Source of the DNA: Providencia huaxiensis
GTDB lineage: Bacteria > Pseudomonadota > Gammaproteobacteria > Enterobacterales > Enterobacteriaceae
Assembly (NCBI RefSeq): GCF_002843235.3
Contig: NZ_CP031123.2
Coordinates: 2,852,001-2,916,000, forward strand
Direction of reading: 5' to 3'
Length of the DNA stretch: 64,000 nucleotides
The translations under genes and the position numbers were made by a program. A model generated the notes under the pieces. It was given only the letters and a program-made list of their open reading frames with translations, had not been told where the DNA came from and did no database searches. Of this stretch, positions 1-64,000 are shown one piece after another. Position 1 is the first letter of the stretch, and the number at the start of each line of letters is the position of its first letter.

Positions 1-121
1 CAGTGACATTCTTTCCTGCCACTAAAGCGGTAATTTGAAATTTTTCGGGATTTTGGCGAACAACAGAAAGTGTATTGGTACCAATTGAACCTGTAGAACC
101 CAGGATTGTCAGACGTTTCAT
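1..121 (-). CDS. dxr: 1-deoxy-D-xylulose 5-phosphate reductoisomerase, 5' end only
   Basis: Only the first 40 residues are present; the rest lies beyond the left edge. They read [20 protein letters not shown] and onward, the N-terminal Rossmann motif (GSTGSIG) of Dxr/IspC. This enzyme makes 2-C-methyl-D-erythritol 4-phosphate in the cytosolic MEP route to isoprenoids. The start ATG is complement 119-121. The place downstream of frr on the same strand matches the conserved rpsB-tsf-pyrH-frr-dxr order. Seen: the N-terminus and the context. Not seen: the catalytic domain. Confidence 0.93.
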
Positions 122-205
122 AGTGATTGGTTGCTCTGTATTAATTCAATACTGAGATTATATCAGCTTAATGATTGGAAAGGATTTATTAATAGATATG
201 AAAAC

Positions 206-259
206 AATAAAGCCACGCTAGCGCACACTTTTACAGTTGTTTGCTTTGGTGGCTTTATT
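206..259 (-). terminator. Probable terminator after frr
   Basis: A perfect 11-bp inverted repeat (AATAAAGCCAC / GTGGCTTTATT) closes a roughly 32-nt loop just past the frr stop. In the frr direction the 3' arm ends in TTTATT and runs into TTGTTTTCA. It separates frr from dxr. The large loop makes it less canonical than the other terminators in this window. Confidence 0.6.
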
Positions 260-270
260 ATCATGATGGA

Positions 271-828
271 TTAAAACTCCATCAGCTCCGCTTCTTTTTG
301 CGCTAATGACTCATCAACTTTTTTGATGAAGTTATCAGTCAGCTTTTGGATATCATCCTGTGAACGGCGCTCATCATCTTCACTGATTTCTTTATCTTTC
401 AGTAAAGCTTTTACTTTGTCGTTAGCATCACGGCGAACGTTACGAACAGCAATACGGCCTTGTTCTGCTTCACCACGAACCACTTTAATTAAGTCTTTAC
501 GACGCTCTTCCGTTAATGGAGGAAGTGGAACACGGATCACGGTACCCGCAGATGATGGGTTCAGACCTAAGTCAGACGCCATAATCGCTTTCTCAATCGC
601 AGGTGACATACTGCGGTCAAATACAGAAATCGCTAATGTGCGTGAATCTTCAACAGTGACGTTTGCTAATTGGCGCAGAGGTGTTGCTGAACCGTAATAT
701 TCAACAGTAATACCATCTAACAGGCTTGGCGATGCACGGCCTGTACGAACTTTACTAATTTGGTTTTTGAATGCTTCAAGGCTCTTTTCCATACGGTCTT
801 GAGCATCTTTTTGGATTTCATTAATCAC
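271..828 (-). CDS. frr: Ribosome recycling factor
   Basis: Frr works with EF-G and IF3 to split post-termination ribosomes in the cytosol. The 185-residue product matches the family length exactly and carries conserved blocks such as [32 protein letters not shown] and [12 protein letters not shown]. The open frame extends 28 codons further upstream to an ATG at 912. I place the start at the GTG at 826-828, because it gives the family N-terminus ([16 protein letters not shown]) and has an AAGGG ribosome-binding site 8 nt upstream, which the upstream ATG lacks. It lies downstream of pyrH. Confidence 0.96.
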
Positions 829-938
829 GTTTTCAACCCTTAAGAACTGGTTATTAAAGGCCGCGATGCGACCTCGCTTAAATAGTCTGAATTTATATGC
901 TAGATAATACATTTAAACTCAGGTCATGTCTCTGAGTA

Positions 939-1667
939 TTAATTGTGAGAAATCAGAGTTCCTTCATTTTCACCCATAACCACGCGTCGTAAAGCGCCCG
1001 GTTTATTCATATTGAATACGCGGATCGGTAAGTTATGGTCACGTGCTAATGTGAACGCAGCTAAGTCCATCACTTTGAGTTCACGTTCTAAAACTTCTTG
1101 GTAACTCAGATTTTCATAAAGGACTGCATCAGGGTCTTTAGCCGGGTCTGCTGAATACACACCATCAACTTTTGTCGCCTTCAACACAACATCCGCTTCA
1201 ATTTCAATGCCACGTAAGCATGCAGCGGAGTCTGTTGTAAAGAATGGATTGCCTGTTCCTGCAGAAAAAATAACAACACGTCCGTGACGTAACAAGCTAA
1301 TGGCCTCTGCCCAGCTATAGTTATCACAGACACCGTTAAGTGGAATTGCAGACATCAGTCTTGCATTCACATAGGCGCGATGTAATGCATCACGCATCGC
1401 GAGTCCGTTCATCACAGTTGCTAGCATCCCCATGTGGTCTCCGACAACACGGTTCATTCCAGCTTGTGCCAAACCAGCACCACGAAACAGGTTACCACCG
1501 CCAATAACCACACCGACCTGTATACCCAGTTCTATGAGTTCTTTGATTTCCTGAGCCATACGATCTAAAACGCTAGCATCGATACCAAAACCTTCTGCGC
1601 CTTGTAAGGCTTCGCCACTTAATTTAAGCAGAATACGCTGATAAACGGGTTTTGCATTGGTTGCCAT
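939..1667 (-). CDS. pyrH: Uridylate (UMP) kinase
   Basis: PyrH phosphorylates UMP to UDP in pyrimidine nucleotide synthesis; the bacterial enzyme is hexameric, activated by GTP and inhibited by UTP. The 242-aa product has the amino-acid-kinase fold signatures: LLKLSGEAL near residue 13, the glycine-rich [11 protein letters not shown] near 53, and [15 protein letters not shown] near 138. The start ATG has an AGGA 8 nt upstream. It sits between tsf and frr in the usual order, with about 120 nt to tsf, which has its own terminator, so a separate promoter is likely. Confidence 0.97.
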
Positions 1668-1762
1668 GGTGTTCTGTCCTAACAGATATTTATTGGGGTA
1701 ACATACGTAGAATCACAGTTTTCTACATACCTAAATTTTTAAATAGACGTATATAAAACAGA

Positions 1763-1778
1763 GCCGCCAATTGGCGGC
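1763..1778 (-). terminator. Terminator after tsf
   Basis: The palindrome GCCGCCAATTGGCGGC lies 10 nt past the tsf stop. On the minus strand it is followed by TCTGTTTTATAT, a modest U-tract. It would end the rpsB-tsf transcript before pyrH. Confidence 0.7.
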
Positions 1779-1788
1779 CCTTAGTTGA

Positions 1789-2640
1789 TTACTTGCTCAT
1801 TGCAGCAACTTCTGCTGCAAAGTCAGTTTCAACTTTCTCGATACCTTCACCTACTTCGAAACGAAGGAAACCAGAAACAGTAGCACCTTTCTCTTTCAGT
1901 AAGTCACCAACAGATTTGCTTGGGTCCATTACGAAAGGCTGGCCAGTCAGAGAGATTTCGCCAGTGAATTTGTTCATGCGACCGATAACCATTTTTTCTG
2001 CGATTTCGCGTGGTTTACCAGATTGCATAGCGATGTCTAACTGGATTTGATGCTCGTGAGCAACAACATCAGCAGGAACATCATCTGGAGTCACATATTC
2101 AGGTTTGCTTGCAGCGATGTGCATAGCAATGTGTTTCAGTAATTCTTCGTCAGCGCCTTCAGCCGCAACTAAAACACCAATACGAGCACCGTGCAAGTAG
2201 CTACCTACTTGTGCGCCTTCCAGAATAGCAACGCGACGAATATTGATGTTTTCACCAATTTTCGCAACTAATGTTGTACGAGCTTCTTCGAATTTTGCTT
2301 TCAGTGCATCGATGTCTGCATTTTTGTCAGCAACAACAGAAGCTAAAACTTCTTTACCGAATGCTAAGAAACCTGCGTCTTTAGCAACGAAGTCAGTTTC
2401 GCAGTTCAGCTCAACCAGAGCACCTGTTTTACCACCGTTGAAAACTTCAGTCAGGATAACACCTTCAGCTGCAACGCGACCTGCTTTTTTAGCCGCTTTT
2501 GCTTGACCTGATTTACGCATGTTATCAATCGCTAATTCGATGTCGCCATTAGCTTCAACAAGTGCTTTTTTACATTCCATCATACCTGCGCCAGTACGTT
2601 CGCGCAGTTCTTTTACCAATGCAGCGGTAATTCCAGACAT
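1789..2640 (-). CDS. tsf: Elongation factor Ts
   Basis: EF-Ts is the nucleotide-exchange factor that regenerates EF-Tu-GTP. The product from the ATG at 2638-2640 is 283 aa, the family length. It begins [27 protein letters not shown], where the [12 protein letters not shown] block is the EF-Ts N-terminal signature, and it has the core TDFVAKD motif. The frame is open for 20 more codons upstream, but the AGGA ribosome-binding site and the family N-terminus both support this start. It follows rpsB on the same strand, with an intervening stem-loop terminator. Confidence 0.97.
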
Positions 2641-2700
2641 GTGATTTATTCCTCGATATTCCCCGTGGGAATTTTCCCCACGTGGATAGTTCTGATTCAT

Positions 2701-2729
2701 ATATAAAAGGGGCCTAAATCAGGCCCCTT
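2701..2729 (-). terminator. Partial terminator (attenuator) between rpsB and tsf
   Basis: A perfect 9-bp stem (AAGGGGCCT / AGGCCCCTT, loop of 5) is followed on the minus strand by TTTTATAT. It sits in the roughly 140-nt gap between rpsB and tsf. Because tsf has no obvious promoter of its own here, the stem probably lets some transcripts through and sets the S2 to EF-Ts ratio. That last step is inference. Confidence 0.75.
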
Positions 2730-2782
2730 CTAACATATAGCAGTACCTGTATAGCAATACCTAAATAAGGGTTTAAACCTTA

Positions 2783-3508
<726 letters not shown>

Positions 3509-3739
3509 TTAATACCTCTGTATTTAAGTAATTGGGGTTATGCCTCCACAAATCCCATGCTACCGACTCCAAAGCTGCGTTTAAACGCATAAGAGCACCC
3601 CGGTGCACGTGTCGATTTGTGTGTGTTATTACACAATTGAGTTTTAAGTTTCGCACATCCAAACTTTTCATTAGCCACTTCATATTGATGCCATAAAATG
3701 ACATTTCGATGATGGTGATAAGAAATAATATGGATTGCC
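3509..3739 (-). promoter_or_regulatory. rpsB leader (S2 autoregulatory 5' UTR, t44/tff-type RNA)
   Basis: About 230 nt lie between the predicted start site and the rpsB ATG. The part nearest rpsB carries blocks I recognise from the enterobacterial rpsB leader, which was first catalogued as the small RNA t44/tff between map and rpsB: GGGTGCTCTTATGCG, a TGCGTTTAAACGCA hairpin, then TTTGGAGTCGGTAG and GTGGAGGCA. In E. coli this region mediates repression by S2. Conservation of the blocks is what I see; S2 binding here is inferred. Confidence 0.75.
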
Positions 3740-3776
3740 GGCGCGCTTTATACCATAAAACCAATCTAGAAGCCAA
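3740..3776 (-). promoter_or_regulatory. rpsB promoter with GC-rich discriminator
   Basis: On the minus strand TTGGCT (3771-3776) and TATAAA (3747-3752) are 18 bp apart and followed directly by GCGCGCC (3740-3746). A GC-rich discriminator after the -10 box is typical of promoters for translation genes inhibited by ppGpp/DksA. It is placed correctly for the leader described above. Confidence 0.72.
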
Positions 3777-4165
3777 CTTTTGTTGTTTTTTTCGCTCACA
3801 AAAATGGCAGTGAAATTGATTTAATCAGAGCAATCGCGCTTTATAATTATAGACGCTTTTTGATTAGATAAAAAAGCCCTATTTAAAGAATGGTTTTTAT
3901 TGTTTCACATACTTCTTATATCTCTCTTGCGGTTAGTTATTTGCATTTTGTGCTACGCAAGGCTCAAAATGAACAAGCCAATCCCCTCTCATCACCTATC
4001 CTACAAACAACTTCAACTTTCGAATCTATCGTTAGCTAGTTGGCAGAAAATGCGGTGGCTGTTACCATACGTCTTATCGATGTAAAAAATGGTATTCAAC
4101 CTCCATTTTCAAACCCTCTTATTTAACATGTCATTAAGCACTAATGGCATGAATGGACTGGACTC
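3777..4165. other. 389-bp divergent gap between rpsB and map
   Basis: This AT-rich gap holds the upstream side of the rpsB promoter and should contain the map promoter. A TATAAT occurs at 3842-3847, but I see no well-spaced -35 box. Short open frames here (for example 3900-4085) have no recognisable protein features. I see no RNA gene on the plus strand. Confidence 0.5.
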
Positions 4166-4963
4166 ATGGCTATTATTATCAAAACTGAAGAAGATATTCA
4201 GAAAATGCGCGTTGCTGGTCGCTTAGCAGCTGAAGTATTAGAAATGATTGTACCGCACGTTGTGCCGGGTGTTAGTACAGGTGAATTAGACCGCCTATGT
4301 CATCAACACATTGTTGATGTGCAGAAAGCTATCCCTGCATGCTTGGATTACCACGGTTTTCCTAAATCTGTTTGTATTTCTGTCAATGATGTTATCTGCC
4401 ACGGCATTCCTAGCGACGATAAGATTTTGAAAGATGGCGATATTGTCAATATTGATGTCACCGTTATTAAAGAGGGTTTCCATGGCGATACCTCCAAAAT
4501 GTTTATCGTAGGTAAACCGACGATTCAAGGTGAACGCCTTTGCCAAGTCACTTTAGACAGCTTGTATCTAGCAATCCGTATGGTTAAACCGGGTATTCGC
4601 TTACGTACTCTGGGCAAAGCTATTCAAGAATTTGTCGAAAAACAAGATTTCTCGGTTGTACGTGAATATTGCGGCCACGGCATTGGACAAGGTTTCCATG
4701 AAGAGCCACAAGTTCTGCACTATGACGCTGATGACAATGGCGTAGTCCTGCAAAAAGGGATGACTTTTACCATTGAGCCAATGGTCAACACAGGTGATCA
4801 CCGCATTCGTACCATGAAAGATGGCTGGACAGTTAAAACCAAAGACCGCGGTTGGTCAGCACAATATGAGCACACATTAGTCGTAACGGATAACGGCTGT
4901 GAAATCCTCACTCTACGTAAAGAAGAAGAACCATTTATCTCTGCCGTATTAGTCAACGAATAA
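4166..4963 (+). CDS. map: Methionine aminopeptidase, type I
   Basis: Map removes the N-terminal Met from nascent proteins whose second residue is small. The 265-aa product shows the pita-bread-fold metal ligands in order: Asp in VNIDVTV, Asp in HGDTSKMF, His in CGHGIGQGFHEEP, Glu in TIEPMV and Glu in YEHTLVV. It starts MAIIIKTEEDIQKMRVAGRLAAEVLEM, matching the E. coli start. The ribosome-binding site is weak (GGAC). It is divergent from rpsB and upstream of glnD, as in E. coli. Confidence 0.97.
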   Translation: MAIIIKTEEDIQKMRVAGRLAAEVLEMIVPHVVPGVSTGELDRLCHQHIVDVQKAIPACLDYHGFPKSVCISVNDVICHGIPSDDKILKDGDIVNIDVTVIKEGFHGDTSKMFIVGKPTIQGERLCQVTLDSLYLAIRMVKPGIRLRTLGKAIQEFVEKQDFSVVREYCGHGIGQGFHEEPQVLHYDADDNGVVLQKGMTFTIEPMVNTGDHRIRTMKDGWTVKTKDRGWSAQYEHTLVVTDNGCEILTLRKEEEPFISAVLVNE

Positions 4964-4972
4964 TCTTCTCCC

Positions 4973-4998
4973 TAGAGCCTTCTTAATCGAAGGCTCTA
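4973..4998 (+). terminator. Terminator-like hairpin after map
   Basis: A perfect 10-bp stem (TAGAGCCTTC / GAAGGCTCTA) with a 6-nt loop starts 10 nt past the map stop. The following sequence (CCTCTGTTCATTTTTATC) gives only a delayed T-tract, so termination may be partial before glnD. Confidence 0.6.
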
Positions 4999-5072
4999 CC
5001 TCTGTTCATTTTTATCAAAAAACCGTAAGCTGGTAGCTATTCCCCTATTGCTATCAATACGGAAAGATAAAG

Positions 5073-7709
5073 ATGACTGTAAATTCAGCTTCCTACCTAT
5101 CTCCGAATCAATTTAGTACTCATGACCTTGAGTTGAATTCATTAAGACAACATGTCGATGATTTCGATCAGTGGTTGGAAGAGGCTTTCAACCAAGGTAA
5201 AAATGTTGCCGACCTTATTCACTTACGTAGTGATTACCTTGACGCATTGCTGACAAGATTATGGCAATCTTTTAAATTTGATAAGCAACCCGATATGTCA
5301 TTGATCGCCGTTGGGGGTTATGGTCGCCATGAACTTCATCCACTTTCTGACATCGATATTTTAGTTTTAAGTAAAAACCCCCTTCCAGAACGCGTCGCCA
5401 GCGAAATTGGGCAATTTATCACGCTATTGTGGGATTTACGGTTTGATATCGGCCACAGTGTCCGTTCGCTTGCTGAATGTATTGAAGCTGGAAATGCCGA
5501 CCTAACCACCGCAACTAACCTCATTGAATCACGGTTAATTTGTGGTGATGTCACCTTGTTTTTACAATTACAAAAAACCATTTTTAGCGATGACTTTTGG
5601 CCCTCGGCCCTCTTTTTTGCTGCAAAAATTGAAGAACAACAAGAACGTCATCAACGCTACCATAGTACCAGCTACAATTTAGAGCCCGATATTAAAAGTA
5701 GCCCTGGAGGATTACGAGATATCCATACCTTACTGTGGGTCGGCCGGCGCCATTTTGGTGCAACCACCGTCGATGAAATGGTGGGTTTTGGCTTTCTCAC
5801 TGAAGAAGAGCGCCAAGAACTCAAAGAGTGCTTAATGTTTTTATGGAAAATTCGCTTTGCACTCCATTTAGTGGTGAAACGCCATGATAATCGCCTGCTA
5901 TTTGACCGCCAATTTAGCGTAGCTCGGTTACTGGGTTATGAAGGCGAAAAGAACCAACCCGTTGAACGGATGATGAAAGATTTCTATCGCGTCACTCGTC
6001 GAGTGAGAGAACTCAATCAAATGCTATTACAGCTATTTGATGAGGCCATTTTGACACTTAATCCTAACGAAAAACCTCGCCCTATTGATTCATTATTCCA
6101 ATTACGCGGGTCATTGATTGATGTCATTGATGAAGAGTTATTTATTAAGCAGCCAGCTGCTATTTTAAAAATGTTTTATCAAATGGCTAGATATCCAAAT
6201 ATTACAGGGATCTATTCCACCACATTGCGTCAGCTTCGTTATGCACGGCGTAACCTTTCGGTGCCATTATGCGAAATCCCTGAAGCCCGAAAACTGTTTA
6301 TCAAAATTCTACGCCACCCCAGAGCAATCAAAGGGGCTTTTGTTCCCATGCACCTTCATAGTGTATTAAGTGCCTACACACCGCTATGGGGCAATATCGT
6401 CGGGCAAATGCAATTCGACCTATTTCATGCATATACCGTTGATGAACACACTATTCGCGTGCTGCAAAAAATTGATAGCTTTACATTAGAAGAAAATCGT
6501 CGTGACCATCCACTTTGTGTCAGTGTTTACCCCAAATTATTACAACCCGAACTTTTACGATTAGCTGCGATTTTCCACGATATTGCTAAAGGCCGCTCAG
6601 GGGATCACTCTGATCTCGGCTCTGAGTTTGTTTATGATTTCGCCTTACTGCATGATTTTTCTGTCAAAGAAGCTGAATTAGCTTCCTGGTTGGTAAAAAA
6701 TCACTTATTAATGTCAGTGACAGCTCAACGACGTGATATTCAAGACCCTGATATTATCAAGCAATTTGCAGGAGAAGTTAAAACCGTTTCACGGCTTAAC
6801 TACTTGATGTGTTTAACGGTTGCGGACATTTGTGCCACAAATAGCACGCTGTGGAATAGCTGGAAACAAAGTTTAATTCGTGAGCTATTTTTATCAACAG
6901 AACACCAATTAAATCAAGGCATGCAAAGTACCCCTGACTTACGCGAACGCATTCGTCATCACCGTTATCAAGCTTTATCATTACTGCGCCAATCATCAAT
7001 TGATGAAGAGAAACTGCAAAGCTTATGGTCTCGCTGCCATGCGGATTATTTTTTACGTCATACCCCATCCCAATTAGCATGGCATGCTAAGCACTTACTA
7101 GCCCATAACTTGAGCCAGCCTTTAGTGTTAATTAGCACGCAGCCTAAACATGGCGGAACAGAAATTTTTATTTGGTGCCATGATAAACCCCATTTATTTG
7201 CAGCTGTCGCTGGCGAATTGGATCGCAGAAATTTAAGCATTCACAGTGCTCAAATTTTCACCAACAAAGACAATATGGCCATGGATACCTTCGTCGTACT
7301 GGAACCTAACGGTAGCCCTCTATCCAAAGACAGATACGACCATATCCGAAAAATGTTGTTATTAGCCGTTCAGCAACCTGAAATTTCACTGCCTAAGCCA
7401 CGTACTCTGCCGTCAAAGTTACGTCACTTTACTGTGCCAACAAAAGTTAATTTCCTACATTCCACTAACGAACGTCGCACTTATATGGAGCTATTTGCCT
7501 TGGATCAACCGGGTTTATTGGCTCGCATCGGTCATATTTTTGCTCAAATGGAAATTTCTCTGTATGGCGCACGCATCACCACAATTGGCGAAAAAGTGGA
7601 AGATTTCTTTGTTTTAGCTGATAAGGAACACAAAGCGTTGACTAAAAATATGCAACAAGAGTTATCAGAAAGGTTGACAGAAGCCCTAAAATCGAAGGAT
7701 AAAATATAG
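5073..7709 (+). CDS. glnD: PII uridylyltransferase / uridylyl-removing enzyme
   Basis: GlnD senses glutamine and uridylylates or de-uridylylates the PII proteins GlnB/GlnK, so it sits at the top of the nitrogen cascade. The 878-aa protein (E. coli: 890) has the nucleotidyltransferase motif [17 protein letters not shown] at 81-97. An HD domain follows, with [13 protein letters not shown] near 501-513. Two C-terminal ACT domains lie at about 700-780 and 805-878, where glutamine binds. It lies between map and dapD in the ancestral order. All key motifs look intact. Confidence 0.97.
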
Positions 7710-7735
7710 CGTTCATCACATTTTCATGGTGAACG
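7710..7735 (+). terminator. Weak hairpin between glnD and dapD
   Basis: CGTTCATCA and TGGTGAACG form a 9-bp stem with one G-U pair and an 8-nt loop, immediately after the glnD stop. TTCACTTTTATATC follows. It may terminate weakly or attenuate dapD; no stronger signal is seen in the gap. Confidence 0.35.
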
Positions 7736-7771
7736 TTCACTTTTATATCATTCAAGAGGAAAATACAATCA

Positions 7772-8599
7772 ATGCAGCATTTACAAGCGATCATTGAACA
7801 AGCGTTCGAAGAACGAGCTAATATCACACCAAATACCGTATCAAGTTCGGTAAAACAAGCCGTGTTAGATACCATTGCATTACTCGACAGCGGAAAATTG
7901 CGTGTCGCTGAAAAAATTGCCGGTGTTTGGGTTACCCATCAATGGCTGAAAAAAGCAGTTTTGTTATCATTTCGCATTCAAGATAACCAAGTCATTGACG
8001 GTGCAGAAAGCCGTTATTTCGATAAAGTCCCAATGAAATTCGCAGATTATGACCAAGCTCGCTTCGAGAAAGAAGGTTTCCGAGTTGTTCCTCCTGCCGC
8101 GGTTCGTAAAGGTGCTTATATCGCTAAAAATAGCGTATTAATGCCGTCATATGTCAATATTGGTGCTTACGTCGATGAAGGCACAATGGTAGATACATGG
8201 GCAACCGTTGGCTCCTGTGCGCAGATTGGTAAAAACGTGCATTTATCTGGTGGCGTAGGGATCGGTGGTGTACTAGAGCCATTACAAGCCAACCCAACGA
8301 TTATTGAAGACAATTGCTTTATTGGAGCTCGTTCTGAAGTGGTCGAAGGGGTGATTGTTGAAGAAGGCTCCGTCATTTCAATGGGTGTTTATTTAGGACA
8401 AAGCACCAAAATCTATGACCGTGAAACAGGTGAAATTCATTACGGCCGAGTCCCTGCAGGTTCCGTGGTTGTTTCAGGTAATTTGCCATCAAAAGATGGT
8501 CGTTATAGCCTGTATTGCGCCGTCATTGTCAAGAAAGTCGATGAGAAAACCCGCGGTAAAGTAGGCATTAATGAATTATTAAGAACGATTGATGAGTAA
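7772..8599 (+). CDS. dapD: Tetrahydrodipicolinate N-succinyltransferase
   Basis: DapD transfers succinyl from succinyl-CoA to tetrahydrodipicolinate in the succinylase branch leading to meso-diaminopimelate and lysine. The 275-aa product (E. coli: 274) has an N-terminal helical domain followed by hexapeptide repeats forming a left-handed beta helix, visible from about residue 108 ([39 protein letters not shown]). A GAGG ribosome-binding site precedes the ATG. It follows glnD with a 62-nt gap. Confidence 0.98.
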
Positions 8600-9017
8600 T
8601 TAAACGTTTAAAACTTCATGCCAAACCTATTACTGGTTTTTATAATAAGCTTTATAGTGAGCCACTGTAATTAGGTTAAAAAACCAAAGCTATCCCGAAT
8701 CGCATACCCCCGTATGCAACTCGGGTGGCCATATCAGTGTTACCTTTTAATATTAGCGCATTAATTGCAAAGAGAAGTTTGTCAATTTCTACAAATCGCG
8801 CATAATATGTCCGTGGCTTTTGCCGTTTACCTCTAATAAAACTGTATTATTTTATTTTTCATTATAATGATGCTGTTTGTGTAATAACATCATTCTATCT
8901 ATCACCCAAACGAATGGGATAGATAACTTATTAACGAGAAATAGACCGATATTGTTACGGCCTGCTCACACTATCACTTTGTTCACCGACTCTGTCTCTA
9001 CAGTAAAGCGAGCTAAC
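8600..9017. other. 418-bp gap between dapD and yaeH
   Basis: Three structures can be seen. First, an imperfect inverted repeat at 8694-8725 (CCCGAATCGCATA facing TATGCAACTCGGG). Second, a plausible sigma-70 promoter with TTGTCA at 8779-8784, a 16-bp spacer and CATAAT at 8801-8806. Third, a stem at 8896-8925 (TATCTATC-A-CCCA pairing with TGGGATAGATA, one bulge) in the resulting roughly 200-nt yaeH leader. I recognise no RNA family or protein here. Confidence 0.45.
8779..8806 (+). promoter_or_regulatory. Candidate yaeH promoter
   Basis: TTGTCA and CATAAT are separated by 16 bp and placed to transcribe yaeH after a leader of about 200 nt. Each box has one or two mismatches to consensus. Alternative -10-like TATAAT at 8863-8868 has no good -35. 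Confidence 0.4.
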
Positions 9018-9398
9018 ATGTACGATAATTTGAAAAGTTTAGGCATCAGTAACCCTCAAGACATAGACCGCTACACCTTGCGCCAAGAAGCGAATAATGA
9101 CATTTTAAAAATTTATTTTCGCAAAGATAAAGGTGAGTTTTTTGCTAAAAGTGTAAAATTCAAATATCCACGCCAGCGTAAAACTATTGCTGACGGTAAT
9201 AATAATTTCAAAGAAATTAATGAAATTAACACTAACCTGCGTTATGCCATCGAAGAACTAGACCAAATTTGCCAAACAGATCAAACTGATATTGATTTAA
9301 AACACAAAATTCTTGATGACTTACGCCATCTTGAACACGTGGTTTCAAATAAGATCGCAGAAATTGAAGCGGATCTAGAAAAATTGACCCGTAAATAA
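9018..9398 (+). CDS. yaeH: UPF0325 family protein YaeH
   Basis: This is a 126-aa cytosolic protein of unknown function, found next to dapD in many enterics. I recognise it by [34 protein letters not shown], the [10 protein letters not shown] block, and the C-terminal helix ending [16 protein letters not shown]. The open frame continues 47 codons upstream, but the family N-terminus begins at this ATG. The C-terminal third is charged and probably helical. It converges with yqcA. Confidence 0.93.
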
Positions 9399-9422
9399 TT
9401 TACAGGTGAAATGATTAATTTA

Positions 9423-9477
9423 CTGCGCCGTAGCACTGCCAATATTTATCATTAATATAGGTAATACTACGGTGCAG
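9423..9477. terminator. Bidirectional hairpin between yaeH and yqcA
   Basis: CTGCGCCGTAG and CTACGGTGCAG form an 11-bp stem with one G-U pair around a 33-nt AT-rich loop in the 83-bp convergent gap. Neither side has a long T-tract, so it could be a weak shared terminator or simply a transcript-end stem. Confidence 0.4.
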
Positions 9478-9481
9478 ACAT

Positions 9482-9934
9482 TTAGAGCAGCCCCGCCCAC
9501 GCTTCAACCCAAGGCTTAGCAAACTCCTCTGGAACATCCACCTCAATTGCATCAATAAATAAAATATCACCAATACGGGTCGCTGATTGTTCAGATAACA
9601 GCTCATCAAAACGAATACCAGCCCCACAAAAACTTTCATAACTGCTATCACCTAAAGCAATTAGGCCATAACGTAAATCAGGTTGATAACCGACAACATC
9701 TTTGATTTCACTATATAACGGAGCGATGGTGTCCGGTAAATCCCCTTGCCCCGTCGATGAGGTAACAATAAGTGCAATTTCATTACCTGAATTATAAAGT
9801 TGCCAATCATTCAAGGTGGGCTCATCAAAAACAACCACTTCATGCCCTTGCTGCTCTAAAATTTCTTGTGCTGTTTCTGCAACAGCTAAAGAGTTACCGT
9901 AGACAGTTCCAACAAAAATGCCTATTTTTGACAT
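9482..9934 (-). CDS. yqcA: Flavodoxin-like protein YqcA
   Basis: A 150-aa short-chain flavodoxin that should bind FMN. The phosphate-binding loop is at the N-terminus ([19 protein letters not shown]). The FMN-contact blocks [11 protein letters not shown] (near 58-68) and [15 protein letters not shown] (near 91-105) are present. The length fits YqcA (149 aa in E. coli) and the MioC-like class. It is the last gene of the yqcC-truC-yqcA run and may donate electrons to an unknown partner. Confidence 0.93.
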
Positions 9935-9955
9935 AACTTTCCCTCTATTTTATCG

Positions 9956-10714
9956 TTAACTTGATGAGTTAATAACGTTTATCCCTAGTTTTTCAACTTT
10001 GCCTGACCATCCAAATTGCTCAATTAATGACAACCATTGTGTATCCCATGTGGCAACCAACGATATATTTTCTTTTGTTATTGGGTGGTTTAAATTTAAT
10101 AAGCTGGCATGTAGCATCAGGCGAGACACTGAAAAATGCGTATTCACACCTCTATTTTGGCGTAAGTCTCCATGCTTGCTATCACCAATAATAGGGTGAC
10201 GAAGGTGAGACATATGCCTTCTCAATTGATGTTTACGGCCAGTTTCAGGTTTTAATTCAACTAAACTAAATCTTGATGTTTCATACCGCCCAATACCAAT
10301 GGGACATTCAACTGTCGCTATCGGTTTACAGTGGGTAACACACTCCTGCAAAACAGGCTCACGTGATGCATGTTTATCCGCAATTTTATCTAACTCTTCT
10401 AATAGCGGATAATCGATGGTTTGCTCTTCGGTTAAATAACCACGAACAACAGCGTGATACACTTTTTCTAACTGATGGTTTTCAAATTGAGCCGATAACA
10501 GCCTTGCAACCTCACTCGATAATGCAAAAAGCAATATACCTGATGTTGGCCTATCGAGACGATGAATGGGATAAACATACTGGCCAATTTGGTCCCGTAA
10601 TGTTTGCATCACAAAGACGGTTTCTTTACTGTCTAGCCAACTGCGATGCACTAGCATCCCCGCGGGCTTATTCACTGCGACCATATACTCGTCGTGATAA
10701 ATAATTTCCAACAT
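9956..10714 (-). CDS. truC: tRNA pseudouridine(65) synthase
   Basis: TruC converts U65 of some tRNAs to pseudouridine. The 252-aa product begins MLEIIYHDEYMVAVNKPAGMLVHRSWLD, as in the family. The catalytic Asp is D54 in HRLDRPTSG, and RKHQLRRHMSHLRHPIIGDSKHGD is the RluA-class C-terminal motif. An ATG 13 codons further upstream lies inside the end of yqcC and adds residues not found in relatives, so I chose the inner start. Translation is probably coupled to yqcC, 7 nt away. Confidence 0.95.
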   Translation of the reverse strand: MLEIIYHDEYMVAVNKPAGMLVHRSWLDSKETVFVMQTLRDQIGQYVYPIHRLDRPTSGILLFALSSEVARLLSAQFENHQLEKVYHAVVRGYLTEEQTIDYPLLEELDKIADKHASREPVLQECVTHCKPIATVECPIGIGRYETSRFSLVELKPETGRKHQLRRHMSHLRHPIIGDSKHGDLRQNRGVNTHFSVSRLMLHASLLNLNHPITKENISLVATWDTQWLSLIEQFGWSGKVEKLGINVINSSS

Positions 10715-10721
10715 CAATAAA

Positions 10722-11057
10722 TTACCCACGGGTCTTCGTTGAGAAAAATCCATCTAATTCACGCAAATAATTAATAATTAGCGTGTATTGTTCTTCTTCA
10801 TCATGTTTATAAGCTTCTTCAAAATAAGGAGCAACCGCAAAATTAGTTGGCAGCGTAGCCCCTTGCTCAATTAACATTTGCAGGCGGGGGATCAAAATCC
10901 ACTGTAACCACTCTATCGCCTCCATCGTGTCTATACAAAAAGGCTCTACACTGTTAAAAGCATCTGGCAAAGGCGGTTGTTCCCCCCAAAGAGATTTTAA
11001 TTTCATTTCCTCTTCTAAGTGACGAAGTTTCTCAATGATACGTTGTTCAATATTCAT
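10722..11057 (-). CDS. yqcC: DUF446 family protein YqcC
   Basis: A small (111 aa) all-alpha protein of unknown function, recognised by FCIDTMEAIEWLQWILIPRLQMLIEQGATLPTNFAVAPYFEEA. I chose the second Met (MNIEQRIIEKLRHLE), because it aligns with the E. coli N-terminus and has a TGAG 7 nt upstream. The first ATG, 4 codons earlier, has no ribosome-binding site. It is first in yqcC-truC-yqcA. In E. coli the next gene upstream is csrB; here a virK-like gene intervenes. Confidence 0.9.
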   Translation of the reverse strand: MNIEQRIIEKLRHLEEEMKLKSLWGEQPPLPDAFNSVEPFCIDTMEAIEWLQWILIPRLQMLIEQGATLPTNFAVAPYFEEAYKHDEEEQYTLIINYLRELDGFFSTKTRG

Positions 11058-11309
11058 ACTTAAACTCATTTAGTGATGACAATGGCAAATATACGGTATT
11101 TTCTATCACAATTCTGTCGAATAAATGGGGTTAAAAATGAGTAAATACAAGTTTATTCATTTTTCTTATCTATAGTTATTATCACCACCATTAATCTGAC
11201 AACTCACTTAATAAGATTTGTTTATATTTCGTTGCAGATAACACATGTAAAATTAAATGTTTTATCAATTTAGAACTTACAAAATAATTAACAACAAAAT
11301 GGTTTATTT

Positions 11310-12206
11310 ATGGGAAGACTAAAACAGTGGCGCAAGGAAAGTAAAGTTTGGAAAGCCTTAAACTCTAAGTATTTTGAATTAAAAAGAAAAATACGCATTA
11401 CAAAGCTACCTTCGTCACAATATCAGCAGTATCAATTTATGTGTCAAAACTACCGTAGCGCTCAGTTTTCTTCAGTTATTGAAGGCGTTCCTCACTTCAT
11501 TGAGCGCCCAATCAATAAGTACCTACATAAAAGCTGGAATGGAAAACAAAAATTATTAACTGCCAGCTATACGCTCAATTTAATTGAAAACACATTTACA
11601 CCCGAAGCTATTGAGACAATGTTCTGTACAAAGCGCGAAGGGCTTCTTGTGGCAAACATTGAATTAAAATCAGGGGAATTTGCTCAGTTAACGTTGATTT
11701 ATTCTCAATATCCTCGGGAAGGTGACCTCACTTTACACTTGAGAAATGAAACGGGTGACGATATTTATTTAATGAGTTTTTCCTTTGGCCCAGAAGGACA
11801 ATTGTACGTGTGCTCTTTGCAAGGCCCTTCCACTGAACAAAGTGTCGACCAAGTTAGGTTGATAACTAAGCAAATGCACGGAATGAGGCCCAAAAACCTA
11901 TTAATGTCCGCGGTTTATGCAGTAGCAACCTTCTTTCAGGTAAAATCAATATTAGGGATTTCAAACCAGTGCCATATTAAGAGCCAGCATTTGAAATCAA
12001 GCTACGATACGTTTTGGCAAGAATGTAGTGCGACGAAAACACCTGATGGTTGGTTCCAATTACCTATTCAAGAACCTGTACGAGATATAGAGTCAGTGAA
12101 AAGCCAGCGTCGTGCTGAATTTCGCCGCCGAGAAGCACTTCGCGATACCATGACCCAAGATATTATTGCCTCGTTAACCGAAAATTCGATTAAAGCAGAG
12201 CATTGA
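11310..12206 (+). CDS. VirK/YbjX family protein (DUF535)
   Basis: A 298-aa protein of the DUF535 family, which includes Shigella/Salmonella VirK and E. coli YbjX. In those bacteria members are linked to virulence, envelope properties and peptide resistance, but no biochemical activity is known to me. Matching regions include the mid block LTLIYSQYPREGDLTLHLRNETGDDIYLMSFSF and the end block QRRAEFRRREALRDTM. No signal peptide or membrane segment is seen. It sits alone on the plus strand, inserted between yqcC and syd, where E. coli has only csrB. The approximately 250-bp upstream gap is AT-rich. Confidence 0.85.
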   Translation: MGRLKQWRKESKVWKALNSKYFELKRKIRITKLPSSQYQQYQFMCQNYRSAQFSSVIEGVPHFIERPINKYLHKSWNGKQKLLTASYTLNLIENTFTPEAIETMFCTKREGLLVANIELKSGEFAQLTLIYSQYPREGDLTLHLRNETGDDIYLMSFSFGPEGQLYVCSLQGPSTEQSVDQVRLITKQMHGMRPKNLLMSAVYAVATFFQVKSILGISNQCHIKSQHLKSSYDTFWQECSATKTPDGWFQLPIQEPVRDIESVKSQRRAEFRRREALRDTMTQDIIASLTENSIKAEH

Positions 12207-12269
12207 TTTTTAATCAATTAACGTATCTTTGATACTTTTTTCACCACTCTACTGCAATAAACGCATAAC

Positions 12270-12485
12270 TAAAAAAGCCAGTCAACCGAAGCTGACTGGC
12301 TCATACTTTAAAATTTACGCATCCTGCAAATGACTTCCCGTCACTCAACATCCTGTTGATTAAAACAAATTTATAGATCCGTCACCTAGTCGCGTTCCAT
12401 CGCCTTGTTTTAAACAATTTTCACACCTTACACTAAGCAGTAAGGTATAAAAAGCTAAACGAGTTTACCCTGTCCAGCGAGATAA
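12270..12485 (-). ncRNA. csrB: Predicted CsrB/RsmB-type sRNA that sequesters CsrA
   Basis: Minus-strand RNA of about 216 nt between syd and the yqcC side, the position of csrB in E. coli. It holds six GGA motifs in its transcript (plus-strand TCC at 12473, 12396, 12378, 12351, 12336 and 12322). Several are displayed in hairpin loops: UCAAC-AGGAU-GUUGA, GCG-AUGGAA-CGC and UGAC-GGGAA-GUCA. The 5' end (GGACAGGG) resembles E. coli CsrB. It ends in a strong terminator. Upstream are -35/-10-like boxes TTGCTA (12516-12521) and TTTAAT (12492-12497). It is much shorter than E. coli CsrB (369 nt), so the name is by locus and motif, not by alignment. Confidence 0.72.
12271..12301 (-). terminator. Strong terminator of the csrB-like RNA
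   Basis: A 9-bp stem (AGCCAGTCA / TGACTGGCT) with an 8-nt loop is followed on the minus strand by TTTTTTAG. On the plus strand it is followed only by CATACTTTAA, so it works mainly for minus-strand transcription, though it could also stop virK transcripts. Confidence 0.85.
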
Positions 12486-12623
12486 GAATGCATTAAATGT
12501 ATTAATGAAACAACCTAGCAAAATAAACAATAACATAGTGAAAACACATACAAATCACAAACCAGATAGTAACGCCATGAAATTAAAAGTTAAATAATTA
12601 TCATTACAATATAAAGAACATTT

Positions 12624-12641
12624 TTTAAGAAATGACTTAGC
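12624..12641 (-). promoter_or_regulatory. Putative UvrY/GacA box upstream of the csrB-like RNA
   Basis: GCTAAGTCATTTCTTAAA contains TAAG-N6-CTTA, the core of the GacA/UvrY consensus TGTAAG-N6-CTTACA. It lies about 147 bp upstream of the predicted RNA start, a distance typical for the far-upstream activator sites of csr/rsm RNA genes. The outer bases do not match, so this is moderate evidence. Confidence 0.5.
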
Positions 12642-12683
12642 TCAATTGTAGGCATTTACTTACACAAACCCACTTAAAAACAC

Positions 12684-13244
12684 TTACCCCTGAGGTTCAA
12701 TGACAACCACGAGTTCATCGAGAAAATTTGTTAAATTCGAAGAAAGTACACGCCTTTGCTGACTACCAAATTTTTCTAATATAATTTCTCCCGTGAGATT
12801 ACACATTGAAATCATTTCAATCTCTGATTCTAAAGTCGCAATAAACAGCGTGGGTGATAGCTTTAAACGCTTCTGAGTAACTAAATGACCAATTAAATTT
12901 TCTTGCAAACGGATGAAGTCATCTTCATTCCATACCTGCACTAAACTCAGCGTAATATCACGAAATGTGGCTTTCATATCACCAGCAAGCTGTGTCGTAT
13001 AAAAAGCATGGATATCACCTTGCAAATTTATCTCCAATGCTGCCGCGACTTTGTCTAAGCTCGCATCCTTTATTGGAAATGGCTGAGGTTCCCAATAAAC
13101 CCAGTTTTCACCTGTACGGACAATACATGGAGATGGAACACCATATAAGTCTGTTGAAGCAGGAGGCAAACCCGTTTGTTGGTGCCATTGCGAAATATAT
13201 TTCTGCGTAAAATTTTGTAGTGCGACAGAGTGTGATGTATTCAT
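12684..13244 (-). CDS. syd: SecY-interacting protein Syd
   Basis: Syd binds SecY at the cytoplasmic face of the inner membrane and helps monitor translocon integrity. The 186-aa product (E. coli: 181) has the conserved [29 protein letters not shown] and [26 protein letters not shown] blocks. It diverges from queF, as in E. coli. The gene ends well before the csrB-like RNA; the shared strand means read-through into that RNA is possible. Confidence 0.95.
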
Positions 13245-13390
13245 AGTTATGTGTTTTCTGTAGCCTATTTAAAGAGAAAGGCGTCAATGTGGTAGATAAA
13301 TGGTATTATGACAGAAGTTTGCAAATGAAGAAAATATCCCAATTTTTACCTGTTAGCCTCATTTTAAGTTTATGAAGTATAAGGACCCCT

Positions 13391-14236
13391 ATGTCACACT
13401 ACCAAAATAATCCCGCACTTAATAATTTAACACTTGGGAAGAAAACGGCTTACCATGACCAGTATGATGCCACATTATTGCAAGCCGTCCCTCGTAGTTT
13501 AAATCGTGACCCTTTAGCTATTCACGCTAAAGCACTTCCGTTTCACGGTGCCGATATTTGGACAATGTATGAGCTTTCATGGCTAAATCAGCGTGGGGTT
13601 CCTCAGGTAGCAATAGGTTCGGTTAGTGTTGATGCTAATAGCGAAAATTTAATTGAATCAAAAAGTTTTAAGCTTTATCTAAACAGTTTTAACCAAACAC
13701 GTTTTGAAACTTGGGAAAATGTGCGAAGCGCTTTGCAAAATGATTTAAGCCACTGTGCTAATGGCCAAGTAAGCGTTACACTTCATAAATTAGCCCATTT
13801 TTCTCATCAACCTATCCAGCCATTACTTGGCGAATGTATTGATGAGCAAGAAATTGATATTGATAATTATGAGTTTAATCGAGACTATTTGGCGAATTGT
13901 ACTCAGCAACAGGTTGTCGACGAAACGTTAGTGAGCCATTTATTAAAATCAAACTGCTTAATTACCAATCAACCTGACTGGGGCTCTGTGCAGATCCACT
14001 ATCGTGGGCCCAAAATTGATCGCGAAGCCTTATTACGTTATTTAGTTTCATTTCGCCATCATAATGAATTTCATGAACAATGCGTTGAACGCATTTTCAC
14101 TGATATTATGCAATTGTGTAAACCTGAAAAATTAAGTGTTTACGCACGCTATACTCGCCGTGGAGGGCTTGATATAAACCCATGGCGTAGTAATGAAGAA
14201 TTTAAGCCTGAATTAGGTCGTTTATCACGGCAATAA
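13391..14236 (+). CDS. queF: NADPH-dependent 7-cyano-7-deazaguanine reductase
   Basis: QueF reduces preQ0 to preQ1 in queuosine synthesis. The 281-aa length is that of the long (YqcD/bimodular) subfamily. The signature [17 protein letters not shown] lies near residues 90-106. The nucleophilic Cys is C189 in [15 protein letters not shown], followed by [30 protein letters not shown] with the catalytic and substrate-binding residues. No preQ1 riboswitch is visible upstream. It precedes ppnN. Confidence 0.97.
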
Positions 14237-14320
14237 ATGTATACAGTTGAAAAATAAATGTAATTAATACATTTACAGTACAATCACATATCAAGAACCC
14301 ATTGGGTAAAGGAGTACTAC

Positions 14321-15688
14321 TTGATTACTCATATCAGTCCATTAGGATCTATGGATCTACTCTCTCAACTTGAAGTTGACATGCTAAAACGCACGGCCAG
14401 TAGCGATTTGTACCAATTATTTAGGAATTGCTCTTTAGCCGTTTTGCATTCAGGCAGCTTAACCGATAGCAGTAAAGAGCTTTTAGAAAAAAGTAAAGAT
14501 TTTGATATCAACGTATTACGCCGTGAGCGTGGCGTTAAGCTTGAACTTATCGAGCCACCAGAAAAAGCCTTCGTTGATGGCAAAATCATCCGCACCTTAC
14601 AAGCAAACCTGTTTGCTGTATTACGTGACATTTTATTCGTACATGCGCAAATTACGCATGCCAAAGAGCGATTCAATCTAGACCTCGAAAATGGCACACA
14701 CATCACTAATATGATTTTCTCCATCTTACGTAATGCTCGCGCACTGCATATTGATGAAGACCCAAGTATGATTGTTTGCTGGGGCGGCCACTCAATTAAT
14801 GAAATTGAATACCTATATGGTCGTAAGGTCGGTAACGAACTTGGCTTACGTGAACTCAATATCTGTACAGGCTGTGGTCCTGGAGCTATGGAAGCACCAA
14901 TGAAAGGTGCCGCTGTTGGCCACGCCCAACAACAATACAAAAATAGCCGTTTTATTGGCTTAACTGAACCTTCAATTATTGCGGCTGAGCCACCAAATCC
15001 ATTAGTGAACGAGCTCATCATTATGCCTGATATCGAAAAACGTTTAGAGGCATTCGTTCGATTAGGTCATGGGATTATAATCTTCCCAGGTGGTGTCGGT
15101 ACTGCTGAAGAGTTGCTTTATTTACTTGGTATTTTGATGGATCCGGCTAACAGTGAACAAGTTCTGCCATTAATTTTAACGGGTCCAAAAGAAAGTGCAG
15201 AATACTTTGAAGTATTAGACGATTTTATTCGTCACACTTTAGGTGATGAAGCCAGTAAGCACTACCAAATTATTATTGATGATGCACCAGAAGTTGCTCG
15301 TGTGATGAAACGTAGCATGCCACAAGTTAAAGAAAATCGCCGTAGCACTGGTGATGCCTATAGCTTCAACTGGTCGATCAAAATTGCTCACGATTTACAG
15401 CATCCATTCGAACCAACCCATGAGAATATGGCATCACTGAACCTACACCCAGGACAAGCGCCTGAAAAATTAGCTTCAGATTTACGTCGTGCTTTCTCAG
15501 GTATTGTCGCTGGTAACGTGAAAGAAGTTGGTATGAAAGCCATCGAAAAACATGGCCCATTCAAAATTCACGGTGATAGTGAGCTAATGAAGCGTATGGA
15601 TGTGTTATTACAAGGCTTCGTTGAACAACATCGTATGAAATTACCTGGTGGTACAGCATACGAACCTTGCTATGAAATCGTGAAATAA
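14321..15688 (+). CDS. ppnN: Pyrimidine/purine nucleotide 5'-monophosphate nucleosidase
   Basis: PpnN (YgdH) hydrolyses nucleoside 5'-monophosphates to base and ribose 5-phosphate and is a ppGpp-binding enzyme. The 455-aa product has the LOG/Rossmann block [14 protein letters not shown] near 187-200 and the signature [18 protein letters not shown] near 253-270. The start is a TTG with AAAGGAG 6 nt upstream, and gives [34 protein letters not shown], identical in form to the E. coli N-terminus. It is followed closely by xni. Confidence 0.96.
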
Positions 15689-15705
15689 ATAATGATGGCG
15701 TATTT

Positions 15706-16461
15706 ATGATCCATTTATTAATTATTGATGCATTAAACTTAATACGCCGGATCCACGCTGTGCAAGGAAGCCCGTGTGGAGAAACTTGTTTATCTGCAAT
15801 AGCACAGTTGATCACCCATACAGACGCCACACACATTGTTGCAGTGTTTGATGAAGAAGGTCGTCATCAAAGCTGGCGTCATGAAAAACTGCCTGATTAT
15901 AAAGCTGGCCGGCAACCGATGCCTGAAGATTTGCATGCCGAACTCCCTGCATTAATCGCTTTATTTAAAGAAAAAGGAATTCACTGCTGGCAGTCTGAAG
16001 GGGATGAAGCTGATGACTTAGCCGCAACCTTAGCAACACGCATTGCGGGCTCAGGGCACACGGTTACCATCGTATCCACAGATAAAGGTTATTGCCAACT
16101 ACTTTCCCCTAACTTAAGAATTCGCGACTATTTTCAAAAGCGCTGGCTTGATATCCCTTTTATCGAAAAGGAATTTGGTGTTTCTCCTGAGCAACTTCCT
16201 GATTATTGGGGACTCGCAGGGATCAGTAGCAGTAAGGTTCCTGGGGTTGCAGGTATTGGCCCCAAAAGTGCTACAACCCTATTGCAGCAATACCATTCTA
16301 TTGAAAATATATTTGCTAATTTAGATAAACTTGAAGATAAGTGGCAGAAAAAACTCATCAATCAACAGGAAATTGCATTGATTTGTCGAGATATCGCGAC
16401 TTTAAGAACCGATATCGCGCTACAAGGAAATTTGAATCAGCTACGTTATATAACCAACTAA
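15706..16461 (+). CDS. xni: Flap endonuclease Xni (ExoIX)
   Basis: Xni is a structure-specific 5' nuclease related to the 5'-exonuclease domain of DNA polymerase I. The 251-aa protein has acidic metal-binding clusters at [25 protein letters not shown] (near 47), [13 protein letters not shown] (near 100) and [11 protein letters not shown] (near 124). A helix-hairpin-helix region [17 protein letters not shown] binds DNA. It lies 17 nt downstream of ppnN, so the two are probably co-transcribed. Confidence 0.95.
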
Positions 16462-16468
16462 TATAAAA

Positions 16469-16495
16469 AAGGCCACTTTATTAATTAGTGGCCTT
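16469..16495. terminator. Terminator between xni and rlmM
   Basis: A 9-bp perfect stem (AAGGCCACT / AGTGGCCTT) lies in the convergent gap. On the minus strand TTTTTTATATT follows, so it is a good terminator for rlmM. On the plus strand only CTCATTG follows, so action on xni is weaker. Confidence 0.8.
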
Positions 16496-16516
16496 CTCAT
16501 TGACTGATTTTATGGA

Positions 16517-17620
16517 TTAATAATACTCACGTGCCATTGGATTTGCCGACCATATCCTCATCACGTGCACAGTCACTTCTTCACGGTCATGATAAAGCTG
16601 CTTCGCTTGAATCAACACATTAATGCCTTGCTCTTTGAGCTGTGTTTTCATCTTTTCTAAGATATGTGAAACTTCTTCATAGCGCTTTTTCATCGGCAAT
16701 TTTAAGTTAAAAATGGCTTCTCGGCACCAACCTTGTGCAAGCCAATCCGTCATTAACGCAGCAACTTTAGCGGGTTTTTCAACCATATCACAGACTAACC
16801 ACGTAATGTTGTGGGAAGTAGGCTTAAATTTAAACCCATCTTCACGGTGATGCTTAACTTGCCCTGTATCCATAAGGCTTTCTGCCATTGGGCCGTTATC
16901 TACAGCATCCACCATCATACTGCGTTTTACCAATTGATAAGTCCATCCACCTGGACATGCACCAAGGTCGACTGCTTTCATCCCGCTCGCTAGACGCTCT
17001 TCCCACTCTTCATAAGGAATGAAGACATGGAAAGCTTCCTCAAGTTTTAAGGTTGAACGACTCGGAGCATCCGATGGGAATTTTAATCTTGGGATCCCCA
17101 TATAGAAGTTCGAACTATTATTAGTATATGAATACCCGGTATAACAACAACCTGGGGCTATAAAAAATACATGAATAACAGGCCGCTTAAAGTTTTCGAG
17201 TGGCAATAAGATTTTTTCTTTACGTAATGCATTACGTAAAGGTACCGTAAACTTGCGGCAAAATTTCAGCAGCTCTTTCGACTCGTTGGTATCAGCAACT
17301 TCAACACGGATATCACCTGCCCGCGCAACTTGCTGACTCAATGCATTTACAATCGGAGTAATACGGTCTTCAGGCGGTAAGTCCTTAAGTAAATCCCCTA
17401 TTACAATCATTTGACGAGCAAAAATTAATTCTCGAAAAGGCAACGTCCGTGCGAGTGTGTCTGCATCTTCTGCTTGATAGCACTCAAAAATAACATAACC
17501 ACTGTTTTCTTTTACGCGAGCAAAACCATAAATCTCTTTTTGCCCTGCTTTATCTGTAATCTCTGCTGCACATTCTTTTTCAAAGCCTGGACGGCAATAT
17601 AGTGCAATTTTATTACTCAT
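16517..17620 (-). CDS. rlmM: 23S rRNA 2'-O-ribose C2498 methyltransferase
   Basis: RlmM methylates the ribose of C2498 in 23S rRNA. The 367-aa product has an N-terminal THUMP-like region and a Rossmann-fold methyltransferase with the SAM motif [17 protein letters not shown] near 222-238, plus [14 protein letters not shown]. The catalytic Lys lies in [13 protein letters not shown]. It overlaps ygdD by 8 nt and is therefore likely translated with ygdD and gcvA. Confidence 0.97.
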
Positions 17621-18008
17621 TGCGTGACGCCGATTTCCTTAGACGCATAGCGCCAATAACCACTAACAGCCAACCAATTAGGAAACATACACCACCTATT
17701 GGCGTAAAATAAGAGAAGTATTTTACCTGCAATAGTGCCATACAATAAAGGCTACCGCTAAAAAGAAGTATCCCAACAGAGAAAAACACACCTGACCAAT
17801 AGAACCATAGGATAATTTTACGTAATAAAATTGCCCCGAGCACCATCAGTGCTACAGTATGCAACATTTGATAACGCAGTCCTATTTCAATCCAGTCCAT
17901 TTGATGGACACTCATAATTGACGATAACGCATGTGAACCAATAGCCCCAAAAGCAACAGTAAAGAAGCCACTAATTCCAGCAAAAATTAACATCAAACGA
18001 CTATTCAC
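17613..18008 (-). CDS. ygdD: DUF423 inner-membrane protein YgdD
   Basis: A 131-aa hydrophobic protein with about four transmembrane helices (near residues 5-25, 45-62, 68-90 and 98-122). It matches the DUF423/YgdD family ([25 protein letters not shown] and [11 protein letters not shown]). The function is unknown. It lies between gcvA and rlmM with overlap into rlmM, which is the enteric order. Confidence 0.93.
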
Positions 18009-18035
18009 AGTAACACCTTTTATTTAAATACTTGA

Positions 18036-18977
18036 TTACTGAATAAGCGCCACATCTTGGTCACCCGTAATAAAGCCTAATTTCTCTTGTTCACTTGCTG
18101 CCTGCCCAAGGATCCATTGGCGAAATGCAGCTATTTTGCCTAAATCTGCCTGATTTTCTTGGCAAACTAGGTAGAATGCGTTTTTACTAACTAACACCTC
18201 ACTAAAAGGGCAAACTAAGCGCCCAGCGTCAATTTCATTTTTGGCCATCACATTATTCGTTAATGCAACCCCCTGACCATGAACAGCAGCTTGAATAACC
18301 ATAGCACTATGACTAAAAATGGGACCTTGCTGTACATTGACTACATTTTGTAACTCTAGTTGCTTAACATATGCCTGCCAGTCTCTTCGTGAAGAATCGT
18401 GAAGTAACGTATGTTTTGCTAGATCTTCAGGAACTTTTAGTTGGCTATCCCCAGTTAATAAAGATGGCGAACACACAGGCATTAAATATTCAGCATAAAG
18501 CCTATCTGTTCTTAATCCAGGCCAATTACCTTTACCGTAGAAAATAGCGACATCAACGTCATCAGCCAATTTATCTTCTTCTCTATCTACAGCCTGGATC
18601 CGCACATCAATGCCTGGATAGGCTTGATTGAAGCCTGAAAGCCTTGGTACCAGCCATTGAATTGCAAAGCTTGGGGATAAACTCACTGTTAATGCCCCCT
18701 TCGCGCTTCTTGCTTGTAACTTACGCGTCGCCTCATTCAAAGAAGAAAAAATTTCTTTAATATCAAGGTAATAACTTTGTCCCTCTTCTGTCAACAACAA
18801 TGAGCGATTGCGCCGACGAAATAATTTCAACCCAAGGAAATCCTCCAAACTTTTCATCTGGTGGCTAACGGCCGCTTGAGTAACAAATAATTCTTCTGCT
18901 GCCTTAGTAAAACTTAAATGACGAGCTGCAGCGTCAAAGACTCTCAGTGCATTTAGGGGCGGTAATCTTTTAGACAT
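18036..18977 (-). CDS. gcvA: LysR-type regulator of the glycine cleavage system
   Basis: GcvA activates gcvTHP with glycine, represses it without, and activates the divergent sRNA gene gcvB. The 313-aa protein has an N-terminal winged helix-turn-helix (LRVFDAAARHLSFTKAAEELFVTQAAVSHQMKSLE, residues 11-45) and a LysR effector domain. I chose ATG at 18975-18977 (MSKRLPPLNALRVF), the family start with an AGAAG site, over a GTG two codons upstream. The C-terminal tail is a few residues longer than in E. coli. Confidence 0.96.
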   Translation of the reverse strand: MSKRLPPLNALRVFDAAARHLSFTKAAEELFVTQAAVSHQMKSLEDFLGLKLFRRRNRSLLLTEEGQSYYLDIKEIFSSLNEATRKLQARSAKGALTVSLSPSFAIQWLVPRLSGFNQAYPGIDVRIQAVDREEDKLADDVDVAIFYGKGNWPGLRTDRLYAEYLMPVCSPSLLTGDSQLKVPEDLAKHTLLHDSSRRDWQAYVKQLELQNVVNVQQGPIFSHSAMVIQAAVHGQGVALTNNVMAKNEIDAGRLVCPFSEVLVSKNAFYLVCQENQADLGKIAAFRQWILGQAASEQEKLGFITGDQDVALIQ

Positions 18978-19043
18978 AATCACTTCTACTTGGCATCTTG
19001 TTATGCATTAGTTTTTTTCATCCGAAGCATTATAATTTGTCCC

Positions 19044-19072
19044 TTGAGGATACGCTAGTAAATACCTATAGT
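19044..19072 (+). promoter_or_regulatory. gcvB promoter
   Basis: TTGAGG (19044-19049) and TATAGT (19067-19072) are 17 bp apart, and the conserved first base of GcvB lies 7 nt after the -10. It is in the gcvA-gcvB divergent gap, where GcvA binds in E. coli. Confidence 0.88.
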
Positions 19073-19078
19073 ATGCAC

Positions 19079-19281
19079 ACTTCCTAAGCCGGAACGAAAA
19101 GTTACAGAGTTTAGTTACTTTGAAACTTTTGGCTTTGTGGTTGTGATGTTGTGTTTGCAAGTTGTCTGGTTGAACCAGACCTTTGTAGCTTTAGCTACTG
19201 TTTTTTCACTTCCTGTACATTTACCCTGTCTGTCCATAGTGATTTTATATAGTGCACCGCCAACGCGCGGTGCTTTTTTTT
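19079..19281 (+). ncRNA. gcvB: GcvB small RNA
   Basis: GcvB is an Hfq-dependent sRNA that represses many amino-acid and peptide transport genes. The 203-nt sequence begins ACTTCCTAAGCCGGAACGAA. It carries the G/U-rich R1 seed region TTGTGGTTGTGATGTTGTG (near 19133-19151), the conserved block CACTTCCTGTACATTTACC, and ends in the stem CACCGCCAACGCGCGGTG followed by eight Ts. It is divergent from gcvA, as in E. coli. Identification is by direct recall of the E. coli sequence, with high similarity throughout. Confidence 0.97.
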
Positions 19282-19676
19282 ACTCTTTTTTTAATGCTAT
19301 TTCGGCATTTACTTAAGCAATTTAACTTAATAAATACAAATATCTATAGATAAATACAAGTGTACCGAAAAAACTTTCAGTAAGATATTTAAGATAAATC
19401 TTGAAAATTATTCACTAAGTACTTAAAAAAATAAATTTATAAACAAAAGGCGTTGCATTGCAATGCAAAACACTGAATCATCTTGAAACCACATCTGGAA
19501 GAATTGCTAACAATTAATACCAAACGTAACAGAATATTTCAATGATTAGATTGAAAAATGATAAGTTTAAATTAATCAGAAAATAACTATAAATGTACTA
19601 ATAAATGTACAATCAACTAATACAGCACTCAGTAAAATCAAAACACATTGAAATTTTGACTAAAAAGAAAATACTC
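19282..19676. other. 395-bp AT-rich gap between gcvB and csdA
   Basis: E. coli has ygdI here; no such lipoprotein reading frame is present. The gap is very AT-rich. The one clear structure is the perfect 16-bp palindrome TTGCATTGCAATGCAA at 19453-19468, about 210 bp before csdA. No confident promoter was identified. Confidence 0.5.
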
Positions 19677-20882
19677 ATGGACCATTTTAGCGCTACCACA
19701 TTTCGCCTCGCCTTCCCAGCGATAGACTCGTCAACACTATTTTTTGATAGTGCGGCCACGGCTCTGAAGCCTATTGCCATGATCAATGCATCAAATGACT
19801 ATTATCGCTTGTCAGGCAGTTCCGTATACCGAGGTCAGTCACCTGAATCACTAAAATTAACACGTGATTATGAGCAGGGGCGAATTCGTGCCGCAAAATA
19901 TATTCATGCTTCAAATGAAAAAAATATTATTTGGACACGCGGGACAACAGAATCAATTAATTTAATTGCACAAGGTTATTTTCGCTCAACATTACAACCT
20001 GACGATGAAATTATTGTTAGTGAAATAGAACATCATTCAAATTTATTACCATGGATTATGCTTTCGCAACAAACAGGTGCCAAAATTATAAAATGGCCAG
20101 TTGAAAAAAACCTGACGTTAAACCTTGATGTACTCAAATCTAAATTATCTGAAAAAACGAAAGTTATCGCTATCACACAAATGTCCAATGTAACTGGGTA
20201 TCAACCAGATATACAGACAGTAACTCAACTTGCTCACCAAGTAGGAGCTCTCGTCGTTGTTGATGGTGCACAAGGTGTCGTTCATAGCCCTATTAATGTC
20301 AGTGAGCTGAATGTCGATTTCTATGTATTTTCAGCACATAAGTTATATGGACCCACAGGGCTTGGGGTTTGCTATGCCAAAACAGAACTTTTAGAGCAAA
20401 TGACCCCTTGGCATGGTGGCGGTAAGATGTTGACTCACGTCACATTTGATAATTTTACGCTTGCTCCTATTCCCCAACGATTCGAAGCAGGAACACCGAA
20501 TATTGCTGGTGTAATTGCCTTTTCAGCTGTTCTAGAGTGGCTGGAAGAGATAAATTTAACACTAGCAGAAACATATACTTGCTCATTAACCGAATATGCA
20601 GCTAAAAAACTATCGGCACTTCCCGGCTTTATTAGCTATAGTGTGCCTCATTCTCCTTTGCTATCATTTAACTTCAAAGATGTTCATCATAGTGATCTGG
20701 GAGCCCTCTTGACCGAGCAAAATATTGCACTACGCTATGGTCAACACTGCACCCAACCATTAATGGATGCATTAAATATAAGTGGCTGCTTGCGCGTCTC
20801 AATGATGCCTTACAACAACCTGCAAGATGTCGATAAATTTATTGACGCAGTCACCGTTTCACTTTCTATACTCAATGAATAA
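19677..20882 (+). CDS. csdA: Cysteine desulfurase CsdA
   Basis: CsdA is a PLP enzyme that takes sulfur from cysteine and passes it to CsdE and CsdL/TcdA. The 402-aa product has the PLP lysine K222 in FSAHKLYGPTG and the persulfide Cys C358 in RYGQHCTQPLM. It also has the TRGTTESIN block. The frame stays open 24 codons upstream, but those residues are lysine-rich and unlike the family; MDHFSATTFRLAFPA matches the usual N-terminus. Ribosome-binding site is weak (AAGAAA). csdE follows by 18 nt. Confidence 0.95.
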   Translation: MDHFSATTFRLAFPAIDSSTLFFDSAATALKPIAMINASNDYYRLSGSSVYRGQSPESLKLTRDYEQGRIRAAKYIHASNEKNIIWTRGTTESINLIAQGYFRSTLQPDDEIIVSEIEHHSNLLPWIMLSQQTGAKIIKWPVEKNLTLNLDVLKSKLSEKTKVIAITQMSNVTGYQPDIQTVTQLAHQVGALVVVDGAQGVVHSPINVSELNVDFYVFSAHKLYGPTGLGVCYAKTELLEQMTPWHGGGKMLTHVTFDNFTLAPIPQRFEAGTPNIAGVIAFSAVLEWLEEINLTLAETYTCSLTEYAAKKLSALPGFISYSVPHSPLLSFNFKDVHHSDLGALLTEQNIALRYGQHCTQPLMDALNISGCLRVSMMPYNNLQDVDKFIDAVTVSLSILNE

Positions 20883-20900
20883 ATCAATAAAGGAAGCCTA

Positions 20901-21359
20901 ATGACTTCGACTAACCATGAACTTGCTCCGCACCCATTCGGTACAGAGATTAAAATTCAAGAAATAGTTGAACAGTTTTCCACACATAAAGCATGGGAAG
21001 ATAAATATCGTTTATTAATTCAATTTGCGAGAAAGCTGCCTGTATTGTCTGATGATGAAAAACTGCAAACTCAAGAAGTTAAAGGCTGTGAAAACCGAGT
21101 TTGGATCGGAGCACGGCTCAATGATAATGAAACATTTCATTTTTATGGGGATAGTGAAGGCCGGGTAGTAAAAGGGTTATTTGCTATTTTATTAGCCGCG
21201 GTAGAGCAAAAAACAGCAAAAGAGATCATGGAAATTGATTTTGACCACTTATTAGCTCAAACCGGCTTACCTTCGCAACTCAGCGAGTCTCGCCAAAATG
21301 GTATTCAATCACTCGTTACTGCAATTCAAAATATTGCCAATGAAATGACACCTGCGTAA
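20901..21359 (+). CDS. csdE: Sulfur acceptor protein CsdE
   Basis: CsdE is a SufE-like protein that accepts persulfide sulfur from CsdA. The 152-aa product has the acceptor Cys C63 in VKGCENRVWIGA and the SufE-fold block FYGDSEGRVVKGLFAILLAA. An AAAGGAAG site lies upstream. It forms an operon with csdA and faces tcdA, the downstream partner in tRNA modification. Confidence 0.96.
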   Translation: MTSTNHELAPHPFGTEIKIQEIVEQFSTHKAWEDKYRLLIQFARKLPVLSDDEKLQTQEVKGCENRVWIGARLNDNETFHFYGDSEGRVVKGLFAILLAAVEQKTAKEIMEIDFDHLLAQTGLPSQLSESRQNGIQSLVTAIQNIANEMTPA

Positions 21360-21400
21360 TTCATTAAATGAGGCTATCTATCGCAATAGCCTCATTCGCT

Positions 21401-22216
21401 TTACAGATTTTCCATTTCTCGTTGTGACTTTGCTATCATTTTTTTAAGTGCATGTGAAACGGCAACAAACCCAAAACTCGCTGTAACCATAGTAACTGCG
21501 CCAAAGCCTGAAGCGCAGTCCATACGCTTAGAACCATCCGCAGTACTTTTTGCCGCACATACCGTGCCATCGCTTTGTGGATAAACAAGTTGCTCGGTAG
21601 AAAAAACACAGTCAATCCCAAGCTTTCCTTTCCCGTTTTTAATGACGTTAAAATCAGATTTTAAGCGTTCTCGCAACTTAGCCGCTAATGGGTCTTGGAT
21701 AGTCTTAGCCAAGTCTGCCACTTGAATTTTTGTTGGGTCGATTTGCCCACCAGCGCCCCCTATGGTGATAATAGGTATTTTAAAGCGCCTACAATACGCT
21801 AGTAACGCTGCTTTAGGCCTCACACTATCAATAGCATCAATAACATAATCAAACCCCGTACTAAGGTAGTGAGCGACATTATCGACAGTAATAAAGTCAT
21901 CAATAACATTCACTACACACTCAGGGTTAATTTCTAAAATACGATTTTTCATCACCTCAACTTTTGGTTGCCCAACCGTCGACTTGATGGCATGTAATTG
22001 ACGATTAGTATTAGTCACACAGATATCATCCATATCAATCAATGTGATGAACCCAATACCTGAACGAGCAAGCGCCTCCGCGGCCCATACACCTACCCCA
22101 CCAACCCCAATGACACAAACGTGAGAACGTGCAAAAAGATGAAGAGCATGTTGCCCATATAAACGCCCGATCCCAGCAAAACGCTGCATCCAAGCATCAG
22201 AAAGCTTAGCTTGCAT
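21401..22216 (-). CDS. tcdA: tRNA threonylcarbamoyladenosine dehydratase
   Basis: TcdA (CsdL) dehydrates t6A37 to the cyclic ct6A in an ATP-dependent reaction. The 271-aa product is E1-like: ATP-binding VIGVGGVGVWAAEALARSGIG near 34-54, IDMDDICVTNTNRQ, and the C-terminal DCASGFGAVTMVTA. I use the ATG at 22214-22216 (MQAKLSDAWMQRF); the TTG four codons upstream directly abuts the GAGG ribosome-binding site. It converges with csdAE, whose products support its function. Confidence 0.95.
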   Translation of the reverse strand: MQAKLSDAWMQRFAGIGRLYGQHALHLFARSHVCVIGVGGVGVWAAEALARSGIGFITLIDMDDICVTNTNRQLHAIKSTVGQPKVEVMKNRILEINPECVVNVIDDFITVDNVAHYLSTGFDYVIDAIDSVRPKAALLAYCRRFKIPIITIGGAGGQIDPTKIQVADLAKTIQDPLAAKLRERLKSDFNVIKNGKGKLGIDCVFSTEQLVYPQSDGTVCAAKSTADGSKRMDCASGFGAVTMVTASFGFVAVSHALKKMIAKSQREMENL

Positions 22217-22246
22217 AATAACGAACAACCTCAGTTAAATCTGTGA

Positions 22247-23368
22247 CTACAGTGAACCAAATAGCGGCTGGCTTTTTTTCAGCACCCAAACTCGCCCATA
22301 ATGGTTATAAAAACCGGCCATTTTCCCAGCGTCATGACCTATACCGTGGTAAATATCAAAATGATGCCCTTTAATTGCACCACCGACATCCAAGGCTATC
22401 ATCATACGCATTTCATACTGCCCCGTAAATTTCCCGTTATTATCTAATACAGGGATTTCTGCGAGCAAAGCTGTACCCGGTGGAATGAGGGTTTTATCTG
22501 ATGCAACGGATGCTTTAGCAATTAAAGGAACCGCACTTGCGCCTCTAACAGGGACAAATGATTGCGGTTTAAAAAAGACAAATGACGGGTTTTCTTCTAA
22601 AAGCTGGCGAACTTCTTGCTCGCTATGCTGGTCCGTCCAATCATGGATAGCTTGTAATGACATTTGGCTAAGAGGAACCTCACCGCGGTCTACCAGCACT
22701 TTTCCGATACTTTTGTACGCATGGCCATTTTTACCTGCATAACCAAAGAAATTCAAAGGGCTACCATCCCCAAAATCAACATAGCCACTTCCCTGAACTT
22801 CCATCATAAAATTTTCAACGGGTGAATTACTATAAGCTAAAATTAAATTATCACTCAGGGCACCGTTATAAATCGCGGCTCGGCTAGGTAAACGCTTCTT
22901 TCCTTTTGGGGGCATACCGTATAACGGATAACGAAATTCACCTTGTGCCATACGACGGGCCTCAATCACAGGTGTGTAATATCCTGTAAATTGCACGTTT
23001 CCATAATTATCGGCACCTTCCATTTGGAAAGCCGTTAAATTGAAATTTGCCAATTGAGCCGGATCTCCTCCCGCCATCAACCAGTTTTCTATGGCATGGT
23101 AAGCATCATTGTTACTTTTAAACAACCGTGGTGATGCATTTTTGATTTCATTAACCTGCTGATTAAAATCTGGTGCATTGATTGGTCGTCCCTGTACATT
23201 CACTTGATTTACTTTCTGTAAATCTTGAACTAAGCGACCATCTTTATATTGTTGGCCTTTATCCGTTGGATGGGTTTGGCACCCAGCTAATAAGGAAAGA
23301 AATACACTGGTTACTAACCACTTTTTTACTGTTTGTTTATTGACGATTTTTGTTAGCCCTATATTCAT
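22247..23368 (-). CDS. mltA: Membrane-bound lytic murein transglycosylase A
   Basis: MltA is an outer-membrane lipoprotein that cleaves glycan strands of peptidoglycan to 1,6-anhydro products. The 373-aa protein has a lipoprotein signal with lipobox LLAGC and lipidation at C30. The MltA domain includes TGYYTPVIEARR, YGMPPKGKKRLPSRAAIYNG, VQGSGYVDFGDG and the C-terminal catalytic 3D region (ALDVGGAIKGHHFDIYHG). It stands between tcdA and the initiator tRNA cluster, the usual order. Confidence 0.96.
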   Translation of the reverse strand: MNIGLTKIVNKQTVKKWLVTSVFLSLLAGCQTHPTDKGQQYKDGRLVQDLQKVNQVNVQGRPINAPDFNQQVNEIKNASPRLFKSNNDAYHAIENWLMAGGDPAQLANFNLTAFQMEGADNYGNVQFTGYYTPVIEARRMAQGEFRYPLYGMPPKGKKRLPSRAAIYNGALSDNLILAYSNSPVENFMMEVQGSGYVDFGDGSPLNFFGYAGKNGHAYKSIGKVLVDRGEVPLSQMSLQAIHDWTDQHSEQEVRQLLEENPSFVFFKPQSFVPVRGASAVPLIAKASVASDKTLIPPGTALLAEIPVLDNNGKFTGQYEMRMMIALDVGGAIKGHHFDIYHGIGHDAGKMAGFYNHYGRVWVLKKSQPLFGSL

Positions 23369-23560
23369 GCTCTACCACCCAGATAAATCCAACAATCCAA
23401 TATGAAGCGCACAATAGCAAACCCAATTAGGGAATGAAACGTGTAAATATATTTAGAGTGGTTATTTTCCTTCACCAACTCATCAAAGTGTAAAAAACAG
23501 CCAGACAGAACAAATTTTGTTCGGTAAATGCTAAATTTTGAAAAAAAAACACGAAAAAAC

Positions 23561-23588
23561 TTGCATCAGATCTCATCCCGAGTATAGT
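23561..23588 (+). promoter_or_regulatory. Promoter of the initiator tRNA cluster
   Basis: TTGCAT (23561-23566) and TATAGT (23583-23588) are 16 bp apart, followed by a GC-rich discriminator GCCCGC and the first tRNA 12 nt later. The GC-rich stretch fits stringent control of a stable-RNA promoter. Confidence 0.8.
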
Positions 23589-23600
23589 GCCCGCATCGGA

Positions 23601-23677
<77 letters not shown>

Positions 23678-23738
23678 ATTACTGATTAAATCAGTAAAGT
23701 AACAAAAAATCTGCAGTATAAAGTCGTAAAAATTCAGT

Positions 23739-23815
<77 letters not shown>

Positions 23816-23833
23816 ATTTTTTACCTCTTCAGT

Positions 23834-23910
<77 letters not shown>

Positions 23911-23996
23911 ATTCTTTTGAGTCCCCTTTCTGGTCCCCCATCACCTTTTTAATATCACTATAAAAATTCTATTTTTAATCATAACTGAAAAATAAA

Positions 23997-24026
23997 AAAG
24001 GCGATCCACATACGTTTATCACCTTT
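23997..24026 (-). terminator. Terminator after amiC
   Basis: AAAGGTGAT and ATCGCCTTT (minus strand) form a 9-bp stem with one G-U pair and a 12-nt loop, followed by TTTTTATTTTTC. It lies 20 nt past the amiC stop. Confidence 0.75.
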
Positions 24027-24045
24027 CTTAATCTTTTTAAATTAA

Positions 24046-25296
24046 CTAGTTGCGGATCGCTAATGCACCACCGTTACGGAAATAAGCTTTTACTCCTTCA
24101 AAAATGGATTCTGCCATTTGCTGTTGGAATTTTGCTGTTTTTAATTTCTTCTCTTCTTCCAAATTACTAATAAAAGCGGTTTCGACTAGAATCGATGGGA
24201 TCTCAGGTGCTTTAAGTACCGCGAAACCGGCTTGGTCAACTCTGTTTTTATGCAGTTTGTTAACTTTCCCCATCCGTTTTAGTACTTCATCACCGAATTT
24301 CAAGCTGTCATTAATTGTCGCAGTTTGCACGAGATCAAACATCGTATGGTCAAGATACACATCACCACTTTTACTCACTCCGCCCACTAAGTCCGCTTCG
24401 TTTTGTGTTTGTGCAAGGTAACGAGCCGTATTACTGGTCGCGCCTTTCGTCGATAGTGCAAAAACAGAAGAGCCTCGGGCTGAACGATTAGTAAATGCAT
24501 CCGCATGAATTGAAACGAATAAATCTGCCTGCATTTTACGCGCTTTCGCCACTCGGACTTTTAATGGAATAAAGACATCTTCATTGCGTGTCATATAGGA
24601 GCGCATTTTAGGATCTTTATCTATCAGTGCTTTTAGCCGACGTGCGATCTGTAAAACCACATCTTTTTCGCGCGTTTTATATTTGCCGATCGCACCGGGG
24701 TCTTCGCCACCATGTCCTGGGTCGATCATAATAATAATTGGGCGATCCGTCCCTGCTTTACCTGGTTTCTTCGCTTGAGCAGGCATGCTCTCCTCAAGAT
24801 CACCTTTATTATAATCCTCAAGTAATGCCAATAGAGGATCATCATTGGTGTCAACGCCTTTACCTGGATAAAAATCAAGAACTAAGCGATGCTTAAATTC
24901 CGCAACAGGGGCCATCGAGAAGAATTGAGGACTGACTTTATTTTTAACTTCAAATACCAAGCGAACCGTTTTCGGATCAAATTGCCCAACTCTAACTAGT
25001 TTAAGGTAGGGATCACGTGTTTGAATTTGAGTTCCCATATCCTTCAATACATTATTTAACTGCACCCCTTCAAGATCGACCACAATACGCTCAGGGTTAT
25101 TAAGCACAAACTGACGGTACTTCAATGGAGTACTAGATTCCAATGTAACTCGTGTATAGCTCGATGCTGGCCAAATGCGCACAGCCACCACGCTGCTACT
25201 CGCAGAAAAACCGAATGGGCTAATGCTCAGTAACATAACTGCTGCTGCGCCTTGAATAAAACGACGCTTCGATGGGTTGTGATCTTGGTGACTCAT
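24046..25296 (-). CDS. amiC: N-acetylmuramoyl-L-alanine amidase AmiC
   Basis: AmiC is a periplasmic zinc amidase that splits septal peptidoglycan and is activated by NlpD. The 416-aa protein has a Tat signal ([16 protein letters not shown], residues 9-24) and an N-terminal AMIN domain ([19 protein letters not shown] onward) for septal targeting. The Amidase_3 domain carries zinc-ligand motifs [18 protein letters not shown] and the catalytic Glu in [11 protein letters not shown] use the ATG at 25294-25296; the TTG one codon earlier is not needed. Confidence 0.97.
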
Positions 25297-25606
25297 CAAT
25301 AATTCCGAACCTAGAACTGAGAAATAAAGTGATTTTAGGATAAATGCTAATAGTTAGCCTTGAAATACGCACTCTAACTAATCATTTGCACTCTGTCATT
25401 AAGAATATATCAAAGCATCTATAGAGTTACAGACATGAGTATAACCTAATCATACTGAGAGAAAATATTTGTGAGTGACTTTCTGTGTCAATTTTATGCA
25501 ATTTAGTTTTCATAGAGTATATCGAGTTAAATTTAGAGATATGTAAATGTAAAAAATAAAAATGTTACTTTTTTTATCCCATCTTTTACTTGATATTTAC
25601 CGACAA

Positions 25607-25645
25607 AAAGAATAAAAATACATTATTAACGAATAAAAATTCAAT
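25607..25645 (+). promoter_or_regulatory. Tandem ARG boxes (ArgR operator) before argA
   Basis: Two 18-bp boxes separated by 3 bp: AAAGAATAAAAATACATT (25607-25624) and AACGAATAAAAATTCAAT (25628-25645). Against the core TGAAT-WWWW-ATTCA, they carry two mismatches and one mismatch. Pairs with a 3-bp gap are the known binding site of hexameric ArgR-arginine. The second box ends just before the AAGAGGG ribosome-binding site, so ArgR would block transcription close to the start. Confidence 0.75.
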
Positions 25646-25658
25646 TAAGAGGGTTGTT

Positions 25659-27002
25659 ATGAAAGAGCGCAGCACCGAGTTGGTTGATGAGTTTCGCCAT
25701 TCGGTTCCTTATATAAACGCCCACCGCGGCAAAACATTTATTATTATGCTTGGTGGTGAAGCGATTGCGCATGAAAATTTTCCTAGCATTGTCAATGACA
25801 TAGGATTATTGCATAGTTTAGGCATCAGAATTGTTGTCGTTTATGGCGCTAGGCCTCAAATTGAGGACATTTTAGCAGAGCATAAATATGATGCGGTTTA
25901 TCATAAACATACTCGCGTCACCGATGCGAATACTCTTGAATATGTAAAGCAAGCTTCTGGCGCTTTACAATTAGATATCACGGCTCGGTTATCTATGAGC
26001 TTAGGTAATACCCCGCTTCAAGGCGCACACATTAATGTGGTTAGTGGCAATTTCGTTATTGCCCAACCTCTGGGCGTTGACGATGGTATTGATTATTGCC
26101 ACAGTGGAAGGATCCGTCGTATTAATGAAGAAGCCATTAATAATCAATTAGATAATGGTTCTATTGTACTAATTGGGCCGGTTGCCGTCTCAGTCACAGG
26201 GGAAAGTTTTAATCTGACCTCTGAAGAAATTGCCACTCAATTAGCAGTAAAAATGAAAGCGGAAAAACTGATCGGTTTTTGCTCCTCACAAGGTGTAGCA
26301 GACAAAGAAGGCAATATTTTGTCTGAATTATTCCCAAATGAAGCAGAAAACCGCATCCAAGAACTTGAATCTGAAGGTGATTACTATTCAGGAACTGTGC
26401 GCTTTTTACGCGGAGCCGCAAAAGCTTGCCGCCGAGGCGTCCGCCGTAGCCACCTATTGAGCTACCAAGAAAATGGCTCGTTAATTCAAGAGTTATTCTC
26501 TCGTGATGGTATTGGTACCCAAATCGTCATGGAAAGTGCGGAACAAATCCGCCGTGCAAACATTAATGATATTGGTGGAATATTAGAGCTTATTCGCCCA
26601 TTAGAACAACAAGGTATTTTAGTTAGACGTTCACGTGAGCAATTAGAAATGGAAATTGATAAATTTACCATTATTGAACGTGATAACTTAGTCATCGCTT
26701 GTGCAGCGCTTTACCCTTACCCAGAAGAAAAACTAGGTGAAATGGCTTGTGTCGCTGTTCATCCTGATTACCGAAGTTCATCTAGAGGAGAGGAGTTACT
26801 GCACCGTGTTGCTGTACAAGCAAAACAATTTGGTTTAGATAAACTATTTGTCCTGACAACTCGTAGTATCCATTGGTTTCAAGAGCGTGGTTTTACCCCC
26901 GCGGAGATTGAGATGTTACCAATGAAAAAGCAGGCTTTATATAACTACCAGCGTCGCTCTAAGATATTGATTTTAGACCTAAAAAACCAAGCTGATAAGT
27001 GA
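25659..27002 (+). CDS. argA: N-acetylglutamate synthase
   Basis: ArgA acetylates glutamate with acetyl-CoA, the first and arginine-inhibited step of arginine synthesis. The 447-aa protein has an N-terminal amino-acid-kinase domain ([38 protein letters not shown]) that binds arginine. The C-terminal GNAT domain spans about 300-440 ([20 protein letters not shown]). The start ATG has AAGAGGG 5 nt upstream; the 23 codons in front of it are lysine/asparagine-rich and overlap the operator, so I reject the upstream start. Confidence 0.97.
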
Positions 27003-27048
27003 ATATTAGAGTCTTAAGCATAATTACTGTTTCGTCACTGACTTTAGC

Positions 27049-27078
27049 CCCAAACTATACAAGGATGCATAGTTTGGG
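27049..27078. other. 10-bp perfect stem between argA and the convergent unknown gene
   Basis: CCCAAACTAT and ATAGTTTGGG enclose a 10-nt loop. There is no T-tract on either side, so this is not a standard terminator. It may protect both 3' ends in this convergent gap. Confidence 0.5.
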
Positions 27079-27106
27079 TCGTAGCTTTAAAACTACGGAA
27101 TAGCCG

Positions 27107-27676
27107 TTAAGCTATCTGAATAACTCTAGCTTTCTCACACAAAGGAATGGAATCTAAATGTGGTTGGATTGCCGCTTTCATCTCAGCGAAAGATGTACCA
27201 TAAAAATAGAATGCGGTTTCTGTCGGGCCATCCCAAACGCCATGAATGCTTCCAATATCTTCCACAGCATCATCTAGAATATCGAACACTTCACTGATAT
27301 CCCCGTTTTCATAAACGTCATCCGCGAGTTCTGTCCCGTTGAAATAAATAGCCATACCTTCATCTGAACCAAAATCGATTCGAACATCTTCCCCATGAAT
27401 AAATAAACGAGAGCCTTTTGGAGCTAACATTGAAGAAAAAAGTTGAATAATTAAACTGATATTTTCGTCACTCGCCTCTTCAAGTGCTATTTCTATATCA
27501 CATTCCTGCGCTTCACCATTATCACCTAATAATGTCCCACCACCTGTGACATGGATATTTTTATCCATGCTTTTCATGACTTCATTAAATGCATCGTCTA
27601 AGTCACCACGCCTAATAGGCTCAAGCCTTGCATTTAATGTTACTGTAATTGCCGTCATTTCTTGCTGGTTATCCAT
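27107..27676 (-). CDS. Uncharacterised conserved acidic protein
   Basis: I cannot assign a function. The 189-aa product is acidic and probably soluble: no signal peptide, membrane helix or nucleotide-binding loop is seen. It starts with a beta-like segment (AITVTLNARLEPIRRGDLDDAFNEVM) and then has a glycine motif (HVTGGGTLLGDNGEAQECDIEIAL), a middle block (MLAPKGSRLFIHG), and a C-terminal block (WDGPTETAFYFYGTSFAEMK) ending LCEKARVIQIA. I have an impression of similar uncharacterised proteins in other Proteobacteria. It lies between argA and recD, which adjoin in E. coli, and could share a promoter with recD upstream of it. Confidence 0.7.
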   Translation of the reverse strand: MDNQQEMTAITVTLNARLEPIRRGDLDDAFNEVMKSMDKNIHVTGGGTLLGDNGEAQECDIEIALEEASDENISLIIQLFSSMLAPKGSRLFIHGEDVRIDFGSDEGMAIYFNGTELADDVYENGDISEVFDILDDAVEDIGSIHGVWDGPTETAFYFYGTSFAEMKAAIQPHLDSIPLCEKARVIQIA

Positions 27677-27729
27677 CTCATTACCTTTACTTTAGGGTGA
27701 ATTATTCACGTAACTTACAAATAAGTTAG

Positions 27730-29577
27730 TTACATTAATTGGGTCGCTAAACCGCTCCGTCGCTTAGTTGGCGTTTCAACGGCTCGACGTAATACTTTTG
27801 GGCTACCGTAAAGAGATAGCTCTTTTTTAGCTCGAGTTATCGCTGTATACACAAGCTCACGTGTCATCACTGGAGAATATACATTTGGTAAAACCAATGC
27901 GGTATGAGCAAACTCCGAACCTTGTGATTTATGAACGGTCATTGCATAAGCTGTTTCATGCTGTGGAAGCCGGTTAGGTTGTACTCCACGAATAGACCCA
28001 TCTGGAAATTGGAAATAGGCTCTCAGTGCATTTTCTTCATCTGGTAAAATGATGCCTATATCCCCATTAAAAAGTCCTAATGGGCTATCATTACGACTAA
28101 TCATAATTGGTCGGCCTGCATAGTGTTTATTCAATAAATTATATGGGCGGTTTATTATCCCTTGCCTATGAAATAATTTTTCTAATTTATCGTTAAGGCC
28201 AATAACGCCAAAAGGCCCTTCCCGCAGAGCCGTTAGTAACCGATATTGGTTAAATTTTTTCAGAACTTGCTCAGGATCTTCTTTATCTTTAACCGCAAGT
28301 AGATATTCCTTATAATTTTCAGCGGCATCTAATAAAATTTTCGCGTAATCATCCGCTGTTTCTTGAATATAACTATGCACATCTGGACGTTGTTGATTTA
28401 GTAATTGTTGAACTCGAGAAACATTCCCTTCATTTACAGCAAAAGCGAGTTGGCCAATCCCTGAGTCTGCAGAAAAACGGTAGCTTTTACGCAATAAACA
28501 TAGGTTATCACGAATAATTGGGCCGTTTGGTGATGCATAAGCTGCAACTGAATATCCTGTTAGCGCCGAAAGTTGAGATGCCCTTTCCACACTATAACCG
28601 TTATCAGCAAACTGACAAATATCCCCTAACACAGCACCCGCTTCGACAGAAGCAAGTTGATCTTTATCACCTAGAAATATTAATTTTGCATTTTCAGGCA
28701 GTGACTCAAGTAATTTACTCATCATGGGTAAATCTACCATTGAGGCTTCATCAACAATGAGTACATCAAGAGATAAACGGTTGTCTCGGTTATAACGAAA
28801 CTGCTGACTTTCAGGTTGAGCCCCTAATAAACGGTGTAATGTTTTTGCATGATTAGGCAAAACAGCGCGTTCTTCATCGGTTAAAGGCATCTTTTTCATC
28901 GCTTCACCAAGAGATTCCGTCAACCTAGCTGCCGCCTTACCAGTTGGAGCAGCCAGCTCTATTCTAATTTTGTGGTGAAGTTTGGTTTCAAGCTTAATTA
29001 ATGCGGCAAGGATACGTGCAACCGTTGTTGTTTTTCCCGTCCCTGGCCCCCCTGATATGATTGACACCTTGCTGGTTACGGCAACTGCTGCTGCAATTTT
29101 TTGCCAATCAATATCATCAGTAGTAGGAAATAAATTATCTAGTACTTCCTTGATTTGGGCATTATTTTGCTTTTCTATTGATGTGTTAGAGAAAAACTTT
29201 GCAACATATTGCTCATATTGCCACATCCGTTGAAAATATAAGTATTCCCCTGAAAGTATTAAAGGCGAGATCTGGTTTTCTGTTGATAGCGACACTGCAT
29301 TTGCTTGTTTGAGCGTTTGATAAAGTACTTGTTCGCTCGGCTCTCCCATTTTTTGCCAAAATTCAGCGGCTAATTCAGGATGCCTTCCTGCAAATAACTT
29401 TTCAGGTATAACATCTGCCAATGCTAAGCAAACGTGCCCAGCCATAGTTTCTGCGCTAAGAAGTGCGGCAATCATAAGCACTATCGGGTGCTTATCATCA
29501 GAAATACTGTAAGCAAATTGCACATCAAGAGGTGTAAAGATACGTAGCTCAATAGCCTGATTAAATAGGGATTTCAT
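27730..29577 (-). CDS. recD: RecBCD subunit RecD (exonuclease V alpha)
   Basis: RecD is the 5'-3' helicase motor of RecBCD, which resects double-strand breaks and degrades foreign DNA. The 615-aa protein (E. coli: 608) has Walker A GGPGTGKT at 176-183, motif II VLIVDEASMVDLPMM, motif III FLGDKDQLASVEAGAVLGD and the late AYAMTVHKSQGSEF motif. The start ATG overlaps the recB stop by one base (TAATG), so translation is coupled. Confidence 0.97.
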   Translation of the reverse strand: MKSLFNQAIELRIFTPLDVQFAYSISDDKHPIVLMIAALLSAETMAGHVCLALADVIPEKLFAGRHPELAAEFWQKMGEPSEQVLYQTLKQANAVSLSTENQISPLILSGEYLYFQRMWQYEQYVAKFFSNTSIEKQNNAQIKEVLDNLFPTTDDIDWQKIAAAVAVTSKVSIISGGPGTGKTTTVARILAALIKLETKLHHKIRIELAAPTGKAAARLTESLGEAMKKMPLTDEERAVLPNHAKTLHRLLGAQPESQQFRYNRDNRLSLDVLIVDEASMVDLPMMSKLLESLPENAKLIFLGDKDQLASVEAGAVLGDICQFADNGYSVERASQLSALTGYSVAAYASPNGPIIRDNLCLLRKSYRFSADSGIGQLAFAVNEGNVSRVQQLLNQQRPDVHSYIQETADDYAKILLDAAENYKEYLLAVKDKEDPEQVLKKFNQYRLLTALREGPFGVIGLNDKLEKLFHRQGIINRPYNLLNKHYAGRPIMISRNDSPLGLFNGDIGIILPDEENALRAYFQFPDGSIRGVQPNRLPQHETAYAMTVHKSQGSEFAHTALVLPNVYSPVMTRELVYTAITRAKKELSLYGSPKVLRRAVETPTKRRSGLATQLM

Positions 29578-32500
29578 TAAGCGGGTTCCCCTTGTTGAAC
29601 ATTTTTAAATAAGCTATCTAACGCTTCAATAAACGCTTCTATAGGGCGATAAAAGAAAATACCGTTACTGGAGTTAACATCATCTACCCCCCTTAGAAAT
29701 AAATAATAGACACCCCCAAAATGGGTTTCATAATCATAATTAGGCATTCTTTGCTTTAGGTAACGATGTAACGCCAACGAATATAGTTGATACTGCAAAT
29801 CATAGCGGTGGTCTATCATCGCTTCAGCCATCGCTTCTTGAGTATAAAAGCTAGCGTCTTCCCCTAGATAATTTGACTTATAATCAAGGAGGTAAAATTT
29901 ACCTTTCCAGTAAAAGGTGAGGTCAATAAACCCTTTTAAAATTCCCTGAACCTTCTCAAAACTTAGTGGAGGACAACGTTGTGATAATGGATCATATTGA
30001 TGTGTTATTTTATCTAAATGGCCTGCACTCAACATTGACTCAATAGGCAGATAAAACTGCATCTCATCTAATTGGTCTTGAGGCCGTAAAGCAGATAAAC
30101 ATAACCCGTCTTCTGATAGTGGTGCATGTACAATTGCGTGTAGCCATTCTTGCAGCATTGGTGCCCACTGTAAGTCGAACCCTGAGGATTCAAGTTTTTC
30201 AGCCAACCATTCTTGAGAAACTGGTTCACTAAAATCAATCTCTTCCATTAAGCTATGTAAAAATGTTCCTGGTGACGCACCTTTAGGAAATTGATGAGGA
30301 GTTAGGGTCAAAGACTCGTCTTCCTGCTGCTCTACATCAACACTAGCCTCAATATCCATATTCGGGGATAATGAATTCGCAAATTGCAATGCTGAAACTG
30401 ATTCTTCTGCTTCAGTATGGCTTGAACCGTAACTTAACCCCGAATAGCTAGTAACACGCCAGTGGTCATTAAAATGACGAGTCACTGCTCTTGCGGATAA
30501 GTTTACACGATCATTTTGTTCTAATAATACGCGTTCCGACTTAGGTTGATTAATCACTGCAACATCAATAACGTCATTGCTAATTTCAGCCAACATCTCG
30601 TTTAAGAGTTGGTAATCACCAGCTTGCCCTTTTTGGATAACGTAACCCAATGCAGATAAGTGTAAATCGGTTTCACCACTTTTTTTCCTGTTACCTTTAA
30701 TTAATGGTGCAATACCGACACTACAGTGATAAATAGCCCTTGTGAGTGCCACATATAATAAACGTAGGTCTTCTGCCAAGCGTTCTTCGTCAGCTAAAGC
30801 GACATTTTCTTCGCTATCATTTAAATCTAGCCGTACCCCATAATCTGTTCTGTCGTGATATAAGCCTTTAGATTGAGGTAAAAAATTGCTCGCAAAAGGC
30901 AGCCATACAATTTTGTATTCAAGGCCTTTAGATTTATGTATGGTACTGATCTGCACCAAATGTTTATCACTTTCAAGACGCATTTGCTGTGCGTCAGATT
31001 GATGATCAGGATGGGCTATTTGTTGCGCTAACCAACGGATTAGTGTGTGCTCACCTTCAAGTTGTAATGACATTTCTTGCAGTAATTCACCAATATGCAT
31101 CACATCCATCAAGCGACGCTCTCCGTTGGTGCCTGATAATAATGTTTCTGCAATTTGCCTCTGCGCCATGACCATTCTAAGCATGGGGAGCACGCCTCGT
31201 TTTTGCCACACCACGGCATAACGAGCAAATTCATCTACAATTTTTTCCCACGACCTTTCATCATGGTTTAGGTCATCAATTTGTTTAGCGGTTAAACCCA
31301 ATATTCCTGTCGCCAATGCACTGCGCAAAACACGTTCTTTTTCAGGTGTTAAAACTGCCTGTAGTAACCACAATAAATCCCTAGCTTCTGACGTTGAAAA
31401 TACACTCTCCCGATTAGATTGAAACACCGAAGGGATATTTAACCGATTTAAAGCATCACGAATTAATACGGCTTCGCGCCGACTGCGCACCAACACAGTA
31501 ATATCCGAAGCTTCGACAGGAGTATGCGTTCCTTTATTGTCAAAATAGCTACTACCTTGCAAGCCACCTTGCAAGTATTGTGCGATTTGTACTGCACATT
31601 GTGAAGCTGTTGCTTGCTCATATTCAGCAACGGAGACACCTTCTTCTTCCATTTTCCAAAATGTAAGCGCGTTGACTTCTTCACCATTATGGATAAGTTT
31701 TCTACCGCTATTTTGCTTAGCGAAATTAACGGGTTGAAAAGGAATTTGTTCAAAAATAAAAGGTGACTGACAATGGCTAAATAGATGATTAATAGCTTCA
31801 ACCATATTTTGTGATGAGCGATAATTAGTCTCTAATGTATAGTGAGCGCTAACTTCATTTTTTGCTTCAATGTAAGTGAAAATGTCAGCGCCTCGAAAAG
31901 CATAAATAGCTTGTTTAGGGTCGCCAATAAAAAGTAATGCGCTGTCATTAACTTCTCGATAAATTCTTTGGAAAATACGATACTGCTGTGCATCCGTGTC
32001 TTGAAATTCATCTATCATCGCAACGGGAAAACGTTGGCTGATAGCTTGAGCTAAAAACTTTCCACTCTCTTGAGCAAGAGCACTATCTAAACGGGTCAAT
32101 AAATCATCAAATCCCATTTCACCACGGTTATGTTTTTCAAAACTAATCGCTGACCTCACCTCTGAAATTGCCAGTGGAATAATTAGATCTTTTAGGGTTA
32201 ATGATTGAGAAAGTAGCTCATCTATTCTTTGGAAAACAACATGCTCTGGCCCTGAGCCACTTTTTGATTTTTTATGTAGTACCGTTTGTGAGAAGCGTTC
32301 AAGATCTTTAGGCAGCAGATAATCTTCTGTTTCTTCTTGAGCCCATTCGCCAATTTTTATCAACCATGCGGGTAGAAAACGAGTACTATAACTTCGTTTA
32401 TCAACATCTGACTCAGCGATGAGCTTCTCAAAATCCGCTGAATTTTCTAACCATGCCGTTTTAACTGACTCAATTAACAAGATTAGCCGCTGATGCCGTT

Positions 32501-33185
32501 CTTCTAGAGTTTCTACTTGTTTCGGTTGGTTAATAATTAAAGGAATATCACCCTGTAAGAAAGGTTTAATCTCCGAAAGCAATGCTTCGGGACTATTCCA
32601 CAGTGACTGAATAACTTTTGTCATGGAGTAATTCAGAGGATAAAAATGACGGCGCCAAAAGTCTGCACAGGCTTGTTTTTGAATCGGAGATTCATCTTGA
32701 ATCATTGTTTGTTCGAACAATACTCCCGACTCAAATGCATTATGAACTAGCATTCTTTGGCAAAAACCATGGATAGTATATATCGCGGCTTCATCCATTT
32801 GCCTTTCCGCTGCCTGTAACCATTGCGCAGCGAATTTTCTTTGGGACTCCCCCGAAAGCTCGGCTAATAATTCAAGGTACTCAGGCTGCGACTCGAAACC
32901 AACACCATTTCTTAAGCAAACTAAGCGCATGTCATGAATACGTTGACGAATACGTCCCCGTAACTCATTCGTCGCAGCCTCAGTAAATGTCACAACTAAA
33001 ATCTCTTCAACACTTAACGGCCTAGGAAACGCATTAACGCCTCCCAAACCTAGTAAAAGCCGCAGATAAAGTATACCAATTGTGTATGTTTTACCCGTTC
33101 CTGCAGATGCTTCAATTAACCGCTGTCCACACAGAGGCAATGAAAAAACATTCAGTAATTGGGACTCTACCTGCACTTTATTCAC
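29577..33185 (-). CDS. recB: RecBCD subunit RecB (exonuclease V beta)
   Basis: RecB has the 3'-5' helicase, the nuclease and the RecA-loading activity of RecBCD. The 1202-aa protein has an SF1A helicase (Walker A EASAGTGKT near 24-32, then AIDEFQDTD and FIGDPKQAIYAFRGAD). The C-terminal nuclease domain keeps the DYKSN metal motif (GFIDLTFYWKGKFYLLDYKSN). It overlaps the end of ptrA by 4 nt and the start of recD by 1 nt. Confidence 0.97.
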   Translation of the reverse strand: MNKVQVESQLLNVFSLPLCGQRLIEASAGTGKTYTIGILYLRLLLGLGGVNAFPRPLSVEEILVVTFTEAATNELRGRIRQRIHDMRLVCLRNGVGFESQPEYLELLAELSGESQRKFAAQWLQAAERQMDEAAIYTIHGFCQRMLVHNAFESGVLFEQTMIQDESPIQKQACADFWRRHFYPLNYSMTKVIQSLWNSPEALLSEIKPFLQGDIPLIINQPKQVETLEERHQRLILLIESVKTAWLENSADFEKLIAESDVDKRSYSTRFLPAWLIKIGEWAQEETEDYLLPKDLERFSQTVLHKKSKSGSGPEHVVFQRIDELLSQSLTLKDLIIPLAISEVRSAISFEKHNRGEMGFDDLLTRLDSALAQESGKFLAQAISQRFPVAMIDEFQDTDAQQYRIFQRIYREVNDSALLFIGDPKQAIYAFRGADIFTYIEAKNEVSAHYTLETNYRSSQNMVEAINHLFSHCQSPFIFEQIPFQPVNFAKQNSGRKLIHNGEEVNALTFWKMEEEGVSVAEYEQATASQCAVQIAQYLQGGLQGSSYFDNKGTHTPVEASDITVLVRSRREAVLIRDALNRLNIPSVFQSNRESVFSTSEARDLLWLLQAVLTPEKERVLRSALATGILGLTAKQIDDLNHDERSWEKIVDEFARYAVVWQKRGVLPMLRMVMAQRQIAETLLSGTNGERRLMDVMHIGELLQEMSLQLEGEHTLIRWLAQQIAHPDHQSDAQQMRLESDKHLVQISTIHKSKGLEYKIVWLPFASNFLPQSKGLYHDRTDYGVRLDLNDSEENVALADEERLAEDLRLLYVALTRAIYHCSVGIAPLIKGNRKKSGETDLHLSALGYVIQKGQAGDYQLLNEMLAEISNDVIDVAVINQPKSERVLLEQNDRVNLSARAVTRHFNDHWRVTSYSGLSYGSSHTEAEESVSALQFANSLSPNMDIEASVDVEQQEDESLTLTPHQFPKGASPGTFLHSLMEEIDFSEPVSQEWLAEKLESSGFDLQWAPMLQEWLHAIVHAPLSEDGLCLSALRPQDQLDEMQFYLPIESMLSAGHLDKITHQYDPLSQRCPPLSFEKVQGILKGFIDLTFYWKGKFYLLDYKSNYLGEDASFYTQEAMAEAMIDHRYDLQYQLYSLALHRYLKQRMPNYDYETHFGGVYYLFLRGVDDVNSSNGIFFYRPIEAFIEALDSLFKNVQQGEPA

Positions 33186-36079
33186 TCAGCATCTTCCTTT
33201 ATTGGTAAAATCTTTTGCAACTGAGAAGCTGTCGAGTAAAGCACCCAATCTTTCAGATGAGCATACCCCACCTTAGTATCAACTCCTTGGCCTATAACTT
33301 GGGAGCTAACTGCTAATCCTTTGTGCTTTATAACCGCATTTTCATAATACTCGATGACTTGTTCTTTCGTTGCGGTCCCTAAAGTTGCAATAACTTTTTC
33401 ACGTGTATCAAAACTGAAAATATTTCTAGAAAAATCAGATGAGTAACGGCCTACTTCCTCATAGAATGTTTGAGGTGGTTGGTTCATCTCTGTGATAATA
33501 GATTGTTTATATTGATTAAACTCATCTATCGGTAGTTTTTTCAGTTTCTCTAATGCTTGAAGATAAAATTGTTGGTAACGAGTATTTAAGTAACTCGGGG
33601 TTTTAGCATTACTTTGAATTAAAAAGCCCATTCCCCACTGATCCCCCAGCCCTGCTTTAAAAGCAAATACTGCGTAACCAAGTTGCTCATTGGTTCTTAA
33701 TTGGTCATAAAACCAAGGCTGAATCACTTTAGAAAGAATACCTGATAATACTGCACCATCAATGCGGCTATAACCGTCTGGGATAAAGATTTCAGCAAGT
33801 GCGTTATCTGAGCTATTCCCCTGTTTGTGGAAATCTGCTAGGTAATTTTTGTCAATAACGACAATGTCACCACGCCACCAATTGGTACCTTCGCTCTTTA
33901 ATAATTGCTGTGCATCTTTAATAGTTTTAATGCTTTGCGATTCAGTCATATTACCAAAGACCAGCGCTTGTAATGCGGCACTTTTAACTACCATTTCACG
34001 GTAGTTAGTGATGTCCTGCAATGAAATTTTATCTAGCTCGGCTAAACGCTGTTCTTGCTCAAAATAAGGCACACTATTAATACGCTGAAGCGGTTGCATG
34101 GCCAGCTCATAAGCTTTCGCATTATTAGCAACTTCAATTTGCTCTTTATACCAAGACTTCGCTTGAGCTAACTCTTGTTCCGTTGGCTCAAAATTCAGGT
34201 ATAGCTTTGTCATGGATAAAAAGAGTTCAGGTAAATGTTGGGTGTAACCACTAGCATTTAATTGCAGACCGATTCCCTGAGAAACAGAGACAGACATGCC
34301 AGCTACAGATGCCTGATATTGCAGTTCATCCATTTTCAATGAAGCGATATATTGTAATAAAGAGCCCGTGACTTGTTGCTTAGCGTCTTTGTCACCTTGG
34401 TTAGAACGTAATGATAAGGTGATACTCGCCTTTGGCTCATCTGCAAAATATTGACTTGGCATATATAACACACGTGTATTGCCATCTTGATAGATGAACT
34501 CGGGGTGTTTATAAGCCTTATCAGTTTTAATTAGTGATAAATTATCAGCAATATACGGGTTTAAAGCAGGCAATTTAAAATTCATTTTAGATTCTAAACT
34601 TGCCCAGGTTTTAAATTGTTTTGCTGTGATTTTATTAACTTGATACGGTGCATCAACAAAGTAGGCTTTTTTGTTATTCGGTTCATTTGGACTAATAAAC
34701 CAAATTCTCGCCTCTTGCGCAGTGAGCTCTGATAAACGCTGTTTAATCGCTTCAGGATCATACTTATCAGCAATGTAATCTGAGTCAAGAACATGATTAA
34801 CTGGAACATCAATCATTTGGTCTGATAACCATTCAATGTAGTTCATGTCCCTGACAATTGAACCATAACGAAATGATAAATTAAGAACTTTTGCTATTTC
34901 ATCAAAGTAGCTTTTATTAACTCCATCATTCTTAATTAACTCAATATAAGAAAAGATAGCCGCGATAATTTCGTCTCTTTCCTGTAACCCTTTATCTGTC
35001 AGCGTGACATAAATAGAGAATGAGCCATAGTTTCTATCTAAATTTGGAGTGGCAGAGGCGCTGATACCTTCAGCAAGCCCTTGCGATATTAACCAATCCG
35101 CCAATGTTCCTGGGCTTCTATTACCAATTAAGTAACTAATATAGTTGTCACTTTTACTGCGAAAATCTGCCATATTATTTTTAATGCTAAATTCAATTTG
35201 TATGGCTTTTTGTGGTTGAGCTGGCACATAATGAATAATAATGCCTTTTTCATTATCCGTTACCGCAGGGGTATTAACAGCCGGAACAGTGGCATTAAAA
35301 TTAGGTATACGCCCAAATGTTTCCTGTGCAATATTCGCTAATGACTCAATAGATTGGTCGCCGTAAAGCACTGCATTCATTAGGTTTGCAGAATAATACT
35401 GCTTATAAAAACCCACGAGCTCATCTTGTAGTTTGCTATTAGGTTTATCTTTCAGAGTCTCTAAATTCCCCCCAGAAAAGCGTGAGTTCGGGTGTAATGG
35501 GTTCAATGTTTCAGAACGTACTTGCCATATACGCATCCCGTCACGAGAGCGTGCCATTGTAAGTTCTGCATTAACTGCATTACGTTCTCTGTCCGCATTA
35601 ATCGGGTCTAAAAGTGGCTCAGCTAATGCATCTGCAAGCCTATCCGTCGCTTCTTTTAGTGCTCCATTTTCAACTTCAAAGTAATAAGCAGTACGATGAG
35701 AAGCGGTACTTGCATTATGGCTACCACCGTGTTTTTGCAAAAATTCAGAGAAACTACTTGGCTCTGGGTACTTTTTGGATCCCATTAAAACCATATGCTC
35801 TAAATAATGGGCCAACCCTAACTGGCTACTTGGGTTTTCAATACTACCAACAGGTATAGATACAGCAGCCAATGATTTTGTTGCTTTGGTATCTGATACT
35901 AATAAAACCGTCATATCATTACTGAGTTTGATGGCTTTGTATTCCCTAGGGTCACTTTCACTTTTATTTACTGTTTCAGGCAAAACTTGCCAAAGTGGTT
36001 GTGCTGCAACCGCTTGGCCACCGAAAAAAATTATCAGTAATAAAAATAGATGAGCGATATTTTTGGATAAATATTGCAT
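33182..36079 (-). CDS. ptrA: Protease III (pitrilysin)
   Basis: PtrA is a periplasmic zinc metalloprotease of the M16 family that degrades small peptides. The protein is 965 aa from the ATG at 36077-36079, with a signal peptide (MQYLSKNIAHLFLLLIIFFGGQAVAA). The inverted zinc motif HYLEH is near residues 91-95, with the distal Glu in ERNAVNAELTM. An in-frame ATG seven codons upstream overlaps the recC stop as ATGA but has no ribosome-binding site; the inner ATG has GGAG 11 nt upstream. It lies between recC and recB, as in E. coli. Confidence 0.95.
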   Translation of the reverse strand: MQYLSKNIAHLFLLLIIFFGGQAVAAQPLWQVLPETVNKSESDPREYKAIKLSNDMTVLLVSDTKATKSLAAVSIPVGSIENPSSQLGLAHYLEHMVLMGSKKYPEPSSFSEFLQKHGGSHNASTASHRTAYYFEVENGALKEATDRLADALAEPLLDPINADRERNAVNAELTMARSRDGMRIWQVRSETLNPLHPNSRFSGGNLETLKDKPNSKLQDELVGFYKQYYSANLMNAVLYGDQSIESLANIAQETFGRIPNFNATVPAVNTPAVTDNEKGIIIHYVPAQPQKAIQIEFSIKNNMADFRSKSDNYISYLIGNRSPGTLADWLISQGLAEGISASATPNLDRNYGSFSIYVTLTDKGLQERDEIIAAIFSYIELIKNDGVNKSYFDEIAKVLNLSFRYGSIVRDMNYIEWLSDQMIDVPVNHVLDSDYIADKYDPEAIKQRLSELTAQEARIWFISPNEPNNKKAYFVDAPYQVNKITAKQFKTWASLESKMNFKLPALNPYIADNLSLIKTDKAYKHPEFIYQDGNTRVLYMPSQYFADEPKASITLSLRSNQGDKDAKQQVTGSLLQYIASLKMDELQYQASVAGMSVSVSQGIGLQLNASGYTQHLPELFLSMTKLYLNFEPTEQELAQAKSWYKEQIEVANNAKAYELAMQPLQRINSVPYFEQEQRLAELDKISLQDITNYREMVVKSAALQALVFGNMTESQSIKTIKDAQQLLKSEGTNWWRGDIVVIDKNYLADFHKQGNSSDNALAEIFIPDGYSRIDGAVLSGILSKVIQPWFYDQLRTNEQLGYAVFAFKAGLGDQWGMGFLIQSNAKTPSYLNTRYQQFYLQALEKLKKLPIDEFNQYKQSIITEMNQPPQTFYEEVGRYSSDFSRNIFSFDTREKVIATLGTATKEQVIEYYENAVIKHKGLAVSSQVIGQGVDTKVGYAHLKDWVLYSTASQLQKILPIKEDAE

Positions 36080-36096
36080 CCTTTGGTGCTCTCCTG

Positions 36097-39000
36097 TCAT
36101 TTCAAGTATTTTGTCATCGGTAATAAAAACCGTTGAGTGTTTGATAACAAAGATTTAATCATCGCATCATCAATGCTTCTGCAAACTCTTGACACATAGT
36201 CGTCTTCCATCTCGCCTTTTTGCATCTGACTTCCTTGTAAGCTTTGGAGCAAAGCAGATAATGCTTTTTGTTGAATTTCTTCGCTCGAAAAATCGTACTC
36301 TTTTGTCTTTTTATCAAAACAAGCCTTAACCCAACTCCAACCACTTTGAGAAAGAAGAATTAGTGGGGAATTAAACCCTTCGCAATAGCCTACAACTAAA
36401 TCTTGTAGATAAGCCAATGCATCTTCTTTGCTAATAGCGGAAAACTGCCAAATACTATTATCTCTTCCTAGTGCAAGGCTTTCCCCTTCACCTATTTGCG
36501 AGTTAAATAGCAAATGCTCCACCCATAGCTGCACCCCATCATTAGCAGTTAAGTAAGCCGGACGATAGCGTACTATTCCTGTTTCATGAGCATTTTTCAG
36601 TACACCTGTAATTTTGACCCCATTTAACTGAAAATCAAATGGATAATCAAATAGCTGCATATCATATTCTTTAACTTTTTCAGCTAATGGCGATATCTCA
36701 TTCAACTGCTGTTCCCAGAAAAGTTGACCAAATTGTCTGGCTGGCAGCTGACCCGATGCCTTTAAAGCAGAATAAAAAGGCTCAATACTTTTATCTTTGA
36801 CAAGTAAATTTAAAATTTGATCATTAATTTTATATCGTTGTAACCGACCTAAGTTAAACGGTTCTTCTTCTGGCAGTTCAGTTTCTTCAATAGAGAAATG
36901 CACTTTCAAACGCTGTTGAAAAAATGCCCTAATCGGATGACGATAAAAACGTAATAATTGTTCTAACGAAATTTCAGTAATAGGTTCTCGTATTTCAAGT
37001 ACTGAACAAAATGGCTCATCAACTTTATTTGTTGTTTTTGCGGCAGGTAACCACTCACTCGCGAAGCTCTGATAAGGCGTTTCTGGTAAGAAATTTTCTT
37101 TTGCGAATGGGACTCTATTATGTTGAATGACCAGATGTCCCCTTAATCGTTTCGCACTTTTATCTATGTTCAAGGTTTCATCGCCAATTAGACAAAAACT
37201 TTGGCAAATATAGTCAATTAATTCAGTCACTAATACCGATGGATTACAAGGCTGATTATCACGAATAGAAAGCCCAATATAGCTAACATACAGTTGTTTA
37301 GATGCTGAATTCAATGCTTCTAAGAATAGATATCTATCGTCGTCCCGGCGTTTTCTATCTCCACGAACAGGCTTTTCAGCCATCAAATCAAACCCTAAAG
37401 GTGGTATATTTCGCGGGTAAGCCCCATCATTCATTCCCAATAAACACACAACCTTAAATGGCACTGAACGCATTGGCATCAACGTACAAAAATTAACAGC
37501 CCCCGCCAAGAAACGTTGACTAATCTTTTCATCATCAAAACGAACTGAAAGCTCATCACGAATTAAACGCAATGGCACTTGTTCTTCATATCCTGAAGTT
37601 ATCGCATTATCAACGATTTGATGCCACTGTTCCGTCAATAGTGCGAGAACGAGTTCAGTTTCTCCATCAACCATAAAACAGCTATTAAGTAGTTGTTGGC
37701 AAAGCTCTTTCCACTCTTCAAGTGGACGTTCTTGTGCTAGTAAAGAACGCCATTCTCTAAGTGTGTTGATTAATAATGCTAATTTCCCAGCTAGTTGAGC
37801 CGCTAAACCACTACATTCATCATAAGGTAAAATACCACTCCACGGTCCATTTCTGCTATCCATTGCATAGCCAAGCAACATCCTACTTAAACCGAATTCC
37901 CATGTATTTTGCCCTATCACTGGTAAAGCGAAAGAACGTACATTATCGTCATCAAGCCCCCAGCGGATCCCTGATTCATTAACCCAGCGGCGTAATAAGC
38001 CTAATTCACTTTCATCAATACCAAAACGTTGAGAAAATGCAGAAACTTCAAGTAGGCTGAGAACTTGCTCCGTTGAAAAACGGCTCTGAGGTAAGTCAAG
38101 TAGCATAATAAATGCTTGTAAAATGGGATGAGCTTGTAGTGCTTTCCTATCTGAAATTGAAAAGGGGATATATCGAGTTGATGTAGTATTACCGAAAACA
38201 GCCTGAATATACGGTGCATAGCTGTCAATATCTGCAACCATGACTATCACATCACGCGGTGTTAGCGATGGGTCTTCCTCAAACAGAGAAAGCAAATGAT
38301 CTTGTAATATTTCAACTTCTCTCTGTGCGCTATGACACAAATGGAATGTTATCGAATCATCTAGCTCACTGATCGGTCGTTTACCAAGACTCGTTTCATA
38401 ATTTTCTATTGTTGTCCCTAATTGAGCGTGGTTTTCAAGATCTAAAATATCTTGCTGGACATTCTCTAATAAATTGACTCGTTCAGTATCAACATAGGCT
38501 GATATTTCATTAGCGCTATCGATTTGAGAAATAAAATATAAATTGTCCCTGCCAAGCCTCCCCCACGATGCAAGCAGTGGATTGGCAATGTCCTGCTCAC
38601 CATTTTCATTAAATAAATCAGGAACCTGTCCTTCAAATTTGAAGCGAGAAATTTCATGTTTATCAAGATAATGTCGCAGCTTTCTTTGCTGTAATCTAGC
38701 TAAAAATGACGCACTCTGAATGTCTCCCCAATAATAACGACAGGGGTTAGTGAACATTAAGTGAACATCTGTATGCTCTGCTATTGCATTGAGAGCTTGT
38801 AGATAAACAGGCGGGAGTGATGAAATACCGCAAATAAAAATACGTTTAGGCAGCATTTTTCCTAAATCAGGAGTCGATGACAATGTACCAATAAAATGTT
38901 GATATAAATTAGCACGGTGCCAAGGCGGCTGTTTTAATTCATTTGAATAATCAACAAGGCATTGCCACAAACGTTTTTGCCACAGTTGATTTTCACTTAG

Positions 39001-39471
39001 CCCCTCTACTAGTTCATTCCTTTGCCATACTTCGACCCATTGTGGGCGATAAACTAAATATTGGTCAAATAAATCGGCAACCCTACCAGCAAGCTGATGA
39101 AGTTTACGTTTATCTGCATCCTCTTGAAGATAATGCCTTAAAGGTTCAAATTCGTCCTCGTCAATGACTGTTGGCAGTATTGTCATGAGTTTCCATGTCA
39201 TTGCTTGTTTGGTATAAGCACTTTCTTTTGGAATATCCGGTAAGACTCGCCTAAACATGTCCCAAATAAATGTTGCCGGTAAGGGATAGTTAATATTTGC
39301 AGCAATACCAAACTGTTTAGCAAGTTCGATTTGCAGCCACTGTGACATCCCAGGACTTTGTACTAAAATTATTTCTTGCTCAAAAGGGTGAGAAAGTGGT
39401 TCATTTTTCATTAAATGAGTCATTAGATCTTTTAATAAATCTAATTGATTAGAATGATACACTTGAAACAT
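36097..39471 (-). CDS. recC: RecBCD subunit RecC (exonuclease V gamma)
   Basis: RecC holds RecB and RecD together, splits the strands and recognises Chi. The 1124-aa protein (E. coli: 1122) starts MFQVYHSNQLDLLKDLMTHLM and contains ILVQSPGMSQWLQIELAKQFGIAANINYPLPATFIWDMFRRVLP. The C-terminal portion is an inactivated nuclease-like fold in this family. The start has a GGAGAG site. It overlaps ppdC by 23 nt, so recC expression may follow the pseudopilin transcript as well as its own promoter. Confidence 0.97.
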   Translation of the reverse strand: MFQVYHSNQLDLLKDLMTHLMKNEPLSHPFEQEIILVQSPGMSQWLQIELAKQFGIAANINYPLPATFIWDMFRRVLPDIPKESAYTKQAMTWKLMTILPTVIDEDEFEPLRHYLQEDADKRKLHQLAGRVADLFDQYLVYRPQWVEVWQRNELVEGLSENQLWQKRLWQCLVDYSNELKQPPWHRANLYQHFIGTLSSTPDLGKMLPKRIFICGISSLPPVYLQALNAIAEHTDVHLMFTNPCRYYWGDIQSASFLARLQQRKLRHYLDKHEISRFKFEGQVPDLFNENGEQDIANPLLASWGRLGRDNLYFISQIDSANEISAYVDTERVNLLENVQQDILDLENHAQLGTTIENYETSLGKRPISELDDSITFHLCHSAQREVEILQDHLLSLFEEDPSLTPRDVIVMVADIDSYAPYIQAVFGNTTSTRYIPFSISDRKALQAHPILQAFIMLLDLPQSRFSTEQVLSLLEVSAFSQRFGIDESELGLLRRWVNESGIRWGLDDDNVRSFALPVIGQNTWEFGLSRMLLGYAMDSRNGPWSGILPYDECSGLAAQLAGKLALLINTLREWRSLLAQERPLEEWKELCQQLLNSCFMVDGETELVLALLTEQWHQIVDNAITSGYEEQVPLRLIRDELSVRFDDEKISQRFLAGAVNFCTLMPMRSVPFKVVCLLGMNDGAYPRNIPPLGFDLMAEKPVRGDRKRRDDDRYLFLEALNSASKQLYVSYIGLSIRDNQPCNPSVLVTELIDYICQSFCLIGDETLNIDKSAKRLRGHLVIQHNRVPFAKENFLPETPYQSFASEWLPAAKTTNKVDEPFCSVLEIREPITEISLEQLLRFYRHPIRAFFQQRLKVHFSIEETELPEEEPFNLGRLQRYKINDQILNLLVKDKSIEPFYSALKASGQLPARQFGQLFWEQQLNEISPLAEKVKEYDMQLFDYPFDFQLNGVKITGVLKNAHETGIVRYRPAYLTANDGVQLWVEHLLFNSQIGEGESLALGRDNSIWQFSAISKEDALAYLQDLVVGYCEGFNSPLILLSQSGWSWVKACFDKKTKEYDFSSEEIQQKALSALLQSLQGSQMQKGEMEDDYVSRVCRSIDDAMIKSLLSNTQRFLLPMTKYLK

Positions 39472-39835
39472 AGTGCTCTCCTGTTGAGCAATACCAACGA
39501 CTTAATGAAAATGGTTGTTTTTTTATTGTTAACGATACCACTAACTCAGTACAATTATCGGCCTGCGGTAAACGAGTTGCTTGTATTTTCCATTCAGGGT
39601 AACGCAAATCTGGGTCCATGGCAGAATTTTTCTCCCCAGATATTGATGCTGTTAACATTGCGCTCTTTTCTAATGTACTATGCAATCCCCTAACCGCTGA
39701 AGAATTCATATACAATTGATTAAAATTCAATATGATATATTGCGAATAGTTTACCAAAGCTACCAATGAAATAGCAAAAATAACCACGCCAATCATTGCC
39801 TCTATTAATGCGAATCCTTGCTGTTCTATTTTCAC
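39449..39835 (-). CDS. ppdC: Type IV pilin-like protein PpdC
   Basis: A 128-aa minor pseudopilin with the N-terminal methylation motif QQGFALIEAMIGVVIFAISLVALVNYSQ, containing the conserved Glu five residues after the Gly-Phe cleavage site. I start at GTG 39833-39835, which has AAAGGG 8 nt upstream and overlaps the ygdB stop by one base (TAGTG). This removes 14 codons from the longest frame. Two C-terminal cysteines could form a disulphide. It is last in the ppdA-ppdB-ygdB-ppdC operon. Confidence 0.9.
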   Translation of the reverse strand: MKIEQQGFALIEAMIGVVIFAISLVALVNYSQYIILNFNQLYMNSSAVRGLHSTLEKSAMLTASISGEKNSAMDPDLRYPEWKIQATRLPQADNCTELVVSLTIKKQPFSLSRWYCSTGEHYVSSVSF

Positions 39836-40275
39836 TAGCAAAACCCTTTTTTTACCACTGGGCAATAATCTAACCACCCATTTTTACGGGGAAAAAGCTG
39901 TTGCTTATTTGCATCTAATACCATCCATCGATAAACTTTAATATCATTTCCTAGACGATAATGGCTTTGTCCCGACAGCAAAAAAGTCGCCCCTTTATAA
40001 TGTTTTAAGCAGCTTTTCCACTGTTGAGTTTTCTCTTTCTGGCAAACCCAATTCTTTAACCCTCTCTGTTTACTATCCCATTGCAATGTCGCCCCCCATG
40101 AAAGAGCTGATTCTGCTTTATTAAAAGTATCGAAATATTTAATTTCCTTACGCAGATCATCCCGAGCCCGCTCTTGGAAAAAATGCACAGATTTAATCAA
40201 TAATGAGCCTATTGTGATAAAAATAATAACCATAAGTAGAGAGGCATTTCCCTGTTGTTGCGCTATATTCTTCAT
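39835..40275 (-). CDS. ygdB: DUF2509 pseudopilin-cluster protein YgdB
   Basis: A 146-aa protein with one N-terminal hydrophobic segment (SLLMVIIFITIGSLLI, near residues 12-27) and a secreted domain with four cysteines. The N-terminus QQQGNASLLMV resembles a pilin leader lacking the usual Phe and Glu. The end (NGWLDYCPVVKKGFC) matches YgdB. It overlaps ppdB by 4 nt (ATGA). Confidence 0.88.
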   Translation of the reverse strand: MKNIAQQQGNASLLMVIIFITIGSLLIKSVHFFQERARDDLRKEIKYFDTFNKAESALSWGATLQWDSKQRGLKNWVCQKEKTQQWKSCLKHYKGATFLLSGQSHYRLGNDIKVYRWMVLDANKQQLFPRKNGWLDYCPVVKKGFC

Positions 40276-40877
40276 AAGTTTCTAACCAAGACTGCTATTT
40301 GGTAATTAAACGTTTGGTTGGGCAACAAATCTGTCTTAAGATTTATTTTCATTTCAAGTAATTGGGTATTTTCCTGCCAACCAAATGCTAATGTTTTAAC
40401 TTTGATTAGCTTCTCATCAAATAGCGATTGCCAACGCGTTCCATCGCAATCTCTGACATTTCGATTAGACTCTAATTTTTCATTGTTTAACCGATACCCA
40501 AAATAATCAGACTCTATCGACTTAGATTTAATGTCCTCCCACTTACCCGATAAATCTTGGTCATAGGCAAAAATAATGCATGAATTATTTCCTCGGCTTA
40601 AAAACTTAGATGTAATTTTTAAAGGCTCTTTTCCACAATCTAAGCTACCGCAGTAACCAATCCTTCTAAAATCTTTTTCCATGTTTATTAATGTCTGCCT
40701 TATATCTTTGTCTATTTGATATTGAATGTAAGCTCGGTAGGTTTGTTTAAATAATGTAGGGATGACACTCATCGCTGATACACAGACAATGCTACTGATT
40801 GCCATTGCCATCAACATTTCAATCAGTGTAAAGCCTCGCTGTTTTTTAAATTTATCGTGATTTAAGGAGTTCAGCAT
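40272..40877 (-). CDS. ppdB: Type IV pilin-like protein PpdB
   Basis: A 201-aa minor pseudopilin (PilW-like) with the leader peptide KKQRG and the methylation motif FTLIEMLMAMAISSIVCVSAMSVIP, which includes Glu at +5. It would be cleaved by a prepilin peptidase (no peptidase gene lies in this window). It overlaps the ppdA end by 7 nt. In gammaproteobacteria such minor pilins prime a DNA-uptake or secretion pseudopilus. Confidence 0.92.
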   Translation of the reverse strand: MLNSLNHDKFKKQRGFTLIEMLMAMAISSIVCVSAMSVIPTLFKQTYRAYIQYQIDKDIRQTLINMEKDFRRIGYCGSLDCGKEPLKITSKFLSRGNNSCIIFAYDQDLSGKWEDIKSKSIESDYFGYRLNNEKLESNRNVRDCDGTRWQSLFDEKLIKVKTLAFGWQENTQLLEMKINLKTDLLPNQTFNYQIAVLVRNL

Positions 40878-41356
40878 TTAGGCACTCCAGTCATTTTTTT
40901 ATGACTACAGCTTCTAATGCGGCCTAATGAAGAGATATAAATTGTGATCTGCTCATGCTGATTTTTTAGCCCTATACTGAAAGCACGAATAGTCCCCTGC
41001 TTCCCATACAGCTGAATTGACGTCCGGCTCGCTTTCCAGAGCTCTATTCCTCGATGCCTTTCTGCTGTCAGTTTGCCAACCTCTTGCTTGTTATTTGCAT
41101 CTTTAACAATCAGCTGCCAATCACCTACCCCAACTTTAACCGATAATATTTGGTACCTATTTAAATAGACACCTTCCGTCATTTGACTATAAATAAACTC
41201 TGATACTTGCCTAGCTGCGTCGATTAATCGCTGCCTTTCTACCTGCTGCTGCCATTGATATAAACCAGACAACATGACCAAAGAACAGATAAATAGAACA
41301 ATCAGAATTTCAATTAAGGTGAAACCACGCTGTGTTGTATTTGATTCAACTTTCAT
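40871..41356 (-). CDS. ppdA: Type IV pilin-like protein PpdA
   Basis: A 161-aa minor pseudopilin (GspH/FimT-like) with leader TTQRG and motif FTLIEILIVLFICSLVMLSGLYQW. It is first in the operon ppdA-ppdB-ygdB-ppdC, whose genes overlap each other. The CRP-S type palindrome 133 bp upstream suggests control by CRP with Sxy/TfoX. The C-terminus has two cysteines (CSHKKMTGVPKC). Confidence 0.92.
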   Translation of the reverse strand: MKVESNTTQRGFTLIEILIVLFICSLVMLSGLYQWQQQVERQRLIDAARQVSEFIYSQMTEGVYLNRYQILSVKVGVGDWQLIVKDANNKQEVGKLTAERHRGIELWKASRTSIQLYGKQGTIRAFSIGLKNQHEQITIYISSLGRIRSCSHKKMTGVPKC

Positions 41357-41488
41357 CTTGTTGTGACCTCACTTTTTCATACGCAAGACAGAGATTGCCA
41401 AAAAAAACCGGTATAGCGAGGATTGTCATTGCAAACTGCATAACGTTTCGCAACAAAATAAAGAGATTCATATAAATACAACTCGGTC

Positions 41489-41504
41489 TGCGAAGCGCTT
41501 CGCA
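41489..41504 (-). promoter_or_regulatory. CRP-S (Sxy-dependent CRP) site upstream of ppdA
   Basis: TGCGAAGCGCTTCGCA is a perfect palindrome of the form TGCGA-N6-TCGCA, which is the CRP-S consensus (canonical CRP sites have TGTGA-N6-TCACA). On the ppdA strand it is preceded by a run of Ts, as in known CRP-S sites. E. coli ppdA is a member of the CRP-S/Sxy competence regulon. It lies 133 bp upstream of the ppdA ATG. Confidence 0.78.
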
Positions 41505-41627
41505 AAAAAATAGTTAATTCAAAGTAAATACAAGAAAGTAAATTACTTATGAGCCAAGATAAAATTTATCAAGGGCGATGGAATCAATGAGGAGTGATGG
41601 AATCAATAAAGGGGGAAATAGTGAGAT

Positions 41628-41672
41628 GTAAAAAACAAGACTAAGATGGCTTTTAGATAAAACCATCTTAGT
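41628..41672 (-). terminator. Terminator after thyA
   Basis: ACTAAGATGG and CCATCTTAGT form a perfect 10-bp stem, extended by four A-T pairs past a one-base bulge. On the minus strand CTTGTTTTTTACA follows. It lies 18 nt past the thyA stop. Confidence 0.88.
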
Positions 41673-41690
41673 AAAAAATATATTCGCTAA

Positions 41691-42542
41691 TCAAACAGTA
41701 AATGGATACTTGATAGCTTCATGGCACTGGTACCCTTCGAGGGTAAAATCATCTGAAGTTACCCATGTTTCGAGGTCTTCTAATGACTTAATTTTGGGGT
41801 TAATAACCAATGAAGGGGAAGCAAAAGGCTCACGTTTCAGCTGGACATCACGCATCAAAGGCAATTGGTTTTCATAAATGTGCGCATTCACAATTTTATG
41901 ATAAGCCTTACCGGCTTTATGCCCTGTAATGCGAGCCATTAGAGCAAGTAGAACAAAGCATTGTACTTGATTGAAATTTAGGCCAAGCGGAACATCACAA
42001 CTACGCTGATAAGATGTTAAATGTAGTGTATCACCTAATAGTGAAAAAGTATGAGTATGCATGCAGGGACGCAAACAGCCCATTTCAAATTCACCCGGGT
42101 TATAAAAAGTGATGATTTCAGCACGGTCATCAATTCCATTTTTTAAGTTATTGACGACTTTTTTTAATTGGTCTAAGTGCGTACCGTCTGGACGTTGCCA
42201 TGAGCGCCCTTGAACGCCATAGACGCGCCCCATGTCATCTTCACCTTTACGATGGGGGTTATTCAGCCATGCTTGGTTTTCGTTTGCATTCGCATTCCAG
42301 GTATTACAACCAATTTCACGGAACTGGGCTGCGTTATCATAGCCGCGAAGGTAGCCAAGAAGCTCTGCTATTGCTGCTTTATAAAAACTTTTACGAGTCG
42401 TAATCAAGGGGAATTGATTATTACCAACATCATATTCAAGGTCAGCGTTAATAACGGTTAAACAACGAACTCCTGTTCGTTTGTTTTCAACCCATTGCCC
42501 TTCATCAATAATACGTTGGCATAAATCAAGATACGGCTTCAT
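41691..42542 (-). CDS. thyA: Thymidylate synthase, long Vibrio-like form
   Basis: ThyA converts dUMP to dTMP using methylene-tetrahydrofolate. The 283-aa product is longer than E. coli ThyA (264). The nucleophile is C160, in [17 protein letters not shown] rather than the E. coli APCHAFFQFYV. The dUMP-binding block [15 protein letters not shown] (178-192) is present. The sequence follows the form I know from Vibrio cholerae far more closely than the E. coli form. The place next to lgt is that of E. coli thyA, but here a 119-bp gap replaces the tight lgt-thyA overlap. Confidence 0.93.
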
Positions 42543-42661
42543 AGTGACTCTCTTTTAAAAAAATAACTTAAGTGGCTAACCTTTGTCTTGTTGTACTTCA
42601 TTGCTTTATTTACAAAATAGTTATATTCCGCAGACTAAGTTAGCCCCAGTAATTGTACTTA

Positions 42662-43558
42662 TTAACTCTTTTTAGGCTCTTTTAGTGGCTTATGGGCCGG
42701 CACATTTTTACCATATTTGTAAGCCCAAACAATCATTAGAATTCCAATAATAATCATCGGTATTGACAGAATTTGCCCCATACTAATACCACCAAATAAA
42801 CCAAGCTGTGCGTCTGGCTGCCTAAAGAATTCAACAATAATCCTAAATGCACCATAGCCAATCAAGAATAGCCCGGAAACACTCCCCATTGGGCGAGGTT
42901 TACGCACAAATAAGTTCAAGATAAGGAACAGAACAATCCCCTCTAAGAACATTTCATAAAGCTGTGATGGGTGTCTTGGTAGCACACCGTATTGCTCTAA
43001 TATGGGTAATAGCGAAGGGTCCTGGGCGGCAAGTTGAATATCTTCACTGCGTGAATGAGGGAATAAAAATGCCCATGGCGTATCGAGTGTTACTCGTCCC
43101 CATAGCTCCCCATTAATAAAGTTACCAATACGACCCATACCTAGGCCAAATGGAATTAATGGTGCAACAAAGTCAGATACTTGCAAGAAACGACGGCGAG
43201 TACGGTGAGCAAACCACATCATGGCACATATCACACCGATTAGGCCGCCATGGAAGGACATACCACCATCCCAAACCTTAAATAGATATAAAGGATCGTC
43301 AAGAAAAACAGGGAGATTATAAAAGAAAACGTAACCTAACCGACCACCGATGAATACGCCAACAAAGCCAACGTACAGCAAGTTTTCTACTTCATTTTTT
43401 GTCCAGCCACTATTGGGTTTTGCAGCGCGACGTCCTGCTAGCCAAAGGGCAAAAACAAAGCCAACAAGGTACATAAAGCCATACCAGTGTAACGATACTG
43501 GCCCAATCGAGAACATAACAGGATCTATTTCTGGAAATGCTAAGTAGTTGTTACTCAT
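42662..43558 (-). CDS. lgt: Prolipoprotein diacylglyceryl transferase
   Basis: Lgt transfers diacylglyceryl from phosphatidylglycerol to the lipobox Cys, the first step in lipoprotein maturation. The 298-aa inner-membrane protein has about seven transmembrane helices, the signature [14 protein letters not shown], and conserved [20 protein letters not shown] and HPSQLYE. I start at ATG 43556-43558 ([13 protein letters not shown]), with GGGGA 5 nt upstream, seven codons inside the longest frame. It follows ptsP. Confidence 0.96.
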
Positions 43559-43736
43559 TGTTCCCCACTTTTTAATCATTAAGCCAACTACTCGTCGACT
43601 ATTACGTATTCAACAGACTTCAATGTGTGAAGTCCCCTGAAGCATACAACAAAAAGTATAGTCATTTATACTTGATATTTTTCGAACTAAACCAAATTAA
43701 CTACTTACATCTTAACTAATTACATCTTGTTGTAAG

Positions 43737-45983
43737 TTAAATCCCACCACGTACAAAACCGCCTAAATGGTGTTGCTCCATAAATTCACTCGCCTCTAGC
43801 CTGACACTATCACTCGTTTCCGCAGCCAATAATTTCGGTACTAACTGCGACATCAAGACTGGGTCAAGCTGGCGGATTAAATATTTCATGCGAGGAACAC
43901 TACGCCCACTCATACTTAAGGAGCGATACCCTAGAGCAATTAATACCATTGCGCTAAGTGGCTGCCCTGCCATTTCCCCACAAACACTGACAGGGAGCTG
44001 AAGGCGTTGGCACTCTTCACTTACTTTTGCTAAAAAGCGCACAACTGAGGGGTGAAGATTATCATATAGTGCCGCTACATGGGTGTTATTACGGTCAACA
44101 GCAAGTAAATATTGTGTAAAGTCATTAGTCCCAATAGAGATAAAATCAACGCGTTTTTTTATCTCTGGTAATAAAAATAGCAAAGAAGGAACTTCAAGCA
44201 TAATACCAATTTGGGGCATCTCAACGGGCATTTTTAATAAAATACTCACTTCGTCTCTTGCTCTTTTAACCAACAAAATGGCTTCGTCTATCTCATTAAC
44301 ACTAGTCACCATCGGTAATAAAATACGTAAATTACCTGAAAACATATTCGCCCGTAACATCGCCCTTAGCTGAATCAAAAAAATCTCGGGCTGGTCTAAC
44401 ATAATACGAATACCACGCCAGCCTAAGCTTGGGTTTTCTTCGCTAATTGGCATGTATGGCAGCTGTTTATCAGCTCCTATATCAAGGGTTCTTAACACAA
44501 CCGGTTTGGTTGGGAAGAGTTGTAAAACTTCCTTATAGAGCTGTTTCTGCTCATCTTCCGAGGGAAAACCATTGTGCAGCATAAAAGGCAGTTCAGTACG
44601 ATACAAGCCAACACCGTCAACCCCTGTGTTAATTTGTTGCTCGTAACGCGGACTTAAACCCGCATTAAGGTAAATATGAACGTGTTCGCCACCTTTAAGT
44701 GTTGCATCTTGCCCAAGAGTCCCTTCTGCTAAGCGACTAATGACATTTTCTTCTTCAATAATTTGCTGGTATTCCTGAACAATTAAGTTCTCAGGTTCAA
44801 TAAAGAGCTCACCACGATAGCCGTCCAATATTAAATGGCGATTATGTAACAGCGAAGGCTCAATATCTGCCCCCATAATTGCAGGGATCCCCATGGCTCT
44901 GATTAAAATCGCAGAATGAGAATGTGTTGCTCCGTCACGCACGACCACACCAGCAAGTTGCTCAATAGGTAACTCAGCCAATACGCTAGCGCTTAATTCA
45001 TCAGCAACTAAAATAAAACGCTCTGGCCACTGTTCATTTGCGGTCAGTGAATCATCAAGATGAAATAATAAACGTTGCCCCAAGGCTTTTAAGTCAGCCC
45101 CTCTTTCTCTTAAATAGAGGTCACGAAGGCGAGAAAACTGCTCTACATAATTTTCAATGACCGTTTTAACCGCCCATTCAGCGGTTGCGTTGTCATTAAT
45201 GGCAGCAAATAGGTGTTTTTTTAGCTGAGGGTCGCTAAGTAGATGATTATAGAGATCAAATATTGCTGCACTTTCTTTTGCAGAGCTAGCCATAAAACGT
45301 TTACTAATACGACGACATTCCGCAGTAGCACTTTCGAGGGCAGTGACAAGGCGTTGCTTTTCTTTGTCGATATCAATGGTACTGGCTTGGAAAATACTAT
45401 CTAAAGAGGGTTGGGAGCTATCTTGCCACCCATAAGCCATTGAAATTCCCTGAGATACAGGGATAGCTTTAATTCTATTTTGTCGATATTGCCCAAAAAT
45501 ACCTTTTGCCTGAGCTTGTGACAAGATCACAGCGAGTTGCATCGACAACGTGACCATGAAAGATTCTTCGGTTTCATTAAACAGTCGTTTTTCCCGCTGC
45601 TGTACCACCAGCACGCCTAATAATTGGCGGCGATAGACCACGGGGACACCTAAGAAAGCTCTTAACTGTTCTTCTTTAAGCTGAGGCAGGAATTTATATT
45701 GAGGATGTTCACGAATATCGGCTAGATTGAGCATCTCAGATTGGCGCCCGACGGCACCCACGACACCTTCATCAAACCCTAGGCGAATAGCAATCCCGCT
45801 AGGTTTTTTTAACCCGCGGGTTGCCATTAAGTAATAGCATTGGCGAGGGTGATCAGCTAAATAAATGGAACAAACGTCTGTTCGCATTGCTTTGCAAGTC
45901 TCATTCACCAACACTTCTAGCGCATCAGTCAAACTTGTCGCCATTGCAACTTTTTCGACAATTTCACGTAAACGCATCAACAT
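43737..45983 (-). CDS. ptsP: PEP-protein phosphotransferase PtsP (EI-Ntr)
   Basis: PtsP starts the nitrogen PTS by phosphorylating NPr (PtsO) from PEP. The 748-aa protein has an N-terminal GAF domain (about 5-160) that senses glutamine or 2-oxoglutarate in E. coli. The active-site His lies in VVRDGATHSHSAILIRAMGIPAIMG near residue 353. The C-terminal PEP-binding barrel has GVGLYRTELPFM, ENPSLGWRGIRIM and VSVCGEMAGQP. It begins 3 nt after rppH. Confidence 0.97.
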   Translation of the reverse strand: MLMRLREIVEKVAMATSLTDALEVLVNETCKAMRTDVCSIYLADHPRQCYYLMATRGLKKPSGIAIRLGFDEGVVGAVGRQSEMLNLADIREHPQYKFLPQLKEEQLRAFLGVPVVYRRQLLGVLVVQQREKRLFNETEESFMVTLSMQLAVILSQAQAKGIFGQYRQNRIKAIPVSQGISMAYGWQDSSQPSLDSIFQASTIDIDKEKQRLVTALESATAECRRISKRFMASSAKESAAIFDLYNHLLSDPQLKKHLFAAINDNATAEWAVKTVIENYVEQFSRLRDLYLRERGADLKALGQRLLFHLDDSLTANEQWPERFILVADELSASVLAELPIEQLAGVVVRDGATHSHSAILIRAMGIPAIMGADIEPSLLHNRHLILDGYRGELFIEPENLIVQEYQQIIEEENVISRLAEGTLGQDATLKGGEHVHIYLNAGLSPRYEQQINTGVDGVGLYRTELPFMLHNGFPSEDEQKQLYKEVLQLFPTKPVVLRTLDIGADKQLPYMPISEENPSLGWRGIRIMLDQPEIFLIQLRAMLRANMFSGNLRILLPMVTSVNEIDEAILLVKRARDEVSILLKMPVEMPQIGIMLEVPSLLFLLPEIKKRVDFISIGTNDFTQYLLAVDRNNTHVAALYDNLHPSVVRFLAKVSEECQRLQLPVSVCGEMAGQPLSAMVLIALGYRSLSMSGRSVPRMKYLIRQLDPVLMSQLVPKLLAAETSDSVRLEASEFMEQHHLGGFVRGGI

Positions 45984-45986
45984 AGG

Positions 45987-46520
45987 CTACTTTGCTCCAC
46001 GCCTACGGTTATTAAAAGTGGGTCGTTGTGGTAATTTTTGTTCCTGCAGAGGCATAACAACAGGGGCAAATTCCTTCATAACACGCCGATAAACTTCACG
46101 TTTAAAAGAAACCACCTGCCTAACAGGATACCAATAACTGACCCATCGCCAGCCATCAAATTCTGGCGATTTACTGCGCTGCACGTTTATATCGGCATCA
46201 TTGCATTGAAGTTGAAGTAAAAACCAACGCTGTTTCTGCCCAATACAAACAGGTTTTGTATCCCAACGCACCAAACGCTTGGGTAATTTGTAACGTAACC
46301 AATTACGGGTAGATGCCAATAACCTGACATCCTTACGCTGTAGCCCGACTTCTTCGTATAGCTCACGATACATCGCCTGTTCCGGCGATTCCCCGGGATT
46401 GATGCCTCCTTGAGGAAACTGCCATGAGTGCTGACCATAGCGGCGGGCCCATAAAACTTGCCCTTGCCGATTACAAATTACAATTCCTACATTCGGGCGG
46501 TAGCCATCATCATCAATCAC
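45987..46520 (-). CDS. rppH: RNA pyrophosphohydrolase RppH
   Basis: RppH removes pyrophosphate from mRNA 5' ends and so triggers RNase E decay. The 177-aa product has the Nudix box [23 protein letters not shown] at 38-60. It starts at GTG with GAGG 8 nt upstream and reads [39 protein letters not shown]. The C-terminal tail is basic. In E. coli the next gene across is mutH; here it is thiB, with the riboswitch in between. Confidence 0.97.
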
Positions 46521-46600
46521 AGACTACCTCAATAACCAAATTTGAAAGATGCCTAATTGTTTCACACATACCTAAACTGGTAAACCTATATCAATACAGT

Positions 46601-46628
46601 TTGCAGATATGTCTGAAGTCACTACAAT
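46601..46628 (+). promoter_or_regulatory. Promoter of the thiBPQ operon
   Basis: TTGCAG (46601-46606) and TACAAT (46623-46628) are 16 bp apart and sit just before the TPP riboswitch, giving a start near 46635. Confidence 0.68.
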
Positions 46629-46635
46629 AGTGAAC

Positions 46636-46719
46636 ATCTCAACGGGGTGCCGAATTTATTTAGGCTGAGAACTAACCCGTAGAACCTGATCCGGTTAATA
46701 CCGGCGTAGGGATTTGAGC
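46636..46719 (+). promoter_or_regulatory. TPP riboswitch (THI element) of thiBPQ
   Basis: The conserved parts occur in order: ACGGGGTGCC, GGCTGAGA, ACCCGT, GAACCTGATCCGG and TTAATACCGGCGTAGGGA. Together they form the TPP aptamer, which shuts down thiamine genes when thiamine pyrophosphate is abundant. Stem P1 can form from CTCAA before the aptamer and TTGAG at 46714-46718. Confidence 0.96.
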
Positions 46720-46788
46720 CACCGTCTGCATATCTGCACCGGTTTCTCCTCAAATCCTGTGTCACTATCTTTTAGCGCAGGAAAAAGC
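46710..46788 (+). promoter_or_regulatory. Expression platform of the thiB riboswitch
   Basis: GGATTTGAG (46710-46718) can pair over 9 bp with CTCAAATCC (46749-46757), which excludes P1. The freed TCCTG (46755-46759) can instead pair with CAGGA (46778-46782), the thiB ribosome-binding site. This suggests translational control: ligand frees TCCTG to mask the site. The pairings are read from the sequence; the mechanism is inferred. No T-tract suggests a transcription terminator. Confidence 0.6.
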
Positions 46789-47793
46789 ATGTTTAAAAAC
46801 AAAATTATAGCATCGATTTTTACCTTTAGTGCACTCAGTTTAAGTCAATTAGCATGGGCTGATAAACCAACGCTTACTGTTTATACCTATGATTCCTTTG
46901 CAGCAGAGTGGGGCCCTGGCCCTCAAATTAAAAAGAATTTCGAAGCGCAGTGCGATTGCGAGTTAAAAATAGTGGCGCTGGGAGATGGCGTAGCGCTGCT
47001 AAACAGACTCAGAATGGAAGGGAAAAAAAGCAAAGCAGATGTGATTTTAGGGTTAGATAATAATTTATTAGATTCTGCTGAAAAAACAGGCCTGTTTGCC
47101 CCCGCTGACATTGATACCACTGCATTGAAACTGCCTATTTCGTGGGATAGCTCAACCTTCATTCCTTATGACTATGGTTACTTTGCATTTATATATGACA
47201 CTAATAAAATTAAACACCCCCCAGCAAGTATGGATGCATTATTAAATAGTGATAATAATTGGAAAATTATTTACCAAGATCCTCGCACCAGCACTCCGGG
47301 GCTTGGCTTAATGCTATGGATTGAAAAACTGTATGGCGACAAGTCTGCGGATGCATGGCAAAAAATGGCAGGCAAAACACTTACCGTCACTAAAGGTTGG
47401 AGTGAAGCTTATGGCCTGTTCTTAAAAGGAGAAGGTGATTTTGTACTCAGTTACACCTCATCACCGGGCTACCAAATGCTTAATGACCAAAAAGATAACT
47501 ATGCAGCGGCATTATTTAATGAGGGTCACTATATGCAAGTTGAAGTGGCTGCAAGGCTGAAAAATAGCCCACAACCGGAGCTCGCCAAGCAATTCCTACA
47601 GTTTGTCTTAACACCTGATTTCCAAAACACCTTGCCAACGACTAACTGGATGTATCCGGTCATTGATATTCCCTTACCTGAGGTATACAACCAGTTACCT
47701 CTACCTGAAAAAGCCTTACAATTTAGTTCTCAAGAAGTTGCAAAAGAACGCCAAAACTGGACTCGTTTATGGCAAGCCGCCGTCAGTCGCTGA
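46789..47793 (+). CDS. thiB: Thiamine-binding periplasmic protein
   Basis: ThiB binds thiamine, its mono- and diphosphate in the periplasm for the ThiPQ transporter. The 334-aa protein has a signal peptide (MFKNKIIASIFTFSALSLSQLAWA) and matches the family (LTVYTYDSFAAEWGPGP, KADVILGLDNNLLD, DYGYFAFIYD, TKGWSEAYGLFLKGEGDFVLSYTSSP). The start ATG has CAGGA 6 nt upstream, inside the riboswitch platform; the upstream extension of the frame runs through the riboswitch. It overlaps thiP by 25 nt. Confidence 0.97.
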   Translation: MFKNKIIASIFTFSALSLSQLAWADKPTLTVYTYDSFAAEWGPGPQIKKNFEAQCDCELKIVALGDGVALLNRLRMEGKKSKADVILGLDNNLLDSAEKTGLFAPADIDTTALKLPISWDSSTFIPYDYGYFAFIYDTNKIKHPPASMDALLNSDNNWKIIYQDPRTSTPGLGLMLWIEKLYGDKSADAWQKMAGKTLTVTKGWSEAYGLFLKGEGDFVLSYTSSPGYQMLNDQKDNYAAALFNEGHYMQVEVAARLKNSPQPELAKQFLQFVLTPDFQNTLPTTNWMYPVIDIPLPEVYNQLPLPEKALQFSSQEVAKERQNWTRLWQAAVSR

Positions 47794-49373
47794 TTAATTT
47801 GTCTTTACTACCGGGGGCGTTGGCCTCCGGTTTACTGATTACGGTTGCACTCATTAGTTTTGGTGCGCTGTGGTTTTTTGCACCTGAAATCTCAGTGGCT
47901 GACATTATCAGCGATAGCTATTTGTGGCATGTAATTGGTTTTACTTTCTGGCAGGCTTTTTTATCTGCTATTTTTTCTGTGATCCCTGCTATTTTTCTCG
48001 CAAGAGCACTGTATCGCCGTCGTTTTTTTGGGCGAACTCTATTTTTACGCCTATGTGCAATGACATTGGTTCTTCCGGTGTTAGTTGCCGTATTTGGTAT
48101 TTTATCGGTTTACGGGCAGACGGGTTGGCTAGCTAAACTTTGTCAATTACTAGGGCTTGATTACACCTTTTCACCTTATGGCCTAAAAGGCATTTTGTTA
48201 GCGCATGTATTTTTTAACATGCCACTGGCAACACGTATGCTATTGCAATCTTTAGAGAATATCGCTATTGAGCAACGGCAGATTGCAGCACAACTGAGGT
48301 TTAATGAGTGGCAGCAATTCACTATTTTAGAATGGCCCTATTTACGGCGACAAATATTACCCACTGCCGCATTAATTTTCATGCTGTGCTTTGCCAGCTT
48401 TGCGACGGTTCTCGCTCTGGGAGGTGGCCCGGCAGCAACCACCATCGAATTGGCTATTTACCAAGCACTTAATTATGATTTTGATTTAGGACGAGCCACC
48501 CTTTTGGCGCTCATCCAGCTGTTTTTCTGTGTCGGTTTAATGTTTATCTGCCATAGAGTAAATAGTGTATTTTCAGTGGGGTTTAGCCAACAAGCGCAAT
48601 GGGTTGATCCCGCTGATAACGCATTTCGTCGTATTCGTGATCTGCTGCTCATTATCGCTGCCATGTTATTGCTACTGCCCCCGCTGTTCGCTGTTATTTT
48701 TGATGGCTTGAATGGGCAACTCTGGGCGGTACTGCAGCAATCAGCCTTATGGCAAGCCACTGCAACCTCGGTGTTTATTGCACTGTGTGCGGGCACCGTC
48801 TGTGTGGCACTCACCTTAATGTTGTTATGGAGCAGTCGTGAATTGCGCTTACGCCAAGCTGCTCGTCTAGGGCAAGCCATAGAACTTAGCGGGTTAATTA
48901 TTTTAGCCATGCCCGGTATTGTGCTAGCGACAGGTTTTTTTATCTTTTTTAATGAAACGATAGGCTTACCTGAATCCCCTTACCCATTAGTCATCATGAC
49001 AAACGCTTTGTTAGCTATCCCCTATGCGTTAAAAGTATTAGAAAATCCCATGCGAGACAGCGCTGAACGCTATAACCCATTGTGCCAATCACTCGATATT
49101 TCAGGGTTTAATCGCTTTCGAATTATTGAACTTAAAGCACTGCGTAAACCAATCGCCCAAGCGCTCGCATTTGCCTGTGTTATCTCAATTGGTGATTTTG
49201 GTGTCGTCGCGTTATTTGGCAATGATAACTTCCGCACGCTCCCTTATTATCTTTATCAGCAAATAGGGGCTTATCGGTCGAACGATGGGGCTGTTACGGC
49301 CATGCTATTGTTATTACTTTGCTTTTGCTTATTCAGCTTGATTGAACGTATTTCAGGAAAACATCATGATTAA
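47769..49373 (+). CDS. thiP: Thiamine ABC transporter permease
   Basis: ThiP is the double-length inner-membrane permease of ThiBPQ. The 534-aa protein (E. coli: 536) is an internal duplication of a six-helix unit with about 12 hydrophobic segments. Coupling loops that contact ThiQ occur near [17 protein letters not shown] and [24 protein letters not shown]. Its N-terminus ([16 protein letters not shown]) matches E. coli. It overlaps both thiB and thiQ, so the three are translationally coupled. Confidence 0.97.
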
Positions 49374-50076
49374 ATTGACTCAGTTAGATTACCAATACGA
49401 CAACCTGACAATGTCATTTGATTTTTCTGTTCAGTCCGGTGAGTCTGTGGCAGTCATGGGGCCAAGTGGTGCAGGGAAAAGTACGTTATTAAGTTTAATT
49501 AGCGGTTTTCAATTTCCCAATAGCGGTAAGATTGTGCTCAATGGCGAAGACCATACCTTCACGCCACCTGCTAAGCGCCCTGTTTCCATGCTATTTCAAG
49601 AAAATAATTTATTTTCACACCTGACTATCCGGCAAAATATTGGTCTGGGTCTGCAACCCAATTTGCGCCTTAATAAAACGCAAATTCAGCTAGTTGAACA
49701 AATGGCGAGCCGAGTCAGCCTGAGTGAATGTTTAGATAGGTTACCGGCTCAATTGTCGGGGGGACAACGCCAACGCGCAGCATTGGCACGCTGCATGATC
49801 CGCAATCAACCAATTTTACTGCTTGATGAGCCTTTTTCTGCTCTCGACCCTGCATTACGCCGAGAAATGCTGTTATTACTTAAGGAAATTTGTGCGGAAA
49901 AATCAATCACGTTATTAATGGTTTCCCATAATGTCGATGATGCCCTGCAAATTGCCCCACGGACACTGGTTATTGCAGAGGGGAAAATCGCCTACGATGG
50001 CGATACTCAATTACTATTACAGGGGCAAAGTGCGGCATCTGCGTTACTGAGTATCACCACCGCTGCCAATAATTAA
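49366..50076 (+). CDS. thiQ: Thiamine ABC transporter ATP-binding protein
   Basis: ThiQ powers thiamine uptake. The 236-aa protein has Walker [10 protein letters not shown] at 32-40, signature [14 protein letters not shown], Walker [13 protein letters not shown] and a switch His in [11 protein letters not shown] start at ATG 49366-49368 ([13 protein letters not shown]), with AGGAAA upstream; it overlaps the thiP end. It closes the riboswitch-controlled operon. Confidence 0.96.
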
Positions 50077-50096
50077 CACTGTATAAATTCACACTA
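50077..50096 (+). promoter_or_regulatory. LexA-like box before polB
   Basis: CACTGTATAAATTCACACTA follows the form CTG-N10-CAC, one base from the LexA core CTG-N10-CAG. Its TGTATAAA left part equals the box I recall for E. coli polB. It lies about 55 bp before the polB start. The last-base mismatch would weaken binding, so SOS control is possible but unproven. Confidence 0.45.
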
Positions 50097-50149
50097 TTCG
50101 CGTATATTTATCGTAACTATTTTTATACGAGTTTTATGCGAGTAGCCTA

Positions 50150-52501
50150 ATGACCCAACTTATCGCTCCAGCAGAAAGAGGCTTTATTCTTAGCCGCCAC
50201 TGGAAAGACACCCGCCACGGTGTTGAGGTCTCTTATTGGCTACTCACTGATAACCAACCTCAAAAGGTCACTGTTCCCTATCAAAAAGCGATTGGCTTTT
50301 TAGCTGAGTCTCAATTCCCTCAAGTAAAACATCTATTAGATGAACAACCCAGCATTACCTATCGGCTCCTTGAATTAATTGATTTTAAACGCGAAAAAGT
50401 CTATGCAATTTATTGCCACCAATATCGACAATTGCAAAATCTTGAAAAAAGTTGCAACGAATTGGGTGTCGAATTATTAGAAACCGATATTCGCCCAAGT
50501 GAACGCTATTTAATGGAACGCTTTATCGCGGCCTCTGTCTGGTTTTCTCGAAATCAGCAAGGGGAGTTTCAACTAAAGCCTTGCGAAGGCTACCGCCCTT
50601 TAGTCAAAGCCGTTTCCCTTGATATCGAAACCAGTCAACATGGTGAACTCTATTCGATAGGGTTGTCTGGCTGCGGTGACAACGTGGTATTTATGTTAGG
50701 GCCAGAACAAGGGCCGGCATTGAGCACTGAACATCGCTTAATTTATGTGAATAGCCGCCCGCAATTACTTCATAAACTCAATGAATGGCTTCACCAATAC
50801 GACCCTGATGCCATCATCGGTTGGAACCTAATCCAATTCGACCTACAAGTATTACAAAAACATGCAGAGCGTTATGGCATCCCCTTATTATTTGGCCGAC
50901 AAAGCAAAAAACTGGAATGGCGAGAGCATGGCTTTAAACAAGGGGTATTTTTTGCTGCCGCTGAAGGCCGGTTAATTATTGATGGTATCGATGCATTAAA
51001 AGCCGCGACATGGAGTTTTTCCTCATTTAGTTTAGAGTCTGTCGCCCAAGCGCTACTTGGTGAAGGTAAAGCGATTGATACCCCTTATGACCGAATGGAT
51101 GAGATCAACCGCCGCTTTGCTCACGATAAACCCGCTTTGGCACATTACAATATTCAAGACTGTATTTTAGTCCATCGGATCTTTGAAAAAACGGATTTAA
51201 TGGCGTTCTTGCAGGAACGTTCAACAGTAACCGGCCTTTCTGTCGATAAAATGGGCGGGTCTGTCGCGGCATTCTCACACCTTTATATTCCCCGTTTACA
51301 CCGCCTTGGATTTGTCGCTCCCAACTTTACGGAACATAAAATGCAACTGAACCCTGGGGGCTTTGTCATGGACTCCCAACCCGGGCTATATGACTCCGTA
51401 TTAGTTTTGGATTACAAAAGCCTATATCCTTCAATTATTAGAACTTTTCTCATCGACCCGGCGGGTATGATTGAAGGATTAGCGCATCCAGACCTTGAAT
51501 ATTCTATTCCCGGTTTTCGCCAAGCTTGGTTTTCTCGCACAACCCACTGTTTACCCGATATTGTCAGCCATATCTGGCAAGAACGGGATAAAGCCAAAAA
51601 AGAACATAATGCACCGCTATCCCAAGCGTTGAAAATTATTATGAACGCATTTGCTGGGGTACTTGGGGCTGAAGGTTGTCGTTTTTTTGACCCAAGGCTA
51701 ACTGCGTCAATCACCATGCGTGGCCATGAAATCATGCGTACAACCAAACGTTTGATTGAGTCACAGGGTTATCAGGTTATTTATGGGGACACCGACTCCA
51801 CGTTTGTGTGGTTACGTGATGCCCACAATGAAGAACAAGCGCAAAAAATTGGTTTTTCTTTACGTGATTACGTGAATAGCTGGTGGAAAAAACATTTAGC
51901 CGAAGAGTGGCAATTAGAGGGTGTTTTAGAGCTCGAATATGAAACCCATTACCGCCGATTTTTGATGCCAACGGTACGTGGTGCCGAAATGGGGAGTAAA
52001 AAGCGCTATGCAGGGCTGAGTAAAGACACCATGGTATTTAGAGGGTTGGAGACCATTCGCTCAGACTGGACACCTTTAGCACAAATATTCCAAAAAGAGC
52101 TCTATACCCGTATTTTTTATCGCCAACCTTACCGTGAATATATTCGTGAATATGTACAAAATATTCGTTCAGGCCAATATGATGACCGTTTAGTTTACCG
52201 TAAACGTCTGCGCCGAAAATTGACTGATTACCAAAAAAATGTTCCTCCCCACGTTCGAGCCGCTCGTGCCGCTGATGATTATAATTTAAAATTACAGCGC
52301 CCTTTGCAGTATCAAAATGGCGGTTGGATAAACTATATTATCACTCAAGCGGGGCCTGAACCGCTGGAAATCATCACAGCAAAACCGGATTACGAACATT
52401 ATATCGCTAAGCAAATCAAGCCAATAGCCGATGCCATCTTACCTTTCTTACAAGATGACTTTGATACCCTGCTAACTGGGCAAATCACCCTTTTGTTTTA
52501 A
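50150..52501 (+). CDS. polB: DNA polymerase II
   Basis: Pol II is the SOS-induced family B polymerase used in replication restart and bypass. The 783-aa length equals E. coli. The exonuclease motif [14 protein letters not shown] (ExoI), motif [15 protein letters not shown] and motif C YGDTDST are intact. Motif B reads [12 protein letters not shown] (495-506) where family B has K...N-x-x-Y-G: residue 502 is Ala (codon GCT at 51653-51655) in place of Tyr. All surrounding residues fit, so this is not a frameshift. It sits between thiQ and rapA; the ara genes found beside polB in E. coli are absent. Confidence 0.96.
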
Positions 52502-52880
52502 AATTTATTCCACCTTTGATGCTTTTTTAACAGGTGACGATAGCCCTCGGTTGAATTAATATATCGCCCCTTTGGTATCTCGCACGTCTGGCTACACAAA
52601 TTATGCGTGATAATCAACAATACCCGTTATAATTCAAATAGACATTGCTTATTGTCTTGGCCACAAGCCCAGCAAACGCTTTGATGCTTACTTTGCTGCA
52701 ATTTGAATGATTAAATGTGTATAATTAATCATCAGGTAACGACTGTTTTTAAAATAATTCGAACTCTTCCTTGTGTAACTAGCTAATGAGTTACACCAAC
52801 ACTGGGCGAAGACACTGATAAAAATTGTCTTAAAAAATCTAAAAAATAAACTCTCAATTTTATGGAATTAAGTTAAATCT
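52502..52880. other. 379-bp gap between polB and rapA with a degenerate repeat
   Basis: A roughly 100-bp segment (about 52620-52720) starts CCCGTTATAATTCAAAT and ends TTTGCTGCAATTTGAATGATT. Its ends resemble the ERIC terminal repeats, but the ERIC core is not recognisable. The rest is AT-rich; the rapA promoter must lie here but I could not single it out. Confidence 0.45.
52620..52720. repeat. Degenerate ERIC/MITE-like element
   Basis: The left end CCCGTTATAATTCAAAT and right end GCTGCAATTTGAATGATTA are near-inverted copies, and compare with CTGCAACTTGAAGTATGACG at the end of the ERIC copy near 60365. The centre has no ERIC core, so I rate it only as a probable relic. Confidence 0.35.
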
Positions 52881-55787
52881 ATGCCATTTACTCTTGGTCA
52901 ACGCTGGATCAGCGATACAGAAAGCGAACTTGGATTAGGTGCCATCGTGGCAATTGATGCCCGTATGGTAACGCTGCTTTTCCCTGCTAGTGGCGAAAAC
53001 CGCCTGTACTCTAGCAGTGATGCCCCTATTACCCGAGTGATGTTTAATGAAGGTGATACCATTACCAGCCACGAAGGCTGGCAACTTCAAGTTGAAAGCA
53101 TTGAAGAAGATAAAGGATTATTGACTTACATCGGCACACGCTTAGATACGCAAGAAACCGGTGTGAGCCTTAGAGAAGTGTTCCTTGACAGCAAGCTCAC
53201 ATTCAATAAGCCGCAAGACCGTTTATTTGCTGGGCAAATTGACCGTATGGATCGTTTTGCTTTGCGCTTTCGTGCACGCAAGTTCCAAAGCGAGCAAGTC
53301 AAACACCAAACGACAGGGCTACGCGGCATTCGTGCAAGTTTGATCCCACACCAATTACATATTGCCAATGAAGTGGGAAAACGCCACCACCCGCGCGTAT
53401 TACTCGCTGACGAAGTGGGCTTAGGTAAAACCATTGAAGCAGGGATGATTATCCACCAGCAATTGATGGCAGGCCGTGCTGAACGTGTCTTAGTTATTGT
53501 TCCTGATAGCTTACAGCACCAATGGCTCGTTGAGATGCTGCGCCGCTTTAACCTGCGCTTTTCTCTGTTTGATGATAGCCGTTACAGTGAAGCGCAACAT
53601 GATAGCGATAACCCATTTGAAACAGAGCAACTCGTTCTGTGTTCACTGGATTTCGTCCGCCGCAATAAGCAGCGTTTTGACCAATTAGTTGAAGCTGGCT
53701 GGGACATGATGGTTGTCGATGAAGCTCACCACTTACAGTGGAGCGAGACTGCCCCGAGCCGCGAATATCAAGTGATTGAAACATTAGCCGAAAATATCCC
53801 GTCTATTTTGCTATTAACGGCAACACCAGAACAGCTAGGCCAAGAAAGCCACTTCGCTCGCCTGCGTTTACTTGACCCTAGCCGTTTCCATGATTACCAA
53901 GACTTTATTGCTGAGCAAGAAAACTACCGTCCAGTTGCTGATGCGGTTTCCCTGTTACTGTCGGGTGACAAACTGACTAATGACCAGCAAAATTTACTTA
54001 ACGAGCTAATCAAAGAACAAGATATCGAACCACTGCTAAAAGCGGCAAACCTTGAAAGTGAAGATGGCCATGCTGCACGCCAAGAGCTGATCAACATGTT
54101 AATGGATCGCCACGGTACCAGTCGCCTATTGTTCAGAAATACCCGCAATGGTGTTAAAGGCTTCCCTCGCCGTGAATTGCATTCGTTAAAAATGCCCTTA
54201 CCCACCCAATACCAAACCGCAATTAAAGTGGCGGGTATTATGGGCAGTAAAAAAGACCTTGAAACACGTGCAAAAGAGATGCTCTATCCAGAGCAAATTT
54301 ACCAAGAGTTTGAAGGTGAAAATGCCACTTGGTGGAACTTTGACCCGCGTGTTGAATGGTTAATGGGCTTTTTGACCGCAAACCGCCATGAAAAAGTGTT
54401 AGTGATCTGCGCGAAAGCCGCAACTGCTTTACAATTAGAACAAGTTTTACGCGAACGCGAAGCGATTCGTGCTGCTGTGTTCCATGAAGGGCTATCGTTA
54501 TTAGAGCGTGACCGAGCGGCTGCCTATTTCGCATCTCAAGAAGAAGGGGCACAGGTGCTATTGTGTTCTGAAATCGGCTCTGAAGGACGTAACTTCCAAT
54601 TTGCTAACCAATTAGTGATGTTCGACCTGCCGTTTAATCCAGACTTACTCGAACAGCGTATTGGCCGTTTAGACCGTATTGGCCAAAGCCGTGATATCAG
54701 CATCCATGTGCCTTATTTAGAAAGTACTGCACAATCGGTGTTGATCCGCTGGTATCACGAAGGCTTAGATGCCTTTGAACATACCTGCCCAACAGGTCGC
54801 GCTATCTACGATAAATACTACCAACCATTACTGCAATTTATGGCTGAACCGACAGTCACTGAAGGTTTTGATGATTTTATTAAAACCTGCCGTGCTGAAC
54901 ATGACAGCTTAAAATTACAATTAGAACAAGGCCGTGACCGTTTACTTGAAATGCATTCAAACGGTGGCGAGTCGGGTAATCAATTAGCTGAAGAAATTGG
55001 CGAAGGTGATAACGATACCGAATTGGTCAACTTTGCACTCAATCTTTTTGATATCGTGGGTATTAATCAAGAAGATAAAAGTGACAACTTGATTATCCTA
55101 ACCCCTTCAGACCATATGTTAGTACCTGATTTCCCAGGGCTTCCTCAAGATGGTTGCACCATCACATTTGATAGAGAGCAAGCGCTTTCCCGTGAAGACA
55201 CGCAATTTATCAGCTGGGAGCACCCTATTATTCGTAATGGTTTAGATTTAGTGTTATCTGGCGATACCGGCAGCTGCGCAGTTTCTTTATTGAAAAACAA
55301 AGCATTGCCTGTTGGCACCTTATTGACTGAACTCATTTACGTTGTGGAAGCGCAAGCGCCTAAAAACCTGCAAATTAGTCGTTTCTTACCAGCAACTCCG
55401 GTACGTTTATTAATTGATTTAAAAGGTAATAACTTATCATCTCAAGTTGAGTTTGAAAGTTTTAACCGCCAATTAAATGCCATTAACCGCCATATGGCGA
55501 GCAAATTGGTCAATGCCGTACAAAATGAGGTTCATTCGGTATTACGCTTATCTGAACCAATGATCGAAAAAGAAGCCAAGGCATTGATAGAAAATGCAAA
55601 AGAAGCTGCGGATAAGGCACTGACGCTGGAGCTCTCTCGTTTAGAAGCACTTAAAGCGGTCAACCCAAACATCCGTGATGAAGAGCTTGATATCATTGAA
55701 GAAGAGCGCCAGAAACTGATGACCAATATCGACCAAGCTACGTGGCGCCTAGATGCCATCCGCTTAGTTGTGGTGACTCATCAATAA
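52881..55787 (+). CDS. rapA: RNA polymerase-associated ATPase RapA
   Basis: RapA (HepA) is a Swi2/Snf2 ATPase that recycles RNA polymerase after termination. The 968-aa length equals E. coli. N-terminal Tudor-like domains ([20 protein letters not shown] onward) precede Walker A DEVGLGKT (near 175-182) and box II VVDEAHH (near 278). The second helicase lobe has [15 protein letters not shown] and [11 protein letters not shown]. The C-terminus ends [12 protein letters not shown] as in E. coli. It is followed by a hairpin and rluA. Confidence 0.98.
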
Positions 55788-55869
55788 GCGTATTAGGTGC
55801 TAAGCCATTCAATCCACTTATTATTAGCTATTTAAATTATGGTGAACGTAGCTTAAAATTATCACCAAT

Positions 55870-55891
55870 TTCTCCCTCATTAGAGGGAGAA
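55870..55891 (+). terminator. Hairpin terminator between rapA and rluA
   Basis: TTCTCCCTC and GAGGGAGAA form a 9-bp stem with an ATTA loop, followed by TTTATTTTAAG. It is a compact stem with a moderate T-tract, lying about 80 nt past rapA. Confidence 0.65.
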
Positions 55892-55924
55892 TTTATTTTA
55901 AGAGCTTTGGGAGCGATATACCTT

Positions 55925-56578
55925 ATGATGGAACCTTACCATCCCTCCGTTGAACCTTGGCTGCATGTGCTCTACCAAGATGACCATATTATTGCGGTGA
56001 ATAAGCCAAGTGGGCTACTTTCTGTGCCTGGGAAAGCTCCTGAGCACCACGACAGCATTATGAGTCGTGTTCAGCGTGATTTTCCCGCAGCTGAATCCGT
56101 ACATCGCTTAGATATGGCGACAAGTGGTGTCATGGTTGTGGCACTACACAAGAAGGCTGAGCGGGAGCTTAAACGCCAATTTAGGGAGCGTGAGCCCAAA
56201 AAAGTCTATATTGCTCGTGTTTGGGGGCATTTAGAAAAAGAAGAAGGTTTGATTGATTTACCACTGATTTGTGATTGGCCAAACCGCCCTAAGCAAAAAG
56301 TGTGTTTCGAAACAGGGAAATCAGCACAAACTGAGTACCAAGTTTTACAATATGAAGAACAAGCAACTCGCGTGAAACTGTCACCGATTACAGGTCGTTC
56401 TCACCAGCTGAGAGTTCATATGTTAGCTTTAGGCCACCCAATCCTTGGTGATCGCTTTTATGCTCACGATGAAGCCAAAGCGCTCGCCCCTCGCTTACAA
56501 TTACATGCACAGGAATTATATATCACCCATCCTGAATATGGCACGCCAATGCATTTTACCTGCCCACCGGATTTTTAA
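55925..56578 (+). CDS. rluA: Dual-specificity pseudouridine synthase RluA
   Basis: RluA makes pseudouridine at 23S rRNA position 746 and tRNA position 32. The 217-aa product has the catalytic Asp D63 in VHRLDMATSGVMVV and the motif GRSHQLRVHMLALGHPILGDRFYA. The longest open frame begins inside rapA 61 codons upstream, but those codons run through the rapA end and its terminator; the family N-terminus is at MMEPYHPSVEPWLHVLYQDD. A GGGAG lies 12 nt upstream. Confidence 0.95.
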   Translation: MMEPYHPSVEPWLHVLYQDDHIIAVNKPSGLLSVPGKAPEHHDSIMSRVQRDFPAAESVHRLDMATSGVMVVALHKKAERELKRQFREREPKKVYIARVWGHLEKEEGLIDLPLICDWPNRPKQKVCFETGKSAQTEYQVLQYEEQATRVKLSPITGRSHQLRVHMLALGHPILGDRFYAHDEAKALAPRLQLHAQELYITHPEYGTPMHFTCPPDF

Positions 56579-56624
56579 TGCTAGATTTATTTGATCGTTT
56601 GATTAATTTTCCCTCCCCCTAGCA

Positions 56625-56727
56625 TACCCTAAATGGTTTGTGCCGCAGCTAGGCGGCAAGAGAGCGAATCCCTAGGAGCGTAGATAACTACGTGACTAGG
56701 GTTCATGAATGAAGACAACAAAGCGAG
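56625..56727. repeat. ERIC element, 3'-truncated copy
   Basis: It begins near CATACCCTAAATGGTTTG and contains the ERIC core GCGAATCCCTAGGAGCG followed by GTGACTAGGGTTCATGAATG, which matches GAATCCCCAGGAGC and GTGACTGGGGTGAGCG of the ERIC consensus. After GACAACAAAGCG the right terminal repeat is missing. It lies about 46 bp past rluA. Confidence 0.85.
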
Positions 56728-56754
56728 ATTTTTTGGTTTTTCTTCGTTAGCCTG

Positions 56755-56880
56755 ATTTCCCTTAAATAGTTCGTGTTGCAGCTAGGCGGCAAGAGAGCGA
56801 ATCCCTAGGAGCATACAGTAGTATGTGACTAGGGTGCGCGAGCGCAGCCAACAACGCTGCGGCGCAAAATATGACGGGGA
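56755..56880. repeat. ERIC element, full-length copy
   Basis: About 126 bp, the classical ERIC size. The terminal repeats ATTTCCCTTAAATA and TATGACGGGGAAAT face each other; the core reads GCGAATCCCTAGGAGCATAC then GTATGTGACTAGGGTGCGCG. It abuts the djlA stop and lies just 27 bp from the truncated copy, so the two form a direct tandem. Confidence 0.9.
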
Positions 56881-56883
56881 AAT

Positions 56884-57699
56884 TTATTTGAAGCCGAGCT
56901 CCTTCTTGACTAAGTCATAAGCTGCTTGGATTGATTGCGCTTTCTGCTTCGCAATCTCCATCATCTCTGGCGGTAAACCTTTCGCAACCAACTTATCTGG
57001 GTGATGTTCGCTCATTAATTTACGATAGGCACGCTTAATTTTTGTTGGGTCGTCACTGGGAGACACACCAAGCACTTTACAAGCATCGTCAAGGGTTGGG
57101 CCATTCGATTGCTGATAATACCCTCCTGATTGCTGCTGAGAGTAACCTTGGCCAAATTGGCGACCACTTTGGATCATATCCAAGAACTGTTCAAACTGAA
57201 CCTTAGAAATCCCTAGCTCTTCTGCAATGATAAACAACACTTTTCGTTCGTTTGGGTGTAATTGTCCATCTGCAAAAGCAGCTTGTAATTGAATTTCCAG
57301 AAACATCTGAATCAAATCAAAACGGCCATAACAAGCCATTCGTAGTTGTTTTAATACATCTCGTAATGGAAAGTTAGGGGATTTACCTTCTCTAAACGCT
57401 TGTTGAGCCGCTTTTCGTGTTTCTCCGTGTAATTGCATTCTGTCCATTAAATTGGTCGCAAGCTGAATATCTGTCTCGGTTACACGGCCTTTGGACTTCG
57501 TTAAATGCCCCAAAATTTGGAAAGTACTCGCAAAAAAAATGATTTGGCGATCTCGCTTATTCATTCTCCCTGCAAATTTACGTTGGATCGATGCTTTATC
57601 AAAACCATGCCCAATAATTAACCCAATTAGCGCTCCCCAAAAGCCCAATCCAGAGACGATTGCGAGTATAACGCCAATAATTTTGCCCCAATAGTGCAT
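56884..57699 (-). CDS. djlA: Co-chaperone DjlA (membrane J-domain protein)
   Basis: DjlA is an inner-membrane DnaK co-chaperone that influences the Rcs phosphorelay and capsule. The 271-aa protein has one N-terminal transmembrane segment ([27 protein letters not shown], residues 7-33), a TerB-like middle domain, and a C-terminal J-domain ([32 protein letters not shown]) with the HPD tripeptide. A Gln/Gly-rich linker joins the two domains. It is divergent from lptD. Confidence 0.96.
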
Positions 57700-57877
57700 A
57701 TATCCCTCAATTCTTCAATGCTCAAAATGCAATTTTGCATTATCATACTATTCATTCAGCTCTATGCATAACTACCCGCGCGTAAAGTTTCTTACATTAT
57801 ACTGGCGCAAAGTGGTTGGCTAAGTTAGTCTTTGAGCGTTTGCTGGCGATGCCAATGATGACGGAACCCCATATTTA

Positions 57878-60253
57878 ATGATGAAAAAAAGCTATCCAAC
57901 ACTACTCGCCACCATGGTATGGGCGGCAATTTATAGTCAGCAAGCGCATGCTGACCTTGCACAGCAGTGTATGCTGGGTGTCCCTGTTTACACAAAACCG
58001 ATTGTAAAAGGTGACCCTAACGACCTGCCGATTCACATTACCGCTGAAGATGTCCGTGGTGAATACCCTAATTTTGTTGAATATGAAGGTAATGTCGATA
58101 TTCAACAAGGGAACCAAACATTAACCGCTGATAATGTGAAGCTCACCCAAACAGAAACAGCGGGTGAACTCCCTGTGCGCGAAGTCACGGCAACCGGAAA
58201 TGTTCACTACGATGACCCACAAATTATCTTAAAAGGCCCTTCTGCGTGGTCTAACTTAGATAATAAAAACACGGATGTGAATGATGGTAACTACATGATG
58301 GTAGGCCGTCAGGGGCGTGGTGACGCGAAAAAAATGAAAATGCGTGGTGAAAACCGTTATTCAATTATGGAAAACGGCACGTTCACGACCTGTTTACCCG
58401 GCAATAATAGCTGGAGCGTTGCTGGCTCTGAAGTGATAATCGACCGCGAAGAAGAAGTCGCTGAAATTTGGCATGCACGTTTTAAAGTCGGTGACGTGCC
58501 TATTTTCTATAGCCCATATATGCAATTACCAATTGGTAATAAACGTCGTTCCGGTTTCTTAATTCCGACTGGGAGCTATTCAAGTAACGATGGGCTAGAG
58601 TTTTCATTACCCTATTATTGGAATATTGCGCCAAACTACGATGCCACGATTACACCTCAATTTATGACCCACCGTGGTGTAAAATTAAATAATGAATTCC
58701 GTTACCTAATTGCTCCTGGTACAGGGACCGTGGCCTTTGATTTTCTAAATCATGACCGAGCTTATATCAAAGACAAAGAACGTGGTAAGCGTGAAGATCG
58801 TGATAGCGATGACCGCTGGTTATTCTACTGGCGCCATTCTGGGACTTATGCAGGGCACTGGAATTTTAGCTCTGACTATACCAAAGTGAGCGACCCTAGC
58901 TATTTTACTGACTTTAGTTCCCAGTACGGTAGCACCACTGATGGCTACGCCACGCAAAAATTCAGTGCAGGTTATTCAGATACAAACTGGAATGCGAAAG
59001 TCACTCACAAACAATTCCAAATTTTTGCGGACAACCCCAACAAGCGTGCTTATAAAGCAGAGCCACAGGTGGACTTCAATTATTATAAAAATAATTTAGG
59101 TGCCTTTGATGTGCATACTTACGCACAAGCTGCCCGTTTTACGAGTGTGGGGAAAAATAACCCAGATGCAACTCGCTTACACATTGAGCCTGAAGTGAAC
59201 CTGCCATTATCTAATGGCTGGGCAAATATGAATAACAGTATCAAACTGTATGCGACGCATTACGACCAAGATATCCCTCGCTCAAATACGGATAAAAGCT
59301 TAGAAAAAAATGTGACGCGCGTTCTGCCTATGTTTAAAAGCGATGCAAAAGTTGTCTTCGAACGAGACCTTTTCCAAGGCAGCGATTTCGTTCAAACATT
59401 AGAACCACGTGTCCAATATTTGTATATTCCGTATAAAGATCAAGACAATATCAATAACTTTGACTCTTCATTATTGCAGTCAGACTATAGCGGTTTATTC
59501 CGTGACCGAATTTACAGTGGCCTTGACCGTATCGCCTCTGCAAACCAGTTCACTACAGGTGTTACAACACGTGTTTATGACGATGCTTTAGCGGAACGCT
59601 TTAACTTCTCCGTGGGTCAAATTTATTACTTTGAACGCCCACGTGCAGGTGATTCAAATCGTCCAATTGATGATAAAAGCAACACTGGCTCATTATTGTG
59701 GGCCACTGACTCTATGTGGCGAATTGATGATAACTGGGGCTTACGGGGTGGTTTGCAATATGACCGCCGCCTCGGTAATGTCACTATGGGGAATGCGGTT
59801 GCAGAATACCGTTTAGATGCCGATCGTTTAGTTCAGTTGAACTACCGTTTCGTTGACCGCGATTATATTCAAGCAACCTTCCGTCGTGAAGATACGGCAA
59901 ACGGAGGCTATACCTATACGCTGCCTGAATACCAACGTGGTATTTCACAAGTGGGTACTGTCGTGAGTTGGCCATTAAGCGAACGTTGGGGCTTTGTAGG
60001 GTCATATTATTATGATACTAAACAGCAGCAACCTGCTAGCCAACTGGTTGGTTTGCAATACAATACTTGTTGTTGGGCAGTCAATCTTGGTTATGAACGT
60101 AAGATAGTTGGTTGGCAAAAAGAGAAGTTCAGCAGTGAATATGACAATAAATGGTCAATCAATGTGGAACTTAGAGGCCTAAATAACAATCATAGTTTAG
60201 GTAGCCAGAAAATGTTAGAAAGTGGCATTATGCCTTATCAACGCGCTTTCTGA
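57878..60253 (+). CDS. lptD: LPS-assembly outer-membrane protein LptD
   Basis: LptD with LptE inserts lipopolysaccharide into the outer leaflet. The 791-aa precursor has a signal peptide (to about residue 25), an N-terminal periplasmic OstA domain ([23 protein letters not shown]) and a 26-strand barrel. The four conserved cysteines needed for disulphide rearrangement are present: C31, the Cys in TFTTCLPG, and the pair in [12 protein letters not shown]. It heads lptD-surA-pdxA-rsmA-apaG-apaH. Confidence 0.97.
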
Positions 60254-60283
60254 TAAAAATAACATAAATTTGCTCTAATAATT

Positions 60284-60365
60284 CGAGGGCTGTTGGGAGC
60301 ATACATAAGTATGTGACTAGTGCGAATGAGCGCAGTCAACAACACTGCAACTTGAAGTATGACGA
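60284..60365. repeat. ERIC element, 5'-truncated copy, in the lptD-surA gap
   Basis: The right part reads GGGAGCATACATAAGTATG, GTGACTAGTGCGAATGAGCG, then CAACACTGCAACTTGAAGTA and TGACGAGTA, which fits ERIC from its core to its right end. The left half, including the GAATCC arm, is lost. It ends just before the surA ribosome-binding region, so it is part of the lptD-surA transcript. Confidence 0.85.
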
Positions 60366-60421
60366 GTAAAAAGAGATTAGCCCGCTTTTGCGGAATCAAA
60401 GTCAATATTTATAGGACCATT

Positions 60422-61741
60422 ATGAAGAATTGGAGAACGCTTATTCTGGGACTGATGTTCGCAAGCTCCACTGCTTTGGCTGCGCCTCAGCAAATGGATA
60501 AAGTCGCTGCGGTCGTCAATAACGGTGTTGTACTGGAAAGTGACGTCCAGAATATGATCAACACGGTAAAACTGAATGCTCAGAACGCACGTCAACAGGT
60601 GCCTGATGATCAAACTCTGCGTCATCAGATCCTTGAGCGTCTCGTTATGGATAACATCATTTTGCAAATGGCTAGCCAAATGCAAATCAATATTCCAGAT
60701 GAAGCCGTGGATGCAACTATTACTGATATCGCTCGTCAAAACGGTTTAACACTGCAGCAAATGCAACAGCGTTTAACCGCAGATGGCATCAATATGAATC
60801 AATATCGTAGCGAAATTCGTAAAGAGATGCTGATTGCTGAAGTGCGTAACAATGAAGTTCGCCGCCGTGTTACCATTTTACCTCAAGAAGTTGATTCGCT
60901 TGCTGAACAAATGAGCTCACAAGCAAATTACGAAATGGGCGTTAACCTAAGTCATATCTTGATCCCATTAGCCGAAAATCCAACACAAGAACAGCTAAAA
61001 ACCGCTGAAGCGTTAGTAAATAAAATTTTAGATGAACTGAAAAAAGGTGGAGATTTTGGTAAATTAGCTATCGCTTATTCCGCAGATCCCCAAGCGCTGA
61101 AAGGCGGTAATATGGGTTGGTCACGCCTGCAAGAATTACCAGTTGTCTTTGCTGAACAACTGAAAAATGCGAAAAAAGGCGATATTGCTGGCCCAATTCG
61201 CTCCGGTGTCGGCTACCATATTTTACGTGTTAACGATGTCAGTGGTGGCAGCCAACCTATTTCTGTCACAGAAGTGAAAGCGCGCCATATCTTGATTAAG
61301 TCATCTCCAATTATGGATGATGCACAAGCAAGACAAAAACTAACTCAAATTGCTCAGGAAATTCGTTCAGGCAAAATCTCATTTGAAGATGCTGCAAAAG
61401 AAAATTCTGAAGACCCGGGTAGTGCGTTAAAAGGCGGTGAATTAGGTTGGAATATGCCTGACGTCTATGACCCAGCTTTCCGTGATGCGTTAATGAGATT
61501 GAATAAAGGCGAATTAAGCCAACCTGTTCAATCAAATTTTGGTTGGCACTTAATTCAGTTAGAAGACACACGCAACGTTGATAAAACAGACGCGGCACAA
61601 AAAGATCAAGCATACCGTTTGCTGTTTAATCGTAAATTTAACGAAGAAGCGCAGAGCTGGATGCAAGAACAACGTGCCTCCGCTTACGTAAAAATGGTTG
61701 ATGGTCGTGACAGCCAATCTGCAGATGAAAAATCAAATTAA
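60422..61741 (+). CDS. surA: Periplasmic chaperone and peptidyl-prolyl isomerase SurA
   Basis: SurA escorts outer-membrane proteins, including LptD, across the periplasm. The 439-aa protein has a signal peptide ([20 protein letters not shown]), an N-terminal chaperone module ([21 protein letters not shown]), and two parvulin domains near 180-280 and 290-390 (each with an S/ARHILI or SHILI start and GGxLGW/GGNMGW block). I start at ATG 60422-60424 with AGGA 5 nt upstream, 21 codons inside the longest frame, which would run through the ERIC end. Confidence 0.96.
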
Positions 61742-62717
61742 GCCTATTGTCATCACTCCCGGTGAACCTGCCGGGATTGGCCCAGACTTACTTATTCAGC
61801 TCGCTCAACAGCAATGGCCTGTTGAGCTGGTTGCCTGCGCCGATCCTGACTTATTACGCCAACGTGCCAAAGCACTCAATTTGCCTCTGACATTAATTGA
61901 ATATTCCCCCAATTCAATTACTGAAGTACAGCCTGCAGGCCACTTATCCGTTCTACCAGTTCAGTTGGCAACGGTGGCAAAAGCAGGTGAACTCAACGTT
62001 GATAATGGCCAATATGTTGTGGAGAGCTTAGCAAAAGCTTGTGACGGCTGTTTAAATGGTGAATTTTCAGCGCTTGTAACAGGTCCCGTACATAAAGGGA
62101 TTATTAATGATGCAGGCATGTCATTCAGTGGCCACACAGAATTCTTTGCACAACGAAGTGGCTGTGAACGCGTTGTTATGATGCTAGCTACCGAAGAACT
62201 GCGTGTTGCATTAGCCACAACGCATCTACCACTCAAAGACGTGTCGGCCGCCATCACTCAACAGAGCCTGCATGAAGTCATCACGATTTTACACCATGAT
62301 TTACAAACAAAATTTGGTATTGAAAAACCAGCCATCTATGTCTGTGGTTTAAATCCGCATGCAGGGGAAGGTGGCCATATGGGTACCGAAGAAATTGATA
62401 CGATAGAGCCTGCACTTGAAAGCCTACGAGCAAAAGGGATTAATTTAATTGGGCCGTTACCTGCCGATACCTTATTTCAAGCTAAGTATTTAGACCATGC
62501 AGACGCAGTGTTAGCTATGTATCACGATCAGGGCCTTCCTGTGTTAAAATACCAAGGTTTTGGCAGAGCAGTAAATATCACTCTCGGCCTGCCTTTTATC
62601 CGTACCTCTGTCGACCATGGCACAGCCCTTGAACTCGCAGGTACGGGTCATGCTGATGCGGGAAGTTTTATCACCGCATTAAAGTTAGCTATCCAAATGA
62701 CATCTAAGAATACATGA
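61725..62717 (+). CDS. pdxA: 4-hydroxythreonine-4-phosphate dehydrogenase
   Basis: PdxA oxidises 4-phosphohydroxy-L-threonine in the DXP-dependent vitamin B6 route. The 330-aa product has [15 protein letters not shown] at the start, the metal-binding [28 protein letters not shown] and [16 protein letters not shown]. The start ATG lies inside the surA end (17-nt overlap), with only a weak GCAG site, so translation probably depends on surA. rsmA begins within its stop (ATGA). Confidence 0.96.
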
Positions 62718-63523
62718 ATAATCGAGTCCATCAGGGGCATTTTGCCCGCAAACGCTTCGGGCAGAACTTTTTAACTGACCAATTTATTATCGACAGCATC
62801 GTGGATGCTATGAACCCGCTGCCGGGTCAGTCCATGGTAGAAATTGGTCCCGGCTTAGGTGCCTTAACCGAGCCTGTCGGTAGCCGAATCGATAAAATGA
62901 CTGTCGTTGAACTTGACCGTGACCTTGCAGCACGTTTACACGTTCACCCTCAGCTAAAAGATAAATTAACTATCATTCAGCAAGATGCAATGACAGTGGA
63001 TTTTGGTGAATTAGCCAAACAAGCAGGTCAACCCCTGCGAGTTTTTGGTAACTTACCTTACAACATCTCCACACCGCTAATGTTTCACTTATTCACATTC
63101 ACCAATTCTATTTCTGACATGAACTTCATGTTACAAAAAGAAGTGGTGAATCGCCTAGTTGCAGGCCCAGGCAGCAAAGCCTTTGGTCGCTTGAGTGTTA
63201 TGGCGCAATATTATTGCAACGTGGTGCCGGTATTGGAAGTACCACCGACTGCATTTACACCTGCGCCAAAAGTAGATTCTGCCATTGTTAGGCTGATCCC
63301 TCATCGCGAAAATCCATATCCGGTAAAAGATATTAAATTTTTAAGTCGTATTACCACACAAGCTTTCAACCAACGCCGTAAAACGATCCGTAACAGTTTA
63401 GGGGATTTATTCAGTGTTGAAGAGCTAACTGAACTGGGTATTGATTTAAGCACCCGAGCAGAAAATATTTCTGTTGAACAATACTGTAAAATGGCAAACT
63501 ATCTCTCTAACCGTTCAGAATAG
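62714..63523 (+). CDS. rsmA: 16S rRNA dimethyladenosine transferase RsmA (KsgA)
   Basis: RsmA dimethylates A1518 and A1519 of 16S rRNA, a late check on 30S assembly. The 269-aa product has the N-terminal [12 protein letters not shown] motif [15 protein letters not shown] and catalytic motif NLPYNIS. The C-terminal domain has [12 protein letters not shown]. It overlaps pdxA by 4 nt. Confidence 0.97.
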
Positions 63524-63541
63524 TCTGTTGAAGGAGGCACT

Positions 63542-63919
63542 ATGCTTAATGAGCCAAATGTAAGCATCCAAGTTCAGAGTGTCTATATAGAAAGCCAATC
63601 TCAACCCGATATTGCGAGATATGTGTTTGCTTACACAATCTGCATTCGTAATTTAGGACGAGAGCCTATCCAACTAATGAGCCGTTATTGGCTCATTACT
63701 AACAGTGATGGCCATAAGACCGAAGTTCAAGGTGAAGGCGTCGTGGGTGAACAACCCCTTATTCCACCAGGAAAAGAATACCGTTATACCAGTGGCGCAA
63801 TCCTTGAAACACCAATGGGTACGATGGAAGGTTATTATGTGATGATAAGCACACAAGGGGATAGTTTCCACGTTGATATCCCAGCTTTTCGTCTTGCTAT
63901 CCCAACACTGATTAATTAA
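63542..63919 (+). CDS. apaG: ApaG (CorD) protein
   Basis: ApaG is a 125-aa fibronectin-III-like beta sandwich linked to Co2+/Mg2+ resistance by genetics; its biochemical role is unclear. Conserved blocks are [72 protein letters not shown] lies 5 nt before the ATG. apaH follows after 2 nt. Confidence 0.96.
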
Positions 63920-63921
63920 TT

Positions 63922-64000
63922 ATGTCGACATATTTAGTAGGTGATATTCACGGTTGTTATCGTGAGCTCCGTGACTTGATGGAAAGTGTCCATTTTGACC
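63922..64000 (+). CDS. apaH: Diadenosine tetraphosphatase, 5' end only
   Basis: ApaH splits Ap4A symmetrically to two ADP and can decap Np4-capped RNA. Only 26 residues are in the window (MSTYLVGDIHGCYRELRDLM), including the first metal-binding motif GDIHG of the metallophosphatase fold. It lies 2 nt after the apaG stop, so it is co-translated. Confidence 0.93.
   Translation, partial: MSTYLVGDIHGCYRELRDLMESVHFD

Follow-up and report, generated by a model that had tools for sequence, protein, structure and literature searches.

The stretch of DNA analyzed here (the window, 64 kb from Providencia huaxiensis) contains polB as an open reading frame with an ATG start (50150-52501, + strand), encoding a DNA polymerase II (Pol II) of 783 amino acids. 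The product scores 1344.5 bits against the NCBIfam equivalog NF004422 for DNA polymerase II (cut-off 1103) and 1061.4 bits against the Pol II model NF004421 (cut-off 570), and stays below the cut-off of a third Pol II model, NF004420 (1257.7 versus 1435 bits). With phmmer, it matches the E. coli Pol II structures 1q8i and 3k57 over residues 8-781 at about 1130 bits. These matches identify the protein as a bacterial family B DNA polymerase II of the E. coli PolB type.

Motif A, DYKSLYPS with Asp421 (51410-51433, +), and motif C, YGDTDS with Asp547 and Asp549 (51782-51799, +), are intact, and their catalytic carboxylates agree with membership in the E. coli PolB-type family. All three exonuclease motifs are present as well. 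Motif I, VSLDIETS (50612-50635, +), and motif II, which contains GWN (50819-50842, +), are intact, and motif III, YNIQDC (51146-51163, +), retains its acidic residue. GWN is the exonuclease motif of the PolII-like clade, as given in excerpts of PMC7544198. An earlier reading of the sequence alone (the sequence-only reading) had called the motifs other than motif B intact, and this stands, as the catalytic and exonuclease acidic residues are all retained.

E. coli Pol II is thus an orthologue over nearly the full length, with the same acidic residues in the exonuclease, motif A and motif C. The surroundings of the gene are partly shared. The gene 3′ of Providencia polB matches RapA, and E. coli polB likewise has rapA downstream and a LexA-type box upstream. 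On the 5′ side, the genes match ThiP and ThiQ, and the neighbors are thiP-thiQ in Providencia but araA-araD in E. coli.

A LexA-like (SOS) box, CACTGTATAAATTCACACTA, lies 73 bases upstream of the polB start codon (50077-50096, +). It is the best 20-mer on the + strand of the window with a score of 16.7, the next one scoring 12.4. The matrix was made from ten E. coli boxes including the E. coli polB site, so the match of that site is by construction. In ten named Providencia loci, the best 20-mer upstream of polB is a related site located 61-75 bases upstream, with scores of 11.5-18.2. Because sites near the consensus are not rare genome-wide (225 with at most two mismatches versus 165 for a reversed control), the presence of one LexA-like box proves little. 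Rather, the place and conservation of the candidate box suggest SOS control. The right half of the box ends with CAC or CAT in the window and the ten named loci, the consensus being CAG, and the Moellerella box is closer to the consensus than the Providencia ones.

According to PMC11253446, E. coli has three bypass polymerases; Pol II is among them and counts as a high-fidelity, exonuclease-proficient enzyme. The same Providencia genome also yields two matches to Y-family polymerases. Loss of the other bypass polymerases was considered as a cause of the Tyr loss described below, and was rejected on account of these two matches.

Motif B is where the Providencia enzyme departs from this type. 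The motif B block, residues 495-506, aligns with RB69 K560-G571 and spans 51632-51667 (+); the sequence-only reading had placed it one codon late, at 51635-51670. Codon 502 is GCT (51653-51655, +), and the polB reading frame confirms the reported Ala in place of the motif B Tyr. That E. coli Pol II has Tyr here is borne out by 1q8i and 3k57, both of which show Tyr in the same column (Tyr500 in the chain numbering of 1q8i). The flanking residues had also been described as intact, which is correct for the motif B block itself but not for a partner site, residue 401, which is altered.

Whether Ala is fixed could be examined in other genomes. All 24 Providencia genomes searched have Ala502, while Morganella has Cys instead. 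The 53 closest listed proteins, 84-98% identical, all have Ala502, and those with names are from Providencia except for one labeled E. coli. Across Providencia, the codon is GCT, GCA or GCG. The earlier judgment that a read error is unlikely can be made firmer: a sequencing error or an isolate mutation, for which we found no supporting point, has a negligible chance given Ala in 24/24 genomes and 53/53 closest proteins, and was rejected on the genus-wide Ala encoded by three different codons.

As the sequence-only reading had counted, two base changes separate Ala from any Tyr codon. The Providencia lineage therefore probably passed through an intermediate residue at 502.

The protein labeled Escherichia coli (P0020) has Ala and is 98% identical to P. 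huaxiensis Pol II; the record is probably mislabeled or contaminated. Asn401 and Ala502 occur together in the 23 Providencia genomes with uninterrupted polB. In the remaining one of 24 (G019), polB is broken by stops and split over frames (G019:C3:22599-24950; L025-L028), yet still carries Asn401 and Ala502. Its interruption may reflect decay or an assembly error, the genome completeness being 94%.

We measured how rare the Tyr loss is by scanning genomes with motif B patterns. These patterns require M, N, G and V at the positions around the site, K ahead of it and, in most of them, also I; a Pol II altered at any of these positions would go unseen. In the family scan of 392 genomes from 154 genera, the pattern for a codon starting with A, C or G gave 39 matches spread over 38 genomes, and five of these 39 places are polB, all from Providencia. 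Thirty of the places were fetched as loci (three of them polB), two more (in G022 and G023) are inside polB, and the other seven (L172-L178) have no polB match. The TBN-codon pattern matched 5 of 391 family genomes, all from one genus, Morganella, all in polB and all with Cys. Three of these five proteins have exact matches among named Morganella proteins, and the other two cluster with them in the tree. Beyond Providencia, only Morganella thus showed a non-Tyr polB in the family scans of about 390 genomes.

In the order scan, an open pattern matched 228 of 394 genomes, and among the matches listed the codon is TAT or TAC everywhere except in the window and at one non-polB place (G414, L171). 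In the class scan, two non-Tyr patterns matched 3/367 genomes (the window and two non-polB places, L167 and L168) and 0/367, respectively. The denominators 392, 391 and 367 are genomes searched, not counted polB carriers.

Protein and locus searches, outside the scan samples, added Xenorhabdus szentirmaii, whose Pol II also has Cys502. It is nested among Tyr-bearing Xenorhabdus; the nearest listed relative, Xenorhabdus sp. Sc-CR9 (P0075), is 88% identical and has Tyr. A description of Pol II missing the motif B Tyr was searched for in literature titles and abstract openings, and none was seen among the matches listed, with subscription journals mostly outside the scope.

Among 392 distinct Pol II sequences, residue 502 is Tyr in 304, Ala in 74 and Cys in 14. 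Identical rows were counted once, and no protein was dropped for its length. Loci without an uninterrupted reading frame of more than 650 amino acids (L025-L028 of G019 and the chance hits L109-L135 and L162) and a phage locus (L165) were excluded.

When columns were compared one by one, residue 401 was the sole column perfectly linked to 502. Residue 401 is Ser in 304/304 Tyr502 enzymes, Asn in 74/74 Ala502 enzymes, and Ile (12) or Val (2) in 14/14 Cys502 enzymes. The 401/502 pairs are therefore Ser/Tyr (304), Asn/Ala (74), Ile/Cys (12) and Val/Cys (2) without exception, and no sequence has only one of the two residues changed. The runner-up, column 518, is off its usual residue in 88/88 non-Tyr enzymes but also in 36/304 Tyr enzymes. 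The link of 401 to 502 was already seen in a smaller comparison of 352 sequences.

In the window, the partner site is Asn401 (AAC, 51350-51352, +), the first residue of NPGG (51350-51361, +), which is SPGG in Tyr enzymes and stands opposite RB69 Y391-P-G-A. With Ala502 and Asn401, Providencia Pol II lies outside the Tyr-type active site, defined by motif B K-x3-N-x2-Y-G and Ser401; this type is a conserved trait that played no part in assigning the family. E. coli Pol II has Ser399 and Tyr500 (1q8i numbering) where the Providencia enzyme has Asn and Ala. Going by sequence, the Providencia enzyme belongs to a known polymerase type but has a variant active site, which is present throughout the Providencia genomes searched and comes with a linked partner site. 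The linkage of 401 is the new point beyond Ala502 itself.

Because many of the compared sequences are closely related, the weight rests on the number of separate changes. A tree of 116 sequences was made by a quick method with SH-aLRT support only. Parsimony assigns three losses of Tyr502 to this tree, one each at the stem of Providencia, the stem of Morganella and the tip of X. szentirmaii. Ser401 is replaced on exactly these branches, and one further change at 401, from Ile to Val, falls within Morganella. Three separate Tyr losses, each with a Ser401 replacement, are the parsimonious account. For Providencia and Morganella only, one early Tyr loss followed by Tyr regain in Proteus and Moellerella may be the alternative.

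Moellerella wisconsensis, the nearest Tyr relative seen of the Providencia enzymes, has both Tyr502 and Ser401, and so does Xenorhabdus sp. Sc-CR9, the nearest Tyr relative seen of the X. szentirmaii enzymes. Like Providencia, Morganella and X. szentirmaii have lost both the Tyr and Ser401, but they have Cys502 with Ile or Val401 on separate branches, whereas Providencia has Ala502 with Asn401.

The X. szentirmaii tip carries changes at 67 sites. Of these, just 401 and 502 count as slow, a class of 306 among the 783 sites, each with no more than 5 changes over the whole tree. The chance of three length-weighted changes falling on the three Tyr-losing branches is 3.2e-6, assuming equal site rates and ignoring that one column was picked out of 783. 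All three branches also have changes at five faster sites (779, 208, 398, 658 and 565), each of which changed 18-42 times.

Other sites vary without such linkage. Residue 519 (51704-51706, +) carries a Providencia-specific change; it is Ser in 263/264 Tyr enzymes, Ala in 72/74 Providencia enzymes, and Ser in Morganella and X. szentirmaii. Of the branches that lost Tyr, only the Providencia one shows a change at this slow site, and Ala519 was rejected as a third linked site because its change is confined to Providencia. Residue 226, in GWN of exonuclease motif II, is changed from Asn to Ser in 14/14 Cys502 enzymes. It was also rejected as a linked site, since Ser is found in 27/264 Tyr enzymes (Xenorhabdus, Rahnella and others).

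Exonuclease motif III also varies, residue 335 (51152-51154) being Ile in 74/74 Providencia enzymes and Leu in 232/264 Tyr enzymes. On the Morganella stem, six further slow sites changed (422, 487, 513, 521, 535 and 631). One of them replaces Tyr422 of motif A with Phe, which is also found in 18/264 Tyr enzymes. In Xenorhabdus, residue 511 just after motif B is His instead of Arg (CHFF versus CRFF) in 24/24 rows (P0056-P0079); the named rows are Xenorhabdus except for one metagenome-assembled genome called Enterobacteriaceae bacterium.

The active site could also have drifted under relaxed constraint if Pol II were becoming dispensable. The interrupted polB in one of 24 Providencia genomes would fit such a course, and the two Y-family matches in the same genome mean that Pol II need not be the sole bypass enzyme. 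On the other hand, the median dN/dS of polB within Providencia is 0.032 (range 0.016-0.053), from 27 usable of 253 pairs, where usable pairs have pS between 0.05 and 0.6. With the same method, the medians of eight other genera range from 0.027 (Yersinia) to 0.136 (Pseudomonas), with 3-21 pairs each.

Taken by themselves, the ten named Providencia loci give a single usable pair, in which dN/dS is 0.053 for polB versus 0.012 for rapA. This difference would favor relaxed constraint, but polB also outpaces rapA in each of the seven other genera with measurements for both genes. The key codons show synonymous turnover only, AAC/AAT at 401 and GCT/GCA/GCG at 502. Polymerase and exonuclease acidic residues are kept, and the identical partner site is altered in three lineages, neither of which suits drift. 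Providencia polB is under strong purifying selection and the gene is maintained, so relaxed constraint is a very improbable explanation.

To place the two residues in a polymerase active site, the protein was aligned to RB69 gp43. In agreement, hhalign (probability 99.8%) and MAFFT align residue 401 with RB69 Tyr391 and residue 502 with RB69 Tyr567, the equivalent already proposed by the sequence-only reading; Providencia Pol II thus has Ala at the Y567 position in both alignments. Thr548 of motif C aligns with RB69 T622.

Tyr391 and Tyr567 are side by side in the RB69 structure, and the short YxGG/A motif of phage enzymes coordinates synthesis and editing. By the title of one paper, which is cited elsewhere for exonuclease work, Tyr391 and Tyr619 reportedly take part in RB69 fidelity. 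When text on RB69 Tyr391 together with Tyr567, or on the YxGG motif, was sought, the literature search gave only a reference title.

The published RB69 data, taken from excerpts of the papers, concern Y567 more directly. Y567 makes a water-mediated minor-groove contact, and mutating it enlarges the pocket and permits misincorporation (PMC3564110). In the minor groove, ordered waters extend Y416, Y567 and T622 (PMC3799440). The Y567A mutant is less selective and better at extending mismatches (PMC3377560), which bears out the earlier claim that this mutation lowers base selection. Opposite guanidinohydantoin, Y567A inserts bases more than 100-fold better, with extension blocked (PMC3978516). 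In another report, the catalytic parameters of Y567A are unaffected and its structure is indistinguishable from that of the wild type (PMC3792054).

The laboratory mutant RB69 gp43 Y567A shares Ala at the same motif B position with Providencia Pol II. The former, however, is a phage replicase keeping Tyr391, while the latter is a bacterial Pol II with Asn there. Y567A is therefore an imperfect model, because it is a single mutant and every natural loss alters 401. With this difference in mind, the proposal that Ala502 may make a low-fidelity or bypass-suited Pol II is plausible, but the change at 401 could cancel the looser selection expected from Y567A, and the sequence fits a low-fidelity, a bypass-adapted or a compensated enzyme alike.

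From the alignment and the RB69 structures, we propose a mechanism in which 401 and 502 would both point to one place next to the minor groove, at the nascent pair or the primer end. As the Tyr ring leaves the fingers helix and residue 401 changes too, the Tyr hydroxyl and its water-mediated contact would be gone. Every replacement seen at 401 is larger than Ser, and the larger side chain (Asn, Ile or Val) would fill part of the freed space. As a likely outcome, distorted pairs would be rejected less strictly and synthesis would proceed more easily beyond mismatches or lesions, and the 3′-5′ exonuclease should still be able to edit. Overall, we lean slightly toward a working, probably SOS-controlled Pol II with a rebuilt minor-groove check of the nascent base pair.

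The main rival to a softened check is full compensation. Here the change at 401 would restore the lost role of Tyr, leaving fidelity ordinary after a near-neutral walk through a coupled state. The strict pairing, with 0 intermediates in 392 sequences, and the low dN/dS are what such a walk should leave. By side-chain volumes, Ile plus Cys is nearly equal to Ser plus Tyr, while Asn plus Ala falls short in volume and brings in a polar group. Compensation would then take different forms, with Asn401 forming a new hydrogen bond in the minor groove in Providencia and Ile or Val401 filling space in the Cys lineages. The volumes suit the Cys lineages, but Asn plus Ala fails to restore the bulk and Ile or Val cannot form hydrogen bonds. 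Moreover, Tyr is unchanged in 304/304 enzymes outside the three lineages, suggesting that its replacement is costly. Compensation seems to us to have a minor, though real, share of the probability.

Alternatively, the pair could shift the partition of the primer end between the polymerase and exonuclease sites rather than base selection. Residue 401 aligns with Y391 of RB69 Y-P-G-A, within the motif that coordinates synthesis and editing in phage enzymes, and the title linking Tyr391 and Tyr619 to fidelity, as a title only, points the same way. Near the pocket, RB69 L415A/G compromises the pol/exo partition (PMC3799440, in excerpt). The acidic exonuclease residues are retained in Providencia, however. 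We consider altered switching a distinctly unlikely explanation.

Weighing these readings, we find it most likely that the Providencia enzyme has a softened minor-groove check with editing retained, which would suit the extension of mismatches or lesions. A broader version, held more tentatively and at slightly less than an even chance, is that three enterobacterial lineages independently rebuilt the minor-groove sensor via the same 401 and 502 route, lowering base selection for mismatch or lesion extension.

In the RB69 model polymerase, the motif B Tyr has been called a fidelity sensor. Its natural replacement across a whole genus, with two further lineages showing the same loss and a change at 401 each time, offers a ready-made test of how the sensor acts. 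The same natural pairs also bear on whether the loss of Tyr can be compensated and whether a looser pocket is of advantage to a bypass polymerase. The X. szentirmaii and Sc-CR9 enzymes, with 94 differences and opposite states at 401 and 502, make a close natural pair for comparison. If the broader, three-lineage version is true, these lineage-wide Pol II enzymes would be nature's equivalent of the engineered RB69 Y567A, carrying a second-site change of their own.
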